Positions 1 through 64,000 of a DNA stretch of 64,000 nucleotides are shown piece after piece. Made by a program: the position numbers and the translations under genes. The notes beneath the pieces were generated by a model. It saw only the letters and a list, made by a program, of their open reading frames with translations, made no database searches and had not been told where the DNA came from. This DNA is from Alloalcanivorax xenomutans (GTDB lineage Bacteria; Pseudomonadota; Gammaproteobacteria; Pseudomonadales; Alcanivoracaceae). The stretch spans positions 1-64,000 of the forward strand of contig NZ_OBMO01000011.1 in the NCBI RefSeq assembly GCF_900217905.1. Direction: 5' to 3'. How positions within the stretch are numbered: position 1 is the stretch's first letter; the number at the start of each line of letters is the position of its first letter.

Positions 1-1
1 C

Positions 2-64
2 GCCCGCACCGCCTTCGCCCTGATGAAGCAGCAACAAGAATATTGCCCCGCAAAGCTCTTTTAA
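2..64 (+). CDS. C-terminal end of a truncated unknown CDS
   Basis: The first 63 bases read as an open frame ending in TAA at 62-64, with a plausible C-terminus (ending EYCPAKLF). The start lies outside the window. Too little remains to identify a family. It may be the tail of a real gene or chance reading; no other frame here looks better. Confidence 0.35.
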   Translation, partial: ARTAFALMKQQQEYCPAKLF

Positions 65-86
65 GCGTTGCAGGGCACCATAGAAT

Positions 87-108
87 CTCCCACAGCGGCT
101 TTGTAGCC
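87..108. repeat. Half REP element
   Basis: The stretch TCCCACAGCGGCTTTGTAG matches, with one mismatch, the reverse complement of the REP copy near 2642-2660. It lies between the truncated CDS and the DUF454 gene and is a single arm with no nearby inverted partner. Confidence 0.55.
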
Positions 109-247
109 ACTTAAGTCTCCAAGACCAGAAAAACACCTGTGCTTGCCGATCCGCGTCCCTGATGGAGGGAAATCGTGTTTCCTTCTAAATTTGGCCTAAC
201 GCCATGCGCCCGGATCGACGCAGACAAGCTCCCCGGCTCATGCTGTA

Positions 248-628
248 ATGCTTGCCATGATCAAGATTCTGTTGTGGCGAACACTGGCCCTGCTGACTCT
301 GGCGCTGGGCATGATCGGCGTGGTGGTGCCCGGTCTGCCCACTGTGCCGTTTCTGCTGCTGTCGGCCTGGGCCGGCACGCACGGCTGGCCGCGCCTGGAG
401 CACTGGCTGCTTAATCACCCCCGCTACGGCTTTTCGATCCGGCAGTGGCGGGAGCATGGCGCGGTATCCCGTCGCGCCAAGGTCGCGGCGACTTTGATGA
501 TGGCGCTGAGCGTGCTGCTGATCACGCTGTCGGCGGCGCCTTTGCTGGTGAAAATCAGCGTGCCGGCCTTCCTCAGCGTGACCCTGATCTGGCTGTGGAA
601 ACGGCCGGAACCGGGCGGTCACGAATGA
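248..628 (+). CDS. DUF454 (YbaN-like) inner-membrane protein
   Basis: A 126-residue membrane protein of the YbaN/DUF454 family. The family hallmark is seen near the N-terminus: a hydrophobic segment running into PGLPTVPFLLLSAWAG, followed by a WLLNHPRYG-type segment. Further hydrophobic segments lie at about residues 78-95 and 100-117. The family's role is not established. Two starts are possible: ATG at 248 or ATG at 257 (MIKILLW). Neither has a strong ribosome-binding site. It precedes the acyl-CoA dehydrogenase by 87 bases and is probably transcribed independently. Confidence 0.8.
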   Translation: MLAMIKILLWRTLALLTLALGMIGVVVPGLPTVPFLLLSAWAGTHGWPRLEHWLLNHPRYGFSIRQWREHGAVSRRAKVAATLMMALSVLLITLSAAPLLVKISVPAFLSVTLIWLWKRPEPGGHE

Positions 629-715
629 ATGGGGAGTCACAAATAATCGTTTACCGCACCGGCGTCGTGGCTAAACTGACCGCCTTTCACACGGTCAGCA
701 ATTGGGAGACAGACC

Positions 716-2503
716 ATGGCGATCTACAAGGCTCCTTTGGAAGACATGCGTTTTGTGCTTAACGACGTGTTTCAGGCGGAACACCTCTGGTCTTCCTTGC
801 CTCCTATCTCCGAAGTGACCCGCGATCTTTCCGACGCCGTGCTCGAAGAAGCCGGCAAGATGGTGGAGAACCTGCTGTTTCCGCTGAACCGTAACGGTGA
901 CGAGGAAGGCTGTCACTTCGAGGACGGTGTCGTCACCACGCCGAAAGGCTTCAAGGAAGCGTTCAAAACCTACGCCGAAAACGGCTGGACCGCGTTCTCC
1001 GGCAATCCGGAATTCGGCGGGCAGGGCATGCCGAAGTCCCTGGCGGTGCTGTTCGAGGAAATGATGCACAGCGCCAATTCCTCCTTCGCGCTGTACCCGG
1101 CGCTGACCAACGGCGCCACCCTGTGTCTGGATGCCCACGCCAGCGACGAGCTGAAACAGGCTTACCTGCCCAAGCTGTACAGCGGCGAATGGGCCGGCAC
1201 CATGTGTTTGACCGAACCGCATTGCGGTACTGACCTGGGCATTCTGCGCACCAAGGCGGTGCCTCAGGACGACGGTTCCTATCAGATCAGCGGCACCAAG
1301 ATTTTCATTACCGGCGGCGAGCACGACATGGTGGATAACATCATCCATCTGGTGCTGGCGAAATTGCCGGACGCCCCGGCCGGTTCCAAGGGCATCTCCC
1401 TGTTCCTGGTGCCGAAATTCCTGCCGGAAGCCGACCCTGTCAGTGGCAAGGAAGCTGGCGAACGCAATGGCGTCGCCGCCGGCTCCATCGAGCACAAGAT
1501 GGGAATCAAAGGTTCCGCCACCTGCGTGATGAACTTCGACAGCGCCAAGGGTTGGCTGGTCGGCGAAATCAATCAGGGGCTGGCCTGTATGTTCACCATG
1601 ATGAACTACGAGCGTCTGTCCATCGGTATCCAGGGGCTGGGACTGGGCGAAGCCAGCTACCAGAGTGCGGTGGATTACGCCCGTGAGCGTATCCAGGGGC
1701 GTGCCGCCACCGGTGCCGCCAATCCGGATGGCGCCGCCGACCCGATCATCGTGCATGGCGATGTGCGCCGTATGCTGATGACCATGCGTGCCCTCAATGA
1801 AGGCGGCCGTGCCTTGTCCGCATACGTTGGTATCCAACTGGATCTGGTGAAGTTCTCCGAGGACGAGGAAGTGCGCAGCAAGGCGGCGGATCGCGTGGCG
1901 CTGCTGACGCCGGTGGCGAAAGCGTTCTTCACCGATCGCGGTTTCGAAACCACGGTGCTGGGGCAGCAGGTGTTTGGCGGTCACGGTTACATTCGTGAGT
2001 GGGGTATGGAGCAGTTCGTGCGCGATTGCCGTATCTCGCAAATCTATGAGGGCACCAACGGCATTCAGGCGCTGGATCTGGCCGGCCGTAAAGTGACCCG
2101 TAACGGTGGTCGTTATGTGGAGTCGTTCCTGGCGGAAGTGCGCCACTGGATCGAGGAAAATGGCCAGGAAGCAGGCCTGGACGGCGTGCGCGAGCCGCTG
2201 GTCGCCGCCGTGGATCGTCTGCAGGTAGCCACCGAGGAATTGCTGCGTCAGGCGGGTGATAATCCGGATGCGGTCAATGCCGGGGCGGTGGAGTACCTGG
2301 ACCTGTTCGGTTACGTCACCTACGCCTGGCTGTGGGCGATGATGATGGTCAATGCCGCCGGGCGTGATGACGACTTCGGCCGCGCCAAGATGATCACCGG
2401 ACGGTTTTACTTCGAGCGTCTGCTGCCGCGCAGCGAAGCCCTGGCGCGGCAATTGAAGGCCGGTGCGGAAACCATGATGAGCCTGGACGCCGATTTGTTT
2501 TAA
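716..2503 (+). CDS. Acyl-CoA dehydrogenase, long DmdC/FadE-like form
   Basis: A 595-residue FAD-dependent acyl-CoA dehydrogenase, oxidising acyl-CoA to the trans-2-enoyl form in the cytoplasm. It has a short N-terminal extension (MAIYKAPLEDMRFVLNDVF) typical of the long class with 3-methylmercaptopropionyl-CoA dehydrogenase (DmdC) and its relatives. The N-terminal helical, middle beta (MCLTEPHCGTDLG; ITGGEHDM) and C-terminal helical (GGHGYIREWGMEQFVRDCRI, YEGTNGIQALDLAGRK) domains are all present, followed by the extra C-terminal domain of this class. A GGGAGA ribosome-binding site precedes the ATG. The substrate cannot be read from sequence; medium- or long-chain fatty acyl-CoA is the usual inference. 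Confidence 0.93.
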   Translation: MAIYKAPLEDMRFVLNDVFQAEHLWSSLPPISEVTRDLSDAVLEEAGKMVENLLFPLNRNGDEEGCHFEDGVVTTPKGFKEAFKTYAENGWTAFSGNPEFGGQGMPKSLAVLFEEMMHSANSSFALYPALTNGATLCLDAHASDELKQAYLPKLYSGEWAGTMCLTEPHCGTDLGILRTKAVPQDDGSYQISGTKIFITGGEHDMVDNIIHLVLAKLPDAPAGSKGISLFLVPKFLPEADPVSGKEAGERNGVAAGSIEHKMGIKGSATCVMNFDSAKGWLVGEINQGLACMFTMMNYERLSIGIQGLGLGEASYQSAVDYARERIQGRAATGAANPDGAADPIIVHGDVRRMLMTMRALNEGGRALSAYVGIQLDLVKFSEDEEVRSKAADRVALLTPVAKAFFTDRGFETTVLGQQVFGGHGYIREWGMEQFVRDCRISQIYEGTNGIQALDLAGRKVTRNGGRYVESFLAEVRHWIEENGQEAGLDGVREPLVAAVDRLQVATEELLRQAGDNPDAVNAGAVEYLDLFGYVTYAWLWAMMMVNAAGRDDDFGRAKMITGRFYFERLLPRSEALARQLKAGAETMMSLDADLF

Positions 2504-2538
2504 GCGGCTAAAGTGGGGCTTGCCATAGACAAGGTCAC

Positions 2539-2741
2539 GAAGCCGCTGTAGAGCCGGGCGGCGGGCCGCTTGCCCGCAGGCCGAATGTGCCAGCGCTGGA
2601 GGGCCGGGATTCGCCAGCAGGCTGGCTCCCACAGATCATGCTACGAAGCCGCTGTGGGAGCTTGCCTGCAAGCGAATGTCCCAACATGGAGCCTATTCGC
2701 CAGCAGGGCAAGCGGCCCGCCGCCCGGCTCCTACAGGACCC
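2539..2741. repeat. Nested REP cluster between convergent genes
   Basis: Two nested inverted repeats fill this gap between the dehydrogenase and the convergent transferase gene. The outer arms are 2551-2575 and 2706-2730, 25 bases that pair perfectly and are very GC-rich. The inner arms are about 2609-2634 and 2652-2676 and carry the TGTGGGAGC / GCTCCCACA core seen at other intergenic sites in this window. A transcript from either side would fold strongly, so the cluster may act as an mRNA stabiliser or termination aid. No gene is seen here. Confidence 0.8.
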
Positions 2742-2760
2742 CCTGTAGCGACCTCTGAAG

Positions 2761-3462
2761 TCATTCCCCGCCGCTCCGTGCCACCAGAATCCAGCTGAGC
2801 ACTCCGCCGTTTTGTTCCCGCCATTGATAATCCAGCGCCACTCCGGTGCGCCACTCATCCGATAGCGTAGTGCGCAACACGATGCGATGGTCATCCAGCA
2901 GAGCCGCGTCCTGGAAATAAAAGCGTTGGCAGGTGAGCGGATAAAGTGCTTTGAACAGCGCCTCCTTCACCGAGAAAGTGAGAGAAACGCGGCGCGCCTG
3001 TTGTTCCTGATCCAGATCCGACAGCGCCTCGATCTCCGCCTCCGTCAGCAACTGCTCGCGCAGTTTCAGCGCCCGTTGCGGGGCGATCCACGCTTCCGCG
3101 TCCAGGCCGACGCCACGCCAACGCCTTCGATCGGCCACCAATGCCGCCGCCCGGCCCTGGGCGTGGGTGATGGCCCCGCATACCGCCTGTGGCCAAACCG
3201 GTGCCCGGTCCTCCCCGTAGCCGGGCAAGGCGGGTTCTCGGGTGATGGCCTTGATGGCGGCTCTGGCGCAGCATCGCCCCGCCAGATATTCGGCCAGACG
3301 CTTCTCCACCGCGCCTTGCAAGGACGCCGGCAGCGGCACTGCCTGATGTTCAAAATCTTCCAGCCGGGTCCGTTCCGGATAATAGCCGCCGCTGGCCAGA
3401 CACAGGCCCTCTTCCCAGTGCTCTAGTTGAATAGGGTCCAGGCTGGACACGGATTCGGGCAT
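2761..3462 (-). CDS. 4'-phosphopantetheinyl transferase (EntD/Sfp-like)
   Basis: A 233-residue enzyme that transfers phosphopantetheine from CoA to carrier proteins. The two Mg/CoA-binding motifs are clear: GVGLDAE at about residues 116-122 and FSVKEALFKALYP at about 163-175 (the W/F-x-x-KEA motif). The N-terminal half has the EntD-like arrangement, including R-A-A-I-K and the conserved THAQG stretch. No siderophore or polyketide synthase is nearby, so its carrier protein is elsewhere. It is transcribed convergently with the dehydrogenase. Confidence 0.88.
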   Translation of the reverse strand: MPESVSSLDPIQLEHWEEGLCLASGGYYPERTRLEDFEHQAVPLPASLQGAVEKRLAEYLAGRCCARAAIKAITREPALPGYGEDRAPVWPQAVCGAITHAQGRAAALVADRRRWRGVGLDAEAWIAPQRALKLREQLLTEAEIEALSDLDQEQQARRVSLTFSVKEALFKALYPLTCQRFYFQDAALLDDHRIVLRTTLSDEWRTGVALDYQWREQNGGVLSWILVARSGGE

Positions 3463-3525
3463 AACGCGGTGCTCGCTGACGGGGTCTTTATACTGGCGTC
3501 TGCCCGCGATGTCGGCAAGTCCGGC

Positions 3526-3852
3526 TCAACGCGGCGGGCGTTGCGGCTTGACGCCACTTCCCAGCGCGTTACCCATACGATTGCGCAATGCCGACTGATT
3601 GAACTGTCCGGTCCGGTTGGGCGGCAGGCGGGTGACGTCAGCGGAGTCCAGCGCCGGATTATCCCGTTTGGCCGCCTCGGGAACGGCCGCCGGCATCATC
3701 TTCCGCTGCAGGCAGTCGTAGGGCAGGGCGCGATGGCCGTTCACCTCCACTTCCACACAGGAAGGCTCATCGGCCTCGGACGCGGGCGCTTCCGCCGCGT
3801 GTAGCGCTGGCGCCATCAGTACCAGCCATCCCATGCCTATCCAGTGCTTCAT
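3526..3852 (-). CDS. Small secreted protein of unknown function
   Basis: A 108-residue protein with a clear signal peptide (GMGWLVLMAPALHAAEA, cleavage near residue 20). The mature part has two cysteines (PSCVEVEVNGHRALPYDCLQ) that could form a disulfide, then a low-complexity, proline- and arginine-rich tail. I do not recognise a family. It is divergent from the TpsB operon and shares its upstream region, which holds the 33-base direct repeats and reverse-oriented Pho-like half sites, so it may be co-regulated. Confidence 0.6.
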   Translation of the reverse strand: MKHWIGMGWLVLMAPALHAAEAPASEADEPSCVEVEVNGHRALPYDCLQRKMMPAAVPEAAKRDNPALDSADVTRLPPNRTGQFNQSALRNRMGNALGSGVKPQRPPR

Positions 3853-3902
3853 GTCGTTTCCGTTTTTGATCGGTGAGAGTGTCCGCTGCCAGGAGAATGA
3901 AA

Positions 3903-4060
3903 ACGCGGTGGTTTTTCAGTGAATTTTTCATGACGAGCCACTCTGGCCCTCGCTATTTCCCTCCAGCCCTGTTCTGACGCTGTCCCGGCATCGGTCAAGC
4001 GCCTTCGACTAGCCACCTTTTTGCTGTAGCAACGCGGTCTTTCCGTGAATTTTTGGTGAC
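3903..4060. promoter_or_regulatory. Direct-repeat regulatory region upstream of tpsB
   Basis: In the 364-base gap 3853-4216, two imperfect direct repeats occur at 3903-3935 and 4031-4060. Both start AACGCGGT, then a T-rich stretch, then GTGAATTTTT, then TGAC. Read on the minus strand each gives GTCA(T/C)-AAAAA-TTCAC, with TCA triplets 11 bases apart, the PhoB half-site period. The second copy holds CTTTCCGTGAA (4039-4049), repeated exactly at 15874-15884 upstream of tpsA. PhoB or ECF-sigma binding is an inference; the remainder of the gap shows nothing recognisable. Confidence 0.5.
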
Positions 4061-4216
4061 AACGGTTCGGTTCCGACGGACTCCCGCCATCTAGAGAGTG
4101 TTAACTGGATCACCGTATTTGCCGCGGTGTGTTTCGGGGTTGTGGTTCGTGGTTACCAGAGTTGTCCACGGTGATGCTGGCCACCGGTCCATGTATGTGT
4201 TTGCAGAGTCGAGTCA

Positions 4217-5848
4217 ATGCGTGACGCCAACAGAATGAGTGGAATGGCCTGGTTTTTGGGGGGAATGTTCGTGGCAGCCATGACTTTGACATCGTCACTT
4301 CATGCTCAACAAGACGCCACCGGCCATGAGGATCGTACAGAGGCGCCGGCGGAGGCGCCGGGAACGGTGACCATCAATGAGTACATCGTGCGTGGTAACA
4401 CGGTTTTGGAAGCGCGTGACATCGAGAAGGCGGTGTACCCCTTTCTCGGGCCGGAACGAAGCCTGGAAGACATCCAGAGCGCGCAAAAAGCTCTGCAAAA
4501 AGTATATCAGGACAAAGGGTATCAATCCGTTTATGTGGAGTTGCCGGAGCAGCGGGTCAGTGGCGGCGTGGTCTATCTCCAGGTGATCGAAGTCACCGTG
4601 GGGCGGGTGCGCGTGGTCGGCGCCGAGTACCACTCCCCGCTGAAAATCCGCGAGGAAGTGACGGCACTGCGGGAAGGCGTGGTGCCCAATTTCGAACTGG
4701 TGCAGGAAGATTTGACCAAGGTGAACCGCACCGGCAAGCGGCAGGTAATGCCGGTGGTCAAGGAAGGCGCCATTCCCGGCACCATGGATGTGGACCTGGC
4801 CGTGGAGGATCAGACGCCTTGGAACGGCAGCCTGACCTTGAACAACGATTACAGCGCCGACACCGAAAAACTGCGTACCATCGCCACCCTCGGGCATTCC
4901 AACTTGTGGCAACGGGGACACAGCATGTCCCTGACCCTGTTCACCGCGCCGGAGAATACCGATAACGCCGAGGTTTGGTCGTTGAGTTACGGCATGCCGC
5001 TGTCCGAGCGCTGGTCCCTGCGCTTCTCCGGTTATACCTCCGACAGTGACGTCAATACCGTGGGCGGCACCAGCGTGTTGGGGCAAGGACAATCCTACGG
5101 TGTTTCCGCCACCTACAACATTCCGTTCGACGGCACCTGGGGGCATTCCCTCTCCCTCGGCGTTGATTTCAAGGACTTCGATGAGTCGCTGGAATTCGGC
5201 GACGCCGAGGACACCATCCCCCTGAAATACGCGCCTTTTACCTTTGGCTATAACGGCTACTACTACACCGAAAAAAATCAGGGCTCGATCAATCTGACCC
5301 TGGTTACCGCCACCAATGAGTTCCCCGGCAACAGCAGCGGCTGGGAAGAGTTCGATTACAAACGGTACCGGGCCAAACCGGATTTCGCCGTGATCAGGGC
5401 CGAGGCCAGCAACGAGAGGCTGCTGGGCGAGTGGGGGCTGGCGACAAAACTAAGCGCGCAGATGGCGTCCGGCTCCCTGGTTTCCAACGAGCAGTTCGCG
5501 GTGGGGGGCGCCGGCACGGTTCGGGGTTATCTGTCCGCGGAGCAATCCGCCGACGACGGTGTGCTGGCCAGTATTGAGCTGCGCACACCTTCCATCGCCG
5601 AGTGGCTGGGGTCGCCCTGGAGTCTGGTGCGCGCCCATGTCTTCGGTGAAGGCGCCCATCTGACACTGCAAAACCCATTGCCGGAGCAGGACGATGAATT
5701 CGACCTGGCCAGTGTCGGCGTTGGGCTGCGGGCGGAGATCGGTGCCTGGTTGAGCGGACGGCTGGATCTGGGGTACCCGCTTACCGACGCGGAAAACACG
5801 GAAAAACACGACCCCAGATTGCATTTCAGTATTACCGCCAGTTTCTGA
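4217..5848 (+). CDS. TpsB/FhaC-type two-partner secretion transporter (PdtB-like)
   Basis: A 543-residue Omp85-superfamily outer-membrane channel that exports a TpsA exoprotein. After a signal peptide (ending SSLHAQQ) come two POTRA domains: YIVRGNTVLEARDIEKAVYP and the following part at about residues 55-130, and VTVGRVRVVGAEYHSP onward to about residue 205. A 16-strand-type beta barrel fills the rest and ends in the C-terminal phenylalanine (ITASF). The conserved L6-loop motif VRGY is seen in GTVRGYLSAEQ. It opens a nine-gene operon; the likely substrate is the giant TpsA encoded at 16080. The start could also be the ATG at 4235. Confidence 0.9.
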   Translation: MRDANRMSGMAWFLGGMFVAAMTLTSSLHAQQDATGHEDRTEAPAEAPGTVTINEYIVRGNTVLEARDIEKAVYPFLGPERSLEDIQSAQKALQKVYQDKGYQSVYVELPEQRVSGGVVYLQVIEVTVGRVRVVGAEYHSPLKIREEVTALREGVVPNFELVQEDLTKVNRTGKRQVMPVVKEGAIPGTMDVDLAVEDQTPWNGSLTLNNDYSADTEKLRTIATLGHSNLWQRGHSMSLTLFTAPENTDNAEVWSLSYGMPLSERWSLRFSGYTSDSDVNTVGGTSVLGQGQSYGVSATYNIPFDGTWGHSLSLGVDFKDFDESLEFGDAEDTIPLKYAPFTFGYNGYYYTEKNQGSINLTLVTATNEFPGNSSGWEEFDYKRYRAKPDFAVIRAEASNERLLGEWGLATKLSAQMASGSLVSNEQFAVGGAGTVRGYLSAEQSADDGVLASIELRTPSIAEWLGSPWSLVRAHVFGEGAHLTLQNPLPEQDDEFDLASVGVGLRAEIGAWLSGRLDLGYPLTDAENTEKHDPRLHFSITASF

Positions 5849-5907
5849 ACAGAACCAAGGACGTCCCCAAGGGCGACCAAACAGCTTGTTTTTCGGAGTG
5901 TCTGATC

Positions 5908-7800
5908 ATGCAACAACGCCTGCTGATTTTTCTCATATCCTGCCTGGGTGCGCTGTTGCCCACCCTGGCCCATGCCTGGTGGCAAGACGATTGGAGTTAC
6001 CGCAAGCAAATCACCATCGATACCTCGCCCCAGGGCGCGGCCATCGATCAGCGGGTCGGCCGGGTGCCGCTGCTGGTACGTCTGCATACCGGCAATTTCA
6101 GTTTTCAGGACGTCCAGGAAAACGGCTCGGATCTGCGCTTTGTGGCGGCGGACGATCAGACCGTTCTCAATCACCAGATTGAAAGCTTCGACGCGCTGTT
6201 GGGCGTGGCCTACATCTGGGTGGATGTGCCGGCGCTGGAAGCCGGGTCCAGCCAGGATATCTGGATGTACTACGGCAATCCCGACGCGCCGGCCACCAGC
6301 AACGGTCAGGCGGTGTTCGACGCCGATTACACCCTGGTCTATCACTTTGACCAGGCGCCCGGCGCACCCGCCCGTGACGCCACCGCCTACGGCAACAATT
6401 CCAGTAACACCGTGGCGCAAAGCGTCACCGGGGTGATCGGCCAGGCCGCCGCCTTTGCCGGTGGCGAACCGCTGATGGTGGAAGCCGCGCCGTCCCTGGC
6501 GACGCCCGCCGCCGGTCAGTTTTCCTTCAGCGCCTGGGTGCGTGCCGATCAGAATGCCAATGAACAGTTGATCTATGCCCGCCGTGACGCCGGTAATTCG
6601 CTGTTGATCGGTATCAACGCCGGCCAGCCCTTCGTTGAGGTCAATGGTCAGAGAACGGCGCCAGCGCAACCGCTGGCATCCGGTCAGTGGCAGCATCTGG
6701 CGGTGACCGCCGATGGGCAGCAAGTGGCGTTGTACGTGAATGGCCGCCAGATCAGCAGCTTGCCGGTGGCACTGCCGCCGCTGGCTACCGCCATCGCCTT
6801 GGGGGGCGATATTCCGGGTTACGCGCCCGCCGAGCCCGTTGCGGAAGAAACCGCGAGTGAAGGGGAGGATGTCGCTACCACCACACCGGCAGCGGTGCCG
6901 TCCCGCCACTTCAATGGCGCTCTGGATGAAGTGCGGATTTCCAAGCAGGCCCGGCCGGCGTCTCTGTTGATGGCGGATTACCAGGCCCAGGGCTCCGAGT
7001 CGCGGTTGGTGGTGTTCGGCGTCGACGAAGAACAGTCCGGCTTCGGCTTCGGCGCGCTCGGCTTCTTGCTGAGCGCGGTACCTATCGACGCCTGGGTCAT
7101 CATTGGGATTCTGGTGATCATGATGATCCAGACCTGGTTCGTCATGTACCGGAAGTTCCGCCATACCCGCCGGGTGGACGAGGCCAATGGCCGTTTCCGT
7201 GACGAGTTCGCCCAGGTCGGCACGCAACTGGAAAAACTCGCGGACAGCCCCGAGCTGGAGCGGGAACTGGAGCACTCATCGCTGTGGCGGTTGTACCAAG
7301 TGGCGGTGCATGAGTTGCGTCTGCGGCGTGCCCAGGGCGCCGATACTTCCAGCATTTCCTCGGAAACCCTGGAAGCGATCCGCGCTTCCATGGACGCCGT
7401 TCGTACCCAGCAGAATCGCGAGCTGAGTTCCCGTCTCGGTGTGCTCTCCAACGCCATCGCCGGCGGCCCCTACATCGGCCTGCTGGGTACGGTGATGGGC
7501 ATCATGGTGGTGTTTCTCGGTACCGCCATGGCCGGGGACGTGAACATCAACGCGGTGGCGCCGGGTATGGCCGCCGCCCTGTTGGCCACCGCCATGGGGT
7601 TGTTCGTGGCGATCCCGGCGCTGTTTGCCTACAACCGCATCAACGGCCGTAACCGTGATATCAGCTCCGATATGCGCGTGTTCCTGGATGAATTCGTCAC
7701 CCGCCTGGCCGAGATTCATGGCGCCGGGCAGCGGCCGACGCAGCCGGCGCAGGCCGGTCATGCCGTGCGCCATGGCATCTCTCAAAGCCCGGTGGTGTAA
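5908..7800 (+). CDS. ExbB-type proton channel with DUF2341 and LamG periplasmic domains
   Basis: A 630-residue fusion. Residues 1-23 are a signal peptide (cleavage after AHA). Residues 24-130 match DUF2341 (WWQDDWSYRKQITID and YYGNPDAP). Residues 145-365 form a LamG/concanavalin-like domain (FSFSAWVRADQ; GALDEVRISKQARP). A transmembrane helix follows at about 388-410, then the MotA/TolQ/ExbB channel domain with its conserved GPYIGLLGTVMGIM helix and a final helix near residue 560. Standard ExbB is about 240 residues, so the periplasmic part more than doubles it. With ExbD and TonB downstream it should form a proton-motive-force motor. Confidence 0.9.
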   Translation: MQQRLLIFLISCLGALLPTLAHAWWQDDWSYRKQITIDTSPQGAAIDQRVGRVPLLVRLHTGNFSFQDVQENGSDLRFVAADDQTVLNHQIESFDALLGVAYIWVDVPALEAGSSQDIWMYYGNPDAPATSNGQAVFDADYTLVYHFDQAPGAPARDATAYGNNSSNTVAQSVTGVIGQAAAFAGGEPLMVEAAPSLATPAAGQFSFSAWVRADQNANEQLIYARRDAGNSLLIGINAGQPFVEVNGQRTAPAQPLASGQWQHLAVTADGQQVALYVNGRQISSLPVALPPLATAIALGGDIPGYAPAEPVAEETASEGEDVATTTPAAVPSRHFNGALDEVRISKQARPASLLMADYQAQGSESRLVVFGVDEEQSGFGFGALGFLLSAVPIDAWVIIGILVIMMIQTWFVMYRKFRHTRRVDEANGRFRDEFAQVGTQLEKLADSPELERELEHSSLWRLYQVAVHELRLRRAQGADTSSISSETLEAIRASMDAVRTQQNRELSSRLGVLSNAIAGGPYIGLLGTVMGIMVVFLGTAMAGDVNINAVAPGMAAALLATAMGLFVAIPALFAYNRINGRNRDISSDMRVFLDEFVTRLAEIHGAGQRPTQPAQAGHAVRHGISQSPVV

Positions 7801-7811
7801 GGAGAACAACG

Positions 7812-8237
7812 ATGGCTTCGGTAAGAACCTCGATGGACGACGATGAAATGGACGGACCGGTGGACGGCATCAATATCACGCCGCTGGTGGATGTGCTCAT
7901 GGTGGTGCTGGTGATGTTCATCCTCACCGCCACGGCGCAGATCGCGGGCATCAAGGTGGATCTGCCCAAGGCCAGCTCCTCGGTGTCGCTGTCCGAATCC
8001 AAGACCAAGGCCATTTCGGTGAACAACGACGGACAGGTGTTTCTCGATGCCTACCCGGTGACGCTCGCTGAACTGGAGGATCGGTTGCGTACCGAGAAAG
8101 CCATGAACCCCGGCTTTCCGGTGATCGTGCGCGGGGACGCCGCGGTGCAATACCAAAAAGTGGTGCAAGTGCTGGATGTGCTGCGGCGTCTGGATCTCAA
8201 CCAGGTCGGTCTGGTGACCGGCAAGCCGCCACAGTGA
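7812..8237 (+). CDS. ExbD/TolR-family biopolymer transport protein
   Basis: A 141-residue protein with a short cytoplasmic N-terminus, one transmembrane helix (LVDVLMVVLVMFILTATAQ) and a periplasmic ExbD/TolR domain. The proton-carrying aspartate is the D of PLVDVLM. It begins 11 bases after the ExbB stop, behind an AAGGAG site, and its TGA overlaps a possible GTG of the next gene. It is the partner of the fused ExbB in the motor. Confidence 0.94.
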   Translation: MASVRTSMDDDEMDGPVDGINITPLVDVLMVVLVMFILTATAQIAGIKVDLPKASSSVSLSESKTKAISVNNDGQVFLDAYPVTLAELEDRLRTEKAMNPGFPVIVRGDAAVQYQKVVQVLDVLRRLDLNQVGLVTGKPPQ

Positions 8238-8266
8238 TCGATGATAACCGGATAACAGGAAAGACC

Positions 8267-9025
8267 ATGTCGTTGCAGTCACCTCAATCGCGGGATTCCG
8301 GAACGGCCTCGGGCAAGCGGCATTCCCTTTCCGCGAGCAAGACATCCCGAACGCGGCGCGGGCCGATGACCTATGTGCGCCTGGCCGTCGGCGCGGTGGT
8401 GTTGATTGTTCTGGGCTGGCTGATCTGGCAATGGGCCAACGATATGAGCGGCGTGCGCCGCCAGGTGCCGCAGGAGCCGATGCTGGTACCGCTGCCTCCG
8501 CCGCCGCCGGAGCCGGAACCAGAGGAAATGAAGGAGCCGGAGCCGGAACCCGAACCGGAGGAGATCGTCGAGCCGGAGCCGGAACCCACGCCGGTGGAAG
8601 AACCGACGCCGGAAGAGCCGCCTTCACCGTCGGATGATTTGTCCGAGGCCATGCAGATCGATGGTGAAGCTCAGGCCGGTACCGATGCTTTCAATATCGG
8701 CGCCGGCAGTGGTGGCGGCATGGCCGGTTCCGGCACCGGCCGGGTCGGCAACGCCACCTACGGCCAGTACCTCTCCTACGCCTTTCAGCGGGCGCTGCGC
8801 GAGGAGCCGTCGATCCGTCATCTGAGTTACCGGATACAGATCAATCTCTGGCTTAACGAGGCCGGTCAGATCACCCGGGTGCAATTACTCAAGTCCAGTG
8901 GTGACCCGGATACGGACGACAAAGTGATCGCCGCCGTGCGTGCCATCCCGGCGCTGGATCAAAAGCCGCCGAAGTCGATGACATTGCCGGTGAAAGTGGC
9001 TTTGCAAGGGCGGCGTCCGGGCTGA
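8267..9025 (+). CDS. TonB-family energy transducer
   Basis: A 252-residue protein: cytoplasmic N-terminus, one transmembrane helix (about residues 36-55, LAVGAVVLIVLGWLIWQW), a long rigid Pro-Glu spacer (PEPEPEPEE type, about 75-120) and a C-terminal TonB domain (YRIQINLWLNEAGQITRVQL; LPVKVAL). The ATG at 8267 is chosen because AGGA sits 6 bases upstream. A GTG at 8234 overlapping the exbD stop would add 11 residues. It couples the ExbB/ExbD motor to an outer-membrane partner. The porin, the TpsB or another receptor are candidates, but the sequence does not say which. Confidence 0.9.
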   Translation: MSLQSPQSRDSGTASGKRHSLSASKTSRTRRGPMTYVRLAVGAVVLIVLGWLIWQWANDMSGVRRQVPQEPMLVPLPPPPPEPEPEEMKEPEPEPEPEEIVEPEPEPTPVEEPTPEEPPSPSDDLSEAMQIDGEAQAGTDAFNIGAGSGGGMAGSGTGRVGNATYGQYLSYAFQRALREEPSIRHLSYRIQINLWLNEAGQITRVQLLKSSGDPDTDDKVIAAVRAIPALDQKPPKSMTLPVKVALQGRRPG

Positions 9026-9086
9026 CCGGGACCGAAACCAACCAGACCCAAGAATCGAGACGAACCGTTTCAGGAGCAATAAAGCA

Positions 9087-10781
9087 ATGAACATGAAGCG
9101 CAATCAGTGGCTGCTGATGCTGGCCGTGGCGGCGACCTTGAGCGGCCCGGCCGTGGCGCAGGCACCCGCCGAATCCACCGCGCCGGAGGGCAACAGCACC
9201 ACCGTGCACCTGATCCGGCTGCTGGTGGAACAGGGGGTGATCACCGATGCCCAGGCCAACGCCTTGCTACAGCAGGCGCGACAGGAGGCCCAGACCGCCA
9301 GTCAGCGCCGCCCCGAACCCGAAGTGCGGGAAGGGGACGTGCGTGTGCCCTACATCCCGGAAGTGGTTCGTGACGAGATTCGCGAGGAAGTCAAACAGGA
9401 AGTGATGGCCCAGGCCAAGGCGGAAAACTGGGCGGCGCCGAATACCTTCCCGGACTGGGTGTCTCGGGTGAAGCTGTTTGGTGACGTGCGGGTACGTAAT
9501 GAGAGCCGGTTCTTTTCCGGGGATAACAGTGACGAAATTATCGACTTCATGGAATTCAATGACGATAACTACGACGTCAATGCTGAGTCAGCAACGTACT
9601 TTCCTCCAACGATAAATACTCGCGAGGATCGCGAGAATCTACTTCGTATCCGCGCCCGTTTCGGTCTGGAGGCGATGTTATCCGAGAACTGGACCACTGG
9701 AGTCCGGTTCGCCACCGGCAGTAGTAGTGGACCGGTGTCCACCACTCAGACCCTCGGCGGAGGTTTGAGTAAAAAAGACATCTGGTTGGACCGGGCCTGG
9801 ATCAGCTGGCATCCGGGAAACTGGAACTTTACCGCCGGGCGGGCTGAAAACCCGTTCGTCTCCACCGATATTCTTTATTCCGGCGATCTGAACTTCGATG
9901 GTATCTCCGCTGGCTTTTCGGGGCTGCGATTCAGTCAGAGCGGGAGTGTCTTTGGCACCCTGGGTGCTTTCCCGTTGCAGTACAGCGATGATGACTGGCC
10001 CTCCAACAGCTTTGATAAAGGTGAAAGCGAGGACCGCTGGCTGGTGGGCGCCCAGATCGGTGCCAATTGGGAATTTGAAAACCAGAACCGCTTCCAGGCT
10101 GCTCTTGCTTATTACGATTTCACCAATGTCCGTGGCCAGCGTTCTTCCGAGTGCCGTCTCTATGATAGTGGGCCTTCCTGTGATACCGACTGGTCGGTGC
10201 CGGCGTTCATGCAAAAAGGGAACACGGTATTCCAGCTGCGTGATATCCAGCTGGACCCCCAGGATCCGGCGCGCACGCCGATGCCGCAGTACGTTGGCCT
10301 GGCCTCGAAATTCCAGCTTTTTGATCTGAATGTGCGCTGGGACACGGTTCTTTTCAACGGCTACCGATTGCAGTTGGCGGGCAACTACATCTACAACCAT
10401 GGCTACGATGAGCAGGAGATGTGGGAGAACGCAGAAGGTCAGTTGGCGAATAACTTTAATGTCAATACCGGCGAAATCGAGAGTGGCCGCGACGCCTGGA
10501 TGGTGCACGCCGCTTTCGGCTCCTCCTTGGATCTGAAGCGGCGTGGCGACTGGATGACGTTCCTTGGCTACAAGTACATCAAGCCCGACGCCCTGCCGGA
10601 TGCCTACAACGACTCTTCCTTCCACCTCGGTGGTACCAACGCCAAGGGCTACTACCTGGGCGCGGCTTACGCCTTGAACGAGCGGCTGTACTTCCAGGGC
10701 CGCTGGATGAGTTCGGAAGAGGTGTATGGGCCGCCGTTGTCCATCGACATCCTGCAACTCGAACTGAATGCCCGGTTCTGA
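9087..10781 (+). CDS. Putative outer-membrane porin
   Basis: A 564-residue protein with a signal peptide (cleavage near VAQA, residue 25), then a helix rich in glutamine and alanine (LIRLLVEQGVITDAQANALL) of the kind found in the Pfam 'putative porin' family, then beta-barrel sequence with alternating aromatic residues ending in a C-terminal phenylalanine (QLELNARF). It follows TonB in the operon by 61 bases. TonB and the porin being in one operon suggests solute uptake or support for the secretion system. The substrate is not known. Confidence 0.85.
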   Translation: MNMKRNQWLLMLAVAATLSGPAVAQAPAESTAPEGNSTTVHLIRLLVEQGVITDAQANALLQQARQEAQTASQRRPEPEVREGDVRVPYIPEVVRDEIREEVKQEVMAQAKAENWAAPNTFPDWVSRVKLFGDVRVRNESRFFSGDNSDEIIDFMEFNDDNYDVNAESATYFPPTINTREDRENLLRIRARFGLEAMLSENWTTGVRFATGSSSGPVSTTQTLGGGLSKKDIWLDRAWISWHPGNWNFTAGRAENPFVSTDILYSGDLNFDGISAGFSGLRFSQSGSVFGTLGAFPLQYSDDDWPSNSFDKGESEDRWLVGAQIGANWEFENQNRFQAALAYYDFTNVRGQRSSECRLYDSGPSCDTDWSVPAFMQKGNTVFQLRDIQLDPQDPARTPMPQYVGLASKFQLFDLNVRWDTVLFNGYRLQLAGNYIYNHGYDEQEMWENAEGQLANNFNVNTGEIESGRDAWMVHAAFGSSLDLKRRGDWMTFLGYKYIKPDALPDAYNDSSFHLGGTNAKGYYLGAAYALNERLYFQGRWMSSEEVYGPPLSIDILQLELNARF

Positions 10782-10810
10782 TCGGCCTGGCGATGAAGGG
10801 AGGTAATACC

Positions 10811-11479
10811 ATGAAGAAGGCGGATAACGTCAAAACAAAGTGGTTTCCCGCGACGCTGACATTGCTGGTTCTGGCCTTGCCGGCCTGGGCACAGGCCCAG
10901 CAGTCCAGCCTGGAAGAACGTCTGCGCACCGAGTTACGCAACACCACCCAGCAATTACGAGACCTGCAATCCCGGCAAGCGGGCCTGGAGGCGGCCCGCT
11001 CCAACGCGGAAGTGCAACGTGACGCCGCCAGGGCCCAGGTGGCCAAATTGCAGGCCCGGCTCGATGCGGTGGAAGGCAATCTGGCCTCCCAGCAACGCAG
11101 CAGTCAGGCACGCATCGCCGCCAGCCAGGAACGCGCCCAGCAGATGCGCGACGCCTACGATGAGTTGTTGACCCTGGCCAAAGGCAAGGAAACGGAGCGG
11201 CTGACGTTGCAGAAAGCATTGCAACAACATACCGCCGAATTACAGACCTGCGTCAGCCGCAACGAGGAGATGTATATGGCGGGCAAGGAGATTCTGTCCG
11301 CCTATGAAAGCCTCGGTGCCGGCAGCCTGTTCAAGATGCGTCAGCCGCTGGCGACCTCGTCGCGGGTGGAGTTCGAGAACAGGGCCCAGGAAATGGGAGA
11401 CCGGCTGTATAACGCCCAGGTCGGCGTGGTGCGGTCGGACCAGGACGGTAACGCCGGGGCGGCGGAAAACGACGGCTGA
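10811..11479 (+). CDS. Periplasmic coiled-coil protein of unknown function
   Basis: A 222-residue protein. The start at 10811 is chosen because GGGAGGT lies 7 bases upstream; an in-frame ATG at 10793 overlaps no such site. A signal peptide ends near AWAQAQ. Residues 30-140 are a long heptad-rich coiled coil (LEERLRTELRNTTQQLRDLQ; QRDAARAQVAKLQARLDAV). The C-terminal third contains a CVSRNEEMYMAGKEILSAYE segment and is less regular. It resembles no named family to me. Its position between porin and YbjN proteins suggests a structural or chaperone role in the TPS/TonB assembly. Confidence 0.72.
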   Translation: MKKADNVKTKWFPATLTLLVLALPAWAQAQQSSLEERLRTELRNTTQQLRDLQSRQAGLEAARSNAEVQRDAARAQVAKLQARLDAVEGNLASQQRSSQARIAASQERAQQMRDAYDELLTLAKGKETERLTLQKALQQHTAELQTCVSRNEEMYMAGKEILSAYESLGAGSLFKMRQPLATSSRVEFENRAQEMGDRLYNAQVGVVRSDQDGNAGAAENDG

Positions 11480-11520
11480 CCATCATTGAAACGTCACAAC
11501 GGCTTGTTAAGGACATCACC

Positions 11521-12012
11521 ATGAGCGAAGAAAACCACATCATCGACACTCTGCCTCTTGAGGAACTCAGTGCTCTGTTGCAGGAAGCCGGTTATCGCAC
11601 CAATGAAACCGAGCATAACGGCAGCAAGCAACTGCTCAGCGCCAGTCAGGGCATCGGCTTTGCCGTGCGCCCCGGTAATATGCTGGGGGAAGGGCTGCTG
11701 GACTTCACCATCAGCTGCGCTTTGCGCATCCAGGGCGAGTTGCCGGAAGGACTGATCCCGGCCTGGAATCGCGGCAAGCGTTTTTCGCGACTGAGTCGGC
11801 ACGGTGATTTTCTGGTACTGGAAATGGATGTGATCGTGGCTGGCGGTGTGCGCCGCGCCCATGTGCGCGCCAACCTGGAAATCTGGGACCGCTTGTTGCA
11901 GGAGTTCCTGCTCTATCTGCGCAATTACCGTGACGAGAACCGTAATGAGAGCCACGATAAAGGCGATGCCTCGGAACATGAGCAGGCGATAAGCACGGAA
12001 GCGACGGAGTGA
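11521..12012 (+). CDS. YbjN-domain protein
   Basis: A 163-residue soluble protein with a YbjN-type (type III chaperone-like fold) domain: the N-terminal LPLEELSALLQEAGYRTNE and the strand patterns around residues 35-110 fit. YbjN proteins are sensors or chaperone-like regulators of poorly known mechanism. No signal peptide is seen, so it should act in the cytoplasm, unlike its operon neighbours. A cytoplasmic chaperone for the exoprotein before export is a speculation that would suit the context. Confidence 0.75.
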   Translation: MSEENHIIDTLPLEELSALLQEAGYRTNETEHNGSKQLLSASQGIGFAVRPGNMLGEGLLDFTISCALRIQGELPEGLIPAWNRGKRFSRLSRHGDFLVLEMDVIVAGGVRRAHVRANLEIWDRLLQEFLLYLRNYRDENRNESHDKGDASEHEQAISTEATE

Positions 12013-12069
12013 CGGGTAGAGAAGTGAATTGCCGGCGTGCCGGCGATGGTTTCAACCTGGGAGTGAACA

Positions 12070-13044
12070 ATGAAAAGCGCACAGGTTTTACTCAGCGCGG
12101 TGTTGGCTGGTTTGGCGGGCGTCATTGGCACCGTTTGGGTGATGCAACCGTCCGAGGCGGTGGCCGTTTCGGAACCGGCATCGGTTTCGTCACCAGCGGC
12201 CTCATCGCCCACCTCCACAGGGCAAGGGGATGCGGTCGCGGCCCTGGGCGCGGTCAGTCTGCGCGATCAGGAAGTGGCGGACTGGCTGGCGGCGTTGTCG
12301 CCACAGGCCCGCTCGGCGATACAGCGGGATCGTGCGCTGTTTGATGATTGGGCGCGTCAGCGTCTGGCGGAAAAGGCACTGATCCGGGAGGCCCGGCAAC
12401 AGGGCTGGGAGAAGCGGGAGGAAGTGACACAGGCCATCGATCAAGCGCGCGATCAGATCCTGCTGCGCAGCTATCTGGGCGCGGTGAGCCAGGTGCCGGA
12501 GGACTTTCCCGATGACGCCACGCTGCGGCAGCTTTATGACAGCAGAAAGCAGGAACTGGCGGTACCGGAACGTTATCACCTCAGGCAGATTTTTCTTGCC
12601 GTGGACGGCACCAATGCCGACCAGGTGAAAGCCCGCGCCGGGCAATTGGTGAAGGAAGCCCGCGCTAAAAAAGGGGACTTCGCCGAACTGGCCCGCCGTC
12701 ATTCCGATGACGCGGCTTCCGCCGCCCGGGGTGGTGATATCGGCGTGCAGTCATTGGCCCAGCTTACTCCGGAGGCGCGCCCGGTGGTGACGGCGTTGAA
12801 GGAAGGGGAAGTCTCCGCGCCGTTTCGCACCGCGTCGGGTTGGCATGTGCTCAAGCTGGAGAAGACCGAGGCGGCGAGAACCGCCACCTTCGATGAGGTG
12901 CGCGATCAACTGCGCGCCACGGTCAGGGAGCAGCGCCGGCGGCAAAACGCCGAGGCCTACCTGAACCGTCTGGTGGGTGAAGCTTCTCTCAGTATCAACG
13001 GCGCCGCGGTGACGGCGTTGCTGGAAAACCAAAACCAGCCTTAA
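12070..13044 (+). CDS. PpiC/parvulin-type peptidyl-prolyl isomerase, membrane-anchored
   Basis: A 324-residue protein with an N-terminal hydrophobic anchor or signal (QVLLSAVLAGLAGVIGTVWV), a SurA_N-like helical region (residues 60-170) and a parvulin domain at about 172-275 (YHLRQIFLAVDGT; KKGDFAELARRHSDD; ARGGDIG; ASGWHVLKLE). It should act at the periplasmic face, isomerising prolines and holding secreted chains unfolded. P. aeruginosa's Pdt region carries a PpiC-type gene (PA0699) in the corresponding place. A folding aid for TpsA, TpsB or the porin is the natural reading. Confidence 0.88.
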   Translation: MKSAQVLLSAVLAGLAGVIGTVWVMQPSEAVAVSEPASVSSPAASSPTSTGQGDAVAALGAVSLRDQEVADWLAALSPQARSAIQRDRALFDDWARQRLAEKALIREARQQGWEKREEVTQAIDQARDQILLRSYLGAVSQVPEDFPDDATLRQLYDSRKQELAVPERYHLRQIFLAVDGTNADQVKARAGQLVKEARAKKGDFAELARRHSDDAASAARGGDIGVQSLAQLTPEARPVVTALKEGEVSAPFRTASGWHVLKLEKTEAARTATFDEVRDQLRATVREQRRRQNAEAYLNRLVGEASLSINGAAVTALLENQNQP

Positions 13045-13060
13045 TCAAAAAGGAACCTGT

Positions 13061-13363
13061 ATGCCGATCCGGATGGTAATGGTAACGGCGCTGGCCGCCA
13101 CTGTGCTGGCCGCCTGTACCCAGACCACGCCCCGCTCCGATTCAGCGGTTGATCGCTATCAGCGTTCGGTGATCGTGCAATGTTCGCTGACCCAGGATGT
13201 GGAAGCCAATCCCTGTATCGCCAAGGCGCGCCAGGCTTGTGGCACGGACCGGGTGCGTTTGAAAAACGTGGATTCCCGACAAGCAGTGAGTGCCCCGGTG
13301 GCGCGGGGAGCTCCGGTAACGCTGGTGTATAACTACTCAGTGGTCTATTACTGCCAGGATTAG
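13061..13363 (+). CDS. Small lipoprotein
   Basis: A 100-residue protein with a lipobox (TVLAAC, lipidated cysteine near residue 18) and an aspartate-free start of the mature chain (TQTT), suggesting outer-membrane retention. The mature part has four further cysteines (VQCSL, NPCIAKARQACG, YYCQD), probably disulfide-bonded. It begins 16 bases after the isomerase and closes the operon. No family is recognised. Confidence 0.7.
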   Translation: MPIRMVMVTALAATVLAACTQTTPRSDSAVDRYQRSVIVQCSLTQDVEANPCIAKARQACGTDRVRLKNVDSRQAVSAPVARGAPVTLVYNYSVVYYCQD

Positions 13364-13410
13364 CGGCGGGATGCCGGGACATGCCCGCTGAAGGTATGAA
13401 TCCGCATGGT

Positions 13411-13479
13411 ATTCGCTGCCACGGCAGCTTCCCAGAGAGAGCTACGAAGCCGCTGTGGGAGGCTGCCTTGGCAGCGAAT
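13411..13479. repeat. REP inverted pair
   Basis: Arms 13411-13434 and 13456-13479 are inverted copies of the REP core (GGGAGGCTGCC-TTGGCAGCGAAT type). The element sits between the end of the TPS operon and the convergent fecR-like gene, and could fold at the 3' end of either transcript. Confidence 0.75.
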
Positions 13480-13510
13480 CAGCGTGTAGGATGTGTAGGA
13501 GTACGGTCTC

Positions 13511-14494
13511 TCAGCTGATAATCAGAATCCCACCCGGCAATGATCGCACCTCCGCGCCACGCACTTCCTTGACCAGAGCGGCGAAGTCTTCCAGTTTGTC
13601 CAATGACAGATAAGCCTGTACCGGAACCCGGCCGATCTGATCGTTCACCAACACGATCTGCCCCGGGCGGTAGCGGTTCACCTCGTCCACCACCCGGGCC
13701 AGTGGCGTGCCGTTGAACACCAGCATGCGTTGCCGCCAGGCCGTCACATGATCCGGGTCCACGTGTTGCACGGAGGACAAGCGGGCGCTGTTGTACACCA
13801 CTTGCTGGGCAGGCTGGAGCTGGACACTCTGGTGTTGATGGCGCACCGCCACCTGGCCATCCAGGCAGGTCACCCGCACGCGGTCATCGGTGAAGCGCAC
13901 ATTGAAGCGTGCGTGGCGTGCTTCAATGAGGCCGTTCTGGGCGGTCACCGTGAAGGGAAGGCGGTTGCCGTCGGCGGTGGTGATCTCGGTTTCGCCGCTG
14001 TTCAACACCAGTCCGGTGATTTGTTCCGCCTGCCGATTCACGTCGATACTGGTGCGGGTGTTGAGCTGCACGGTGGCGGCGTTGGGCAGCACTACTTCGC
14101 GTTGCTCCCCGGTGCCAGTCCAAAGATCGGCGGACTGCATGCCCATGCGCGTCCACAAATCCAGAGGCGAGCGTAACGCCAGCCAGCCCGCCGCCGAAGC
14201 CGCCACGGCGCCGCCGAGAAAGGCCCGGCGAGTGAAACGGGAAGAACGGCGCCGGGGCAGCGGATGAGCGCCGGCTTCGATGCTCTCGCTGGTAGCGGCC
14301 TGTTCCATGCCCTGCCAGACCTGGCGGCAATGGACGAATGCCCGGGCGTGCTCCGGGCTCCGCGCGCACCAGCGGCGGAAAGCTTCACCGTCGGCGGCGC
14401 TGGCGCGTCCCGAGGAGAGGTGCACCACCCATTCTCTTGCCTCCCGGGTGATCCGGTCGGAAGAGGGGGCGGGGGCATTTCGATAATCGGTCAT
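13511..14494 (-). CDS. FecR-family anti-sigma regulator (VreR-like)
   Basis: A 327-residue inner-membrane regulator that binds the ECF sigma factor and receives the periplasmic signal. The N-terminal cytoplasmic domain (AREWVVHLSSGRASAADGEAF; RRWCARSPEHARAF) is the FecR DUF4880 type. A transmembrane helix lies at about 93-110, the periplasmic FecR domain at about 128-240 (GEQREVVLPNAATVQLNT) and a C-terminal STN-like lobe at about 255-325. ATG at 14494 is chosen because it overlaps the sigma-factor stop as ATGA; an upstream open frame to 14563 is not used. It is the third gene of the triplet. Confidence 0.9.
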   Translation of the reverse strand: MTDYRNAPAPSSDRITREAREWVVHLSSGRASAADGEAFRRWCARSPEHARAFVHCRQVWQGMEQAATSESIEAGAHPLPRRRSSRFTRRAFLGGAVAASAAGWLALRSPLDLWTRMGMQSADLWTGTGEQREVVLPNAATVQLNTRTSIDVNRQAEQITGLVLNSGETEITTADGNRLPFTVTAQNGLIEARHARFNVRFTDDRVRVTCLDGQVAVRHQHQSVQLQPAQQVVYNSARLSSVQHVDPDHVTAWRQRMLVFNGTPLARVVDEVNRYRPGQIVLVNDQIGRVPVQAYLSLDKLEDFAALVKEVRGAEVRSLPGGILIIS

Positions 14495-15048
14495 GATTGC
14501 GTCGGCCTTTTTTGTCTGGGCCCGTAACGTGGGGCGTAATCCCGCTCCAGCCTTTCGCAACAATGCTGTAATCCGGCGCGTAGTTCTTTTTCCACGGTGC
14601 GCAGGGACACACCGAAACGTTCGGCGATTTCCGCGTGGGGAGTGTCCTCGATACGCGCGGCGGTAACGATGGCGCGTCGGCGGCGTGGCAGTTCCGCCAG
14701 GGCTCTGCGAAATATCCGGATCTCCTGTTCACCCAGTGCCTCACGGGCGGGATCGGCCAGTTCATCCGCCATCTGATAGAGATCGTCCACTTCGTCCAGT
14801 GTCATCACTCTGGCGTGTTTTCGGCGTTGTTCCTCCGCCACGTTCATGGCGATGCGGAAAAGGTAGGCGGCGGGATGGTGAACACGGGTGCCCTCCTGCA
14901 TACGTTCAATTCGCAACCAGGTTTCCTGCAAGGCGTCCTCCGCCAGTTGGTGGGAACCCAGACGGCTGTACAGACGCTGACGGAATTCGTCATAGCGTTG
15001 CACCAGCAGATCGCGCAGCGAATGGTGCGAAGTCTCGGCGGTACTCAT
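14491..15048 (-). CDS. ECF sigma factor, FecI/VreI-like
   Basis: A 185-residue sigma-70-family ECF factor. Region 2 is seen around LYSRLGSHQLAEDALQETWL and HPAAYLFRIAMNVAEEQRR; region 4 around LAELPRRRRAIVTAARIEDT and AEIAERFGVSLRTVEKELRA. The ATG at 15048 overlaps the stop of the upstream STN-protein gene as ATGA, which decides the start; the longer open frame to 15288 is antisense-coding overlap. It should direct transcription of this island. The shared CTTTCCGTGAA motif upstream of tpsB and tpsA is a candidate target element. Confidence 0.92.
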   Translation of the reverse strand: MSTAETSHHSLRDLLVQRYDEFRQRLYSRLGSHQLAEDALQETWLRIERMQEGTRVHHPAAYLFRIAMNVAEEQRRKHARVMTLDEVDDLYQMADELADPAREALGEQEIRIFRRALAELPRRRRAIVTAARIEDTPHAEIAERFGVSLRTVEKELRAGLQHCCERLERDYAPRYGPRQKRPTQS

Positions 15049-15800
15049 TCCCTGGATTCTCCTTGGCAGGATGGCGTGCCCGGATGGAGTAGCAGTGTGA
15101 TCGGTTGCGGCATGCCGGGCGGCGGTGGCGGCAGGATCAGATCCTTGAAGCTGGCGCGGACGCTTGCTCCCCAGCGTGCCTCGGCGTCGCCGTCCGGAAA
15201 GTGCACCCGGGTTACCCGGCCTTGAGGGTCGGCCCACAATTGCACCACCAGGCGAAACTGTCCCAGTTGTTCCGGTTGATGGCGACACAGGCCGGTCAGC
15301 ACCGATTGTTGCAGTGAGCGGGCATAAGCGGGCGGTACCACGGATCGAGTCTTGGATGCGACGGTTTTGGCGTCGTCGTGCTGGGCAGGTACCAGCGTCA
15401 GGGCGGAATCGGTCAACCGGCGGCTGGTCAGCCCGGTACCGTTCAGCAATATCGTCAACGCCTGATCCGGAGGGAAATGGCCCCGTACGGCGCTGGCGGT
15501 TTTGTCCTGGATGCGATCACTGGTAACCAAGATCGATATCCCCGTTTGCTCACTGAAAGTCTCCAACGACAGCGGTAAAGGCTGCGCGGGAAGATCAAAA
15601 AAGGGGGCGCCGTCATTGGCGTAACCGGCCAGGGTCGATGCCAGCATCAATCCCGTCCCCACCAGCCGCAACAAACGGAGAAAGAGGCTCCGGTCGGCGA
15701 AAGAGGCGGTGATCGTCACGGGAAAGACGGCACTGGCATGGTCACCTGTAGACACTGCATCCGGGTCTTGAACCGGTGGATTCAATCCGTGCTCCACCAT
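15045..15800 (-). CDS. STN-domain signalling protein without a receptor barrel (VreA-like)
   Basis: About 251 residues. A hydrophobic signal segment (LVGTGLMLASTLAGYA) precedes an STN domain (FDLPAQPLPLSLETFSEQTG; RGHFPPDQALTILLNGTGL) as found at the N-terminus of signalling TonB-dependent receptors. No barrel follows. Instead the C-terminal 100 residues look like a TonB C-terminal domain (FRLVVQLWADPQGRVTRVHF; PPPPPGMPQPITLLL). In P. aeruginosa the equivalent VreA also lacks a barrel. The start is uncertain: the ATG at 15800 leaves a long N-region before the signal, and a GTG about 15 codons later is possible. Confidence 0.82.
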   Translation of the reverse strand: MVEHGLNPPVQDPDAVSTGDHASAVFPVTITASFADRSLFLRLLRLVGTGLMLASTLAGYANDGAPFFDLPAQPLPLSLETFSEQTGISILVTSDRIQDKTASAVRGHFPPDQALTILLNGTGLTSRRLTDSALTLVPAQHDDAKTVASKTRSVVPPAYARSLQQSVLTGLCRHQPEQLGQFRLVVQLWADPQGRVTRVHFPDGDAEARWGASVRASFKDLILPPPPPGMPQPITLLLHPGTPSCQGESRE

Positions 15801-15811
15801 GCAGGCTCTGT

Positions 15812-15829
15812 ATGTCAAATCCGTGTCGT
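15812..15829 (-). promoter_or_regulatory. Possible degenerate Pho box upstream of the STN/sigma/FecR operon
   Basis: On the plus strand, TGTCA at 15813-15817 and TGTCG at 15824-15828 are 11 bases apart, the PhoB half-site period, with a match of about 10 of 14 half-site bases. The site lies just upstream of the STN gene's ATG. Orientation is opposite to the gene, so the call is weak. The rest of the 279-base gap to tpsA also carries CTTTCCGTGAA at 15874-15884. Confidence 0.25.
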
Positions 15830-16079
15830 GCACTGTAGAACCCGACACTGCCTGGATTGTGCCCCTTGATGAACTTTCCGTGAAAAAACGGCGGTCGTGG
15901 GGCGGGCCGATCATCTTTCTCACAAAGACCGTTCACGCTGGAGCCGATGCCGCGCCGGGGGCCGTTGGGGTTGTGCCGTGGCCGCCGTCGCTAGCGTGTA
16001 GGGATGCGGGGCGCGCCCGTCGCGCGCACCGCCATCGCCTTGGTGGTCGTCCACAGTCGTTGTTGAGAGCGCCTATTTC

Positions 16080-19000
16080 ATGCTGACCAAAAACACCAGA
16101 CCGGCCCGCCGCACTCCGGTACGTTCCGTGATTTCCCGCAAGCCTCTGGCCCTGGCCGTGGCCTCGATACTGGCGGTGGGTGCCGGGCAGGCCGAGGCCA
16201 GCAGCCCGCGCCCGTTCAGCCCGGAGTGGTTCGCCGCCGCCCGTGGCGCCGCGGCGCAGAACCGCGCCAATACCGCCCCCACCGCCCGGCCTCTGGCCCA
16301 GCAACGGCAAGCTCGCGAGCGCTTGCAACACTCGATCAACAATGTCGGCCGCACCGCCGCTGCCGTGGCCGCCCAGAGAGCGGCGCAGGAAGCGGCCCGC
16401 AAGGCCGCCCAACAGGCCGCGTCGAACATTCCCAACGGCCTCGGAGAAGGCGGCCTCAAGGTCGATGTGAACCCGGACACCGCCGGTTGGCTGGGCGCCA
16501 AGGATCCGACCCAGACCACCAAGGACGGCCACACCACCGTCCGCATCGAACAAACCGCCGACAAGGCCATCCTCAACTGGGAGACCTTCAACGTCGGCCG
16601 CGACACCACCGTGGACTTCGAGCAGCAGGCCAACTGGGCGGCGCTGAACCGGGTCAACGACCCCAACGCCCGCCCCAGCCAGATCCAGGGCCGGATCCAG
16701 GGCGACGGCACGGTGATGATCGTCAACCGCAATGGCGTGGTGTTCAGCGGCTCAAGCCAGGTCAATGTGCGCAACCTGGTGGCCGCTGCCGCCGACATCA
16801 GCGACCAGCAGTTCAGCGAACGCGGCCTGTACGTGGACACCAACGGCTCCCAGCCCACCTTCACCGACGCCGCTGGCAATGTGACGGTGGACGCCGGCGC
16901 CCGCATCACCACCCACGAACCGGAATCGGTGACCCAGGGCGGCGGCTATGTGCTGCTGATGGGCCGGGAGGTGAACAACGCCGGGGAAATCACCACCCGC
17001 CGGGGCCAGACCACCCTGGCCGCCGGTGAGGACTTCTACATCCGCAAGGGCGCGGGCACCGAAGCCAACCAGGCCTCCACCACCCGTGGCAACGAAGTGG
17101 CCAGCACCTGGGAAGCCGGCAGTGACGCCGGCACCGTCACCAATGAAGGCCTGATCGGGGCGCGGGAAGGGGACATCACCCTCACCGGTCACGACGTGCG
17201 CCAACAGGGCGTGGCCATGGCCACCACCACGGTGAACACCCGGGGTACCGTTCATCTGCTCAACTCGGCCAGCGACACCGAAGGCAAGGTGACCCTGGGC
17301 GAGGGGGCGGTGACCACGGTGGTGATCGAGGACGATGGCGAGACCGCCCTGGACAATCAGCGTGACGCCTTGATCGAGTCGTCGGCGGAACTGGATGGCC
17401 TGCGCGATGACATGATCACCGGCGCCTTCGACAACATCGGCCTGATGGCCGACCGCCGCGACCAGTCCCGGGTGGAGATCGTCTCCGGCGGCGATGTGGT
17501 GTTCGAGAAGGATTCCCTGACTCTGGCCACCGGCGGCCAGATCGCCGTGGACGCTGGCCGCCGCACCCACCTGAACGCGGGCTCGGAACTGGACGTGTCC
17601 GGCTCCGTGGGTGTGAAGGTGGCGATGGAATCCAACAACGTCCTGATCAACGTGCAGGGTAATGAGCAGCGGGATTCTCCGGACAACCGCGATAACGGCG
17701 GACTCAACAATGGCGATGTCTGGGTCGATCGCCGCAACCTGATCTTCGTGCCCGCCGGCACCGGCGGCTACGAGACGGATCGGTGGTATACCGCCGGCGG
17801 TCTGCTGGAAGTGAGCGGCTACCTGGATACCCAAGGCCACGGCATCGGGGAATGGTCGGCGGCGGGCGGCACCGTGCTGCTCGGCGGCAGCGAAGTGGTG
17901 ACCCAGACTGGCTCGGCGGTGAACCTGTCCGGTGGCACCCTTGATGTGCAGACCGGCTACATCGCCAAAACCTGGCTCAAAGGAGCCGACGGCAGACTCT
18001 ACGACGCCGCCAACGCCCCGGCGAGCATGCTTTACACGGGCATCTATCAGGGCTATGAACGGGTCAGCGAACGCTGGGGGCAGACCGATGCCTGGCGCAA
18101 CCCGCTGATCGCGCCGGAGCGTCAACTGGAAAACGGCTACACGGTGGGCCGCGACGCCGGCACCCTGATCATCAACGCCCCCACCGCCGTGCTGGAGGGC
18201 GACATCGTCGCCGAAGTGTTCCAGGGCGAGCGCCAGAACCAGGCCCAGGACGCCGGGCGGGACAGCTACCAGCAAGCGCAGAACCGGGTGGTCCGCCGTG
18301 GCCGCCTGGCGGTGGGGCAATATGGCCAGTACGGCCTGGAAAACGCCTACGGCAGCGACATCCGCATCGGTGATTTCGACGACATCAGCGAACAGCTCAC
18401 CCTGGAATCCGACCTCAGCGAACGGCTCAACACCGTCTGGTTGGACGCCGGCCGTTTGAATGAGCAACGCCTCGGCGGCTTGGATCTGGTGTCTGGGGGC
18501 AGCATTTCGGTGGAGAGTGATCTGACTCTGGCAGAGGGTGGACAGTTGAGTCTGGTGTCCGGGCAGGTGGCGGTGGATGCCACCGTCACCGCCCGGGGGG
18601 GCGATATCACGTTGACCAACATTCTGACACCTGACGGTGTTGTCAACACGACCCCGATTGCTCTCACGGATGAAGACAACAACAGCGAATTGCGTCTGAC
18701 CGAAAACGGCCAGTTGGACGCCCGTGGCCTGTGGCACAACGGCCTGTTGGAAAGCGGTGAGAACTGGAAGCAGGCCTATGTGGATGGCGGCGATGTCACC
18801 ATCGAAGGCACCCAGGATGTGACTTTGGCGGAAGGCAGCCTGGTTGATGTGTCTTCCGGGGCCGCCTTGAAGGCGGATGGGGAACTGCTGGGAGGGCGTG
18901 GCGGGGACATCACCCTGAGTGCCAGCGTGGCATTGAACAGCAGTATCGCCCCGGATGCCGCTTTGAGCACAAACGGTACCCTCAGAGGTTATGGCGTGGA

Positions 19001-22000
19001 CGGCGGCGGCGTGCTGACCATTGGATCCGGGCAGGGTCAGGCCATTGTCCTCGGTGGCACGCCCGGGAATAGCGAAGAGGCTTCCGGCGAGGAACCGGCG
19101 TCGATGTTGAGGCTGGATGAGGCGTTGCTGCAAAGCGGCTTCAGTGCCTATGACATCAACGGCCGTGGAGGCTTGACGGTGTCCGGAGGCGCTGATCTGG
19201 CGGTGATGATGCCGGTTTTGCGTCGTACGGATCAGGCCGCGCGGGCCAATAGCCTTAACCAGGCTTTGGAACTCTGGCTGCCACCGCTCTATCTGGAGGA
19301 CCCCCTGGCCGGCACCGCGCAACAGCGCCGAGGCGCCAGCCTGACCTTGACCTCGGAACGGCGTGGTGTTTTCGGCGACATTCAGGTTCAGAGTGGGGCT
19401 GAAATCAGCGTCGATCCGGGGCAGTCCATAGTGATTTCCGGTGGCAACACCGTTGCCGTGGAAGGCACCCTGAGAGCGCCCGGCGGAGAAATCGCCATTC
19501 TTTCGAGCTCTCATCCGGGCACCGAAGGGACCCTGGTGATCGGCGAGACGGCGGTGCTGGACGCGGCGGGCCGGGCCTATGTGATGACCGGGCCGGCCGG
19601 GCGCCGTTATGGTGAAGTCTGGGATGGCGGCACCGTGACTCTCGGCGCGTACCGCCCCGAGGAGATGAACAGCGGCACGGGTTTTCTTGAGTTGAGCGAT
19701 GCGTTCGTGGTGGTACGCGAAGGCGCTTTGATCGACGTATCCGGTACCCGCGCGGATCTGGATCTGGGACGATCCGGATTGACTTCGGTGGCGAGTTCGG
19801 GAGGCGGTCTGGCGATGCGCTCCACATCGGGTATCTATTTCGACGGTACCCTTCGTGCCGATGCCGGCGGCAAGGGCGTCGGCGGAGGCCGCCTTGAGAT
19901 GATGCTCGAGGGCAACGCCATCCATACCTCGGATCCCGACGATCCGCGTGCGGTTCTACGTAATATCACCATCAGTCAGAACGGTGATTCCGGTTACGGC
20001 GAGGAACTGGCTTTTGGCCGGGCTCGCATCGCGGTGAATGATCTTGAGAGCATGGGGATCGACCATCTCGCCCTCTGGGCCCGGGACGGCATTCTGTTCG
20101 ATGGGGACACCGAGTTGGCGCTGGGCGGCAGTTTATCCCTGTCCGCGGCTACCCTGGCGGCGGCTCCGGACACGCCAGCGATCAGTGTGGCATTGGATGC
20201 CCCCTATGTGACCCTGGCGGGCCGGACCACTTTGCCTTCCAGTGCTGATGGCGGCGGTATTTTCCCCCGTCTCGATTACGATAACTGGGCGCCGTTATCG
20301 GCAGCGACGTCTGATTCCAGCCGTTTCACGGTGACCGCGGATCTTATTGATCTGGGGGAAGGCGCTCTGACATTCGGGGCCCAGGGACGCTATGAAACGC
20401 CCGCCGGGTATGCCGAGGTGGATCTACCGGGTTTTGCCTCCGTGACGTTACACAGCCGCGGTGATATCCGCCTTACCAACGCGGACGTGATGACCGGCAA
20501 AGAACTGCGTTTTATCTCCGAGCGATTGTACCCCACCACGCACAGCTCGAACCTGATCCGTGTGGGGCTCAGCGGTGAAGGGCGTGATGCTGATCCGATC
20601 GAAGATGCGGTGTTGCGTTTCGAAAGAGAAGGGGAAGGGGACGTGGCGGCGCCACTGTCCGCGTTCGGCTTCCTTACCCTGCAGGCGCCGCGAATCGAGC
20701 AGGCCGGCGTGCTATTGGCACCGTTGGGAAGGATCGACTTCTCCCGGGATGGGACGGAACGGAATCTGAAGTACAACACGTCTCCCCGGTATTTCAGCAA
20801 TCTGGACATGGACGTGCAGCTCGAGGCCGGCAGTATCACCTCGATCAGCGCCGCCGGTTTAGTGTTGCCCTACGGTTATACCGCCGACGGATTGAAATAC
20901 TTCTATAACGGTTCCGAGGTGGTTTACGACAGGTCCGGTGGCGCTGGCAGCCAAGGTGATGAACAGTCTCAGAGGGCCTGGGGCGGCATCTACTTCGATT
21001 CCCGAACCTTCGCGGCCAGCGAGGGCGCCGTGGTCGACGTCAGTGCCGGCGGAGAGCTGAGAGGCGTGGGGTTCACCTCCGGACGGGGCGGATCCGTGGA
21101 CATCCTTAATACCGCTCTGGTCAATGCGTCCCCCTGGCACGCTGGTGACAGCAATGCCCGGGTTTACGCTATCGTCCCCGGTCTGGCCGAGGGCCAGGCC
21201 CCTCTCGACCCGGCCCTGGATACGGGTTCCAAGGTGGGACAACAGATCACCATTGGCGACGGTGTGCCCGGCCTGGCGGCGGGCACCTATACTCTGCTTC
21301 CAGCGGAATACGCCTTGATGCCCGGCGGGTTCCGGGTGGAACTGGGGAGTGACGCCGCCCAATACGCCGTACCCGGTATTGCCACGGCGGCCCCGGGTGT
21401 GTATCGGACCGCGGTGGAAACCACCAATGCCCTTACCGGGGCAGCCGGAAAACTGCCGTTATGGGCTTCGGTGATGTCCGGCGATACGGTGCGCCGCTAC
21501 GCCAGCTATAACGAAACCACCTTGTCCCAATGGATGGCCACGCAGTTGGCGCGTTTCGGTGATACCTCGATCATGCAGCCTTTGCTTCCGGAACAGGCTC
21601 GGCCGCTGGTGTTCGATTTCACCAATGCGGAGCTGACCGGGAAGGCGGCCTTCCAATTCGCGGGAACCCTGGTGAACGAACGGGTGGAGGGCGGCCGTGG
21701 TGGATTGATCTCGTTCCATGGCAACCACCTGGAAGTACTGGGTGAGGGCAGTGACGGCACGGATGACCGTGTTTCCCTCGATGCCGACCAATTGAACGAT
21801 CTGGACGCCAGCGTGCTGGCCTTGGGTTTGACACCACCCGGGGCCACTGGAACTGCGCGCTCATCGGGTAGCACGACAGTGCGCTCCGGGGCCACTTTGC
21901 GCGCCGGGACTCTGTTGCTGGCCGGTAATGGCGCGGACGCGGTGGTGGTGGAATCCGGCGCGGTCCTGGACAGCCGGGAACGGGGTGCGGCCGGCTGGAC

Positions 22001-25000
22001 CGCGGAAAATGGTTTTCTGATCGACACTGATAGTGGTACCGGTCTGCTGGTGATCAGTAACGATCTGATGCAGCTCGGCGCGGCCGAAGGTCCTGGCAGT
22101 GTGCGCATCGAGGATGGGGCGGCGCTGCACGGCGAAGGCACCGTGGCGCTGGCGGCGCCCGGCGGTATCACCGTCGGCGATATCGATCTGAGCGCAAAGG
22201 ATCTGCTGCTCTCGCTGGAAGACATTAATATTGGCACCAACGACGCCTTGGCCGAGGCGGAGGCGAGGGGTGTGCTGTCCGACGGCTGGCGGCTGAACCA
22301 AGGTATCCTGGATGGTTTGCTCGCTTTGGGGGAACTGGAGAGCTTCAGTCTGCAGGCGGCCGGCGCCATTAATTTCTTCGGTCCCGTGACTTTGGATACC
22401 TACGACCCCGCCACCGGCGAATCCCGCGCCGCCCTGCGTTTTATCTCCCCGGCCATTTACGGTCTGGGCGGTGAAGGCGACACCGTGACGATCCGTACCG
22501 ACAGCTTCAATTGGAGCGGGCTGGGTGAAAATCGGGGGACCCCTTTCGTTCCGGATTATGTCTCGGTGACGCCGGGCGAGGTTATCGATGGCGGCGCGGG
22601 GACCGGCAGCGGCGGCTTCCTGGTGGACGCCAATGAAGTGGTGTTTGGCTTCAATGGTCTGGTGGGCGATCAAACCGCCAACGCCACCCTGGAGCGTCTG
22701 ATGCTGGGCTTCGGTGAGGTCACTTTCCAGGCGCGGGAAAGGATCACCAGCGACCTGTACGGTGCTTTGTCCGTTTACCGGCAGGATAGCGATGGCACAC
22801 GCAGCGGCGGTAATCTGACCCTGAGCTCCCCGGTGCTCACCGGCCAGGCCGGTTCCGAAATGACCTACCGGACCGGCGGCAACCTGCTGGTTACCCGGCC
22901 TGCCGATGCAGCCGCCGTGGACCCGGCGGACCTGGATCTGGGCGCTCAACTGACCTTGGAAGGCAACAGTGTCCGTGTCGAGGGCAGCATCATCGCCCCC
23001 AGCGGCAAGGTGGCCATCGAAGCCACCGAGGATCTGCTGCTGGCCGACGGCAGCCTGATCAACGTGGCCGGCCGGGCGGTGGAGTTCTTCGATGTCACCC
23101 GGTACAGCTTCGGTGGCGCGGTCAGCCTGGAAAGCGTTGAAGGCAATGTCCAGCAGGTCGCGGGCTCCCGTATCGATGTGTCCGCGCCATACAGCGACGC
23201 GGGCAAACTGGAAGCCACCGCCGTCAACGGCACCGTGGACCTGGCTGGTGAGCTGGTTGCCCGTAATCCAGGGGAGGACCCGGAAGGGGAGGGCGAAGGC
23301 GGCACCCTACGTATCAAGGCCAATACCTTGCCCGGTTTCGTGGCGCTCAATCAACGCCTCACCGACGGCGGCTTTGATTACCTGCGCGGCTTCGAAACCA
23401 ACGAAGGCGACCTGACTCTGGACGAGGAAGTCCGCGCCCGCCATATCGAGGCCACCACCAATGGCGGCGACCTGATCGTCAACGGCAATCTGCGTGCCGG
23501 TGGTAAGTACGCCGGCAGTATCTACCTGGCCGCCGCCAATGATCTACGGGTGGAGGACAGCGCGACCCTGGACGCCAGTGGCGACACCCTGAAAGTGGAT
23601 AGTCATGGTGACCCCATCGAGGGCAGCAACCGGGCCATCATCAACCTGACCAGCCGGGACGGCCGTTTGGCGCTGGGCGATAACGCCACTCTGGATGTGG
23701 GCGCTGGTGGCGAAGCCCGTGGCACCATCGACCTGAATGCCCACCGCCTGGGCGATCCATCTGAAACATCGGCAACGGGTAATGACGTAGCGGTGGATGC
23801 CGGTGACAACCTGACGGTGAACGGCGCCAAGCGGGTGTCGGTGAACGGATTCTGGACCTACGATGACGCCCCGGATGATCCTGAGAACAAAAACACCCAG
23901 GTTGTCGACCAGGATTGGTTGGATAAAACGAAAGAGAGAGTGCCTGAAGGTGAGGAAGAAAATCCGCATTGGGATGGTCTTGATGGTGTCCATGAGCATA
24001 GCAAGGACTTCATCAACGCGGCCCTGGCCAACGACGAGTTGCAACAGCGCTTGGTGAGCCTGAAAGACGCCGCCGGCGAGGTCTTCTCTCTGCGCCCGGG
24101 CGTGGAGATCGTCTCCGCCACCGAGGACGGCAATCTGCGTATCGATGGTGATCTGGATTTTGCCGGATACCGCTACGGACCGGACGCCGATGATGCTGTG
24201 TACGGTAGCGGCACCGCCGGGGTGTTCGTGATGCGCGCCGGGGGTGACCTTGATGTGAATGGCAATGTCACCGATGGTTTCTATCGGCCACCGACCACTC
24301 CGGATGACAGATATCCCGTTGATTTCGAACTGCCCGACGGACTGCTGGATAATCGCGGCCAATTAACGGAGAGCTACACTTTGTCCGAGCAGCTGATCCT
24401 GGCTGCCGGCTGGAATTTGGGCGTTGTATATGACACGGGTGGCACTCTGCCTTTTGATCTGACTGTGACTAGGCATCTGCAATTGATGAATGCCGATGCC
24501 CAGGTTCCCGTCGATATCACCGTGAACAATCGCACAAGATTGGCTAACACGACCCTGGATCAAGGCGTCATTTTGCTCTCGGAACCAGTAACGGATGCCC
24601 GGACCGGGGTGACCTACAGTGATGTGATCGACGCCGGTACGACCCTTGGAATGATCACTTTGCCGGTGGGGTCGGTAGTTCGGGCGGGGAGCGCATTTTC
24701 CGGAAGAGCTGTTGCTATTAGCTTTGACGGCGCTGTTGTCATCCCGGCGGGGAACGAGTTGGCTGGCTTGGGAGTCTCGAGTGCGGATGAATTCAATAGC
24801 CCCATCGAGTTGAACGTCGGCGATACGCTGCCCGCCGGGTTGGCTGTCTCCTCATTCGGCGGTGGCGAGCAGGAACAGATCATCTGGCCGCTGGCGGCGC
24901 TGTTGCCGGAAGGAATGCAAAGCTGGGATCTGAAGCTGGTCGCCGGCGCGGACCTGGCCGCGGCGGACCGCCGTTCAACACTCGAGGGTAGCGAAGGTGA

Positions 25001-27839
25001 CCTGACGCTGAGTAACCCCTACCAGGTGAGACATCATTCGGGGAGCGCCGATACGCTGGAGGGAATCAGTGTGATCCGTACCGGCAGCGGTGACCTGGAG
25101 TTGATCGCTGCCCGGGATTATCAGCAGGAGACCCCCTTCGGGGTCTATACCGCCGGAACCGCGGTGGAGGCCGTGGAGGCGCCGGATAAACAGCGGGACC
25201 CCGCCACGCTGCCGGGTAGTGGCAGTGGCTACCGGGAAGTGGCCGAACAAAGTGGCGGTTTCTATGCCTCCGGCGGCGGCAACGTGCTGGTGAGCGCGGG
25301 CCGGGATATGAGGGGCAACACTTACTCGCGAAAGGGACAGATTTCCGACTGGCTGTGGACCTGGAGTGATCCGGAGAGCGGCGCCCTGGCCTGGTGGCTC
25401 AATACCGGCAGTTATGGTGCCGCTGACGAGCTGATTGCCTTTGACGGTATCGGTACTCTCGGTGGCGGTAATCTCTCTGTATCGGTAGGCGGGGACTTTG
25501 GCGTGTATTCCTATGGCCCGAGTGATGGCAGCGCCAGACCGGGCGGCTTGTCGCTGGCGGTAGGCTCCACTGGTTGGGAAAATGCCGATGGCGAAGGGCG
25601 CAAGTATGGCGGTGGCGACTTAAGGCTGGAAGTAGGGGGCGTGGTCAACAGCTGGGAGGCTAGAGGGACCGACACCTTGGGGGAAACAGATGGATATACA
25701 GCGAATCTGCGCGGCGATGTGCTGCTGCGGGCCGGAGCCGTCGGCCAGATTTGGCACACTTATGCTGTTGCCAATAACACCACGGATCCCCGGCCGGATG
25801 AGAATCTGCTACTGGTTGACCGGAGAGTTCATGGTGGATTACGTCTGATGCTGGGCGATGCCCAGGCCCGGGTACACACCTACGGTGACCAGATTGTCAA
25901 CGCGGAGAACCTGAACAGCGGCGATGTGAAGCTGTGGACCGAACTGACCGAGGGTATGCTGTTCAGTGCCGGCGGGAATATGGGGTTAGGAGCAGTATCA
26001 AATGACGCCATACTTCTTCCCGCCCGTTTCAGTGTGGTCGCCGCGGAGGGCACGATTTATGGCAATGCTAGCACTCCTAGTAATTCCCCTTTGGGATCAG
26101 TGGCCGACACCTCCGCGGATGGGTGGCTGGAATTTCTGGCCGGAGACGCCATCTACAACCTGGGGCTGTCTTCAGCCTATGACCCGGATTTGCTCGGTAC
26201 AGAGGTATCCCCCGCGCGGTTCTATGCCCGTGATGGCGATATCTACCAGCTCTACTATGGCTACTATGGCATCCGGAGTGAGCGTCTTATCAATCAGGCC
26301 GGGCGTCCGGCTCATGTTCGCGCCGGCCGGGATATCGTTGAATATGGGGGCGCAACCGCGGGGGGCCAGCCATCGGCGCTGGGGCACTATGGGCCGACGG
26401 ACGTCTCGATCATCGAGGCGGGGCGCGATCTGATTCACATCAACACCAAAGTGATGGGCGAAGGCACGCTGGAACTGACCGCGGGACGCGGCTTCTATCA
26501 GGCAGATCGGGGGCAGATTCGTACTCTCGGGGCTTTTGGTGATGTCGTCGGCGGTGATCAGAACGGCGGCGCTGACATCGTCATCAATGTCGGCATGGGC
26601 GCGTCCGGCCCGGATTATCAGGCGCTCATCGATCGCTATCTGGATCCGGCCAATCTGGCCGAGGCCGGAAGGCCTCTGGCCGAGCAACCGGACAAGGTCG
26701 TCAAGGTGTACGACGAAGAACTGAGGGTCTGGCTGGAACAGCGTTTCGGGCTAACGGGTCTGGACCTCACCGATGCCCTGGCCTATTTCCAGAATCTGGC
26801 ACCGGAGCAGCAGCGTATCTTCTTGCGCGAGCTCTATTACGCGGAACTGCGGGAAGGGGGACGGGAGTACACGGATTCCGAAGGACCCCGTTTCGGCAGC
26901 TACCTGCGTGGCCGCCGCATGATCGAGACACTGTTGCCGGAGATGGACAGCGAGGCCGGCACCTCGGGCTATGAAGGCGACTTCACCATGTTCACCACCC
27001 GGGACGGAAGCACCGAGCGCTCCGGTCTGATCCGCACCGAAGCCGGCGGCGACATCCAGATGCTGGTGCCCGGCGGTGATTTGATCATCGGCCTGGAATC
27101 GGTGCGCCCGGAGAGCGGCGACAATGGCATCCTCACTCAGGGCAGCGGCGATATTCAGCTGTTCAGCCAGGGCGATATCGCGCTGGGCCTGTCCCGCATC
27201 ATGACCACCTACGGCGGCGACATCTTCGCCTGGTCCAACGCCGGTGACATCAACGCCGGCCGCGGCGCCAAGACCACCTTGGTGTACACCCCGCCGCGCC
27301 GCACTTACGACGATCTGGGTAATGTGACGCTGTCGCCGTCCGTGCCAAGCACTGGCGCGGGCATCGCCACCCTGGCTCCGATTCCGGAAGTGCCGCCGGG
27401 GGATATCGATCTGATCGCGCCGCTGGGCGTGATCGATGCTGGTGAGGCGGGTATTCGCGTGTCTGGCAGCATCAACGTGGCGGCGTTGCAGGTGGTGAAC
27501 GCGGAAAACATCCAGGTGCAAGGGGAGTCCACCGGCTTGCCGGCGGTGGCGGCGGTGAACGTGGGGGCTCTGACCAGCGCCAGCAATGCCGCTTCCAGCG
27601 CGGTGCAGGCGGCGGAGCAGGTGGGCCGGCGCTATCAGCAGAACCAGCCTTCCATTATCAGCGTGGAAATTCTCGGTTACGGCCAGGAACGGCTGGAAGC
27701 GGGAGGCGACCGGACCAGCGCCGCCCCGGCCTCCCGGCCTGGAGAGGGCATGGTACAGGTGTTGGGGGCGGGGCCGTTGTCGGAGAACCAGACGGGCATG
27801 TTGACGCCCGCTGAGCGCCGGGGACTCAAGTCGCGCTGA
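16080..27839 (+). CDS. Giant TpsA exoprotein, filamentous-haemagglutinin family (PdtA-like)
   Basis: 3919 residues. Residues 1-40 form an extended basic signal peptide (cleavage after GAGQAEA). Residues 45-115 are Ala/Gln/Arg-rich and probably helical, an insert before the TPS domain. The TPS secretion domain runs about 120-300 (KAILNWETFNVGRDTTVDF; DGTVMIVNRNGVVFSGSSQV). The rest is beta-helix sequence of Gly-Asp-Ile/Leu and Ala-Gly-Gly turns, ending without a recognised toxin domain. It should be exported by the TpsB of 4217 and act as a surface or released adhesin-like protein. P. aeruginosa PdtA is the closest context match. Expression is likely under the adjacent ECF sigma factor. Confidence 0.92.
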   Translation: MLTKNTRPARRTPVRSVISRKPLALAVASILAVGAGQAEASSPRPFSPEWFAAARGAAAQNRANTAPTARPLAQQRQARERLQHSINNVGRTAAAVAAQRAAQEAARKAAQQAASNIPNGLGEGGLKVDVNPDTAGWLGAKDPTQTTKDGHTTVRIEQTADKAILNWETFNVGRDTTVDFEQQANWAALNRVNDPNARPSQIQGRIQGDGTVMIVNRNGVVFSGSSQVNVRNLVAAAADISDQQFSERGLYVDTNGSQPTFTDAAGNVTVDAGARITTHEPESVTQGGGYVLLMGREVNNAGEITTRRGQTTLAAGEDFYIRKGAGTEANQASTTRGNEVASTWEAGSDAGTVTNEGLIGAREGDITLTGHDVRQQGVAMATTTVNTRGTVHLLNSASDTEGKVTLGEGAVTTVVIEDDGETALDNQRDALIESSAELDGLRDDMITGAFDNIGLMADRRDQSRVEIVSGGDVVFEKDSLTLATGGQIAVDAGRRTHLNAGSELDVSGSVGVKVAMESNNVLINVQGNEQRDSPDNRDNGGLNNGDVWVDRRNLIFVPAGTGGYETDRWYTAGGLLEVSGYLDTQGHGIGEWSAAGGTVLLGGSEVVTQTGSAVNLSGGTLDVQTGYIAKTWLKGADGRLYDAANAPASMLYTGIYQGYERVSERWGQTDAWRNPLIAPERQLENGYTVGRDAGTLIINAPTAVLEGDIVAEVFQGERQNQAQDAGRDSYQQAQNRVVRRGRLAVGQYGQYGLENAYGSDIRIGDFDDISEQLTLESDLSERLNTVWLDAGRLNEQRLGGLDLVSGGSISVESDLTLAEGGQLSLVSGQVAVDATVTARGGDITLTNILTPDGVVNTTPIALTDEDNNSELRLTENGQLDARGLWHNGLLESGENWKQAYVDGGDVTIEGTQDVTLAEGSLVDVSSGAALKADGELLGGRGGDITLSASVALNSSIAPDAALSTNGTLRGYGVDGGGVLTIGSGQGQAIVLGGTPGNSEEASGEEPASMLRLDEALLQSGFSAYDINGRGGLTVSGGADLAVMMPVLRRTDQAARANSLNQALELWLPPLYLEDPLAGTAQQRRGASLTLTSERRGVFGDIQVQSGAEISVDPGQSIVISGGNTVAVEGTLRAPGGEIAILSSSHPGTEGTLVIGETAVLDAAGRAYVMTGPAGRRYGEVWDGGTVTLGAYRPEEMNSGTGFLELSDAFVVVREGALIDVSGTRADLDLGRSGLTSVASSGGGLAMRSTSGIYFDGTLRADAGGKGVGGGRLEMMLEGNAIHTSDPDDPRAVLRNITISQNGDSGYGEELAFGRARIAVNDLESMGIDHLALWARDGILFDGDTELALGGSLSLSAATLAAAPDTPAISVALDAPYVTLAGRTTLPSSADGGGIFPRLDYDNWAPLSAATSDSSRFTVTADLIDLGEGALTFGAQGRYETPAGYAEVDLPGFASVTLHSRGDIRLTNADVMTGKELRFISERLYPTTHSSNLIRVGLSGEGRDADPIEDAVLRFEREGEGDVAAPLSAFGFLTLQAPRIEQAGVLLAPLGRIDFSRDGTERNLKYNTSPRYFSNLDMDVQLEAGSITSISAAGLVLPYGYTADGLKYFYNGSEVVYDRSGGAGSQGDEQSQRAWGGIYFDSRTFAASEGAVVDVSAGGELRGVGFTSGRGGSVDILNTALVNASPWHAGDSNARVYAIVPGLAEGQAPLDPALDTGSKVGQQITIGDGVPGLAAGTYTLLPAEYALMPGGFRVELGSDAAQYAVPGIATAAPGVYRTAVETTNALTGAAGKLPLWASVMSGDTVRRYASYNETTLSQWMATQLARFGDTSIMQPLLPEQARPLVFDFTNAELTGKAAFQFAGTLVNERVEGGRGGLISFHGNHLEVLGEGSDGTDDRVSLDADQLNDLDASVLALGLTPPGATGTARSSGSTTVRSGATLRAGTLLLAGNGADAVVVESGAVLDSRERGAAGWTAENGFLIDTDSGTGLLVISNDLMQLGAAEGPGSVRIEDGAALHGEGTVALAAPGGITVGDIDLSAKDLLLSLEDINIGTNDALAEAEARGVLSDGWRLNQGILDGLLALGELESFSLQAAGAINFFGPVTLDTYDPATGESRAALRFISPAIYGLGGEGDTVTIRTDSFNWSGLGENRGTPFVPDYVSVTPGEVIDGGAGTGSGGFLVDANEVVFGFNGLVGDQTANATLERLMLGFGEVTFQARERITSDLYGALSVYRQDSDGTRSGGNLTLSSPVLTGQAGSEMTYRTGGNLLVTRPADAAAVDPADLDLGAQLTLEGNSVRVEGSIIAPSGKVAIEATEDLLLADGSLINVAGRAVEFFDVTRYSFGGAVSLESVEGNVQQVAGSRIDVSAPYSDAGKLEATAVNGTVDLAGELVARNPGEDPEGEGEGGTLRIKANTLPGFVALNQRLTDGGFDYLRGFETNEGDLTLDEEVRARHIEATTNGGDLIVNGNLRAGGKYAGSIYLAAANDLRVEDSATLDASGDTLKVDSHGDPIEGSNRAIINLTSRDGRLALGDNATLDVGAGGEARGTIDLNAHRLGDPSETSATGNDVAVDAGDNLTVNGAKRVSVNGFWTYDDAPDDPENKNTQVVDQDWLDKTKERVPEGEEENPHWDGLDGVHEHSKDFINAALANDELQQRLVSLKDAAGEVFSLRPGVEIVSATEDGNLRIDGDLDFAGYRYGPDADDAVYGSGTAGVFVMRAGGDLDVNGNVTDGFYRPPTTPDDRYPVDFELPDGLLDNRGQLTESYTLSEQLILAAGWNLGVVYDTGGTLPFDLTVTRHLQLMNADAQVPVDITVNNRTRLANTTLDQGVILLSEPVTDARTGVTYSDVIDAGTTLGMITLPVGSVVRAGSAFSGRAVAISFDGAVVIPAGNELAGLGVSSADEFNSPIELNVGDTLPAGLAVSSFGGGEQEQIIWPLAALLPEGMQSWDLKLVAGADLAAADRRSTLEGSEGDLTLSNPYQVRHHSGSADTLEGISVIRTGSGDLELIAARDYQQETPFGVYTAGTAVEAVEAPDKQRDPATLPGSGSGYREVAEQSGGFYASGGGNVLVSAGRDMRGNTYSRKGQISDWLWTWSDPESGALAWWLNTGSYGAADELIAFDGIGTLGGGNLSVSVGGDFGVYSYGPSDGSARPGGLSLAVGSTGWENADGEGRKYGGGDLRLEVGGVVNSWEARGTDTLGETDGYTANLRGDVLLRAGAVGQIWHTYAVANNTTDPRPDENLLLVDRRVHGGLRLMLGDAQARVHTYGDQIVNAENLNSGDVKLWTELTEGMLFSAGGNMGLGAVSNDAILLPARFSVVAAEGTIYGNASTPSNSPLGSVADTSADGWLEFLAGDAIYNLGLSSAYDPDLLGTEVSPARFYARDGDIYQLYYGYYGIRSERLINQAGRPAHVRAGRDIVEYGGATAGGQPSALGHYGPTDVSIIEAGRDLIHINTKVMGEGTLELTAGRGFYQADRGQIRTLGAFGDVVGGDQNGGADIVINVGMGASGPDYQALIDRYLDPANLAEAGRPLAEQPDKVVKVYDEELRVWLEQRFGLTGLDLTDALAYFQNLAPEQQRIFLRELYYAELREGGREYTDSEGPRFGSYLRGRRMIETLLPEMDSEAGTSGYEGDFTMFTTRDGSTERSGLIRTEAGGDIQMLVPGGDLIIGLESVRPESGDNGILTQGSGDIQLFSQGDIALGLSRIMTTYGGDIFAWSNAGDINAGRGAKTTLVYTPPRRTYDDLGNVTLSPSVPSTGAGIATLAPIPEVPPGDIDLIAPLGVIDAGEAGIRVSGSINVAALQVVNAENIQVQGESTGLPAVAAVNVGALTSASNAASSAVQAAEQVGRRYQQNQPSIISVEILGYGQERLEAGGDRTSAAPASRPGEGMVQVLGAGPLSENQTGMLTPAERRGLKSR

Positions 27840-27853
27840 TCATCTCCGTTGAA

Positions 27854-27877
27854 CCCCGGAGCAAGCCCGCTCCGGGG
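27854..27877 (+). terminator. Hairpin after tpsA
   Basis: A perfect 9-base stem (CCCCGGAGC at 27854-27862 with GCTCCGGGG at 27869-27877) and a 6-base loop follow the tpsA stop by 14 bases. No T-run follows, so it may attenuate rather than end transcription into the luxR-type gene 22 bases further on. Confidence 0.5.
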
Positions 27878-27898
27878 ACATTGCCAGGAGGCACAAGG

Positions 27899-28690
27899 AT
27901 GTTCTACGACCGTGACGCGGCCAGTCAGATATTGGCGATGACCCGGGTGACCACGCTGGCGCGCCTGCATGCCGCCACCACGTATCTGATTCAGATGCAC
28001 GGGTTTCGCTTTTACTATTTTTCGCTGCGTGGGCAGCATGCGCTGACAGGCCGCGACCCGGTCACCTTGCACAATTTGCCGGTCAATGGCCGCCGGCCTG
28101 AAATGGATAGAGAGCCGGATCAGGATCCCCTCGCTCATTACGCCGCTACTCGTACCCTGCCCATGGATTGGAAGCAGATCATGGCGCTGCCCGGTTACCA
28201 GCACCGGGGTTATCTGCGCGTCATGGCGGCGCGGGCCCAACACGGACTATTAAGTGGTTGCACCGTGCCCTTGAGTCAGGCCAGTGGCGTTTTGGCGCGG
28301 CTGGATTTGATCTGTGATCATGATGACGAGGAAGCGGATCTCTGTATTCGCCGCTACCTGCCATACGCTTCTTTGCTGGGACAGGTCCTGTTGGATAAAA
28401 CCCGGGGTCTGACCCGGCAAGAAGACGACGACCTGATGGAGCTCGATGGCGGCACACCGCTCACTCAACGGGAACGGGAGTGTTTGCTTTGGGCCAGTGA
28501 AGGCAAGACCAACGCGGAAATCGGTGCGCTGCTCGGCATCAGCGAACGTACCGTGGTGTATCACGTTCACCATGCCTGTGAAAAACTCCATGCCCGCAAT
28601 CGCCAACACGCGGTCACCAAGGCCATCCTGTCTCGAAAGCTGTTTGGTCCCACCAGTGACAGTTCTCGGCTGGTTGGTAACATGGTGTAG
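27899..28690 (+). CDS. LuxR-family regulator with a degenerate autoinducer pocket
   Basis: 263 residues. The ATG at 27899 follows CAGGAGG by 7 bases; an in-frame TTG 18 bases upstream is rejected. The N-terminal half aligns with the autoinducer-binding domain: DP in QDPLAHY, W in MDWKQI and G in LSGCTVPL match D70, P71, W85 and G113 of TraR. The positions of W57 and Y61, by counting back from D70, are N and P. The C-terminal HTH (LTQRERECLLWASEGKTNAE; GISERTVVYHV) is intact. No luxI is in the window, so it is a solo. It is a paralogue of the gene at 30729. Confidence 0.88.
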   Translation: MFYDRDAASQILAMTRVTTLARLHAATTYLIQMHGFRFYYFSLRGQHALTGRDPVTLHNLPVNGRRPEMDREPDQDPLAHYAATRTLPMDWKQIMALPGYQHRGYLRVMAARAQHGLLSGCTVPLSQASGVLARLDLICDHDDEEADLCIRRYLPYASLLGQVLLDKTRGLTRQEDDDLMELDGGTPLTQRERECLLWASEGKTNAEIGALLGISERTVVYHVHHACEKLHARNRQHAVTKAILSRKLFGPTSDSSRLVGNMV

Positions 28691-28750
28691 CGCTTGTCGC
28701 TGATCGAAGGCGATCACATATCCTTTCATTCCCAACTCCAACCACGAATC

Positions 28751-28828
28751 CGCTGTGGGAGCGGCCTTGGCCGCGAATTATTTCTCCTGGCGCTGGCAAT
28801 TCGCTTGCAAGCAAGCTTCCCACAGCGG
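28751..28828. repeat. REP inverted pair
   Basis: Arms 28751-28779 and 28799-28828 are inverted REP copies (CGCTGTGGGAGC and its complement). They lie in the 458-base gap between the LuxR gene and the phosphate-binding protein. Short open frames crossing it are REP-derived. The rest of the gap, to 29148, holds a possible Pho-like site and the promoter region. Confidence 0.75.
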
Positions 28829-28903
28829 CTTCGAATTCACCCCAAAGAGCGGCCTTTTTTGCTTTGCCAATTACAGCAATCTTATCCGCCAATTTATGAC
28901 CTT

Positions 28904-28921
28904 CTGTCACATCTCTTCCCT
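28904..28921 (+). promoter_or_regulatory. Weak Pho-box-like site upstream of the PstS-like gene
   Basis: CTGTCAC followed after four bases by CTTCCCT (4 of 7 matches to the second half site). The first half site is exact. It lies about 230 bases before the gene. A second CTGTCAC-like complement (GTGACA) lies near 29005. Support is only moderate. Confidence 0.3.
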
Positions 28922-29148
28922 GTTCGACAGCGGCCGAACCCGGGATGCAAGCGGGGTTCATAAAAGACAACGAAAAACCGGTTACAAACTGCTGGAAACA
29001 ACAAAGCCGTGACAAGAAAACGTCGCCTGACCGACCGGTAATATTCCCTGAAATGAAAAGGTTTGGAAACGCGCCCTCTTTAGTGTGGTTCATGCGGTTC
29101 GCCGCACTTCGTTGCAATCGAATTAGACACCAAGAGGGTATTGTTGTT

Positions 29149-30420
29149 ATGAACGCCATGATCAAGAAGGCAGCCTTGGCTGCCGCTATCGCTTCCGCTC
29201 CTTTCGCCGCTTCCGCCACCGATCTGGTAGGCGGTGGTGCCTCCCTGCCGGCTCTGGCTTATATCGGCGCTGATTTCACCCTGACCAGCCCGCAAGCCCG
29301 TCTGTCCACCAACGCGGGTTTGACCGCGGGTGCCGGTTATCTGGAATCTTTCGTTGGTATCGGTTCCATTTTCGATGAATATGAATTAAGCACCGGTAAT
29401 ACCGCTTCCTACTGCCAAACCGGAAGCGGCACGGGCCGCCGCGTTCTGCTCGGTGCTCCGGGCTGGTCCGCATCTGGTGACTGCCGGGACTACAGCGCTT
29501 CCCCCGCCGGTTTCAGCGGCCTGAATGCACTGCCTGATTTTGCCGGTTCTGATGCTCCGCTGAACGCGAGTGACATCGCTACCTTCCAGAATGGCAATCA
29601 AGCCACCCGCGATAATCTGGTACAGGTGCCTGCTCTGGGTGCATTGATCGGTCTGCCGGTGAACGTTGAGGATAACTTTGGCAACCCGATCACCAATGTG
29701 AATCTGACCACCAAGCAAGTGTGCGACATCTTCAGTGGGGATGCTCAGGTCTGGACCGATGTGGGCGTCAGCTCCTCCGACCCGATCACCATGGTGGTCC
29801 GTACCGATGAGAGCGGCACGGTTTTCGCCACGACCCAGTACTTTGCCGCTAACTGTAACGTTAACTATGGTGATGCTTTCGTCACTTCAGAAGACTTCAC
29901 CGATTCCTACGGTCCTTCCGATTACAACTCCAGTGTTACCGCCAGCGGTAACGGTGGTGTGGTTGCCGCGGTAGCCGCCAACAGCGGGTCCATCGGTTTC
30001 GCCAACTTCGCCAACGTGGATGAGGCCGGTCTGGCCTATGCCTTGATCGAAGGGCACGATCCCGCTACCGCCTCCTCTGTAGGGTACGCTACTGGCGATC
30101 TGCTGCCGGATACCGTTCTGGGTGCTGTTGACCCGTCCACCGGTCTGCCGACCACGCAATCCCTGGCTTCCATTGATCCGGCCCTGGCCGAAGGGTGTCT
30201 GACAGTGATCAATCCGGCGGCCCAACTGGAAGGTGACTATCCGATTGCCGCCGTCACCAACCTGCTGACCTACACCGACAACAACGTGGATCCGGCGGCG
30301 ACCCGGGATCTGTTCAAGGAAGTGATCAGCGGCTCTTCCGCTCTGCCGGTAGGCTTTGCCCGCCTGGCCAGCGGTATCCAAACCGCATCTGAAAACATCA
30401 TCGACACCTGCATCAACTAA
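29149..30420 (+). CDS. Secreted PstS/DING-like phosphate-binding protein
   Basis: A 423-residue protein with a signal peptide (KKAALAAAIASAPFAASA, cleavage before TDLV). The mature start DLVGGGASLPALAY and the segments FAGSDAPL, KQVCDIFSGDAQVW, RTDESGTVFATTQYF and GSIGFANF match the PstS/DING periplasmic-binding fold that holds phosphate between two lobes. Cysteine pairs suggest disulfides. The ATG at 29149 is chosen because a signal peptide follows directly and AGAGGG lies upstream; the longer open frame to 28945 is rejected. In P. aeruginosa, DING-type LapA and LapB lie beside PdtA, and this placement agrees. Confidence 0.85.
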   Translation: MNAMIKKAALAAAIASAPFAASATDLVGGGASLPALAYIGADFTLTSPQARLSTNAGLTAGAGYLESFVGIGSIFDEYELSTGNTASYCQTGSGTGRRVLLGAPGWSASGDCRDYSASPAGFSGLNALPDFAGSDAPLNASDIATFQNGNQATRDNLVQVPALGALIGLPVNVEDNFGNPITNVNLTTKQVCDIFSGDAQVWTDVGVSSSDPITMVVRTDESGTVFATTQYFAANCNVNYGDAFVTSEDFTDSYGPSDYNSSVTASGNGGVVAAVAANSGSIGFANFANVDEAGLAYALIEGHDPATASSVGYATGDLLPDTVLGAVDPSTGLPTTQSLASIDPALAEGCLTVINPAAQLEGDYPIAAVTNLLTYTDNNVDPAATRDLFKEVISGSSALPVGFARLASGIQTASENIIDTCIN

Positions 30421-30445
30421 GCACCATATCCGGTCCTGACCGGAG

Positions 30446-30474
30446 GGGGCGCCCCAGGAGGGCGCCCCTTTTTT
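30446..30474 (+). terminator. Rho-independent terminator of the PstS-like gene
   Basis: An 8-base GC stem (GGGGCGCC at 30446-30453 with GGCGCCCC at 30461-30468), a 7-base loop and a run of six T follow the stop by 26 bases. Confidence 0.92.
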
Positions 30475-30490
30475 GTAAAGGCTGTACCCA

Positions 30491-30650
30491 GTCATCCCGG
30501 AGTAGAGAGTTCAATGGCTTAAGGCCATTGAACGCCCCCTGCGGGGCATCCAAACGGTGCTCTAAGCACCGTTGTGTGGCCCGGGATCTCCGTCTGAAGG
30601 GCGCGGCTTTGTAGAGGAAGAAGGAGATGCCGGATCAAGTTAGGCATGAC
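30491..30650. mobile_element. MITE-like palindromic element with three internal hairpins
   Basis: The element is bounded by GTCATCCC (30491) and GGCATGAC (ending 30650), imperfect terminal inverted repeats. An inner pair, ATCCCGG at 30494-30500 and CCGGGAT at 30581-30587, encloses three perfect stem-loops: 30509-30533 (10-base stem), 30534-30547 (5-base) and 30553-30573 (9-base). No protein is encoded. It belongs to the common GTCATCCCGGA-type intergenic repeats. It lies between a terminator and the second luxR-type gene; that 308-base gap holds no gene. Confidence 0.6.
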
Positions 30651-30654
30651 ATGA

Positions 30655-30687
30655 GGGCTGTGGGAAGATTGCTTGCAAGCGAATATT
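30655..30687. repeat. Single REP copy
   Basis: GGCTGTGGGAAGATTGCTTG and the following CAAGCGAAT match the REP family of this window. One arm only, directly after the MITE-like element. Confidence 0.6.
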
Positions 30688-30728
30688 TCGACGGGCCGAG
30701 AATAAACATGCCGAGGCTTTTACCCGCT

Positions 30729-31535
30729 TCAGTCGCCCCCGCCACCCTGCGAATCAAACTGCACTGGCAGGCCTTCCAGTGGCAACTGCCGGGAAAGGAT
30801 CGCCCGGGTCACCGCATGCTGACGATTACGGGCACGCAGTTTCCGGCAGGCGTTGCTGATGTGGTAGACCACGGTGCGTTCGGTGATGCCCAGGCGCTGG
30901 CCGATTTCGTTGTTGGTGTGGCCGGCGCTGGCCCATACCAGGCATTCCCGTTCGCGGCTGTTGAGCGCTTCGGCGCAATGGGCTTCACGTTGTTGTGCTG
31001 TGGTGGTGCCATCCTGGCCGCGCAGTGTGCGAGTGCGTTCCAGGATCACGTTGCCGAGCAACAGGGCATAGGGCAGGAACTGATGAACATGGTCCCAGGC
31101 GCGCTCGCCGTCTTCTTCGCTGATCAGGTTGAAACGGGCATGCAGCCCGCCGATGGCCAGGGGGACGGTGCAGCCGGAGGCCATGCCGTGGTGGGCACGC
31201 AGGATCATGACGCGGCGTTGCTCGCCGGTGTCGTAGTCCGGCAGGGTCATGAGGGACCGCCAGTCCAAGGGTAACTGGTGGTTCAGGGCATAGTGGACCA
31301 GCGGGTCGGTATTGATCAGGTGCTCGTCCCGGTAAAGTTGAACCCAGTCGTCGGCCAGATTATGCAGACGCAGCGGTTCTGGCTGGTTCAGAGATACCGT
31401 GCTGTTGATGACAAAAAAATAGCGTTGGAAGCCGTGTTCACGAATGAAGTACTCCACCGCGGTGTGCAAACGTGTAAGACGTGTAAGGCGGGTGATGGCC
31501 AGGATCTGGGCCACCACGCTTTTGTCGTAGAACAT
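30729..31535 (-). CDS. LuxR-family regulator with an intact autoinducer pocket (solo)
   Basis: 268 residues, a paralogue of the gene at 27899 with the same MFYD start and HGF-x-x-Y-F-F pattern. Counting from D70 of TraR, all pocket residues are retained: W57 and Y61 in DDWVQLYRDEHL, D70-P71 in NTDPLVHY, W85 in LDWRSL, G113 in ASGCTVPL. The HTH is intact (LNSRERECLVWASAGHTNNE; GITERTVVYHISNACRKL). No synthase gene is adjacent. It is divergent from the phosphodiesterase operon and its start lies 174 bases from the Pho-box-like site. Confidence 0.9.
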   Translation of the reverse strand: MFYDKSVVAQILAITRLTRLTRLHTAVEYFIREHGFQRYFFVINSTVSLNQPEPLRLHNLADDWVQLYRDEHLINTDPLVHYALNHQLPLDWRSLMTLPDYDTGEQRRVMILRAHHGMASGCTVPLAIGGLHARFNLISEEDGERAWDHVHQFLPYALLLGNVILERTRTLRGQDGTTTAQQREAHCAEALNSRERECLVWASAGHTNNEIGQRLGITERTVVYHISNACRKLRARNRQHAVTRAILSRQLPLEGLPVQFDSQGGGGD

Positions 31536-31709
31536 CCCCCTGAGCCTTCCCTGTGGTTTATGGGTGTTCGTTTTATGATTTTGATTCTCGGATTTTCATA
31601 ACAGATTAGGCAGTAAGTGTTGCGGTTTCGTGATGATTGCCCTGTCTTTTTTTACAGCCTGTTAGGTGCGGAAGATGTCGCCACCGTGACAGAAAAAGGG
31701 GAAGGCCGG

Positions 31710-31739
31710 TTGTCATAAACTCTGTCACCTTCCGGTAAT
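31710..31739 (+). promoter_or_regulatory. Pho-box-like site
   Basis: Half sites TTGTCAT (31710), CTGTCAC (31722) and CGGTAAT (31733) occur in series. The last two are 11 bases apart, the PhoB spacing, and match the consensus at 7/7 and 5/7; the first is 12 bases before the second. A TATCGT at 31761 could be a -10 element. It should serve the lipoprotein operon starting at 31825. PhoB binding is an inference from the pattern and from the phosphate-releasing products. Confidence 0.6.
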
Positions 31740-31824
31740 CGATTTGCCACCGTGCTCTCTTATCGTGCCCGATCTTTAGCGGGGTCTTTGCCCTGACATT
31801 TGCTTATCTAATCGGGAGAACATC

Positions 31825-34800
31825 ATGGGAGCTTGCGTTCGCCACGCGGGCCGATGGCGTGCGGCTGTATTGCCGGCGTTGATCGCGTCCTTGCTGGCAG
31901 GTTGTGGTGGGGATACCGACACCAAGTTCGTTGACAAGATTGTCGAAGTGCCGGTGGAAGAGGACGTCCCCTATGTGGAGGACCTCTCCGGTGCGGAAAC
32001 CTTTACCGCGAATATAATCGCCGCGCCGGATGGCGCTGATGACCAGTTCCAGCCGCACCCTGCCCCTGTGGTGAATGGTGTCACCGCGCGGGAAAAGGAT
32101 GCGACGGTCATCAGTGGCTACCAGCGCTTCCAGGTCAATACCGATCTGAGCCTGACCAGCGGTCGTCTGAATCACGTTCGCGATGAAGGCATCTTCAGTG
32201 CGGAGTTCACCACCGGCGGCAGTTTGTCCCTGGTACCTCTGACCCGTTCCAACGGGCAATTCTCCTTTGAGCGCACCACCGCGTCCGCCAACCATGCCAT
32301 CGACAACGGCCAGAACGTGATTCTGGCGGTAAACGCCGATCCGTATAACATGACCCAGGGCTGGAACATGGGTCTGATCAAAAAGGACGGGGTCACCTAC
32401 ACCGGGTTTTCCGATCGCAACGAACAGGCGATCGTGGTGTACCAGGACGGTTCGCCCGGCATTCTTGAGCAGGTGCCGGAGTTCACTCTGAATGTGTATC
32501 ACAATGGCCAGTTGCTGGAGCCGCTGGGCAAGGTGCATTACTTCGATAACGCCAGCCAGGCCAACACCAGCTTTAGCCGTGGCAGTTCCGAACTGGAGCT
32601 GTACCCGGCGGAAAGCTATCGCGGCACTGTTGATCTGACCGGTCGCAGCGCCGCGCTGATCGCCGCCGAGGCCAATGGCGTCAGCGTGGTGGCGCGGGGC
32701 GACGGCGAGGTGAGCGTGCAATTACCGCCACTGTCCGGAACCGTGGTGGGGCGCGTGGAAGACCGTGCCCACTACGTGGTTCCCGCTGGTCATGCGTTGC
32801 TGGTGGATGGCGGCGCGCTGTCCGCGGGCAGCCGGGTGGATATCCGTTACGAAACCGACGATCCGTCCTGGGATCAGGTGGAAAGTGCCCTGGGGGCCGG
32901 CTTTGGCCGTGGTCTGTTGGTGAAGGACGGTCAGCTTGGCAGCAATCAGGATGAAGTGGCGGTAAGCAGCCGCACCGCTTTTGGCATTCGCGCCGATGGC
33001 AGCGCCTTTTTCCTGGTGGTGGACAAGCCGGTGGGCTCTCTCTACGACGGTATCACCCAGACCAAGCTGGGCCAGATCATGATCGGCTATGGCGCGGTGC
33101 AGGCGATCAACCTGGACGGCGGCGGCTCTTCCACGTTGGCGGCACGTCTGCCCGGCGAACGCTACACCTACCTAGTGAATACGCCCTCCGATGGCGCCGA
33201 GCGGGTCACCGCCACCAAGTGGGGCCTGGTGTTGAACGCGGAACAGGCGCGCTACGACGCTAACGCGGTGGCGGTTTACCCCCGGGAACTGACGGTGATG
33301 GCCGGAGCCGTTTATCGCCGCTTCCGGGGCGTGGGTTACGACAGTGCGTCCTGGGAAGGCGGCGGTGACATCCCGGAGTACGGCATCAGCGATGCGTCCC
33401 TGGGGTTGATCGACAGCCGCACCGGTGCCTTCAAAGCCGCCGATGCGGACGCGCAAGGGTATGTGGTGGTTCGGGTCGGCGAACAAAAGGGTGTGGCCCG
33501 TGTGCGCGTCACCAGTACCATCGACGAGATCCGCTTCCCCAGCGAGCAGTACGCGGTGGACAGCGGCAGCAGCCTGCAACTGACGCCGCTGCTGATCAGT
33601 GACGGCGACAGCGTGCACTATTCCAACGACGTCATCAGCTATGAGCTGGACAACACCGACGATTGCGCTCTGAATCCGGAAACCGGCGTGCTGTCCGTGG
33701 CGCCGGTGCAGGGGCGCAGCTGTACCGTCACCGCCACCGCCGCCGGAATGAGCGCCAGTACCGTGGTGAACATCGGCGTGGCGCCGGAACTGGTGACCGA
33801 CTTCGAGGGTGACACCAGCGCCTTCGCGCCGGGCGGTGCGCGACACAAGGCGGTGAATATCGAGAAAGTATCCGATCAGGTATTTTCTGGTAACTACTCG
33901 ATGAAGCTGAGCTGGGAAGCGGACCCCGCCCAGCCCGGCACTTTCGGCGCTTATCTCACCGATCCGGGCCAGGTCACCGAATTGCCGGGGTACCCCAAGT
34001 ATCTGGGCGTGAACGTTTACATCCCGGATGAATTGGCCGGCAAGGTGTGGTGGGTGCGTGGCAGTCTCAAGGATGCCGACGGCAAGACCGTCACCTTGAA
34101 CTACAACAACGATGGCGATGCCTTGCCGGAACGGGGCTGGCATTTCATGAAAGCGGAAATCGGGTCCGGCTACAGGGAACCGCTGCGTTTCTTCCAGCCG
34201 TTCCGCTTCCTGGTATTGAAGACCGCCGAGCGCATCGACTCCCACGTGATTCTGGACGACTTCACCGCCATCTACAGCGATGACACCGATCTCGCCGGAC
34301 CAGGTGTGACGGTGTCGCCGCAAGCCGACGCCACGGTGGAGCAGCCTGATCCTTTGTTGTCCTTGCAGGTGCATGACGATTCCGGCGTGGATTTTGGCAG
34401 CGCTTATGTGGCTCTGGATGGCCAGGACGTTTCCGCCTCGCTCACCAACAATGGCCAGGACCGTATCGAATTTCAGAGCGCCGGTCTGGCGGACGGCTGG
34501 CACCGGGTGGACTACCGCGTGGCGGATACCAACGGCAACGTCACCGCCGGGGATTATCTGTTCCAGGTGCTGACCGGTGGTCCGCGCCTTTACATCGACA
34601 GTGCCAATATCCAGTTCTACCCCGGCGGCACCTTCCAGGTACCGATCCGCGTGGAGGGCGGCGGTAACTTCGGTGACTTGAATCTGAGTCTCGACTACGA
34701 CGCCACCAAAGCCGCCATGACGGTGATCGACGGTGACCTGAGCGCCACCGATGTCAGCACCACGGAAGGCAACTGGAGCGGGCGCTTTACCGGGTTCAAT

Positions 34801-36384
34801 GACGATACCGGCGTGGTGGCGTATCTGGAACTGAAGGTGCGCGACTACATCCAGAACACCTTCGTTTCGGTAGTGGTGAACGGCCAGTTGGATGGCGATA
34901 CCTACTACCACCCGGTGGTGCGCAAGGAAGTGGGCAGCCGTTATCGTTTGCTGACCCACTGGGGCATCAGCGGCCAGCAATTGGACATGCTGGTGGTGGA
35001 TCAGCAGGGTAACGCCGCCTCCGGGGTGACGGTGGAGACCTTCACCTACAACAGTGGCACGGACCAGATCAGTGACGTCGTGGTGCTCGGCACCACCGAC
35101 GCGGAAGGCCGTCTGGCCGTGACCCTGCCCGCCGGCAGCGACTCCCAGGATTTGCTGTTCCGGGCCTATGACGATCAGGGCTCGTCGCTGATGACCGATG
35201 TGCAGGCATTGGTGGAACGGCTGACGCCGGCGCCGCGCCATGTGTACCTGACCCCGGGCAGTGATGGCTCTCAGGTGAACGTGACCTGGTACACCTCCAC
35301 GGACGTGAGCGCCAGCGAGGTTGCCTACGGCGCTGGTTCCCTGAACCAGAGCGCCACCGGTGAATCCGGGATCCTGCCCTTCTTCTACGGCTCCGAAGCG
35401 GGCGTGGTGCGGGTGCATCATGTGGCGCTGGACAACCTGGCACCGGGCACCACCTACCGCTACCGGGTCGGCGATGGTGCGGGTAACCAAAGCGTCGAGT
35501 TCAGCTTCACCACCGATGACGGCGACGACCAGGTGAACATTCATCTGTTCGGTGATACCCAGACCCTGTCCAATGAAAACATCTTCAACGGCAGCGGTCT
35601 GGTGACGGAGCTGTACCAGAAAATGCAGGCGCAATTGCCGGACGGTGATCTGATTCTGCATGTGGGCGACCTGACCGAGGATTTGAGCGACTACCGTCTG
35701 GTGCGCTTGTTCCTGGAGTCCCTGGAAGGTGAGGGCATGTTGGCGTCCCATCTGCTGGCGCCCACCGAGGGGAACCACGAGGTGTACAACGAAGGCGCGG
35801 AGAAATTCGCCGCCATGTTCCGCTTCGACCCCACCGACAGCGGCGTGGCCGATCCCTTCGAAGGCGCTATCTACAGCTTCGATTACGGCAATACCCACAT
35901 CGCCGTGCTGACCAGCGAACTCACCGAGGAACGTGACTGGCCGAAGATGATGGACTGGCTGCGCGCGGATATGAGCGCGTCCGACCAGACCTGGAAGATC
36001 GTCATGATTCACCGGCCGCCGTACAACGGCAACCCGGCCTCCGGCAATGGCCGCGTTATGCAGTACCTGCCACCGTTGGTGGATGAACTTGGCATCGATC
36101 TGGTGCTCTCCGGTCACGACCACATGTACTCGCGCAGTGTGCCGATGGCGGGCGGGCGGCCGCACCCGGCCGGTGCCACCTACCTGATCGCTGGTTCCGA
36201 TTCGGCCAAGTACTACGACAACAACGGCGACGGTATCGCGAAGTTCGCCGATGTGCTGTTCGACGACAACGTCAATACCTACACCACGCTGCAAATCGAC
36301 GGAGAGAACATGCATGTGCTGACGCGCACTCTCGATGGCACCGTGGTGGACGACACCATCATCACCCCGCGGGCGGGGCGTTAA
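31825..36384 (+). CDS. Giant lipoprotein: phosphodiester glycosidase fused to metallophosphoesterase
   Basis: 1519 residues, exported by a lipobox (LLAGC) and retained as a lipoprotein. About residues 90-480 form a phosphodiester-glycosidase (NAGPA/DUF2233) domain with its hallmark NLDGGGSST at about 429. Then come Ig-like, carbohydrate-binding-like and cohesin-like beta regions (480-1120), a purple-acid-phosphatase N-terminal fibronectin-like domain (about 1135-1230) and a metallophosphoesterase with LFGDTQ (about 1240), VGDLTED, GNHEVY (about 1315), HRPPYNG and GHDHMYSRS (about 1430). Together they could remove the sugar from a sugar-1-phosphodiester and then release phosphate. Substrate is unknown. 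Placement behind a Pho-box-like site supports phosphate scavenging. Confidence 0.88.
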   Translation: MGACVRHAGRWRAAVLPALIASLLAGCGGDTDTKFVDKIVEVPVEEDVPYVEDLSGAETFTANIIAAPDGADDQFQPHPAPVVNGVTAREKDATVISGYQRFQVNTDLSLTSGRLNHVRDEGIFSAEFTTGGSLSLVPLTRSNGQFSFERTTASANHAIDNGQNVILAVNADPYNMTQGWNMGLIKKDGVTYTGFSDRNEQAIVVYQDGSPGILEQVPEFTLNVYHNGQLLEPLGKVHYFDNASQANTSFSRGSSELELYPAESYRGTVDLTGRSAALIAAEANGVSVVARGDGEVSVQLPPLSGTVVGRVEDRAHYVVPAGHALLVDGGALSAGSRVDIRYETDDPSWDQVESALGAGFGRGLLVKDGQLGSNQDEVAVSSRTAFGIRADGSAFFLVVDKPVGSLYDGITQTKLGQIMIGYGAVQAINLDGGGSSTLAARLPGERYTYLVNTPSDGAERVTATKWGLVLNAEQARYDANAVAVYPRELTVMAGAVYRRFRGVGYDSASWEGGGDIPEYGISDASLGLIDSRTGAFKAADADAQGYVVVRVGEQKGVARVRVTSTIDEIRFPSEQYAVDSGSSLQLTPLLISDGDSVHYSNDVISYELDNTDDCALNPETGVLSVAPVQGRSCTVTATAAGMSASTVVNIGVAPELVTDFEGDTSAFAPGGARHKAVNIEKVSDQVFSGNYSMKLSWEADPAQPGTFGAYLTDPGQVTELPGYPKYLGVNVYIPDELAGKVWWVRGSLKDADGKTVTLNYNNDGDALPERGWHFMKAEIGSGYREPLRFFQPFRFLVLKTAERIDSHVILDDFTAIYSDDTDLAGPGVTVSPQADATVEQPDPLLSLQVHDDSGVDFGSAYVALDGQDVSASLTNNGQDRIEFQSAGLADGWHRVDYRVADTNGNVTAGDYLFQVLTGGPRLYIDSANIQFYPGGTFQVPIRVEGGGNFGDLNLSLDYDATKAAMTVIDGDLSATDVSTTEGNWSGRFTGFNDDTGVVAYLELKVRDYIQNTFVSVVVNGQLDGDTYYHPVVRKEVGSRYRLLTHWGISGQQLDMLVVDQQGNAASGVTVETFTYNSGTDQISDVVVLGTTDAEGRLAVTLPAGSDSQDLLFRAYDDQGSSLMTDVQALVERLTPAPRHVYLTPGSDGSQVNVTWYTSTDVSASEVAYGAGSLNQSATGESGILPFFYGSEAGVVRVHHVALDNLAPGTTYRYRVGDGAGNQSVEFSFTTDDGDDQVNIHLFGDTQTLSNENIFNGSGLVTELYQKMQAQLPDGDLILHVGDLTEDLSDYRLVRLFLESLEGEGMLASHLLAPTEGNHEVYNEGAEKFAAMFRFDPTDSGVADPFEGAIYSFDYGNTHIAVLTSELTEERDWPKMMDWLRADMSASDQTWKIVMIHRPPYNGNPASGNGRVMQYLPPLVDELGIDLVLSGHDHMYSRSVPMAGGRPHPAGATYLIAGSDSAKYYDNNGDGIAKFADVLFDDNVNTYTTLQIDGENMHVLTRTLDGTVVDDTIITPRAGR

Positions 36385-36394
36385 GGAGCAGACC

Positions 36395-37189
36395 ATGAAA
36401 ATCGCCAAGACTTCGTTGAGCCTGGCCGTCATGGCCTTTGCGTTGACCGCCTGTGGCGGCGACGACACCCGTTACGTGGATCGTGTCACCGAAGTACCCG
36501 GTGACACCATCGAGAACCCGGTGGAGTACATGCCCGTGGATGGCCACGTGCTGGGTTTCTGGGTGATGGACGCGGATGCCGACTGCGAGGAGTTTTGCGT
36601 CAACGATTATTCCGCCTACGGTAATCCGCTGTACGCTCTGGATGGCAACTATCAGGAACTGGAAGCCGCGCCGCGGTCGGAGGAGGGCGGCGCTGTTGGC
36701 GGCGTGTTGGGTTTCGACGGCACCTATCAGCTGTCCACCCGGGAAAATTCGGTGCTGGCCAACACCGTGATCGGCGAGGCGTTCGCTTTGCATGTACGGG
36801 CTCGCAGTGCCGCTGACCCGCAGGGCTCGGTGTTCTCGCTGGGAAGCCAGGGCGCGCTGGCCTTTGATTTGCAAATGAACGGTGCCGCCGCGGTGCTGAA
36901 CTTCCCGAACCAGGAGCGTCGTCTGGTGGTGGCGTTGGGGGACGCCGGCACCTGGCAGGAGTTGTGGGTGGGCAGTGACGGCAATCACGTCACGGTGCAG
37001 CTGGACTGTGAAACCGTGGCGGAGTTTGATCGCTCCGCCGGCATGCCTATTCTTTCCAGCCAGGCCACCGGTGCCATGGTCGGCGCCGCCTGGGGGAGCA
37101 CGACGCGGACGCCATTCCAGGGAGATGTGGACCTGGTACGGCTGAGCGGTAGCGACGAAGCCAATCTGTTCTGCCCGGAATCCGACTAA
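36395..37189 (+). CDS. LamG-like lipoprotein
   Basis: A 264-residue lipoprotein. The ATG at 36395 follows AAGGAG, 10 bases after the previous stop. The lipobox is LTAC, and the mature start CGGDDTRYVDRVTEVP closely mirrors the previous protein's CGGDTDTKFVDKIVEVP. The body is a LamG/concanavalin-like beta sandwich (AFALHVRARSAADPQGSVFS; DVDLVRLSGS). It probably forms an operon with the phosphoesterase and could bind a glycan or the partner. Function is otherwise unknown. Confidence 0.78.
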   Translation: MKIAKTSLSLAVMAFALTACGGDDTRYVDRVTEVPGDTIENPVEYMPVDGHVLGFWVMDADADCEEFCVNDYSAYGNPLYALDGNYQELEAAPRSEEGGAVGGVLGFDGTYQLSTRENSVLANTVIGEAFALHVRARSAADPQGSVFSLGSQGALAFDLQMNGAAAVLNFPNQERRLVVALGDAGTWQELWVGSDGNHVTVQLDCETVAEFDRSAGMPILSSQATGAMVGAAWGSTTRTPFQGDVDLVRLSGSDEANLFCPESD

Positions 37190-37215
37190 AAGATATTGCC
37201 AAAAAAGGGGGCGGT

Positions 37216-37239
37216 CCGGGGCGGCATTGGCCGCCCCGG
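37216..37239. terminator. Strong GC hairpin after the lipoprotein operon
   Basis: A 10-base stem, CCGGGGCGGC (37216-37225) with GCCGCCCCGG (37230-37239), and a 4-base loop. There is no T-run downstream on the plus strand; on the minus strand it is followed by T-rich sequence (the complement of AAAAAAGGGGG). It may act from either side. Confidence 0.45.
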
Positions 37240-37344
37240 TCACCGTGTCCGGAATATCCCGCCAATGGATTGCTGCTTTTCGGTCATTGCCTGACCGGCC
37301 GGTCTCTCCTAATAAGGACGCTAGCCTGTTAAGGAGAGCCGATC

Positions 37345-37635
37345 ATGACCGTCTATGCGTTAGCCCAAATCACCATCACCGACCGTGACGCTTACCAGCG
37401 TTACCTGTCCCGTTTCATGGAAGTCTTTCGGCAGTTCAGGGGACGGCTGCTCGCCGCCGACGAAGCGCCGGAGCAAGTGGAAGGGGAATGGGGTTACCAA
37501 AAAGCCATTCTGATGTCCTTCCCCGACGCCCAGGCCTTTCGGGAATGGTCACAGTCCGAGCAGTACATCACCATCGCCAGGGATCGCAAAGCGGGCTCTC
37601 ATGGAGTGGTTTTGCTTCTTCAAGGTTTGCAGTAG
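37345..37635 (+). CDS. DUF1330-domain protein
   Basis: A 96-residue protein of the small dimeric alpha/beta DUF1330 family: ALAQITITDRDAYQRYL, GGRLLA-like RGRLLAADEAPE, and FPDAQAFREWSQSEQY all fit. AAGGAGAG precedes the ATG. The family's role is unsettled; a stress or antibiotic-biosynthesis monooxygenase-like fold is known. It stands alone before the FMN reductase. Confidence 0.85.
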   Translation: MTVYALAQITITDRDAYQRYLSRFMEVFRQFRGRLLAADEAPEQVEGEWGYQKAILMSFPDAQAFREWSQSEQYITIARDRKAGSHGVVLLLQGLQ

Positions 37636-37687
37636 CGGCGGTGGGGAGTAGATTGTAGACATCACTTTTGCAATCGGAGGGCAACGC

Positions 37688-38251
37688 ATGCTGCGTCTTG
37701 ATGTGGTGATCGCCAGTACCCGCCCCGGACGGGTGGGAAAAGCGGTGGCCGATTGGTTCTATCCCGTCGCCAGGGAGCACGGGGCGTTCGACGCCCGTCT
37801 GGTGGATCTGGCCGAGATGAATCTGCCTTTGTTGGACGAGCCCAATCACCCGAGAATGCAGAAGTACCAGCATGAACATACGCGCCGCTGGGCGGAGACG
37901 GTGGATGCCGCCGACGCCTTTGTCTTCGTGGTGCCGGAGTACAATTTCGGGCCGACACCGGCGTTGACCAACGCACTCAATTACCTGTACCTGGAGTGGA
38001 ATTACAAGGCGGCGGGCTTCGTCAGCTATGGCGGCGTTTCCGGAGGACTGCGTTCGGTGCAGGCCACCAAGCCGTTGTTGACCACCTTGAAAATAATGCC
38101 GTTGGTGGAGCAGGTGATGGTGCCGATGGTGAACCAACACCTTAAGGACGGTGTCTTTGAAAGTAACGATCATCATCGGGACAGCGCTCAGGCCATGCTC
38201 GATGAACTGGAACGATGGGCCGGCGCCTTGAAGCCGCTGCGCGCTTCGTAA
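37688..38251 (+). CDS. NADPH-dependent FMN reductase / quinone reductase-like protein
   Basis: A 187-residue flavodoxin-like oxidoreductase. The phosphate-binding loop (ASTRPGRVGKAVADWF) and the second FMN-binding motif (VVPEYNFGPTPALTNALNYL) are both present, as is the SYGGVSGGLR segment. It should reduce FMN or quinones with NADPH in the cytoplasm. It ends 20 bases before the next gene and may be cotranscribed with it. Confidence 0.9.
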   Translation: MLRLDVVIASTRPGRVGKAVADWFYPVAREHGAFDARLVDLAEMNLPLLDEPNHPRMQKYQHEHTRRWAETVDAADAFVFVVPEYNFGPTPALTNALNYLYLEWNYKAAGFVSYGGVSGGLRSVQATKPLLTTLKIMPLVEQVMVPMVNQHLKDGVFESNDHHRDSAQAMLDELERWAGALKPLRAS

Positions 38252-38271
38252 TGCCGAGGGAGGGAGAGCAC

Positions 38272-39243
38272 ATGTCTGATCAATCCGATTTAATGGACGC
38301 CCTGCGTTTCGCGCTGAGTTCCCGGGCGGACGTGGACGCTTTGGAAACCGCCGAGGATTGGGCGCCGGAATGGCGGGCCCAGGCAGCCGAGGGTTTGTCG
38401 CCGGTGGCGCTGGCGGTCAGTGGTGGCTTTCTCTCCGATCGCCTTGCCTGGGCCTTCGCTGGCGGGTACCAGGCGGCGCTGCGCCGGTTGTTGACTCCCT
38501 TCCGGCCCCAATTGCTGGAGAACGAGTGGACGATGGCGCTGTGCGCCACGGAAAGCAGCGGTAACCGTCCCCGGGATATTCGTACCCAGGTAACCGACAA
38601 CGGCGATGGCACGGTCACCGTCAGTGGTGAGAAGAGCTGGACCACGCTGGGGCCGGTGGCGGATGTGTTTCTGGTGGTGGCCCGCATCAACGGCCATGAA
38701 CCGGAAGCCAGGCCGGCGTTGAAAGTAGTGGCGGTGCCGGCGTCTTCCGAAGGGATTTACTTCTCGGAGAAGACGCCGCTGGAATTCGTGCCGGAGGTGC
38801 CCCATCAGGCGGCGGCCTTCGACAATGTACGGGTGCCGCGAGAGGCGGTACTGCCCGGCGACGGTTACAGCGACTACGTCAAGCCGTTCCGCACCGTGGA
38901 AGACACCTTCATCGCCATCGCCACGCACGCCTATCTGTTGCGCGAAGCCCGCTATCGCGGCTGGCCGGATCCGCTCATCGAAGCTCTGGCCGCCAATTTG
39001 TTTTCGCTGGGCAGTCTGGCCAGCGTGGATGCCGGCAGCCCGGCGACCCACGTGGCGCTCGCCGGCCTGCTCGGTCAGGGGCAGGCCCTGTATGGCAGGG
39101 TGACCGATCAGTGGCGCGGCAGTGACAACGGGGACCCGGCATTGCGGCGCTGGCTGCGAGACCAGCCGTTATTCCAGATCGCCTCCAAACCACGGGAGCT
39201 GCGGGTCCAACGGGCCTGGGAACAGCTCGCCACCTTGTCCTGA
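38272..39243 (+). CDS. Acyl-CoA dehydrogenase-like protein, short form
   Basis: 323 residues, starting at the ATG after GAGGGAGGGAGAG. The middle beta domain of the acyl-CoA dehydrogenase family is visible (MALCATESSGNRPRDIRTQV; TVSGEKSWTTLGPVADVFLV; FDNVRVPREAVLP). The N- and C-terminal helical domains are shorter than usual for the ~380-residue family, and I do not find the GGxG and catalytic-glutamate C-terminal motif. It may be a degraded or specialised relative without dehydrogenase activity. Confidence 0.78.
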   Translation: MSDQSDLMDALRFALSSRADVDALETAEDWAPEWRAQAAEGLSPVALAVSGGFLSDRLAWAFAGGYQAALRRLLTPFRPQLLENEWTMALCATESSGNRPRDIRTQVTDNGDGTVTVSGEKSWTTLGPVADVFLVVARINGHEPEARPALKVVAVPASSEGIYFSEKTPLEFVPEVPHQAAAFDNVRVPREAVLPGDGYSDYVKPFRTVEDTFIAIATHAYLLREARYRGWPDPLIEALAANLFSLGSLASVDAGSPATHVALAGLLGQGQALYGRVTDQWRGSDNGDPALRRWLRDQPLFQIASKPRELRVQRAWEQLATLS

Positions 39244-39281
39244 CCCCGGGTTGTCCTCAATCAGGGCCCGTGCCAGCCATG

Positions 39282-39890
39282 CTACCGGGACGGGCCTGTC
39301 TCACCGCCGAGATAGCCGACGATCATGTTGGTGAGCCCCTCGGCCACGTCTTCCTGCCGTAGCAGCCCTTCGTCCTGACTGACCTGTCGCACCATGGTGA
39401 ACAAGGTGCTGTTGGCGACGATGAACATGCGCACCTGCAGATCCTCGATCGGGTACTTCTGGTGATGCTTGATGAAATACAGCCGCGCCAGCTCCAGGAA
39501 GTGCCCCTGTAGCACATCCGCCACGCGGGCCGTGGGCAGCCGGTGCCAGTTGCGGATCAGCTCCAGAAACAACCCCTCCCGGGAGTTGAGCATGTCGAAG
39601 CCGAAACGGATGGCGCCGCCCACCAGATCATGCAGGTTGGCGGATTCCGGCAGCGGCAGGCGTTTGAGCGCCCGCGCCACATCGTGGGCCAGTTTCTCTC
39701 CGAGGGCCTCGAACAAAGCGTCCTTGTCGCTGAAATACTGATACAGGGAACCGACGCTGACGCCGGCGCATTCGGCGATGCGCGGGGTGGTGGTGCCGTC
39801 CACGCCGTATTGGGTGATGCATTGGGCGGTGGCGTCGATGAGGGCGTCCACCATCCGCCGGGAGCGCCGCTGTCTGGGTTGTTTACGCAT
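39282..39890 (-). CDS. TetR-family transcriptional regulator
   Basis: A 202-residue repressor. The N-terminal HTH is typical (DATAQCITQYGVDGTTTPRI; AGVSVGSLYQYFSDKDALFE). The C-terminal ligand-binding half is helical and unspecific. The divergent DUF2236 gene begins 108 bases away and a perfect palindrome (39931-39952) lies between them, so autoregulation and control of that gene are likely. Confidence 0.93.
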   Translation of the reverse strand: MRKQPRQRRSRRMVDALIDATAQCITQYGVDGTTTPRIAECAGVSVGSLYQYFSDKDALFEALGEKLAHDVARALKRLPLPESANLHDLVGGAIRFGFDMLNSREGLFLELIRNWHRLPTARVADVLQGHFLELARLYFIKHHQKYPIEDLQVRMFIVANSTLFTMVRQVSQDEGLLRQEDVAEGLTNMIVGYLGGETGPSR

Positions 39891-39930
39891 GACACTCCTT
39901 CAAGGCCAGGGTGGGCCCAAACGCGAATTG

Positions 39931-39952
39931 AATGCGAATACATATTCGCATT
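39931..39952. promoter_or_regulatory. Palindromic operator, probable TetR-type binding site
   Basis: AATGCGAATA, two bases, TATTCGCATT: a perfect 22-base inverted repeat, AT-rich within GC-rich surroundings, 40 bases from the TetR start and 46 from the DUF2236 start. Size and symmetry suit a TetR dimer. Confidence 0.82.
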
Positions 39953-39998
39953 ATGGTTCGGAGTAATACAAGAGGCCATCGCCCGCAGGAGATCCACC

Positions 39999-41189
39999 AT
40001 GGACGCGTCCGTTACTCCCCGCCCGGCTCCGACCCGGGCCCGCCCGTTTGAAAAGACCCAGGGCCGCACGCCACTGTGGTTGCGGTTATGGTTGGGGCGC
40101 GATCTGGCGCCGAGCCGGGAGGAGTTCCAGGCGGCTCTGGACGGCCTGTGGGTAGGTGATCCGGCCATGGATGAACTGGTGGCGTGGATGGAAGAGTATG
40201 GCCGAGGCCGTGGCCACAAGTTGTTCCAGCAGGCACTGAAGCAAGGCGTGGACAGCCTGACGGATGCCCCCGAGCCGTTGGTGCGCTTCTTCCGGCGGGT
40301 GGAAACCAGGCCGGACTGGGTGAATCCGGAGCTGCTTGAGCTGGGCGCCCGCTTCATCCATGGCACCGGGGAGGGCGCCACCTTCGTGCTCCGTGATCTG
40401 GCGCTGATGGGGGGCTATCTGCTGTCCGGGTTCAATCAGTCGCTGGTGCTTACCGGGGCGCTTACCGAAGGTACCGGACGTCGGGTGGCACGTACCGGTC
40501 ACTGGTGGATCGATTGCACCGAGGTCGGCGGTCTGGAGCCGCTGGCCGCGGGCTATCGCGCCACCTTGCAGGTACGCCTGGTGCATGCTCTGGTGCGTCG
40601 GGATCTGGACCGGCGTGAGGACTGGGATCATGAGCGCTGGGGATTGCCGCTGAGCCAGGTGGATATGGTGGCGACCTATCTGGGATTTTCGGTGGTCATG
40701 CTCAATGGTTTGCGCTTGCTTGGGATCCCGGTGACGCCCAGGGAGTCTCGGGCGGTCATGCACCTGTGGCGCTACGCCTGCTGGCTGATGGGCGTGCAGG
40801 AGCAGTGGCTGGTGGATACCGAAAAAGAGGGCGCGTTGCGTTTGCATCATACTTTGATGACCCAGAGCCAGCCGGACTGGACCACCCCGGAACTGGCGCG
40901 GGCGCTGGCCCGGGAGCCTCTGGCGCATCGTTTTCCCCGTCTTCAGAGCGTGCGCCGGCGGCTGCGCTATCACATGCATCTGAGCACCAGCCGCTATTTC
41001 CTCGGCAAGGAAAAGATGCGCCAGCTCGGTCTGCCGGAGCATATCCTGCCCTGGTTCCCGCTAATGACCATTGCTCCGCGCTTCACCTATTACAGCAGTC
41101 ACCGTTTTCTGCCCGGGCTGCGGGAACGGCTGCAGCAACGCGGCCGTGCCTTCCAGAAAGCGGCGGTGGGCACGTTGCGGGAAAGCTGA
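39999..41189 (+). CDS. DUF2236 oxygenase (MpaB / latex-clearing-protein superfamily)
   Basis: A 396-residue protein. The ATG at 39999 follows GCAGGAGA. The longer open frame starting at 39543 overlaps tetR antisense and is rejected. The family signature is clear: RVARTGHWWIDCTE, QVRLVHALVRRDLDRRE, WGLPLSQVDMVATYLGFS and LRLLGIPVTPRE. Members bind haem b or are of the MpaB oxidoreductase type, and cleave or oxidise hydrophobic substrates. Substrate here is unknown. Paired with a TetR regulator, it is likely induced by a hydrophobic compound. Confidence 0.88.
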   Translation: MDASVTPRPAPTRARPFEKTQGRTPLWLRLWLGRDLAPSREEFQAALDGLWVGDPAMDELVAWMEEYGRGRGHKLFQQALKQGVDSLTDAPEPLVRFFRRVETRPDWVNPELLELGARFIHGTGEGATFVLRDLALMGGYLLSGFNQSLVLTGALTEGTGRRVARTGHWWIDCTEVGGLEPLAAGYRATLQVRLVHALVRRDLDRREDWDHERWGLPLSQVDMVATYLGFSVVMLNGLRLLGIPVTPRESRAVMHLWRYACWLMGVQEQWLVDTEKEGALRLHHTLMTQSQPDWTTPELARALAREPLAHRFPRLQSVRRRLRYHMHLSTSRYFLGKEKMRQLGLPEHILPWFPLMTIAPRFTYYSSHRFLPGLRERLQQRGRAFQKAAVGTLRES

Positions 41190-41256
41190 TCAAGAGCGTT
41201 GTCCCGATCCGGTCGGACACGGCACACTTGGGGCCTTGTCCTATCGGGAGAACCTC

Positions 41257-41982
41257 ATGACAACAAGAACCTTTCTGATTACCGGTGCCAGCAAGGGCAT
41301 CGGCCGTGCCCTGGCCCAGCGGCTGGCCGCCGCCGGCCACGGCGTGGTGGGCCTGGCCCGTAGCGCTGGCCAGGGGGACTTCCCCGGCACTTTGATCTCC
41401 GCGGACCTGAGCGATCGCGCCAGCACGGAGGAAGTGCTGGCGGATCTGGCCAACCGTTTTGACTTCGACGGCGTGGTCAACAATGTGGGCGCGGTGCGTC
41501 CGCAGCCGTTGGGCGAGATCGATCTGGATACCTTCGACAGCGTGCTGGCGCTGAATCTGCACCCGAGCATCCAGGCCACCCAGGCGGTATTGCCGGGGAT
41601 GCGCCAGCGCGGCTGGGGGCGTGTGGTTAATATCTCCAGCCTGACCGTGCTGGGTATGCCGGGGCGCACCGCTTACGCCTCCGCCAAATCCGCTCTGGTC
41701 AATTTCACCCGCACCTGGGCGCTGGAACTGGCGAAAACCGGTATCACCGTCAATTCGGTGGCACCGGGCCCGACGGAAACCGAACTGTTTCGCGAAAACA
41801 ACCCGCCCGGAAGTGAAGGTGAAGCGCGCTATCTGTCCGGTGTCCCCATGGACCGGCTCGGCCAGCCGGACGAAATCGCCGCCGCCATCGAATTTCTGCT
41901 CGGCGAGCATAGCGGCTACATCACCGGCCAGACCCTGTTCGTGGACGGCGGCGCCTCGGTGGGACGGGCGGCGTTTTCCTGA
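41257..41982 (+). CDS. Short-chain dehydrogenase/reductase
   Basis: A 241-residue SDR. The NAD(P) motif TGASKGIG is at residues 7-14, NNVG near 85, catalytic Ser in VVNISSLTVLG and YASAK with Tyr and Lys at about residues 146-150. The substrate is not evident. The ATG at 41257 follows GGGAGAA. It may be cotranscribed with the DUF2236 gene 67 bases upstream. Confidence 0.93.
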   Translation: MTTRTFLITGASKGIGRALAQRLAAAGHGVVGLARSAGQGDFPGTLISADLSDRASTEEVLADLANRFDFDGVVNNVGAVRPQPLGEIDLDTFDSVLALNLHPSIQATQAVLPGMRQRGWGRVVNISSLTVLGMPGRTAYASAKSALVNFTRTWALELAKTGITVNSVAPGPTETELFRENNPPGSEGEARYLSGVPMDRLGQPDEIAAAIEFLLGEHSGYITGQTLFVDGGASVGRAAFS

Positions 41983-42021
41983 CATGGCGTCAGTCCGGAC
42001 AGGGCGTGCGGGAGCCCCCCC

Positions 42022-42756
42022 CTAGCCGAAGTTGCAGCAGCGAAAAAACTGGCCGCCCGCCATGGAGGACATGGAATCCGGTAGCGGAAGGTTGGTGACC
42101 CGGCAGAGGCCGGCGGCATCGGAGATAACCCACTTGCGGCCCCGGCCGCTGATCATATCGCTTTCCCGGAAGCGGGCCAGCAATCTGGAAAGCGTTTCCG
42201 GGGACATGTTCAATTGCCTGGCCAGAACCTTGACGCTGACCGGCAGGGTCAGCCAATGGCTTTTTTGTTCCTGGATCAAGTCAAGGAGGTACATCACCAA
42301 TCGTTGGCTGGCATTGGTCACGGTCAAATGATCGAAGCGATTGACCGCCTGATACAACCGGCCCGACATCTGCTCCAGCAGATAGAGAGCAAAGCGGGAA
42401 TCGTTGGTGGCCAGTTCGACGAGACCTTCTTTTTGTAACCGGTAAAGATCGCAGTCGCTCTCCGCCTGGGCGGAGAGCGGGTAGACGCAGGGGTTGGAAA
42501 ACATGGCGGTTTCGGCGATCAAATCCCCCTCCCCCAAGACCTGGTAGACCTTGTCCTCACCGTCCAGGCCGGCACGGTAAAGGCGAACGATTCCCGTCTT
42601 TACCAGGAAGAATGCGTGTGCCTCATCACCTGACGCAAACAAATGTCCACCGCACGGCACGGATATGGAATGCGCGCCCCGCGTGATGACCCGCAAGGCC
42701 GGTAATGCCACCCCGGAAAACAGGGCGGTCTTGCTCAGTGCTTCGATTACGGACAC
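42022..42756 (-). CDS. Crp/Fnr-family transcriptional regulator
   Basis: A 244-residue regulator: a cNMP-binding-type beta domain (about residues 15-120; GEGDLIAETAMF) and a C-terminal winged HTH (VKVLARQLNMSPETLSRLLA). The Fnr-type N-terminal cysteine cluster for an iron-sulfur centre is absent. The tail carries an unusual FFRCCNFG. It is convergent with the SDR and divergent from the iron-regulated cassette, its start lying 37 bases from the Fur box, so it may be iron-responsive or regulate that cassette. Confidence 0.9.
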   Translation of the reverse strand: MSVIEALSKTALFSGVALPALRVITRGAHSISVPCGGHLFASGDEAHAFFLVKTGIVRLYRAGLDGEDKVYQVLGEGDLIAETAMFSNPCVYPLSAQAESDCDLYRLQKEGLVELATNDSRFALYLLEQMSGRLYQAVNRFDHLTVTNASQRLVMYLLDLIQEQKSHWLTLPVSVKVLARQLNMSPETLSRLLARFRESDMISGRGRKWVISDAAGLCRVTNLPLPDSMSSMAGGQFFRCCNFG

Positions 42757-42792
42757 GGCCCACCCACCGAACTGATAAAAGTCATTTTTGTT

Positions 42793-42807
42793 TGAGAATG
42801 ATTATCA
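42793..42807. promoter_or_regulatory. Fur box
   Basis: TGAGAAT-G-ATTATCA matches the 7-1-7 Fur consensus TGATAAT-N-ATTATCA in all but one base (G for T in the first arm). It lies 61 bases upstream of the first secreted-protein gene and 37 upstream of the divergent Crp/Fnr start, overlapping the expected promoter. Confidence 0.88.
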
Positions 42808-42867
42808 GATGATAGGCTCTCCTGTCTTCAGGAGCAAGGAACGACCTTTCATCTTCGGAGAAATGCC

Positions 42868-43404
42868 ATGAAACCGCTTCTTAGCATTGCCACGATTCTG
42901 GGGATCTTCACGCTGCAACTGGGCGCCGGCGCGATGGCCGGAACCCCCGGACTGACCGGCGCCTACTATGGTGATTATCTGATTCAGGTCAGGACCACCG
43001 ACGACAACACCATTTGCGCCACCGGCCTGGCTTATTACGACTGGGACTGGGATTTTGATAACGCGGAAATGACCATCACCAACGGCCAGGTGAACGCCAG
43101 CTTTCTGGGCATATCCGGCATTTTCAATTACGCCTTGACCGATATCAGCTCCGGGAGCACGACGATTCCGTTTACCGATAACGGCGATGGTACCTATTCG
43201 TTCAATTACAACTTCAAGGTGTTCAATCCGCTGTTTGGCAACCCCAACAAGGATACCGGGATCACGCTGGAGATCACCGACAGCGGTGGTGTTCTGATCA
43301 TCGATACCATCGATTCCGATGGCGACGGGGTCATCGGGCACAACCTTCCGGCCTCGCCATTCCCGGCTAATTTGTCCATTGAACTGACCGGCTCCGCTTA
43401 CTGA
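42868..43404 (+). CDS. Secreted protein A of the iron-regulated cassette
   Basis: A 178-residue secreted protein (signal ending GAGAMA). Its mature domain starts AGTPGLTGAYYGDYLIQV and has a tryptophan-rich pattern (YDWDWDFDNAEMTI), FTDNGDGTYSFNY, NPLFGNPNKDTGITLEIT and IDTIDSDGDG. The same sequence of landmarks opens the proteins encoded at 43469 and 48153. Here it is nearly the whole protein, so it defines the domain boundary. No known haemophore or siderophore-binding family is recognised. It is the first gene after the Fur box, so it should be expressed in iron limitation. Confidence 0.75.
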   Translation: MKPLLSIATILGIFTLQLGAGAMAGTPGLTGAYYGDYLIQVRTTDDNTICATGLAYYDWDWDFDNAEMTITNGQVNASFLGISGIFNYALTDISSGSTTIPFTDNGDGTYSFNYNFKVFNPLFGNPNKDTGITLEITDSGGVLIIDTIDSDGDGVIGHNLPASPFPANLSIELTGSAY

Positions 43405-43468
43405 CAGGCAACCGGCGAAGGCGGGCATGCCAGGCGTGCCCGCCACCGTAAACATCAGGATTGCTCCC

Positions 43469-45391
43469 ATGAAAGCTGATACCAGATTGAGAATGGTCGC
43501 GCGCGTTGCCGCCGTCATCCTTGCATTGCAAAGCGCTCTCGGCCTGGCCGGGACCACGGGGCTGAACGGTACCTATATCGGTCGTTATTCCCTGCATATG
43601 AACAGTCCCATTACCTTACCGGCGGAGATTCCGCGGGCGCCGATCAACCAGTTGTTGACCAGCCCGTACGATAACAGCACTTACTACAACCGGCTTGGGG
43701 GCAGTCGTTCCACGCAGTATTGGCAGTGGGACTTTGACAACAAAACGATCACTCTCGGAGGAGGGTGGATATATGCCTTGCAGACGGCCTCGCCGCCGTT
43801 CCAGTTGTTCAGCCCGGGTCGGGAGCGAATCGATGGGCAGCTCTTTCCGGAAAAGACGCCTGATCCATCCGAGGTGACCGGCACTTTCATGGACAATGGC
43901 GACGGTACATACACCGCGCAATTCGCCTTACAGATCTTCCTTGATTTCGCCGGCTACCCTCTCGGCGTGATCACCACGGATTTCGAGATACAGGAAGCCG
44001 ATGATGGCAGGCTTTCGATCACCACTCTTGATGGGCCTGATGGTGACAGGATTCCGGGGCGCTGGTTGCCGGCCATGTTCGAGGGGCAACCCAACGCGGT
44101 GTTTCCCTTCCGGGTCTCTCCCCAGTTCGAAAGCGCGGTGATGTACCCGGACGATGGTGCGGACAGTAACGGCGATGGCGTGACCGATGCCCAGGCACAG
44201 GCCTATGGCGTAGCCGTCGATACCGTTCTGGACGTTGCCAGGCGCGGTGACATCGTCACCATGCCGATCGATGCCGACAACGACGGTATCGCCGATTTGA
44301 TCGAAGGCGCCAACGGCGCGGCGGATGATTCCGTGGCTGCCGGCATACAGCTGCTTGACGGGCGCTTGGTGACGTTGACCAACAGCAGGGGAAACCGCTT
44401 TCAATTGGGCAATACCGTCACCGGCATCGACACCCGTTATTTTGAACCCGGCTCGGTGGGCGAGTCCTTGCCCCTTATTGCCGGAGACGGCGCGGAGCTG
44501 AGCTACCATCTGGGCCAGATTCAGTTTGCCACCACCGCCAGGGATACCGATTGGGACCGGTGGAACAAGGAATTCATCGAGCCGTATGCGGGGGAATATC
44601 TCACCGCCAAGAAAGACTGGTTGTTCCGCAAGGCTGACTACGAGGCGTATAGGGACAGTCTCGGGGATCAACCGACCGAGCAGCAACAGACGTTGCTGGC
44701 GCGCAAGAAGACGCTGATGGACAACCATGCCGCCAGTATGGAACTGGCCCGGCCCGCGTTCGAAGCCGGAATCAGCGCGTGGCGTGCGCAGGGAACCGGA
44801 CTTTTCGGCGAAGCCTTCGAAAATGACTTTGAAGGGTTCCTGGATGAAGCGGGTATTGTCGACTACGTCAAGCTGGGCGAAGAGCTGTCCGACGGCACGG
44901 TGGTGTATCGCCTGCTTCCCGATGCGCCACCCATGCAGCTGGAATTCGCCGGGGGGATCCCGGAAGGGCTCCGGTTGTTCACCGTCCGGCGCGTGCTCAA
45001 CAGTACCTCCGAGGTGATCAACGGAGAGGAAATTCTGGCACCGACCATCTGGGCCAGCCTGGCGGTGGAGGTGCCGTATACCCGGCTTGACGAACAGAGC
45101 GTGCGGTTCACGGTTTCCACCCATATGTTTTCACCCATTGATGAAGACCAGGACATCGTCGCGCTACCGGACGATTACCCCTACGAGGACGGCGGGCGAC
45201 TGGTCAACCTGGTGCTCGCCACCACCGAGCCAGAAGATTCCGGCGGGGACGGGGACGGAGGCGGAGATGGCGGCGGCGATGGTGATGGTAATGACGGCGC
45301 CGGTGGTGGCTCCGGTTCCGGGGGTGGCGGCACTCTCCCCCTGGGATTGCTGGGGTTGATTTCAGTCTTGCTCATCCGCCGCAAGAGATAG
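43469..45391 (+). CDS. Secreted protein B with GlyGly-CTERM-like anchor
   Basis: 640 residues; ATG at 43469 behind CAGGA, signal ending SALGLAG. The N-terminal 220 residues carry the cassette domain (AGTTGLNGTYIGRYSLHM; YWQWDFDNKTITLGG; MDNGDGTYTAQFALQIF). A calcium-binding-like DADNDGIADLIEG segment lies at about residue 280. Residues 360-480 are helical. The C-terminus is an acidic Gly/Asp run, then a GGGTLPLGLLGL hydrophobic helix and RRKR, a rhombosortase-type GlyGly-CTERM sorting signal. Surface attachment or release is therefore expected. Function is unknown. Confidence 0.75.
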   Translation: MKADTRLRMVARVAAVILALQSALGLAGTTGLNGTYIGRYSLHMNSPITLPAEIPRAPINQLLTSPYDNSTYYNRLGGSRSTQYWQWDFDNKTITLGGGWIYALQTASPPFQLFSPGRERIDGQLFPEKTPDPSEVTGTFMDNGDGTYTAQFALQIFLDFAGYPLGVITTDFEIQEADDGRLSITTLDGPDGDRIPGRWLPAMFEGQPNAVFPFRVSPQFESAVMYPDDGADSNGDGVTDAQAQAYGVAVDTVLDVARRGDIVTMPIDADNDGIADLIEGANGAADDSVAAGIQLLDGRLVTLTNSRGNRFQLGNTVTGIDTRYFEPGSVGESLPLIAGDGAELSYHLGQIQFATTARDTDWDRWNKEFIEPYAGEYLTAKKDWLFRKADYEAYRDSLGDQPTEQQQTLLARKKTLMDNHAASMELARPAFEAGISAWRAQGTGLFGEAFENDFEGFLDEAGIVDYVKLGEELSDGTVVYRLLPDAPPMQLEFAGGIPEGLRLFTVRRVLNSTSEVINGEEILAPTIWASLAVEVPYTRLDEQSVRFTVSTHMFSPIDEDQDIVALPDDYPYEDGGRLVNLVLATTEPEDSGGDGDGGGDGGGDGDGNDGAGGGSGSGGGGTLPLGLLGLISVLLIRRKR

Positions 45392-45501
45392 GTGCCGTGG
45401 GACGCCTGGCGTCCCTTATCACCATGACAAATGTCATTGAGGTTCCGGGAGTTGGTGAGCAATGATTCGGCTTTGCAACCGTTTAATGAGAGAGAATCGA
45501 A

Positions 45502-45942
45502 TTGGAATACGGAGTACTGATCACGCTGCACCTGTTCTGCGCGATCTTCTTTATCGGCATCGTGGCGTTCGAGGTGATCTTTCTGGAGAACATCCGTCGG
45601 TATCTGCCCGCCGGTATGATGACGCTGGTGGAGGAGGGCATTCACCGAAGAGCGCGAAAGATCATGCCCTATGTGGTGGGGCTGCTCTTCCTCACCGGGA
45701 TCGGATTACTGGTGAGGGTGTATTGGGCTGGCTGGTATCCTCCATTTTCCAGCGTTTTTTCCACACTCCTGACGGTGAAGATTGTGCTCGCGCTGAGTGT
45801 CCTGGTGCATTTCATTACCGCCATCCGGGCCTCCGTCTGTGGGAGTATGAGCTCCCTGCGCTTCAAGATTACCCACTACAGTGTTTTCATCCACATGGTG
45901 CTGATTGTGGTGTTGGCCAAGGCCATGTTCTACCTGACCTGA
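45502..45942 (+). CDS. Four-helix inner-membrane protein with membrane histidines
   Basis: 146 residues, four predicted transmembrane helices (about 5-26, 55-75, 86-108, 122-143). Histidines lie at 10 (helix 1), 103 (helix 3), 125 and 131 (helix 4), with H48 in a loop, a pattern that could hold haem or metal, as in CopD- or cytochrome b561-like families; the assignment is tentative. The start is TTG at 45502: a stop lies at 45487 and the first ATG would remove the first helix. GAGAGA precedes the TTG. The gene lies 34 bases before the receptor. Confidence 0.7.
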   Translation: MEYGVLITLHLFCAIFFIGIVAFEVIFLENIRRYLPAGMMTLVEEGIHRRARKIMPYVVGLLFLTGIGLLVRVYWAGWYPPFSSVFSTLLTVKIVLALSVLVHFITAIRASVCGSMSSLRFKITHYSVFIHMVLIVVLAKAMFYLT

Positions 45943-45976
45943 TCGATCCGCCTTGCCCTCCGTGGGAGGCGAGCCG

Positions 45977-48106
45977 ATGATCCGGCGTTGTTTGTCGTGT
46001 TGCCTGCTCGTTGCCACAACCGTTCTGGCGGCGGAGCCTAACCGTCTGGATCCGGTGACGGTCGAAGCCGGTAACGAAGCGGTGCATGAAAAGCGGGAAC
46101 TGCAACGCCGGCTCGATGACGTGCCCGGTGCGACCAACCTGATCGATCCCGGAGAGAAGGAGGGTAGCCAGGCTACTCTGGCCAGGGTGCTGGATTTTGA
46201 GCCGGGGATCATCATCCAGGAGTTCTTCGGCGGCAATGATCAGCCAAGACTGAATATCCGTGGATCAGGCATTCAGGATAATCCGGTCAGTCGTGGCATC
46301 CAGATTCTTTACGACGGTCTGCCGATCAATCAGGCGGACGGTTCCTTTATTATCGGCCTGATTGATCCCGAGCAAACCAGCCTGATCTCCGTGTACCGTG
46401 GCGCCAACGCGCTCCGATATGGTGGTACCACTCTCGGCGGCGCCATTGATTTCAATATGCGCACGGCACGAAACAGTCCGTCCTCGGTCTCTCTGGAAGG
46501 GGGATCCTGGAACACCTGGCGGGGCAGTGTCGCCCTGGCTGAAAAAAAAGAGCAATGGGATGGCTACATACGCGCCGGGTATCAGGCATCCGACGGTTGG
46601 CGAAGCCACAGTGGCGCGCAAAGGAACACCTTCGTTGCCAACTTCGGATACCGGGGCGGGAACTGGATCAACCGAACCTATCTGAATCTGGCGGATAACC
46701 GTTTCGACATCCCCTTTCTGCTTACCAAGGACAGGGCCTTGTCCGATCCAGACTCGGTGATGGGGGACTACGCTGATCCGGACAATAAAAGCACAGAGGA
46801 TTTTCTCAACGTCCGGGTGCGCCAGCCGGAACGGGACACCCGGCAGACCAGACTGGCCAACAAAACCATCTGGTACACGGAACAGGCTTCCCACAGTCTG
46901 GGGTTGTACGCTGAGTCAATACGGGACCGGTTCAAGAATCCGGCCTGGCAAGCCAATACCGAGGCGGGCAATTTCGGTCTGGATTACGGGACGGAAGTGT
47001 TTGTTCCCAATACGGATGGAACGGAGGCTCGCTATCAGGTATTCCTGTCCGCCAACTCTGGCGCCATGCCCAGGGAATACTATCTGGTGCATCCCGACGA
47101 CGGCAGTCTGGAGAGGCGCTTCGCCGATCTCGATTTGCGGGCCAGCAACGTGGTCGGAGGAGCGCAGGTCAATTATCCCCTGTCCCGACGGTGGCAGGCA
47201 GTGGCCGCGTTTCAGTATGCGTGGCACCAACGGAATGTCGATGATGAGAGAGCCCCTGGTCTGCTCGACAGCGAGCTGACCTATCGCGCTCTCAATCCAA
47301 AGCTCGGACTGATTTATTCGCCTTTCGCCGGCACGCATTACTACGCCAATGTGAGCCGGAGTTCGGAAGCTCCCACCTTTTGGCAATTGGTGGACCTGGG
47401 GCCGGGGTCGGTGCCGGCGTCGCCGGCGAGCCTGTATCTGATGACCAAGCCCCTCGAAATGCAGATGGCGAACACCTTTGAAGTGGGCGCCCGGCGGATT
47501 GCCGGCTCCTTCGCCTGGGAAGGGGCGTACTTTTATTCGCGGGTCAAGGATGAGCTGATCGCGGAAGTTCAGAACTTCGCCATTGACGGCACCACGGTGA
47601 ACTACGATCACGATACGGTGCATCAGGGTGTTGAACTGGCGGTGAGCGCCCGAAGCGGGCGTGGACTGTTCCGCTCCGGAGACTGGCTCTCCGTGCGTGG
47701 GGTCTACAACTACAGCGACTTCCGTTTCCATGGCGGGCGGTATGACGGTAAGCGGATCGCCGGCATTCCGGTTCACCTGGTGACCGCTGAATTGGGATAT
47801 CACTGGTCGCGGCGGCTTGGCCTGACACTGTCCGCCCGTTGGCAGCCGCAAGACACCCATGTCGATCACTACAACGCGGGACTGAAGCAGGACAGCTATC
47901 TGCTGCTCGGGGCCGCTTTGTCATATCGTCCGACGCCATCTTGGGAGTGGTTCCTGGATCTGCGCAATCTCACCAACGAGACCTGGCAGACGGCCTACGT
48001 AGTCCGCGGGCTGTCGGCGGAAGATCCCGAGTCCAGCCTGACCGCTCCGACCTTCGTGCCCGGCGCGGAATTTCACGGTTACGCCGGAGTAACTTACCGA
48101 TGGTGA
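45977..48106 (+). CDS. TonB-dependent outer-membrane receptor
   Basis: 709 residues. The ATG at 45977 follows GGGAGGCGAG; a TTG at 45953 is rejected. After the signal (residues 1-19) comes a TonB-box-like DPVTVEA, then the plug (LARVLDFEPGIIIQEFFGGN; RLNIRGSGIQDNPVSRGIQI; LISVYRGANALRYGGTTLGG) and a 22-strand-type barrel ending in a tryptophan (AGVTYRW). It should take up a ligand from outside using TonB energy. The Fur box suggests an iron carrier or haem, but no ligand-specific motif is evident. Confidence 0.92.
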   Translation: MIRRCLSCCLLVATTVLAAEPNRLDPVTVEAGNEAVHEKRELQRRLDDVPGATNLIDPGEKEGSQATLARVLDFEPGIIIQEFFGGNDQPRLNIRGSGIQDNPVSRGIQILYDGLPINQADGSFIIGLIDPEQTSLISVYRGANALRYGGTTLGGAIDFNMRTARNSPSSVSLEGGSWNTWRGSVALAEKKEQWDGYIRAGYQASDGWRSHSGAQRNTFVANFGYRGGNWINRTYLNLADNRFDIPFLLTKDRALSDPDSVMGDYADPDNKSTEDFLNVRVRQPERDTRQTRLANKTIWYTEQASHSLGLYAESIRDRFKNPAWQANTEAGNFGLDYGTEVFVPNTDGTEARYQVFLSANSGAMPREYYLVHPDDGSLERRFADLDLRASNVVGGAQVNYPLSRRWQAVAAFQYAWHQRNVDDERAPGLLDSELTYRALNPKLGLIYSPFAGTHYYANVSRSSEAPTFWQLVDLGPGSVPASPASLYLMTKPLEMQMANTFEVGARRIAGSFAWEGAYFYSRVKDELIAEVQNFAIDGTTVNYDHDTVHQGVELAVSARSGRGLFRSGDWLSVRGVYNYSDFRFHGGRYDGKRIAGIPVHLVTAELGYHWSRRLGLTLSARWQPQDTHVDHYNAGLKQDSYLLLGAALSYRPTPSWEWFLDLRNLTNETWQTAYVVRGLSAEDPESSLTAPTFVPGAEFHGYAGVTYRW

Positions 48107-48152
48107 AGGGGCGCCACGGCAGCCCCCGATATGGAACGAGGAAGGGGGTGAT

Positions 48153-49511
48153 ATGAAATTGAAGACTGCTTTGATGAGTGCTCCGCTGTTGATCATCTGC
48201 GGCGCGGCTATGGCCGGGACTCCCGGCCTGACCGGTGTCTATCATGGTCAGCACCTGCTCACCATGCGAGGTTGTCCCGGAGCTTGCCAGGCCGGCAGTG
48301 AGCTGGTGCTGGGCAAAGGCATCCAAAATGCGGACTGGAGCTGGAACTTCGATGAGGGGTGGGTGCTGATTCGCGGCACCACCCTGACCGTGGGATTCGA
48401 TTACGAGGTCCAATCCATCGGTAATCAGGGGCAAGGGGATGATCGCTTTACCGCCGGGTTCACCGATAATCTGGATGGTACGTACACGGTTTATCACGGC
48501 TTTCAGATCTACAACCCGAATGTCGGTAATCCCCGTGCCGATACCAGCACCCGGTTCGAGATCACCGAGGACCCGGATAACCCCAATCGTATCTTGATCA
48601 TCACCGTGGATGATGAGCCGGCGGGCGTACTCGACGGTATTCCGGGGACTCAGATCACGGGTGTTTTTCCGATGACCGTGCAGCCCGACTTCGAAGGTTA
48701 CGCGCGCCTGGAAGGCAGCAGCAGCGGAGGTGATGGCATCAGTGACCAGTTGAAGGAACAGCTGGGGCTCAACCCGGATGCCGATAACGCGGATACCGAC
48801 GGTGATGGCTTGCCCGATGCGGAGGAACTGGGGGAGGACCCGGAGAACCCGGTGGACACGGATGCGGATGGTCTCATCGACGCCCTGGAGCCTGGCGCGG
48901 CGGCTCTGGATCCCCGGTTGGCAGCCGGTGTGGCGCTGCTCGACGGTATCCCTGGGCGGCAGGTGACTGGAGACGCCTTGTCCGGCACCACCGCCGAGGC
49001 CGCCGTGGGCGAGCCTTGGCGCTTTGCCGGCGTCACCACCGGCTATATGTCCCTGGCCACGGACCCGGACGGAGATTCCTCCATTCCCGATACCACGCGC
49101 GGTGACGCCGGGCTGGAATACCAATACGGATTCATTCGGTTCGATTTGCAGGCAAGCGCCATGACAAGCGAGCCGGTGACGGTGCGTGTTACCTTCCAGG
49201 CACCGCTGCCGGAGTCTTCGCGTCTTCTTCTGTACGCCTCTCAAGTCATCGACGGCAACGAACGCTATCGATTAATGGCGTCCGATGCATATCGACGACT
49301 GAGCGATCATGCGCTGGAGATCCGATTGCATGACAATGGCCCCTGGGATCTGAACCCGGAGGCCGGTGTCCTGGCCTTCGGCGTGGCGCCGGTGGAGAAC
49401 ACCCTGGGAAGTCACCAGGAGAGCTCGGGCAATGGGGGCGGTATAGGTGCGGCTACTCTGGCATTGCTGGCTCTCCTGGCGGCATTCAGGCGCGGGCGCG
49501 TGGTCACCTGA
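48153..49511 (+). CDS. Secreted protein C with GlyGly-CTERM-like tail
   Basis: 452 residues with a signal ending GAAMA, and the cassette domain (AGTPGLTGVYHGQHLLTM; NADWSWNFDEGWVLI; DNLDGTYTVYHGFQIYNPN; GNPRADTSTRFEI). A type-3-repeat-like acidic region follows at about residues 205-245 (NADTDGDGLPDAEELGEDP). About residues 290-420 form a beta domain. The C-terminus SGNGGGIGAATLALLALLAA plus RRGR is again GlyGly-CTERM-like. Its ATG follows a GAAGGGGG site 46 bases after the receptor stop. It closes the cassette. Confidence 0.75.
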   Translation: MKLKTALMSAPLLIICGAAMAGTPGLTGVYHGQHLLTMRGCPGACQAGSELVLGKGIQNADWSWNFDEGWVLIRGTTLTVGFDYEVQSIGNQGQGDDRFTAGFTDNLDGTYTVYHGFQIYNPNVGNPRADTSTRFEITEDPDNPNRILIITVDDEPAGVLDGIPGTQITGVFPMTVQPDFEGYARLEGSSSGGDGISDQLKEQLGLNPDADNADTDGDGLPDAEELGEDPENPVDTDADGLIDALEPGAAALDPRLAAGVALLDGIPGRQVTGDALSGTTAEAAVGEPWRFAGVTTGYMSLATDPDGDSSIPDTTRGDAGLEYQYGFIRFDLQASAMTSEPVTVRVTFQAPLPESSRLLLYASQVIDGNERYRLMASDAYRRLSDHALEIRLHDNGPWDLNPEAGVLAFGVAPVENTLGSHQESSGNGGGIGAATLALLALLAAFRRGRVVT

Positions 49512-49655
49512 TAAAGCCGATCCGCGCCGTTGCCTGCCCGGCGCTGCCCGGTGACACGGATGGGAAACAGGGGAATTTGCCGAATCCCCATGGTCACGTG
49601 TACTTTCTTGTCTTTGCCGCGGCGCCATCGGGCGGCCCGCCCCAAGGAGAGAAGT

Positions 49656-50588
49656 ATGGCCGGAACCAGTTTGCTGGCGCTGATCGATGACATCGCCACG
49701 TTGCTCGACGACGTATCCCTGATGACCAAGGTGGCGGCGAAGAAGACCGCCGGTGTGCTGGGGGATGACCTGGCCTTGAACGCCGAACAGGTATCCGGCG
49801 TGCGCGCCAATCGGGAATTGCCGGTGGTCTGGGCGGTGGCCAAAGGATCCCTGCTCAACAAAGTGATTCTGGTGCCGGCGGCGCTGCTGATCAGCGCCTT
49901 CGCACCCTGGGCGATCACCGTGCTGTTGATGATCGGTGGGGCTTACCTGTGCTATGAAGGCGCCGAGAAAGTCCTGCACAAGTTCCTGCATAGTGAGGAC
50001 GAGCACAACCGGGAAGAACGGCTCCAGGCGTTACAGGATGCCAAGGTGGATCTGGTCGCCTTCGAGAAGAAAAAAATCAAAGGTGCCATTCGTACCGACT
50101 TCATCCTCTCCGCCGAAATCATCGTAATCTCCCTCGGTGCCATGCAAAGCGCCAGTTTCGGGGTGCAGGTGATTTCTCTCAGTACCCTCGCCTTGCTGCT
50201 GACCATCGGGGTGTACGCGTTGGTGGCCGGGATCGTCAAGCTGGACGACGCGGGCCTGTTGCTGATGAAAACTCCCGAGGACCGTTTCGCCGCTCCGGCC
50301 CGCATTGCTCTCGGCCGGGGATTGCTGACCTTGGCCCCGTGGCTGATGAAAACCTTGTCGGTGCTGGGTACCATCGCCATGTTCCTGGTGGGTGGTGGCA
50401 TTCTGGTTCATGGTATTCCGGGTTCCCACGACTGGGTGCATCACCTTGGCGAACTGGCCGGGGCAGTGTCCTGGGCGATACCGGTGCTGGTGAATCTGAT
50501 CGGTGGATTGATCGCCGGCCTCATCGTGCTGGCGGTGGTGAATCTGGTGGGGCGCTTGCGAGGCAAGAGTGAGGCACAGACCCACTAG
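49656..50588 (+). CDS. DUF808 (YedI-like) membrane protein
   Basis: A 310-residue protein matching the DUF808/YedI family: [40 protein letters not shown] and [16 protein letters not shown] are characteristic. Several hydrophobic segments occur. The role is not known. The ATG at 49656 follows AAGGAGAG. The upstream open frame to 49530 is rejected. Confidence 0.9.
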
Positions 50589-50660
50589 GCTTCCCGCCGG
50601 GCTCAGGGCTTGATTGGCCGCTCCAGGACAGAAAAGCCTTAGGGGTTTCATGGATGGAAA

Positions 50661-50737
<77 letters not shown>

Positions 50738-50837
50738 TTGGAACTCGGAGGATGTGCAACAGCGGGAGGAGGTATCCTGCCCCGGCCGGCGGTCTCGGTG
50801 GCGAGATGCCGGTGTCCTTTGTGTCTTGGTTTTTCCC

Positions 50838-50877
50838 CGAAAAAACAAGGCCCGGATGGCGCTTGCCGTCCGGGCCG
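50838..50877 (-). terminator. Terminator of the rpsU-dnaG-rpoD operon
   Basis: A 12-base GC-rich stem (50849-50860 with 50864-50875, one mismatch) and a 3-4-base loop. On the minus strand it is followed by a T-rich stretch (complement of GAAAAAACAA). It lies directly after rpoD. Confidence 0.88.
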
Positions 50878-50893
50878 GTAGTTATATAACGAG

Positions 50894-52783
<1,890 letters not shown>

Positions 52784-52877
52784 GCGAAATGCCCGTAGTT
52801 GGAAGAGCCGTGGTCCTGGGAAAACGGCGTATTATACGCTGATATGGGGGGTTGAGCCAGTAATCACAAGACCCCCG

Positions 52878-54797
52878 CTATGGTTCAGCCTGGTGTCCGG
52901 CACGCGCTCTGGCGAGTGCGCGGTGAAGCTCTGAAAGCCGCGCCAGGTCTGGATTGGGGCGGGCTTCCTCGGTTTTCAAAGTCTGTTCCAATGCAAGAGT
53001 ATGCAGGCGATGCAGGGCATCGTCCCAGTACCGCCGCGCGGTATCGTCATCCATGGTTGGCTTCAGCGCCTCACGCAGCAGACGGGACAGGGACTCGCCT
53101 TGTTCCAGTGCCATGATGGCGCCCAGCGCCGCCGCCGGGGTGGCGTGCTCGCGTACCGCGCCGGCCACCTGCAGCAGCAGATCGACCCGCGCCAGATCCA
53201 GTTCCTCGACCCCTTCGGGAAGAGGGCGGTCGCGCACCACCTGGGGGTGGGAGAGCAGCAGCAGGACCAGCCGTTCCACCAGGCCCAGGCCGGGCTGGCG
53301 CGCGCGCGATCCCAACCGCGGGCGGTCCGGGACAGGGTCCGGTTCATCCGCCATGGCCGGCGGGAAGTCCGGCGGCGGTGCGTCGTCCCAATCCGGTTGC
53401 TCCGCATGGTCGGTATGGCGGACGGCCCGCTGCGGCGGTGCCGCCGGCCTGGATGCCGGGGCTGGCCGAGGCGCGGGTTCCGCCGGCGCTTCCTGGCGCA
53501 GCCGCTCCAGAGAGGAGCGTTCCAGCCGTGTCAGCCGCGCCAGTTCCTCCTCCAGCAGCACCCGGTAGAACGGCCCCGAGGGCTTGCTCAGGTAAGGGAG
53601 CGCCAGCCGCGCCAGCCGCGCCCGGCCGTCCACGGTGTTGAGGTCCAGCCCCTCGGACAGGTGCCGGAACAGATAGCTGGACAGGGTGTCCGCCTTCTCG
53701 GTGAGCGCCAGCAGGGTTTCCGGCCCCTGGGCACGCACCAGGGTGTCCGGGTCCTCGCCGTCGGGCAGGAACAGGAAGCGCGCCTGCTTGCCGTCGTCCA
53801 GGGACGGCAGGGCGGATTCCAGAGCCCGCCAGGCGGCGCGTCTGCCGGCGTTGTCACCGTCGAAACAGAACACCACCTCGTTCACTTGCCGGAACAGGGT
53901 CTGGCAGTGCTCCGGGCTGGTGGCGGTGCCGAGGGTCGCCACCACGTTGGGCACCCCGTGCTGAGCCAGGGCGATCACATCCATGTAACCCTCCACCACG
54001 TAAAGACGATCACTGCGGTCGCGGCTGCGGCGCCATTCCCATAGCCCGTACAGTTCCCGGCCTTTGTGGAACACCGGGGTTTCCGGGCTGTTCAGGTATT
54101 TGGGTTTGCCGTCGCCGAGCACCCGGCCGCCGAAACCGATGGTGCGACCGCGGGCGTCCCGGATCGGGAACTGGATCCGGTCACGGAACTTGTCGTAAAC
54201 CCGGCCGGTGTCCTCGCGCCGCACCAACAGGCCGGCAGTGAGGGCTTGCTCCAGCCCGGCCTGGTCCAGCGACAGCCCGGTCATCAGATTGTCAAAGCCG
54301 GGCGGGGCGAAGCCCAGACCGTATTGGGCGGCGATCTCGCCGCTGAGTCCCCGGCCTTTCAGGTAAGCCACTGCTTTTTGCCGATCCGGGGCGCTTTTTA
54401 ATTGCTGACGGTAGTAGCGCTCCGCCCGTGCGAGCAAATCGTACAGGGTTTGCAACCGGCTCCGGCGTGCTTTCTCCTCACGACTGTCGTGATGCTCCTC
54501 GCGCGGGATGTCGACACCGGCGCGGCCGGCCAGTTGCTCCACCGCCTCGGGGAAGGAGAGATGGTCGTACTCCATGACGAAGCGCAGCGCATCGCCGGAA
54601 GCGCCACAGCCGAAGCAGTAATAGAATTGCTTGTCCGGGGACACCGTGAACGACGGCGTCTTCTCCTGGTGGAACGGGCAGCACGCGGAATAGTTGCGTC
54701 CGGTTTTCTTCAGCGGCACACGGGCGTCGATCAGCGGCACGATATCGATTCGCGCGAGAAGATCCTGAATAAAATGTTCGGGAATCAAACCGGCCAT
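52878..54797 (-). CDS. dnaG: DNA primase DnaG
   Basis: 639 residues. The zinc-binding CHC2 motif (CPFHQEKTPSF and YYCFGCGASGDA), the catalytic N-terminal domain, the TOPRIM domain (DRLYVVEGYMDVIALAQHGV; FCFDGDNAGRRA) and a C-terminal DnaB-interaction domain are all recognisable. A Pro/Ala/Arg-rich linker lies at about 440-500. The ATG at 54797 is preferred over the TTG at 54806. It synthesises RNA primers at the replication fork. Confidence 0.97.
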   Translation of the reverse strand: MAGLIPEHFIQDLLARIDIVPLIDARVPLKKTGRNYSACCPFHQEKTPSFTVSPDKQFYYCFGCGASGDALRFVMEYDHLSFPEAVEQLAGRAGVDIPREEHHDSREEKARRSRLQTLYDLLARAERYYRQQLKSAPDRQKAVAYLKGRGLSGEIAAQYGLGFAPPGFDNLMTGLSLDQAGLEQALTAGLLVRREDTGRVYDKFRDRIQFPIRDARGRTIGFGGRVLGDGKPKYLNSPETPVFHKGRELYGLWEWRRSRDRSDRLYVVEGYMDVIALAQHGVPNVVATLGTATSPEHCQTLFRQVNEVVFCFDGDNAGRRAAWRALESALPSLDDGKQARFLFLPDGEDPDTLVRAQGPETLLALTEKADTLSSYLFRHLSEGLDLNTVDGRARLARLALPYLSKPSGPFYRVLLEEELARLTRLERSSLERLRQEAPAEPAPRPAPASRPAAPPQRAVRHTDHAEQPDWDDAPPPDFPPAMADEPDPVPDRPRLGSRARQPGLGLVERLVLLLLSHPQVVRDRPLPEGVEELDLARVDLLLQVAGAVREHATPAAALGAIMALEQGESLSRLLREALKPTMDDDTARRYWDDALHRLHTLALEQTLKTEEARPNPDLARLSELHRALARARAGHQAEP

Positions 54798-54926
54798 GGG
54801 AAGCAATATTCCGACTCACCCGGGCTGATGGCAAGTCCGGCTAATGAGAGAGTGGTGGAGGCCGGCACTCAACGGCTGATGGGGGCGCCGCCGGGGATGG
54901 GCGGGAACCGCGTGCCGGGTCCGGAA

Positions 54927-55376
54927 TCAGCCAGTGAGCCTGGCTTTGACCTTGCCGCTGACCGCGCCGATATCGGCCCGGCCCTGCAGTTTGGGCTTGA
55001 GCAAGCCCATGACCTTGCCCATATCACCCATGCCGGCGGCGCCGGTACTGGTGATGGCCTCGTCGATCAACGCCTCGATTTCGGCATCGTTCAGGGGCTG
55101 GGGCAGGAATTCCTGGAGGATCAGAATTTCCGCTTCTTCCACCTCGGCCAGTTCCGGACGGTTGGCGTCACGGTACTGACCGGCGGAATCCTTGCGCTGC
55201 TTGACCAGTTTATCGAGCACGGCGAGGGCGCGGGCGTCATCCACTTCGATGCGCTCGTCCACCTCGATTTGCTTCAGCGCCGCCATGGCCATACGCAGAA
55301 CACCCAGGCGCGCCTTGTCTTTGGCGCGCATGGCGTCTTTGGTGGCGCCGGCGAGCTGTGCTTTGATCGCGCTCAT
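54927..55376 (-). CDS. yqeY: GatB/YqeY-domain protein
   Basis: A 149-residue YqeY family protein (MSAIKAQLAGATKDAMRAKD; LQEFLPQPLNDAEIEALIDE; GDMGKVMGLLKPKLQGRADI). The family shares the tRNA-binding domain of GatB; its role is not settled. The ATG at 55376 is chosen over a TTG 6 bases upstream. It lies between rpsU and dnaG, as in many gammaproteobacteria. Confidence 0.95.
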   Translation of the reverse strand: MSAIKAQLAGATKDAMRAKDKARLGVLRMAMAALKQIEVDERIEVDDARALAVLDKLVKQRKDSAGQYRDANRPELAEVEEAEILILQEFLPQPLNDAEIEALIDEAITSTGAAGMGDMGKVMGLLKPKLQGRADIGAVSGKVKARLTG

Positions 55377-55397
55377 GGTCAAAGACCGGAAACGGTC

Positions 55398-55613
55398 TTA
55401 GTACAGACGCTTACGGGCGAGCTGCTCGCGTTGCAGCTTCTTCAGGTGACGCTTGACCGCGGCGGCGCGCTTACGCTTGCGTTCCTGAGTCGGCTTCTCG
55501 TAGTTCTCGCGACGGCGGACTTCGGACAGAACACCGGCTTTTTCACAGGAGCGCTTGAAGCGGCGCAGGGCCACGTCGAAGGGTTCGCCTTCTTTTACTT
55601 TCACCTGAGGCAT
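55398..55613 (-). CDS. rpsU: 30S ribosomal protein S21 (bS21)
   Basis: 71 residues, full length, with the family-typical start [20 protein letters not shown] and basic tail ending ARKRLY. First gene of the rpsU-yqeY-dnaG-rpoD operon. The 220-base gap to divergent tsaD holds both promoters; no operator stands out. Confidence 0.98.
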
Positions 55614-55833
55614 GAAGTATCACCTACCTAAAAAGTGTTGAGTTGTGTGGGTTCCGCCACGGGCTCAGGTGGTCCCTCGGGGGCAAACGTCATGGGGACG
55701 GCCACCCAGGCGGCAGGGCGCGAATTCTACCCGTGACCGGCAGGTAAATGCAAATGGCGGCGCGCCGGGCTATCATGCCGGCCCTCGCCAGCGGGTGCGC
55801 CGCTGGCCGGATTCCGCTTTTTGAGGTGGCTAA

Positions 55834-56871
55834 ATGCGCGTTTTGGGCATCGAAACCAGTTGCGACGAGACCGGCGTGGCCGTGTACGACACCGAACGGG
55901 GCCTGTTGAGCCAGGCCCTGTTCAGTCAGATCGACATGCACGCGGTCTATGGCGGTGTGGTGCCGGAGTTGGCCAGCCGCGACCATGTACGGCGCTTGTT
56001 GCCGCTGCTGCGCCAGGTCCTGTCCGACGCCGGCATTGGCGCCCGGGAATTGGACGGCGTCGCCTACACCGCCGGGCCGGGGCTGGCCGGGGCCCTGCTG
56101 GTGGGCGCCGGCGTGGCTCGCGCTCTGGCCTACGGCTGGGGCGTGCCGGCGTTACCGGTACACCATATGGAAGGGCACCTGCTGGCGCCGCTGCTGGAAG
56201 ACGACGCCCCGGACTTTCCTTTTGTCGCGCTGCTGGTCAGTGGTGGGCACTCACTGCTGCTGGAAGCCCGCGCCCTGGGCGAATACGTCCCTTTGGGTGA
56301 ATCCGTGGATGACGCCGCCGGTGAAGCCTTCGACAAGGCGGCGAAGATGATGGGGCTGGGTTACCCCGGCGGTCCGGCGATCAGCCGTCTGGCGGAGCAG
56401 GGACGGGTGGGGCGCTTTCGTTTTCCTCGGCCGATGACCGATCGGCCCGGCCTGGATATGAGCTTCTCCGGCCTCAAGACCTTCACGCTCAACACCATTC
56501 ACGATCTGGGGGGCGCCACCGCGCTGAATGACCAGGACCGCGCCGATGTGGCCCTGGCGTTCCAGGAAGCGGTGGTGGACACCCTGGTGATCAAGTGCCG
56601 CCGGGCCATGCAGGCCACGGGCGCCAAGCGCCTGGTGGTGGCCGGTGGCGTCAGTGCCAATGGCATGTTGCGCGAGCGGCTGGCGCGGGCCATGGGCAAG
56701 CTGGGGGTGAAGGTGTATTACCCCGGGCTGGCGTATTGCACGGATAACGGTGCCATGATTGCTTACGCGGGGGCTTTGCGGCTGGCCGCCGGCGAGCGTC
56801 AGGAAGGGCTGGGCGTGAGCGTGCGGGCGCGTTGGCCGCTGTCGGAACTGGCGAGGGTGCCTTCTCATTGA
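55834..56871 (+). CDS. tsaD: tRNA N6-threonylcarbamoyladenosine transferase TsaD
   Basis: 345 residues. The start [19 protein letters not shown] and the metal-binding HxxxH (H111 and H115, in HHMEGH) are conserved, as is [13 protein letters not shown]. It transfers threonylcarbamoyl to A37 of ANN-decoding tRNAs, with TsaB and TsaE. Confidence 0.97.
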
Positions 56872-56920
56872 GAACGATCGCGGTCCTTTCCTTGTATGAA
56901 GAGGGCCCTTGCTGTCCCCT

Positions 56921-56993
56921 ATTCGCTGGCAAGCCAGCTTCCCACGGCAGCTCCGTAGCCCTTCTCCGTGGGAAGCTGCCTTGGCAGCGAATT
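56921..56993. repeat. REP inverted pair
   Basis: Arms 56921-56947 (ATTCGCTGGCAAGCCAGCTT and CCCACGG) and 56966-56993 pair around a short loop, between convergent tsaD and plsY. It carries the same core as the other REP copies and could end either transcript. Confidence 0.75.
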
Positions 56994-57010
56994 GCCGTGT
57001 AAGCGGGCCC

Positions 57011-57616
57011 CTAGTCTTTCTTCCTGAACCCCAGTTCCTCGCCGCGCAGCAGTTTGGTCAGGTTGGCGCGGTGACGCACGATCATGATCAGGGTCAGGGC
57101 GGCCATCGGCAGCGCGGCGCCGGGCAGCCAGAACCACAGGCAGATGGGGGCCGCGACGAAGGCGCTCAGCGACGCCACCGAGGAAATGCGCAGCATCCCG
57201 AATACCACCAGCCACACCGCGCCGGCCACCAGACCGCTGGGCCAGTGCAGCGGAAACAGCACGCCAAAGGCGGTGGCCACGCCCTTGCCGCCCTTGAATT
57301 GGAAGAACACCGGGAACAAGTGGCCGAGGAAGGCGCAGAAACCGACCAGTGCCACGGCAAATGGGGAGAGCCCCAGGGCCGTCGCCGCCAGGACGGGCAG
57401 CACGCCTTTGAGCACATCGCCGAGCAGGGTCAGCGCCGCCGCCGGTTTGCCGGCGATGCGCAGCACATTGGTGGCGCCGGGATTGCTGGAACCCTGGGTG
57501 CGCGGGTCCGGATGGCCGAACAGACGGCAGACCAGGATGGCGCTGGAAATCGAGCCCAGCAGATACGCCACCGCGCATAAAGACAGCAACCAACCCCAGC
57601 TTTCCTGTAATGCCAT
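57011..57616 (-). CDS. plsY: Glycerol-3-phosphate acyltransferase PlsY
   Basis: 201 residues, with about five transmembrane helices. The three PlsY cytosolic motifs are seen: GSSNPGATNVLR, GHLFPVFFQFKGGKGVAT and the C-terminal HRANLTKLLRGEE. It transfers acyl groups from acyl-phosphate to glycerol-3-phosphate, the first step of phospholipid synthesis. ATG at 57616 (MALQESW) is preferred over a GTG 9 bases upstream. Divergent from folB. Confidence 0.95.
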   Translation of the reverse strand: MALQESWGWLLSLCAVAYLLGSISSAILVCRLFGHPDPRTQGSSNPGATNVLRIAGKPAAALTLLGDVLKGVLPVLAATALGLSPFAVALVGFCAFLGHLFPVFFQFKGGKGVATAFGVLFPLHWPSGLVAGAVWLVVFGMLRISSVASLSAFVAAPICLWFWLPGAALPMAALTLIMIVRHRANLTKLLRGEELGFRKKD

Positions 57617-57768
57617 GGCAACCACCGGCTATAATCCCCGAATCAACAGGCTGGACATTGTACACACAAGCCGCTTGTCGCGCGTCACCCCGGGTTCAGG
57701 CTCCCGGGAGTGGCGCGGCCAAACCTAACCGCGTATCAGGCCCGCGCGCGGCCGGACCGAGGAACAGC

Positions 57769-58125
57769 ATGGACATCGTTTATATCAATGATTTGAAAGT
57801 CGATACGGTGATCGGCATTTTCGACTGGGAGCGGCGTATCCGTCAGACCGTCAGCCTGGATCTGGAGATGGCCGCGGATATCAGCAAGGGCGCCGCCACC
57901 GACCACATCGACGATGCCCTGGACTACAAAAGTATCAGCAAGCGCCTGATCGCCTTTATCGAGGAGAGTGAATTCCAGCTGGTGGAAACCCTGGCGGAAC
58001 GGGTGGCGGCGCTGGTATTGGAGGAGTTCAACGTGCCCTGGCTGCGATTGCGGCTGAGCAAACCCGGTGCCCTGCGCGGTGCCCGTGACGTTGGCGTGAT
58101 CATTGAGCGCGGGGAGCGTTCCTGA
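57769..58125 (+). CDS. folB: Dihydroneopterin aldolase
   Basis: 118 residues of the folate pathway aldolase: DLKVDTVIGIFDWERR at the start, the catalytic-lysine strand (RLRLSKPGALRGARDVGVII) at the end. It splits dihydroneopterin. Its TGA overlaps the folK ATG by one base, so the two are translationally coupled. GAGGAA precedes the ATG. Confidence 0.96.
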   Translation: MDIVYINDLKVDTVIGIFDWERRIRQTVSLDLEMAADISKGAATDHIDDALDYKSISKRLIAFIEESEFQLVETLAERVAALVLEEFNVPWLRLRLSKPGALRGARDVGVIIERGERS

Positions 58126-58634
58126 TGGCGGAGGTGTTTCTCAGTCTCGGCTCCAACATCGACCGGCAACACAATATTCATTCCGGTCTCGATGCGCTGG
58201 CGGAGCGGTTCGGCGAGCTGAGGCTGAGCCCGGTGTATGAAAGCGAGGCAGTGGGCTTCAAGGGCAGCCCGTTCTTCAATTTGGTGGTGGCTCTGCATAC
58301 GGAGCTGTCAGTGGGGGAACTGGCCGGGGCGCTGCATGATATCGAGCGCGGTCACGGCCGGGTTCGCGGCGAGAAGAAGTTCGCCAGCCGCACCCTGGAT
58401 ATCGACATCCTCACTTACGACGATGCGGTTGGCGAGGTGGATGGCGTCAAGCTGCCGCGCGGGGAAATTCTGAAGCACGCTTTCGTACTGCGTCCGCTGG
58501 CGGATCTGGCGCCGGAGACGCGGCACCCGGGGAATGGGCGCCGCTACCGGGAGTTGCTGGCGGAAACCGACTTCAAGGGACAGCGGCTCTGGCAAGTGCC
58601 GTTCCGCTGGCCCGATGGCGATATCACTGAATGA
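58125..58634 (+). CDS. folK: 2-amino-4-hydroxy-6-hydroxymethyldihydropteridine pyrophosphokinase
   Basis: 169 residues. Landmarks: LSLGSNIDRQHNIHSGLDAL, the FFNLVVALHT strand, and SRTLDIDILTYDD with its Mg-binding aspartates. It pyrophosphorylates hydroxymethyldihydropterin, the step after FolB. Its last 11 bases overlap the convergent lipoprotein gene. Confidence 0.96.
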   Translation: MAEVFLSLGSNIDRQHNIHSGLDALAERFGELRLSPVYESEAVGFKGSPFFNLVVALHTELSVGELAGALHDIERGHGRVRGEKKFASRTLDIDILTYDDAVGEVDGVKLPRGEILKHAFVLRPLADLAPETRHPGNGRRYRELLAETDFKGQRLWQVPFRWPDGDITE

Positions 58635-59505
58635 AGGAGTTCTCCGCTTCGATCATATAAGCTTCGAACTGCTCGCAAGTGTAATTGGTGGCGACACCAT
58701 TGATGGTCACGACGATACCGTCCCGGTGCTCCACCAAAACCTCGGCGTGCGTGTTGTTGGCGCCGCGCAGTCGGATCTCGCCGGATTCGGGGCAGAATTC
58801 CTGGTCCAGGTTTCTTGTTAGCGGCTCTGCGGTGGTGATGCTGACTTTCTCGCTTCTACCGTTCACCAGGAGCGTCCCTTCTACCGTATAGGTGACATTT
58901 TCAGACGAGTAGTCCCAGGTGGTTTTAAGATCCTCCACGTGCCAGTTAGCGTTGTATTTGCCTTCGCCACTCTGGCTGGGGCCCTGAGCATCTATCTGAA
59001 GATCCGTATCAGCGAAATGATCGACGGCGTCCATAACGTAGTCGAATTCTCCACTGATCAGGATGTTGGCCTCTACAGGATTCCCCGCTACCAAGTTGAA
59101 ACCGCTGGTGTCGACTTCCAAAGTGGAATCACCTTCAAAGTCGTAGCGGACGGTGCCCGCCAGGGTCACAGGGTCGGTGTTTTCGCCACTAAGGGTGCAA
59201 TTATTGGCGGTGGCGCTGGTGGGAATGTCGTTGGTACCGTAAACCACGGTGATAGAGCCTTGGGTGCACTCCCCCTCTAAATCGGGGAGCATAATGGCAT
59301 GCATCTGCACCGGCACCATTCCCAGGCTGCCCTCCAGGGCGAGATAGAGCAGCGGGCCTGTATTCTCGTTATTCAGGCTGACGAAGGGCTCTTGACCACC
59401 TCCCGAGCCGGAGGAACCACCGCCGCCACAGGCGGCAAGGGCAGAGGCGAGTAAGACAGGCGTCAGCGCCCGCGCACGGGTGGAGCCGATAGTGAAAAGT
59501 GACAT
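58624..59505 (-). CDS. Lipoprotein of unknown function
   Basis: 293 residues with a lipobox (ALAAC) and a Gly/Ser linker (CGGGGSSGSGGGQEP). The mature part is beta-rich with paired cysteines (ECTQGS, NNCTLSG, FCPESG, YTCEQF). No family is recognised. It sits between folK and the pteridine reductase, convergent with folK by overlap, and is the only non-housekeeping gene in this stretch. Confidence 0.72.
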   Translation of the reverse strand: MSLFTIGSTRARALTPVLLASALAACGGGGSSGSGGGQEPFVSLNNENTGPLLYLALEGSLGMVPVQMHAIMLPDLEGECTQGSITVVYGTNDIPTSATANNCTLSGENTDPVTLAGTVRYDFEGDSTLEVDTSGFNLVAGNPVEANILISGEFDYVMDAVDHFADTDLQIDAQGPSQSGEGKYNANWHVEDLKTTWDYSSENVTYTVEGTLLVNGRSEKVSITTAEPLTRNLDQEFCPESGEIRLRGANNTHAEVLVEHRDGIVVTINGVATNYTCEQFEAYMIEAENSFIQ

Positions 59506-59727
59506 GCGAGTATCCCTCTAAACCGAAATAAGGCGTTGTCGGCCCGGTTGGGGGATGGAACGGTAAGACAAGGCTGGCCTACGCTGGACTCCATCCCTGA
59601 GTCGACAGGATCAACCGCGTTGTTGATGTTGTGACGGTCGGCCCCACGGCCATCGCCCGTCGCTGCGGTCTTGGTTATCAACCATAGCGGTAAAGGACGT
59701 CAGTGCCAATCCCCTGAACGGCCTGCC

Positions 59728-60465
59728 TCAGGCTCCGGGAAAGGACTGGGAGCGACCGCCGTCCACGGCGATGATCTGTCCGGTAATGTAGGGGGCGTGA
59801 TCGGCGAGCCAGGCCACCGTGTTGGCGATGTCATCCGGGTCGCCGGCGCGGCCCAGCGGCAAGGCGTCGAGGATCACCTGTTGGGATTCCTGGCCTTGTT
59901 CTGGCCACAATATTGGCCCGGGCGCCACGCCGTTGACGCGTACTTCAGGGCCGAGTTCCCGGGCCAGGCTGCGGGTCATCATTGCCAGTCCGGCCTTGGC
60001 CATGCAGTACAGCGGATGCTCTCGCAGTGGCTTCTCGGCATAAACATCCACCAGATTAACGATGGCGCCGTGATGCTGTTTCAGGGTCGCGGCCAGTGCC
60101 TGGCTGAGCAGAAACGGCGCCCGCAGGTTGCTGTGCATCAGTTGGTCCCAGTCCTCATCGCTGGCCTGATGTAAAGGCGTGCGATAGAACCGGGAGGCGT
60201 TGTTCACCAGCAACCGCAGGCCGGGCTTCAGAGCCAGTGCCTCGGCGGCCAGTTGCCGCACCTGGCCGGGCACCACCAGGTCCGCGTACAGGCAGGCCGC
60301 GCTGTCGTGGCGCTGCCGGTTGAGGTCTTCCACCAAGGTTCGCGCTTGTTCTTCGCTGTGGTGATAGTGAACGATCACATCGTAGCCCGATTGGTGCAGG
60401 CGACGGGCAATGCGAGCGCCGATGCGGCGCGCGGCGCCGGTGACCAGGGCTACGGGAGCGGCCAT
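59728..60465 (-). CDS. folM: Pteridine reductase, FolM-like SDR
   Basis: 245 residues. The TGAARRIG motif, with its arginines for NADPH, and the distinctive DVYAEKPLREHPLYCMAKA active-site region (Asp and Tyr-Lys) match pteridine reductases and FolM. It reduces dihydromonapterin or dihydrofolate. It overlaps the start of the gene from the cca frame by 16 bases, so it is probably cotranscribed. Confidence 0.88.
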   Translation of the reverse strand: MAAPVALVTGAARRIGARIARRLHQSGYDVIVHYHHSEEQARTLVEDLNRQRHDSAACLYADLVVPGQVRQLAAEALALKPGLRLLVNNASRFYRTPLHQASDEDWDQLMHSNLRAPFLLSQALAATLKQHHGAIVNLVDVYAEKPLREHPLYCMAKAGLAMMTRSLARELGPEVRVNGVAPGPILWPEQGQESQQVILDALPLGRAGDPDDIANTVAWLADHAPYITGQIIAVDGGRSQSFPGA

Positions 60466-61697
60466 TTTTCCACGAACTCCTGTCGGTAAAGGCGGATGGC
60501 GCGAATGCGTTTGCTTTCCAGGGCGCGGCCGAGCGCCGGGCCGGACAGACCGGCCTGACGCAGCCCCGCCACGTCCACGGTACGGACCACTTCAGCGACG
60601 CCGAGCAGGAATTCGCCCTGCGGGAAGGGCGCTTTGGGATCGGCCTGGCAGGTGCGGTAATCCGCCTCGCAGGCGTCGACGAAGAAGCGCAACCGGCGGG
60701 GACGGCGGATCACATCCAGGGCGTGCAGGACTTCCCACACTCGCGGCGGGCGCAACTTGAGGACGCGACGTCCACGGTTCTGCCAGCGCGCCATGACGGC
60801 GGCGGCGTCGGCCATTTCCCTGGGAACCCGCAACCGCTTGGACATCTCCAGTGCCAGCGTTTCGCTCTGCCTTTCGTAATTTTGATGGCGCGGCCAGCGG
60901 TCCGGCGGAGTACTGGCCTTGCCGAGGTCATGGCAGAGCAGGGCGTAGCGGCCGGTCAGGGACAGGTTCTGCCGGGCCGCCTGGGCCAGACAGCGCCATT
61001 GGTGGGTAAGCACATCGACGGTGGGGTGATGGTCCGGAGACTGAGGGATGCCGTCCAGGTTGGCCAGTTCCGGAAACAACTCCGCCAGTGCGCCGCATTC
61101 ATGCAGGATGCGGAAGAACGTTTGCGGTGAGCGTTCCATCAGTGCCCGGCTGGTTTCCTTCCAGACCCGTTCCGGACTGAGATGCTGCAGCTCGCCCGCC
61201 AGCACGATGTCGGTCATCAGATCCATGGTCTCGCGGGCCACGCGAAAGCCGAGCCAGTGATAGCGGGCGGCGAAACGGGCCACCCGCAGAACCCGCAGCG
61301 GGTCCTCGGCGAAGGCGGGGGACACATGGCGCAGCAGCCGCTCCTTGAGATCGTTTTGACCGTTATAGGGGTCGATCAAGCGGCCATCAGCGGCCCTGGC
61401 CATGGCGTTGATGGTCAGATCCCGGCGTTTCAGGTCGTCTTCCAGCGTCACATCCTCGGCGGTGTGGAAGAGAAAACCGCCGTGGCCGTGGCCATGCTTG
61501 CGTTCTGTACGGGCGAGAGCGTACTCCTCGCCGGTCCGCGGATGCAGGAACACCGGGAAGTCATTACCCACGGGTTTGTAGCCTTGTGCCAAAAGAGTAT
61601 CGGGGGTGCCGTCCACCACCACCCAATCTTTCTCCTTGACCGGCAGTCCGAGCAATTCGTCGCGGACCGCACCGCCGACAAGATAGATATCCATCAT
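60450..61697 (-). CDS. cca: Multifunctional CCA tRNA nucleotidyltransferase
   Basis: 415 residues. The nucleotidyltransferase motif GGAVRDELLGLPVKEKDWVV lies at the N-terminus, then DLKRRDLTINAMARAADGRL and the RRW-type helix (FAEDPLRVLRVARFAARYHW). The HD phosphohydrolase domain is seen (LLCHDLGKA). It adds or repairs the tRNA 3' CCA and may have phosphatase activity. Two adjacent ATGs (61697 and 61694) are possible. Confidence 0.95.
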   Translation of the reverse strand: MMDIYLVGGAVRDELLGLPVKEKDWVVVDGTPDTLLAQGYKPVGNDFPVFLHPRTGEEYALARTERKHGHGHGGFLFHTAEDVTLEDDLKRRDLTINAMARAADGRLIDPYNGQNDLKERLLRHVSPAFAEDPLRVLRVARFAARYHWLGFRVARETMDLMTDIVLAGELQHLSPERVWKETSRALMERSPQTFFRILHECGALAELFPELANLDGIPQSPDHHPTVDVLTHQWRCLAQAARQNLSLTGRYALLCHDLGKASTPPDRWPRHQNYERQSETLALEMSKRLRVPREMADAAAVMARWQNRGRRVLKLRPPRVWEVLHALDVIRRPRRLRFFVDACEADYRTCQADPKAPFPQGEFLLGVAEVVRTVDVAGLRQAGLSGPALGRALESKRIRAIRLYRQEFVEKWPLP

Positions 61698-62048
61698 GTT
61701 CGCTATCGCTTCCAGGTAAACATTAGAATGTCATGTCTGGTCTGGCCGGAAAACCGCCGGGGCAAGGAATGCGGTCGAAATCGACGCGAACGGTTATTTT
61801 CTGGTCTGCGGGTGTCCCTGCTCTGATCCTGGGTTGCGAATCTGGCCGGCGATGACGGGAAATGACAATCTACATGGCGTTTATCACCATTGAACCGGGC
61901 CTGGGGCCATGGTTTAGTGCTTCGTCGTTATTTGATTCGGATCATTGCCTGATTCGGGCATGTGGACACCAGCGTGCCATCCGTCATCACGGCGTCACCG
62001 GCCGATGCTTTGTCCGACCGCCCCTGGCTTAACGGGAGAGATAGTTTC
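61698..62048. other. Gene-free gap between cca and the nitronate-monooxygenase-like gene
   Basis: 351 bases. TGATTCGG occurs twice near 61934 and 61951, 17 bases apart, perhaps a small operator. No conserved ORF, terminator, tRNA or riboswitch is recognised. Both flanking genes are divergent, so both promoters should be here. Confidence 0.5.
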
Positions 62049-63029
62049 ATGAAAACACGTATTACCGAGATGCTGGGCATCGAGTACCCCATCGTTCAAG
62101 GGGGTATGCAGAATGTTGGTTATGCGGAGCTGGCTTCCGCCGTTTCCAACGCGGGTGCTCTCGGCATTATCACCGGCCTGACTCAGCCGACCCCGGAAGA
62201 CCTGGACAAGGAAATCCGCCGTTGCAAGGAGATGACCGACAAGCCGTTCGGCGTCAACCTGACCCTGCTGCCGACCATCAAGCCGGTTCCCTATGAGGAA
62301 TACGTGCGAGTGATCATTGAGGCCGGCATCAAAGTGGTGGAAACCGCTGGCCGCAGCCCGGAGCCCTTCATGGCTCAGTTCAATGAGAACGGCGTCAGCG
62401 TGATCCACAAGTGCACTTCCGTGCGGCATGCCCTGAAAGCGCAGAAACTCGGTTGTTCCGCGGTATCCGTGGACGGTTTCGAATGCGCCGGCCACCCCGG
62501 TGAGGACGATGTGCCCAACCTGGTGCTGTTGCCGGCGGCGGCCAAGGTGCTGGATATCCCGATGATTGCCTCCGGTGGTATCGGTACCGGCACGCAGATG
62601 GCGGCTTGCCTGGCGCTGGGCGCGGAAGGCATCAACATGGGCACCCGCTTCATGGCCACCAAGGAAGCGCCGATTCACGAGAACATCAAGAAGGCCATCG
62701 TCGAAGCCAGTGAACTGGATACCGCGCTGGTGTACCGTCCGCTGCGCAACACCGCCCGGGTTTACAAGAACAAGGTGGCGGAGAAGGTCAATGAGATCGA
62801 ACGTGAAGCCGGCAAGGATATGAAGTTCGAACTGATCCGCGACATGGTCGCCGGTACTCGCGGCAAGGTGTCGCTGACCGAAGGTGACGTGGATTACGGT
62901 ATCTGGACCAGCGGCATTGTGCAGGGGTTGATCCACAGCATCCCCTCCTGCGATGAGCTGGTGCAGGAGATCATGAGCGAATGCACCGAGACCATTCGCA
63001 ATCGCCTGAACAATCTGCTGGCAGGCTGA
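62049..63029 (+). CDS. Nitronate monooxygenase / 2-nitropropane dioxygenase family flavoprotein
   Basis: 326 residues. TIM-barrel flavoprotein of the NMO family: MLGIEYPIVQGGMQNVGYAE, PFGVNLTLLPTI, VSVDGFECAGHPGEDDV with the flavin-proximal His, ASGGIGTGTQMAACLALGAE and INMGTRFMATKEAP. It may oxidise nitronates or be an enoyl-ACP-reductase-like (FabK) relative; sequence alone does not separate them. ATG at 62049 follows GGGAGAGA; the upstream frame to 61962 is rejected. Confidence 0.85.
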   Translation: MKTRITEMLGIEYPIVQGGMQNVGYAELASAVSNAGALGIITGLTQPTPEDLDKEIRRCKEMTDKPFGVNLTLLPTIKPVPYEEYVRVIIEAGIKVVETAGRSPEPFMAQFNENGVSVIHKCTSVRHALKAQKLGCSAVSVDGFECAGHPGEDDVPNLVLLPAAAKVLDIPMIASGGIGTGTQMAACLALGAEGINMGTRFMATKEAPIHENIKKAIVEASELDTALVYRPLRNTARVYKNKVAEKVNEIEREAGKDMKFELIRDMVAGTRGKVSLTEGDVDYGIWTSGIVQGLIHSIPSCDELVQEIMSECTETIRNRLNNLLAG

Positions 63030-63039
63030 TTGATCGAAG

Positions 63040-63081
63040 CGCGGCCCTCTTCACCGGGTTCATATGGGAAAGAGGGCCGCG
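63040..63081. terminator. Bidirectional hairpin between convergent genes
   Basis: A perfect 12-base stem: CGCGGCCCTCTT (63040-63051) with AAGAGGGCCGCG (63070-63081), and an 18-base loop. It separates the nitronate-monooxygenase-like gene from the convergent SpoVR gene. There is no long T-run. Confidence 0.6.
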
Positions 63082-63090
63082 ATGCCGCGT

Positions 63091-64000
63091 TTATTGCCCA
63101 CCCTGAATTGACTGACGCTCAACGACCGTGCCGTTGTCCAAGCTGTCGAGGTGCACGTCGAATCCCCACAATCGATGCAGGTGCTTGAGCACTTCCCGGC
63201 TGCTGCTTTCGTCCAGGGGGCGGTGGTGCTGGCGGACGTGCTGTAGTACCAGCGACCGGTCTCCGCGCACATTGGCCTCGTAAACCTGGATATTCGGTTC
63301 CTGGATGCTCAGGTTGTATTGCTCGGCCAGTTTGTTGCGCACCTTTTGATAGCCGCGCTCATCGTGGATGGCGTTGATTTCGATGTATTCCTTCTCGGTA
63401 TCATCCAACAGGCTGAACAGTTTGAATTCCCGGATCAGGCGCGGGGACAGGAACTGTTGGATAAAGCTCTCATCCTTGAAGCTCTCCATGGCGAACTTGA
63501 GTGTGGCCAGCCAGTCGCTGCCGGCGATGTCGGGGAACCAGTAACGGTCCTCTTCCTCCGGATTCTCACAGATGCGCCGCAGGTCCCGGAACATGGCGAA
63601 GCCCAGCGCGTACGGGTTTATGCCGGAGTAGTACTGAGAGTCGAAAGGCGGTTGATAGACCACCTGGCTGTGGTTGTGCAGAAATTCCAGCATGAAGCCG
63701 TCGGTGACCTGTTTCTGATCATAGAGATCATTGAGCAGGGTGTAGTGCCAGAACGTGGCCCACCCCTCGTTCATGACCTTGGTTTGACGCTGTGGATAAA
63801 AGTACTGGGCCATCTTCCGCACGATACGGATGACCTCCCGCTGCCAGGGTTCCAGCAGCGGCGCGTTCTTTTCAATGAAGTAGAGAATGTTTTCCTGGGG
63901 CTCCGGAGGAAAACGCTCGTTCTTTTCCCGCCTTTGCGTCGCGGGCTGCAGATCTGGAAAAGTCCGCCATAGTTCAGAGACCTGTTGCTGCAAAGCGGCC
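63091..64000 (-). CDS. SpoVR-family protein, C-terminal part
   Basis: About 300 residues of a SpoVR/YcgB protein, a family usually near 500 residues, cut off by the window's right edge. The conserved core is visible: AQYFYPQRQTKVMNEGWATF, HYTLLNDLYD, YYSGINPYALGFAMF and YHHRP-like VRQHHRPLDE. The frame stays open to the window end; a TTG at 63993 is not a start. Its role is unknown; SpoVR genes are often next to yeaG and yeaH, expected beyond the edge. Confidence 0.92.
   Translation of the reverse strand, partial: AALQQQVSELWRTFPDLQPATQRREKNERFPPEPQENILYFIEKNAPLLEPWQREVIRIVRKMAQYFYPQRQTKVMNEGWATFWHYTLLNDLYDQKQVTDGFMLEFLHNHSQVVYQPPFDSQYYSGINPYALGFAMFRDLRRICENPEEEDRYWFPDIAGSDWLATLKFAMESFKDESFIQQFLSPRLIREFKLFSLLDDTEKEYIEINAIHDERGYQKVRNKLAEQYNLSIQEPNIQVYEANVRGDRSLVLQHVRQHHRPLDESSSREVLKHLHRLWGFDVHLDSLDNGTVVERQSIQGGQ

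Follow-up and report, generated by a model that had tools for sequence, protein, structure and literature searches.

Organisation of the locus

The window analysed here is a stretch of 64,000 nucleotides from an Alloalcanivorax genome (G000) whose close relatives include A. balearicus. Between positions 42868 and 49511 it carries a cassette of five genes, all on the forward strand, which encode a secreted protein A, a secreted protein B, a small membrane protein, a TonB-dependent receptor and a third secreted protein, C (Table 1). A preliminary description of this DNA had placed five same-strand genes behind a Fur box with 14 of 15 matching positions, and both the genes and the box proved to be real. 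That feature set, however, lacked an alternative start of B (an ATG at 43427 that yields a protein of 654 aa), the divergently oriented gene of a Crp/Fnr-family regulator and two palindromic sites. Downstream lie a gene for a DUF808 membrane protein (49656-50588) and, on the opposite strand, one that by eye encodes an RpoD-like sigma factor (50894-52783), neither of which is apparently part of the cassette.

Table 1. Features of the cassette and its flank (positions refer to the window)
Feature	Position	Strand	Remarks
Crp/Fnr-family regulator gene	42022..42756	-	divergent from the cassette; cNMP_binding and HTH_Crp_2 domains; predicted dedicated activator
Regulator site CTGATAAAAGTCAT	42772..42785	+	type TTGA(C/T)N4GTCAT; motif likewise ahead of the Fur box at the Psychromonas A and membrane-protein promoters
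Fur box TGAGAATGATTATCA	42793..42807	+	one mismatch to TGATAATNATTATCA
A, secreted single-domain protein	42868..43404	+	178 aa; without sorting tail
Barrel domain of A	42937..43398	+	alignment, AF2 model
B, secreted	43469..45391	+	640 aa; barrel domain, Asp-rich linker, helical/C-terminal region, Gly-rich/hydrophobic/basic tail
Barrel domain of B	43547..44140	+	domain alignment
GlyGly-CTERM-like tail of B	45302..45388	+	Gly/Ser-rich, hydrophobic, RRKR; below model cut-offs
Second regulator site	45424..45437	+	ahead of the membrane protein gene; motif match
Four-helix inner-membrane protein	45502..45942	+	146 aa; TTG start
TonB-dependent receptor	45977..48106	+	709 aa; PF07715 and PF00593; without recognised signalling domain
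C, secreted	48153..49511	+	452 aa; barrel domain, TSP3-like linker, choice-of-anchor U-like domain, GlyGly-CTERM-like tail
Barrel domain of C	48213..48704	+	domain alignment
GlyGly-CTERM-like tail of C	49422..49508	+	TIGR03501 sub-threshold; tripartite by inspection

The domain shared by A, B and C

A, B and C are paralogues, as had been proposed from the motifs at their N-termini. They have in common a secreted domain of about 155 residues, and the pairwise BLASTP comparisons gave E values of 4e-22 for A and C (35% identity over 145 aa), 1e-10 for A and B and 3e-18 for B and C. A is indeed a single-domain protein that consists almost solely of this shared part. In an alignment of 23 domains, a set wider than the one from which the motifs had been read, the core positions of G-x-Y-x-G, W-x-W-x-F and DN-x-DGTY are invariant or nearly so. 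The family had not been recognised in the preliminary description and is still unnamed: no Pfam or NCBIfam model matched A in the profile search. The choice-of-anchor U-like domain of C scored just under its cut-off, and the Psychromonas C orthologs scored over it. Profile matches to filamin/gelation factor in the PDB were discarded, being based on the 20-30 residue DNGDGTY motif alone and not on the domain; likewise, the Vibrio candidates (L034-L036 and G121) matched only through a DNGDGTY-type stretch of long repeat proteins.

An AlphaFold2 model of the domain, built on 16 aligned sequences, is an all-beta antiparallel barrel (mean pLDDT 93.1, pTM 0.86). Foldseek matches to the PDB were weak, the N-lobe of LbpB being the best (E 2e-3), followed by Ail, BcnA, PagP and retinol-binding protein, and VIA-align gave Z scores of 9.4 at best (to BcnA and OmpA), 8-9 to YceI-type proteins, TbpB C-lobes and designed barrels, and 7.6-7.8 to HpuA and HphA. 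With these values as the upper limit, no closely similar solved structure was found, and a fold search in BFVD returned nothing usable. We take the matches of the model to indicate an antiparallel barrel of about eight strands and nothing more specific. The Foldseek list also raised the idea of an integral outer-membrane barrel of the OmpA/OmpX kind, which was rejected on account of the long soluble linker and the tail that follow the domain in B and C.

The top position of the LbpB N-lobe, together with Z scores of 7.6-8.3 for the TbpB, HpuA and HphA barrels, might be taken to mean that the trio are divergent members of the partner family of Slam (type XI) secretion, to which TbpB, HpuA and HphA belong. 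These scores, however, lie within the range of common barrels and do not rise above those of unrelated eight-stranded ones, OmpA, YceI-type and designed proteins being tied with them. Moreover, A, B and C start with Sec-type signal peptides in which, read directly, no lipobox cysteine precedes the mature AGT start, the cassette genes include no DUF560 gene, and the proteins show features of the rhombosortase/type II secretion pathway instead. We have therefore dropped a Slam relationship, which we hold to be highly improbable. The analogy with haemophores and Slam-linked proteins drawn in the preliminary description survives in so far as secreted proteins accompany a receptor, but not as regards the lipobox or a Slam gene in the cassette.

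Predicted export and surface anchoring

At their C-termini both B and C have a Gly-rich segment, then hydrophobic residues and arginines, an arrangement which resembles GlyGly-CTERM tails and which, along with the rhombosortase and the link to the type II secretion system (T2SS), had been overlooked in the preliminary description. Against TIGR03501, C of the window scored 11 of the 15.5 bits required and B had no direct match; the B ortholog of Psychromonas hadalis passes the same cut-off of 15.5 with 17.7 bits. Rhombosortase (TIGR03902) was found over cut-off in every cassette genome searched, including our own (contig C19). It is present in cassette-free sister species as well and so is not cassette-specific. 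It was not over cut-off in G474, whose copy of the domain has a PEP-CTERM tail instead.

In Pollutimonas the genes for GspG, GspI, GspL, GspD, GspE and GspF, then GspC and a rhomboid protease, which is the rhombosortase match, stand between the receptor-C genes and an A-B pair. The T2SS cluster, rhombosortase, receptor, A, B, C and regulator of Pollutimonas bauzanensis (L089:443-11698, L031:7571-12520) are found within about 23 kb, a stretch that suggests a dedicated T2SS.

In Vibrio cholerae, rhombosortase cuts the GlyGly-CTERM tail of VesB, a glycerophosphoethanolamine-containing group is then attached, and surface localisation depends on the T2SS (PMC6219818); the modification reported for VesB is one of 197 Da. 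The GlyGly-CTERM-like tails, the presence of rhombosortase and the interleaved Pollutimonas cluster together favour export by the T2SS and a lipid anchor at the C-terminus. By analogy with VesB, B and C of the present species should be T2SS substrates that are probably fixed to the cell surface, and the tailless A should be a released one.

Occurrence and phylogeny

The cassette is rare and was met with in a few distantly related bacteria. Its gene neighbourhood is the same in three other Alloalcanivorax species (four sister species in all), and A is present in 4 of the 13 species of the genus, that of the window included. Outside Alloalcanivorax the domain was found in P. hadalis, Psychromonas sp. 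Urea-02u-13 and the betaproteobacterium Pollutimonas bauzanensis; at class level, G486 and G474 were two further genomes with it. In Psychromonas synteny is conserved, the divergent regulator gene being succeeded by those of the membrane protein, A (single or duplicated), B, the receptor and C. The Pollutimonas cassette is split, its receptor and C lying about 19 kb from one A-B pair and a second A-B pair being located on another contig, and the gammaproteobacterial G486 has a reduced form in which a C-like gene precedes the receptor. No relative of A was found in viral contigs and none of C in plasmids.

Receptor orthologs are 46-62% identical (46-47% in Psychromonas, 61% in Pollutimonas, 46% in G486). 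Among 369 genomes of the class, two (ours and G486) have the receptor at E<=1e-100, and the domain occurs in three, which include both of these; the receptor is accordingly accompanied by the domain wherever it was detected in this set, as the pairing postulated in the preliminary description would have it. A, B and C are orthologous between genera: in the domain tree all B proteins are grouped (support 98/96), as are the C proteins of three genera with G486 left out (93/94) and, weakly, the A proteins (63/60). Since these groups cut across genera, the trio travels as a unit, and the three paralogues predate the spread of the cassette. Its scattered distribution would fit horizontal transfer.

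The domain also occurs in PEP-CTERM proteins of G474 and of three genomes of the G486 family (with tails such as VPVPAAVWLFGSGLLGL), sometimes in tandem (loci L037, L051-L057), and no receptor was seen beside these copies in the stretches read. It is thus a wider secreted module, and partnership with the receptor belongs to the cassette rather than to the domain. The same observations bear on a different reading, in which A, B and C are structural or adhesive proteins of the matrix or envelope whose only connection with the receptor is a common operon under iron/redox control. The stand-alone and partly tandem PEP-CTERM copies would suit it, as would the choice-of-anchor domains and the Asp-rich, TSP3-like linkers of the calcium type. 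Yet the trio and one receptor subfamily have a joint inheritance that spans genera and includes the same regulatory sites, and the PEP-CTERM copies form their own side of the tree (95/92), the divergent C-like sequence of G486 being the only cassette sequence beside them. We regard this reading as decidedly unlikely.

Regulatory sites and the Crp/Fnr-type regulator

Three Fur-box matches at up to 3 mismatches occur in the window, compared with 0.52 expected by shuffling. Three sister species retain the box ahead of A, two of them with a different central base, and in Psychromonas Fur-type boxes with 1-2 mismatches precede A, its second copy and the gene of the membrane protein. Fur regulation of the cassette, as previously suggested, is supported by this recurrence at equivalent promoters; Fur is, however, not the sole input, as a Crp/Fnr-type regulator and its site had escaped notice.

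This regulator passes the Pfam thresholds for PF00027 (62 bits) and PF13545 (57.7 bits), and it co-occurs with the cassette: orthologs of 42-47% identity are present in the cassette loci of both Psychromonas and Pollutimonas, and the best matches in the cassette-free Alloalcanivorax species searched reach only 22-23%. Its recognition helix carries the E-x-x-S-R pattern, which is typical of Fnr-type proteins and suits TTGA half-sites. A palindrome TTGA(C/T)AAATGTCAT is located upstream of each of the Psychromonas Fur-type boxes mentioned above, and its Pollutimonas form, TTGACAATTGTCAT, is found ahead of both A-B pairs and in the divergent promoter between gspG and gspC.

In whole-genome searches with the pattern TGAYAWWWGTCAT, all matches in our genome (the two sites at 42772 and 45424) and in G008 lay within the cassette; there were none in the cassette-free sisters G001 and G003 and four in Pollutimonas, three of them within cassette loci; the AT-rich Psychromonas genomes contained more background matches. 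As the pattern was partly derived from these same loci, the informative points are its near absence elsewhere and its recurrence in three genera. The exclusive association with the cassette in the first two genomes and the lack of matches in the two sisters disfavour a global FNR/ANR regulon as the origin of the palindrome. The exact TGAYAAATGTCAT form occurs once outside the cassette in P. hadalis (G508), within a predicted reading frame, and a G486 contig with two such motifs has no cassette genes on it. Judging by the positions of the sites, a dedicated activator would bind TTGA(C/T)N4GTCAT upstream and switch the cassette genes on, and Fur, near the start site, would hold them off at high iron.

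The regulators of the window (42022-42756), of two further loci (L029:455-1216 and L030:8437-9198) and of Pollutimonas (L089:10889-11698) all have an unusual C-terminal CCN motif and a further cysteine near the C-terminus, possibly a metal, Fe-S or redox sensor. A paralog of the regulator with 60% identity is encoded elsewhere in our genome (G000:C35:24296-25024; L088:9290-10042), where narGHJ, two NnrS genes and the genes of a NarK-type transporter and a quinol-type NO reductase are its neighbours, which suggests that this branch of regulators serves NO/nitrate metabolism.

The receptor, the membrane protein and the ligand

The identification of the TonB-dependent receptor in the preliminary description is upheld by scores over cut-off for both the plug (PF07715, 49.9 bits) and the TonB-receptor beta-barrel (PF00593, 109.3 bits). 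The receptor scored under the cut-offs of the haem/haemoglobin-receptor models (63.3 of 316.85 bits for TIGR01785, 73.6 of 323.75 for TIGR01786) and of the PqqU equivalog (60.8 of 1200 bits).

The membrane protein is 60-62% identical in Psychromonas and has conserved histidines at H10, H48, H103, H125 and H131. Its AF2 model has four helices at low confidence (pLDDT 70) and was too poor for a fold search. Homologs occur in unrelated genera (L073:9111-9560, L075:9942-10571, L076:9475-9900), in contexts which include a different TonB receptor with a HAMP/HisKA_3 sensor kinase, NnrS, and the vicinity of a quinol-type NO reductase; they possibly constitute an uncharacterised, NO-linked membrane family.

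Import of a non-haem metal complex (a ferric siderophore, copper or another metal chelate), handled at the inner membrane by a CopD-like protein, is one way to read these data. The best NCBIfam match of the receptor is the TonB-siderophore model, albeit below cut-off (107.7 of 223.5 bits), its nearest solved structures by sequence are YncD/PqqU, and the membrane protein has some similarity to CopD. That similarity is weak, however: it showed in two of three members, with E values no better than 9e-4, and not in the window protein itself; the cassette contains no genes for siderophore biosynthesis or metal handling, and its Psychromonas context is one of haem. We consider this reading unlikely.

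In one Psychromonas genome (locus L030) the cassette has hutX, hutZ and the gene of a haem ABC ATPase as immediate neighbours, each of the three scoring over cut-off, and the permease and binding protein of this transporter are encoded there along with TonB/Exb. The receptor-C genes of Pollutimonas are followed by NnrS; in between, on the same strand (L089:13022-15708), are genes for a phosphonate-type binding protein, whose score falls slightly short of the cut-off, and for a taurine/nitrate-type ABC ATPase. Taken with the nar and NO-reductase surroundings of the regulator paralog, these contexts make a haem or iron supply tied to NO/nitrate metabolism the best guess. In its specific form, A, B and C would be T2SS-exported haemophores for haem or a haemoprotein, employed under iron-poor, NO/nitrate-respiring conditions, a reading to which the Fur boxes and the weak fold matches to the HphA and HpuA barrels also lend some weight. 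Against it, the hut adjacency was seen in a single genome, no hut genes being found beside the cassette in Alloalcanivorax or Pollutimonas; the OmpA, YceI-type and TbpB barrels match equally well, and the receptor falls outside the haem-receptor families. Nor is any histidine conserved in the domain alignment, and the same is true of methionine and cysteine; tyrosine positions are invariant or nearly so, and these could be candidate haem ligands. We would accordingly assign haem about one third of the probability, which still leaves it the leading candidate.

Proposed mechanism

The best reading of the locus, and one that we hold to be somewhat probable, is a capture-and-deliver cassette in which T2SS-secreted and partly lipid-anchored proteins feed one TonB receptor. 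A, B and C would cross the inner membrane by means of their Sec signal peptides and the outer membrane through the T2SS. Rhombosortase would trim the C-terminal tails of B and C, making way for a lipid anchor that holds them at the cell surface, and A would be released or only loosely held. The shared barrel domain may capture an iron-containing ligand, with haem or a haemoprotein as the leading candidate and a ferric chelate or other metal complex as alternatives, and hand it over to the cassette's own receptor. The four-helix protein would be an accessory at the inner membrane, probably redox- or NO-linked. From this point of view the cassette may be regarded as a mobile, doubly regulated nutrient-capture unit. 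A surface system delivering a ligand to the receptor had already been put forward in the preliminary description; it stands as the best reading, as the trio accompanies the receptor, but it does not extend to the domain in general, which occurs elsewhere without one.

A bolder version is that the cassette represents a new class of Gram-negative capture systems, in which T2SS-exported, rhombosortase-anchored barrel proteins serve a dedicated TonB receptor in the manner of haemophores, are switched by Fur together with an NO/redox-type Crp/Fnr protein, and provide haem or iron to cells that respire nitrate or are under NO stress, Pollutimonas having the secretion machine within its cassette. We advance it tentatively and consider it rather doubtful as a whole. 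A receptor partner family that relies on the T2SS and rhombosortase would assign a nutritional role to the GlyGly-CTERM pathway, about which little is understood, and furnish it with a set of substrates that can be followed simply through growth; it would also establish a new domain family and tie haem/iron capture to NO/nitrate respiration through a dedicated, directly testable site.

Comparison with known systems

The routes known to bring the outer-membrane capture proteins of TonB receptors to the surface are the type I, two-partner, Slam and N-terminal lipoprotein ones. The iron-piracy system of Bacteroides belongs to a different phylum and uses N-terminal lipoproteins. Among annotated systems, the cassette corresponds neither to an ordinary haemophore nor to a Slam system, and no TonB-receptor-linked, Fur-controlled set of rhombosortase/T2SS substrates was found in the literature searched. 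With the hut/hmu haem uptake clusters it has Fur control in common and, in one Psychromonas, adjacency, but it differs from them in its hut-free surroundings in the other two genera and in a receptor outside the haem-receptor cut-offs. PqqU/YncD are the closest solved receptors by sequence, but they belong to a different subfamily.

In Bacteroides, binding proteins at the cell surface are paired with TonB transporters to acquire iron, much as in our case (PMC13142918). The Slam/type XI capture proteins with their receptors (HphA-HphR, HpuA-HpuB, TbpB-TbpA) are alike in being iron-regulated secreted or surface barrels that are encoded with the receptor and hand their ligand over to it (PMC8560813). 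In contrast to these, the cassette has neither lipobox nor Slam, encodes three paralogues instead of one and ends two of them in rhombosortase-type tails; sequence relation is not detectable, and the likeness in fold is at the level of the common eight-strand barrel only. With VesB and other GlyGly-CTERM/rhombosortase/T2SS surface proteins (PMC6219818, PMC3237569) it shares the signal peptide, the Gly/Ser-rich, hydrophobic and basic tail, a rhombosortase in the same genome and the expected dependence on the T2SS. The cassette appears to be a novel means by which an iron-containing nutrient is captured outside the cell.
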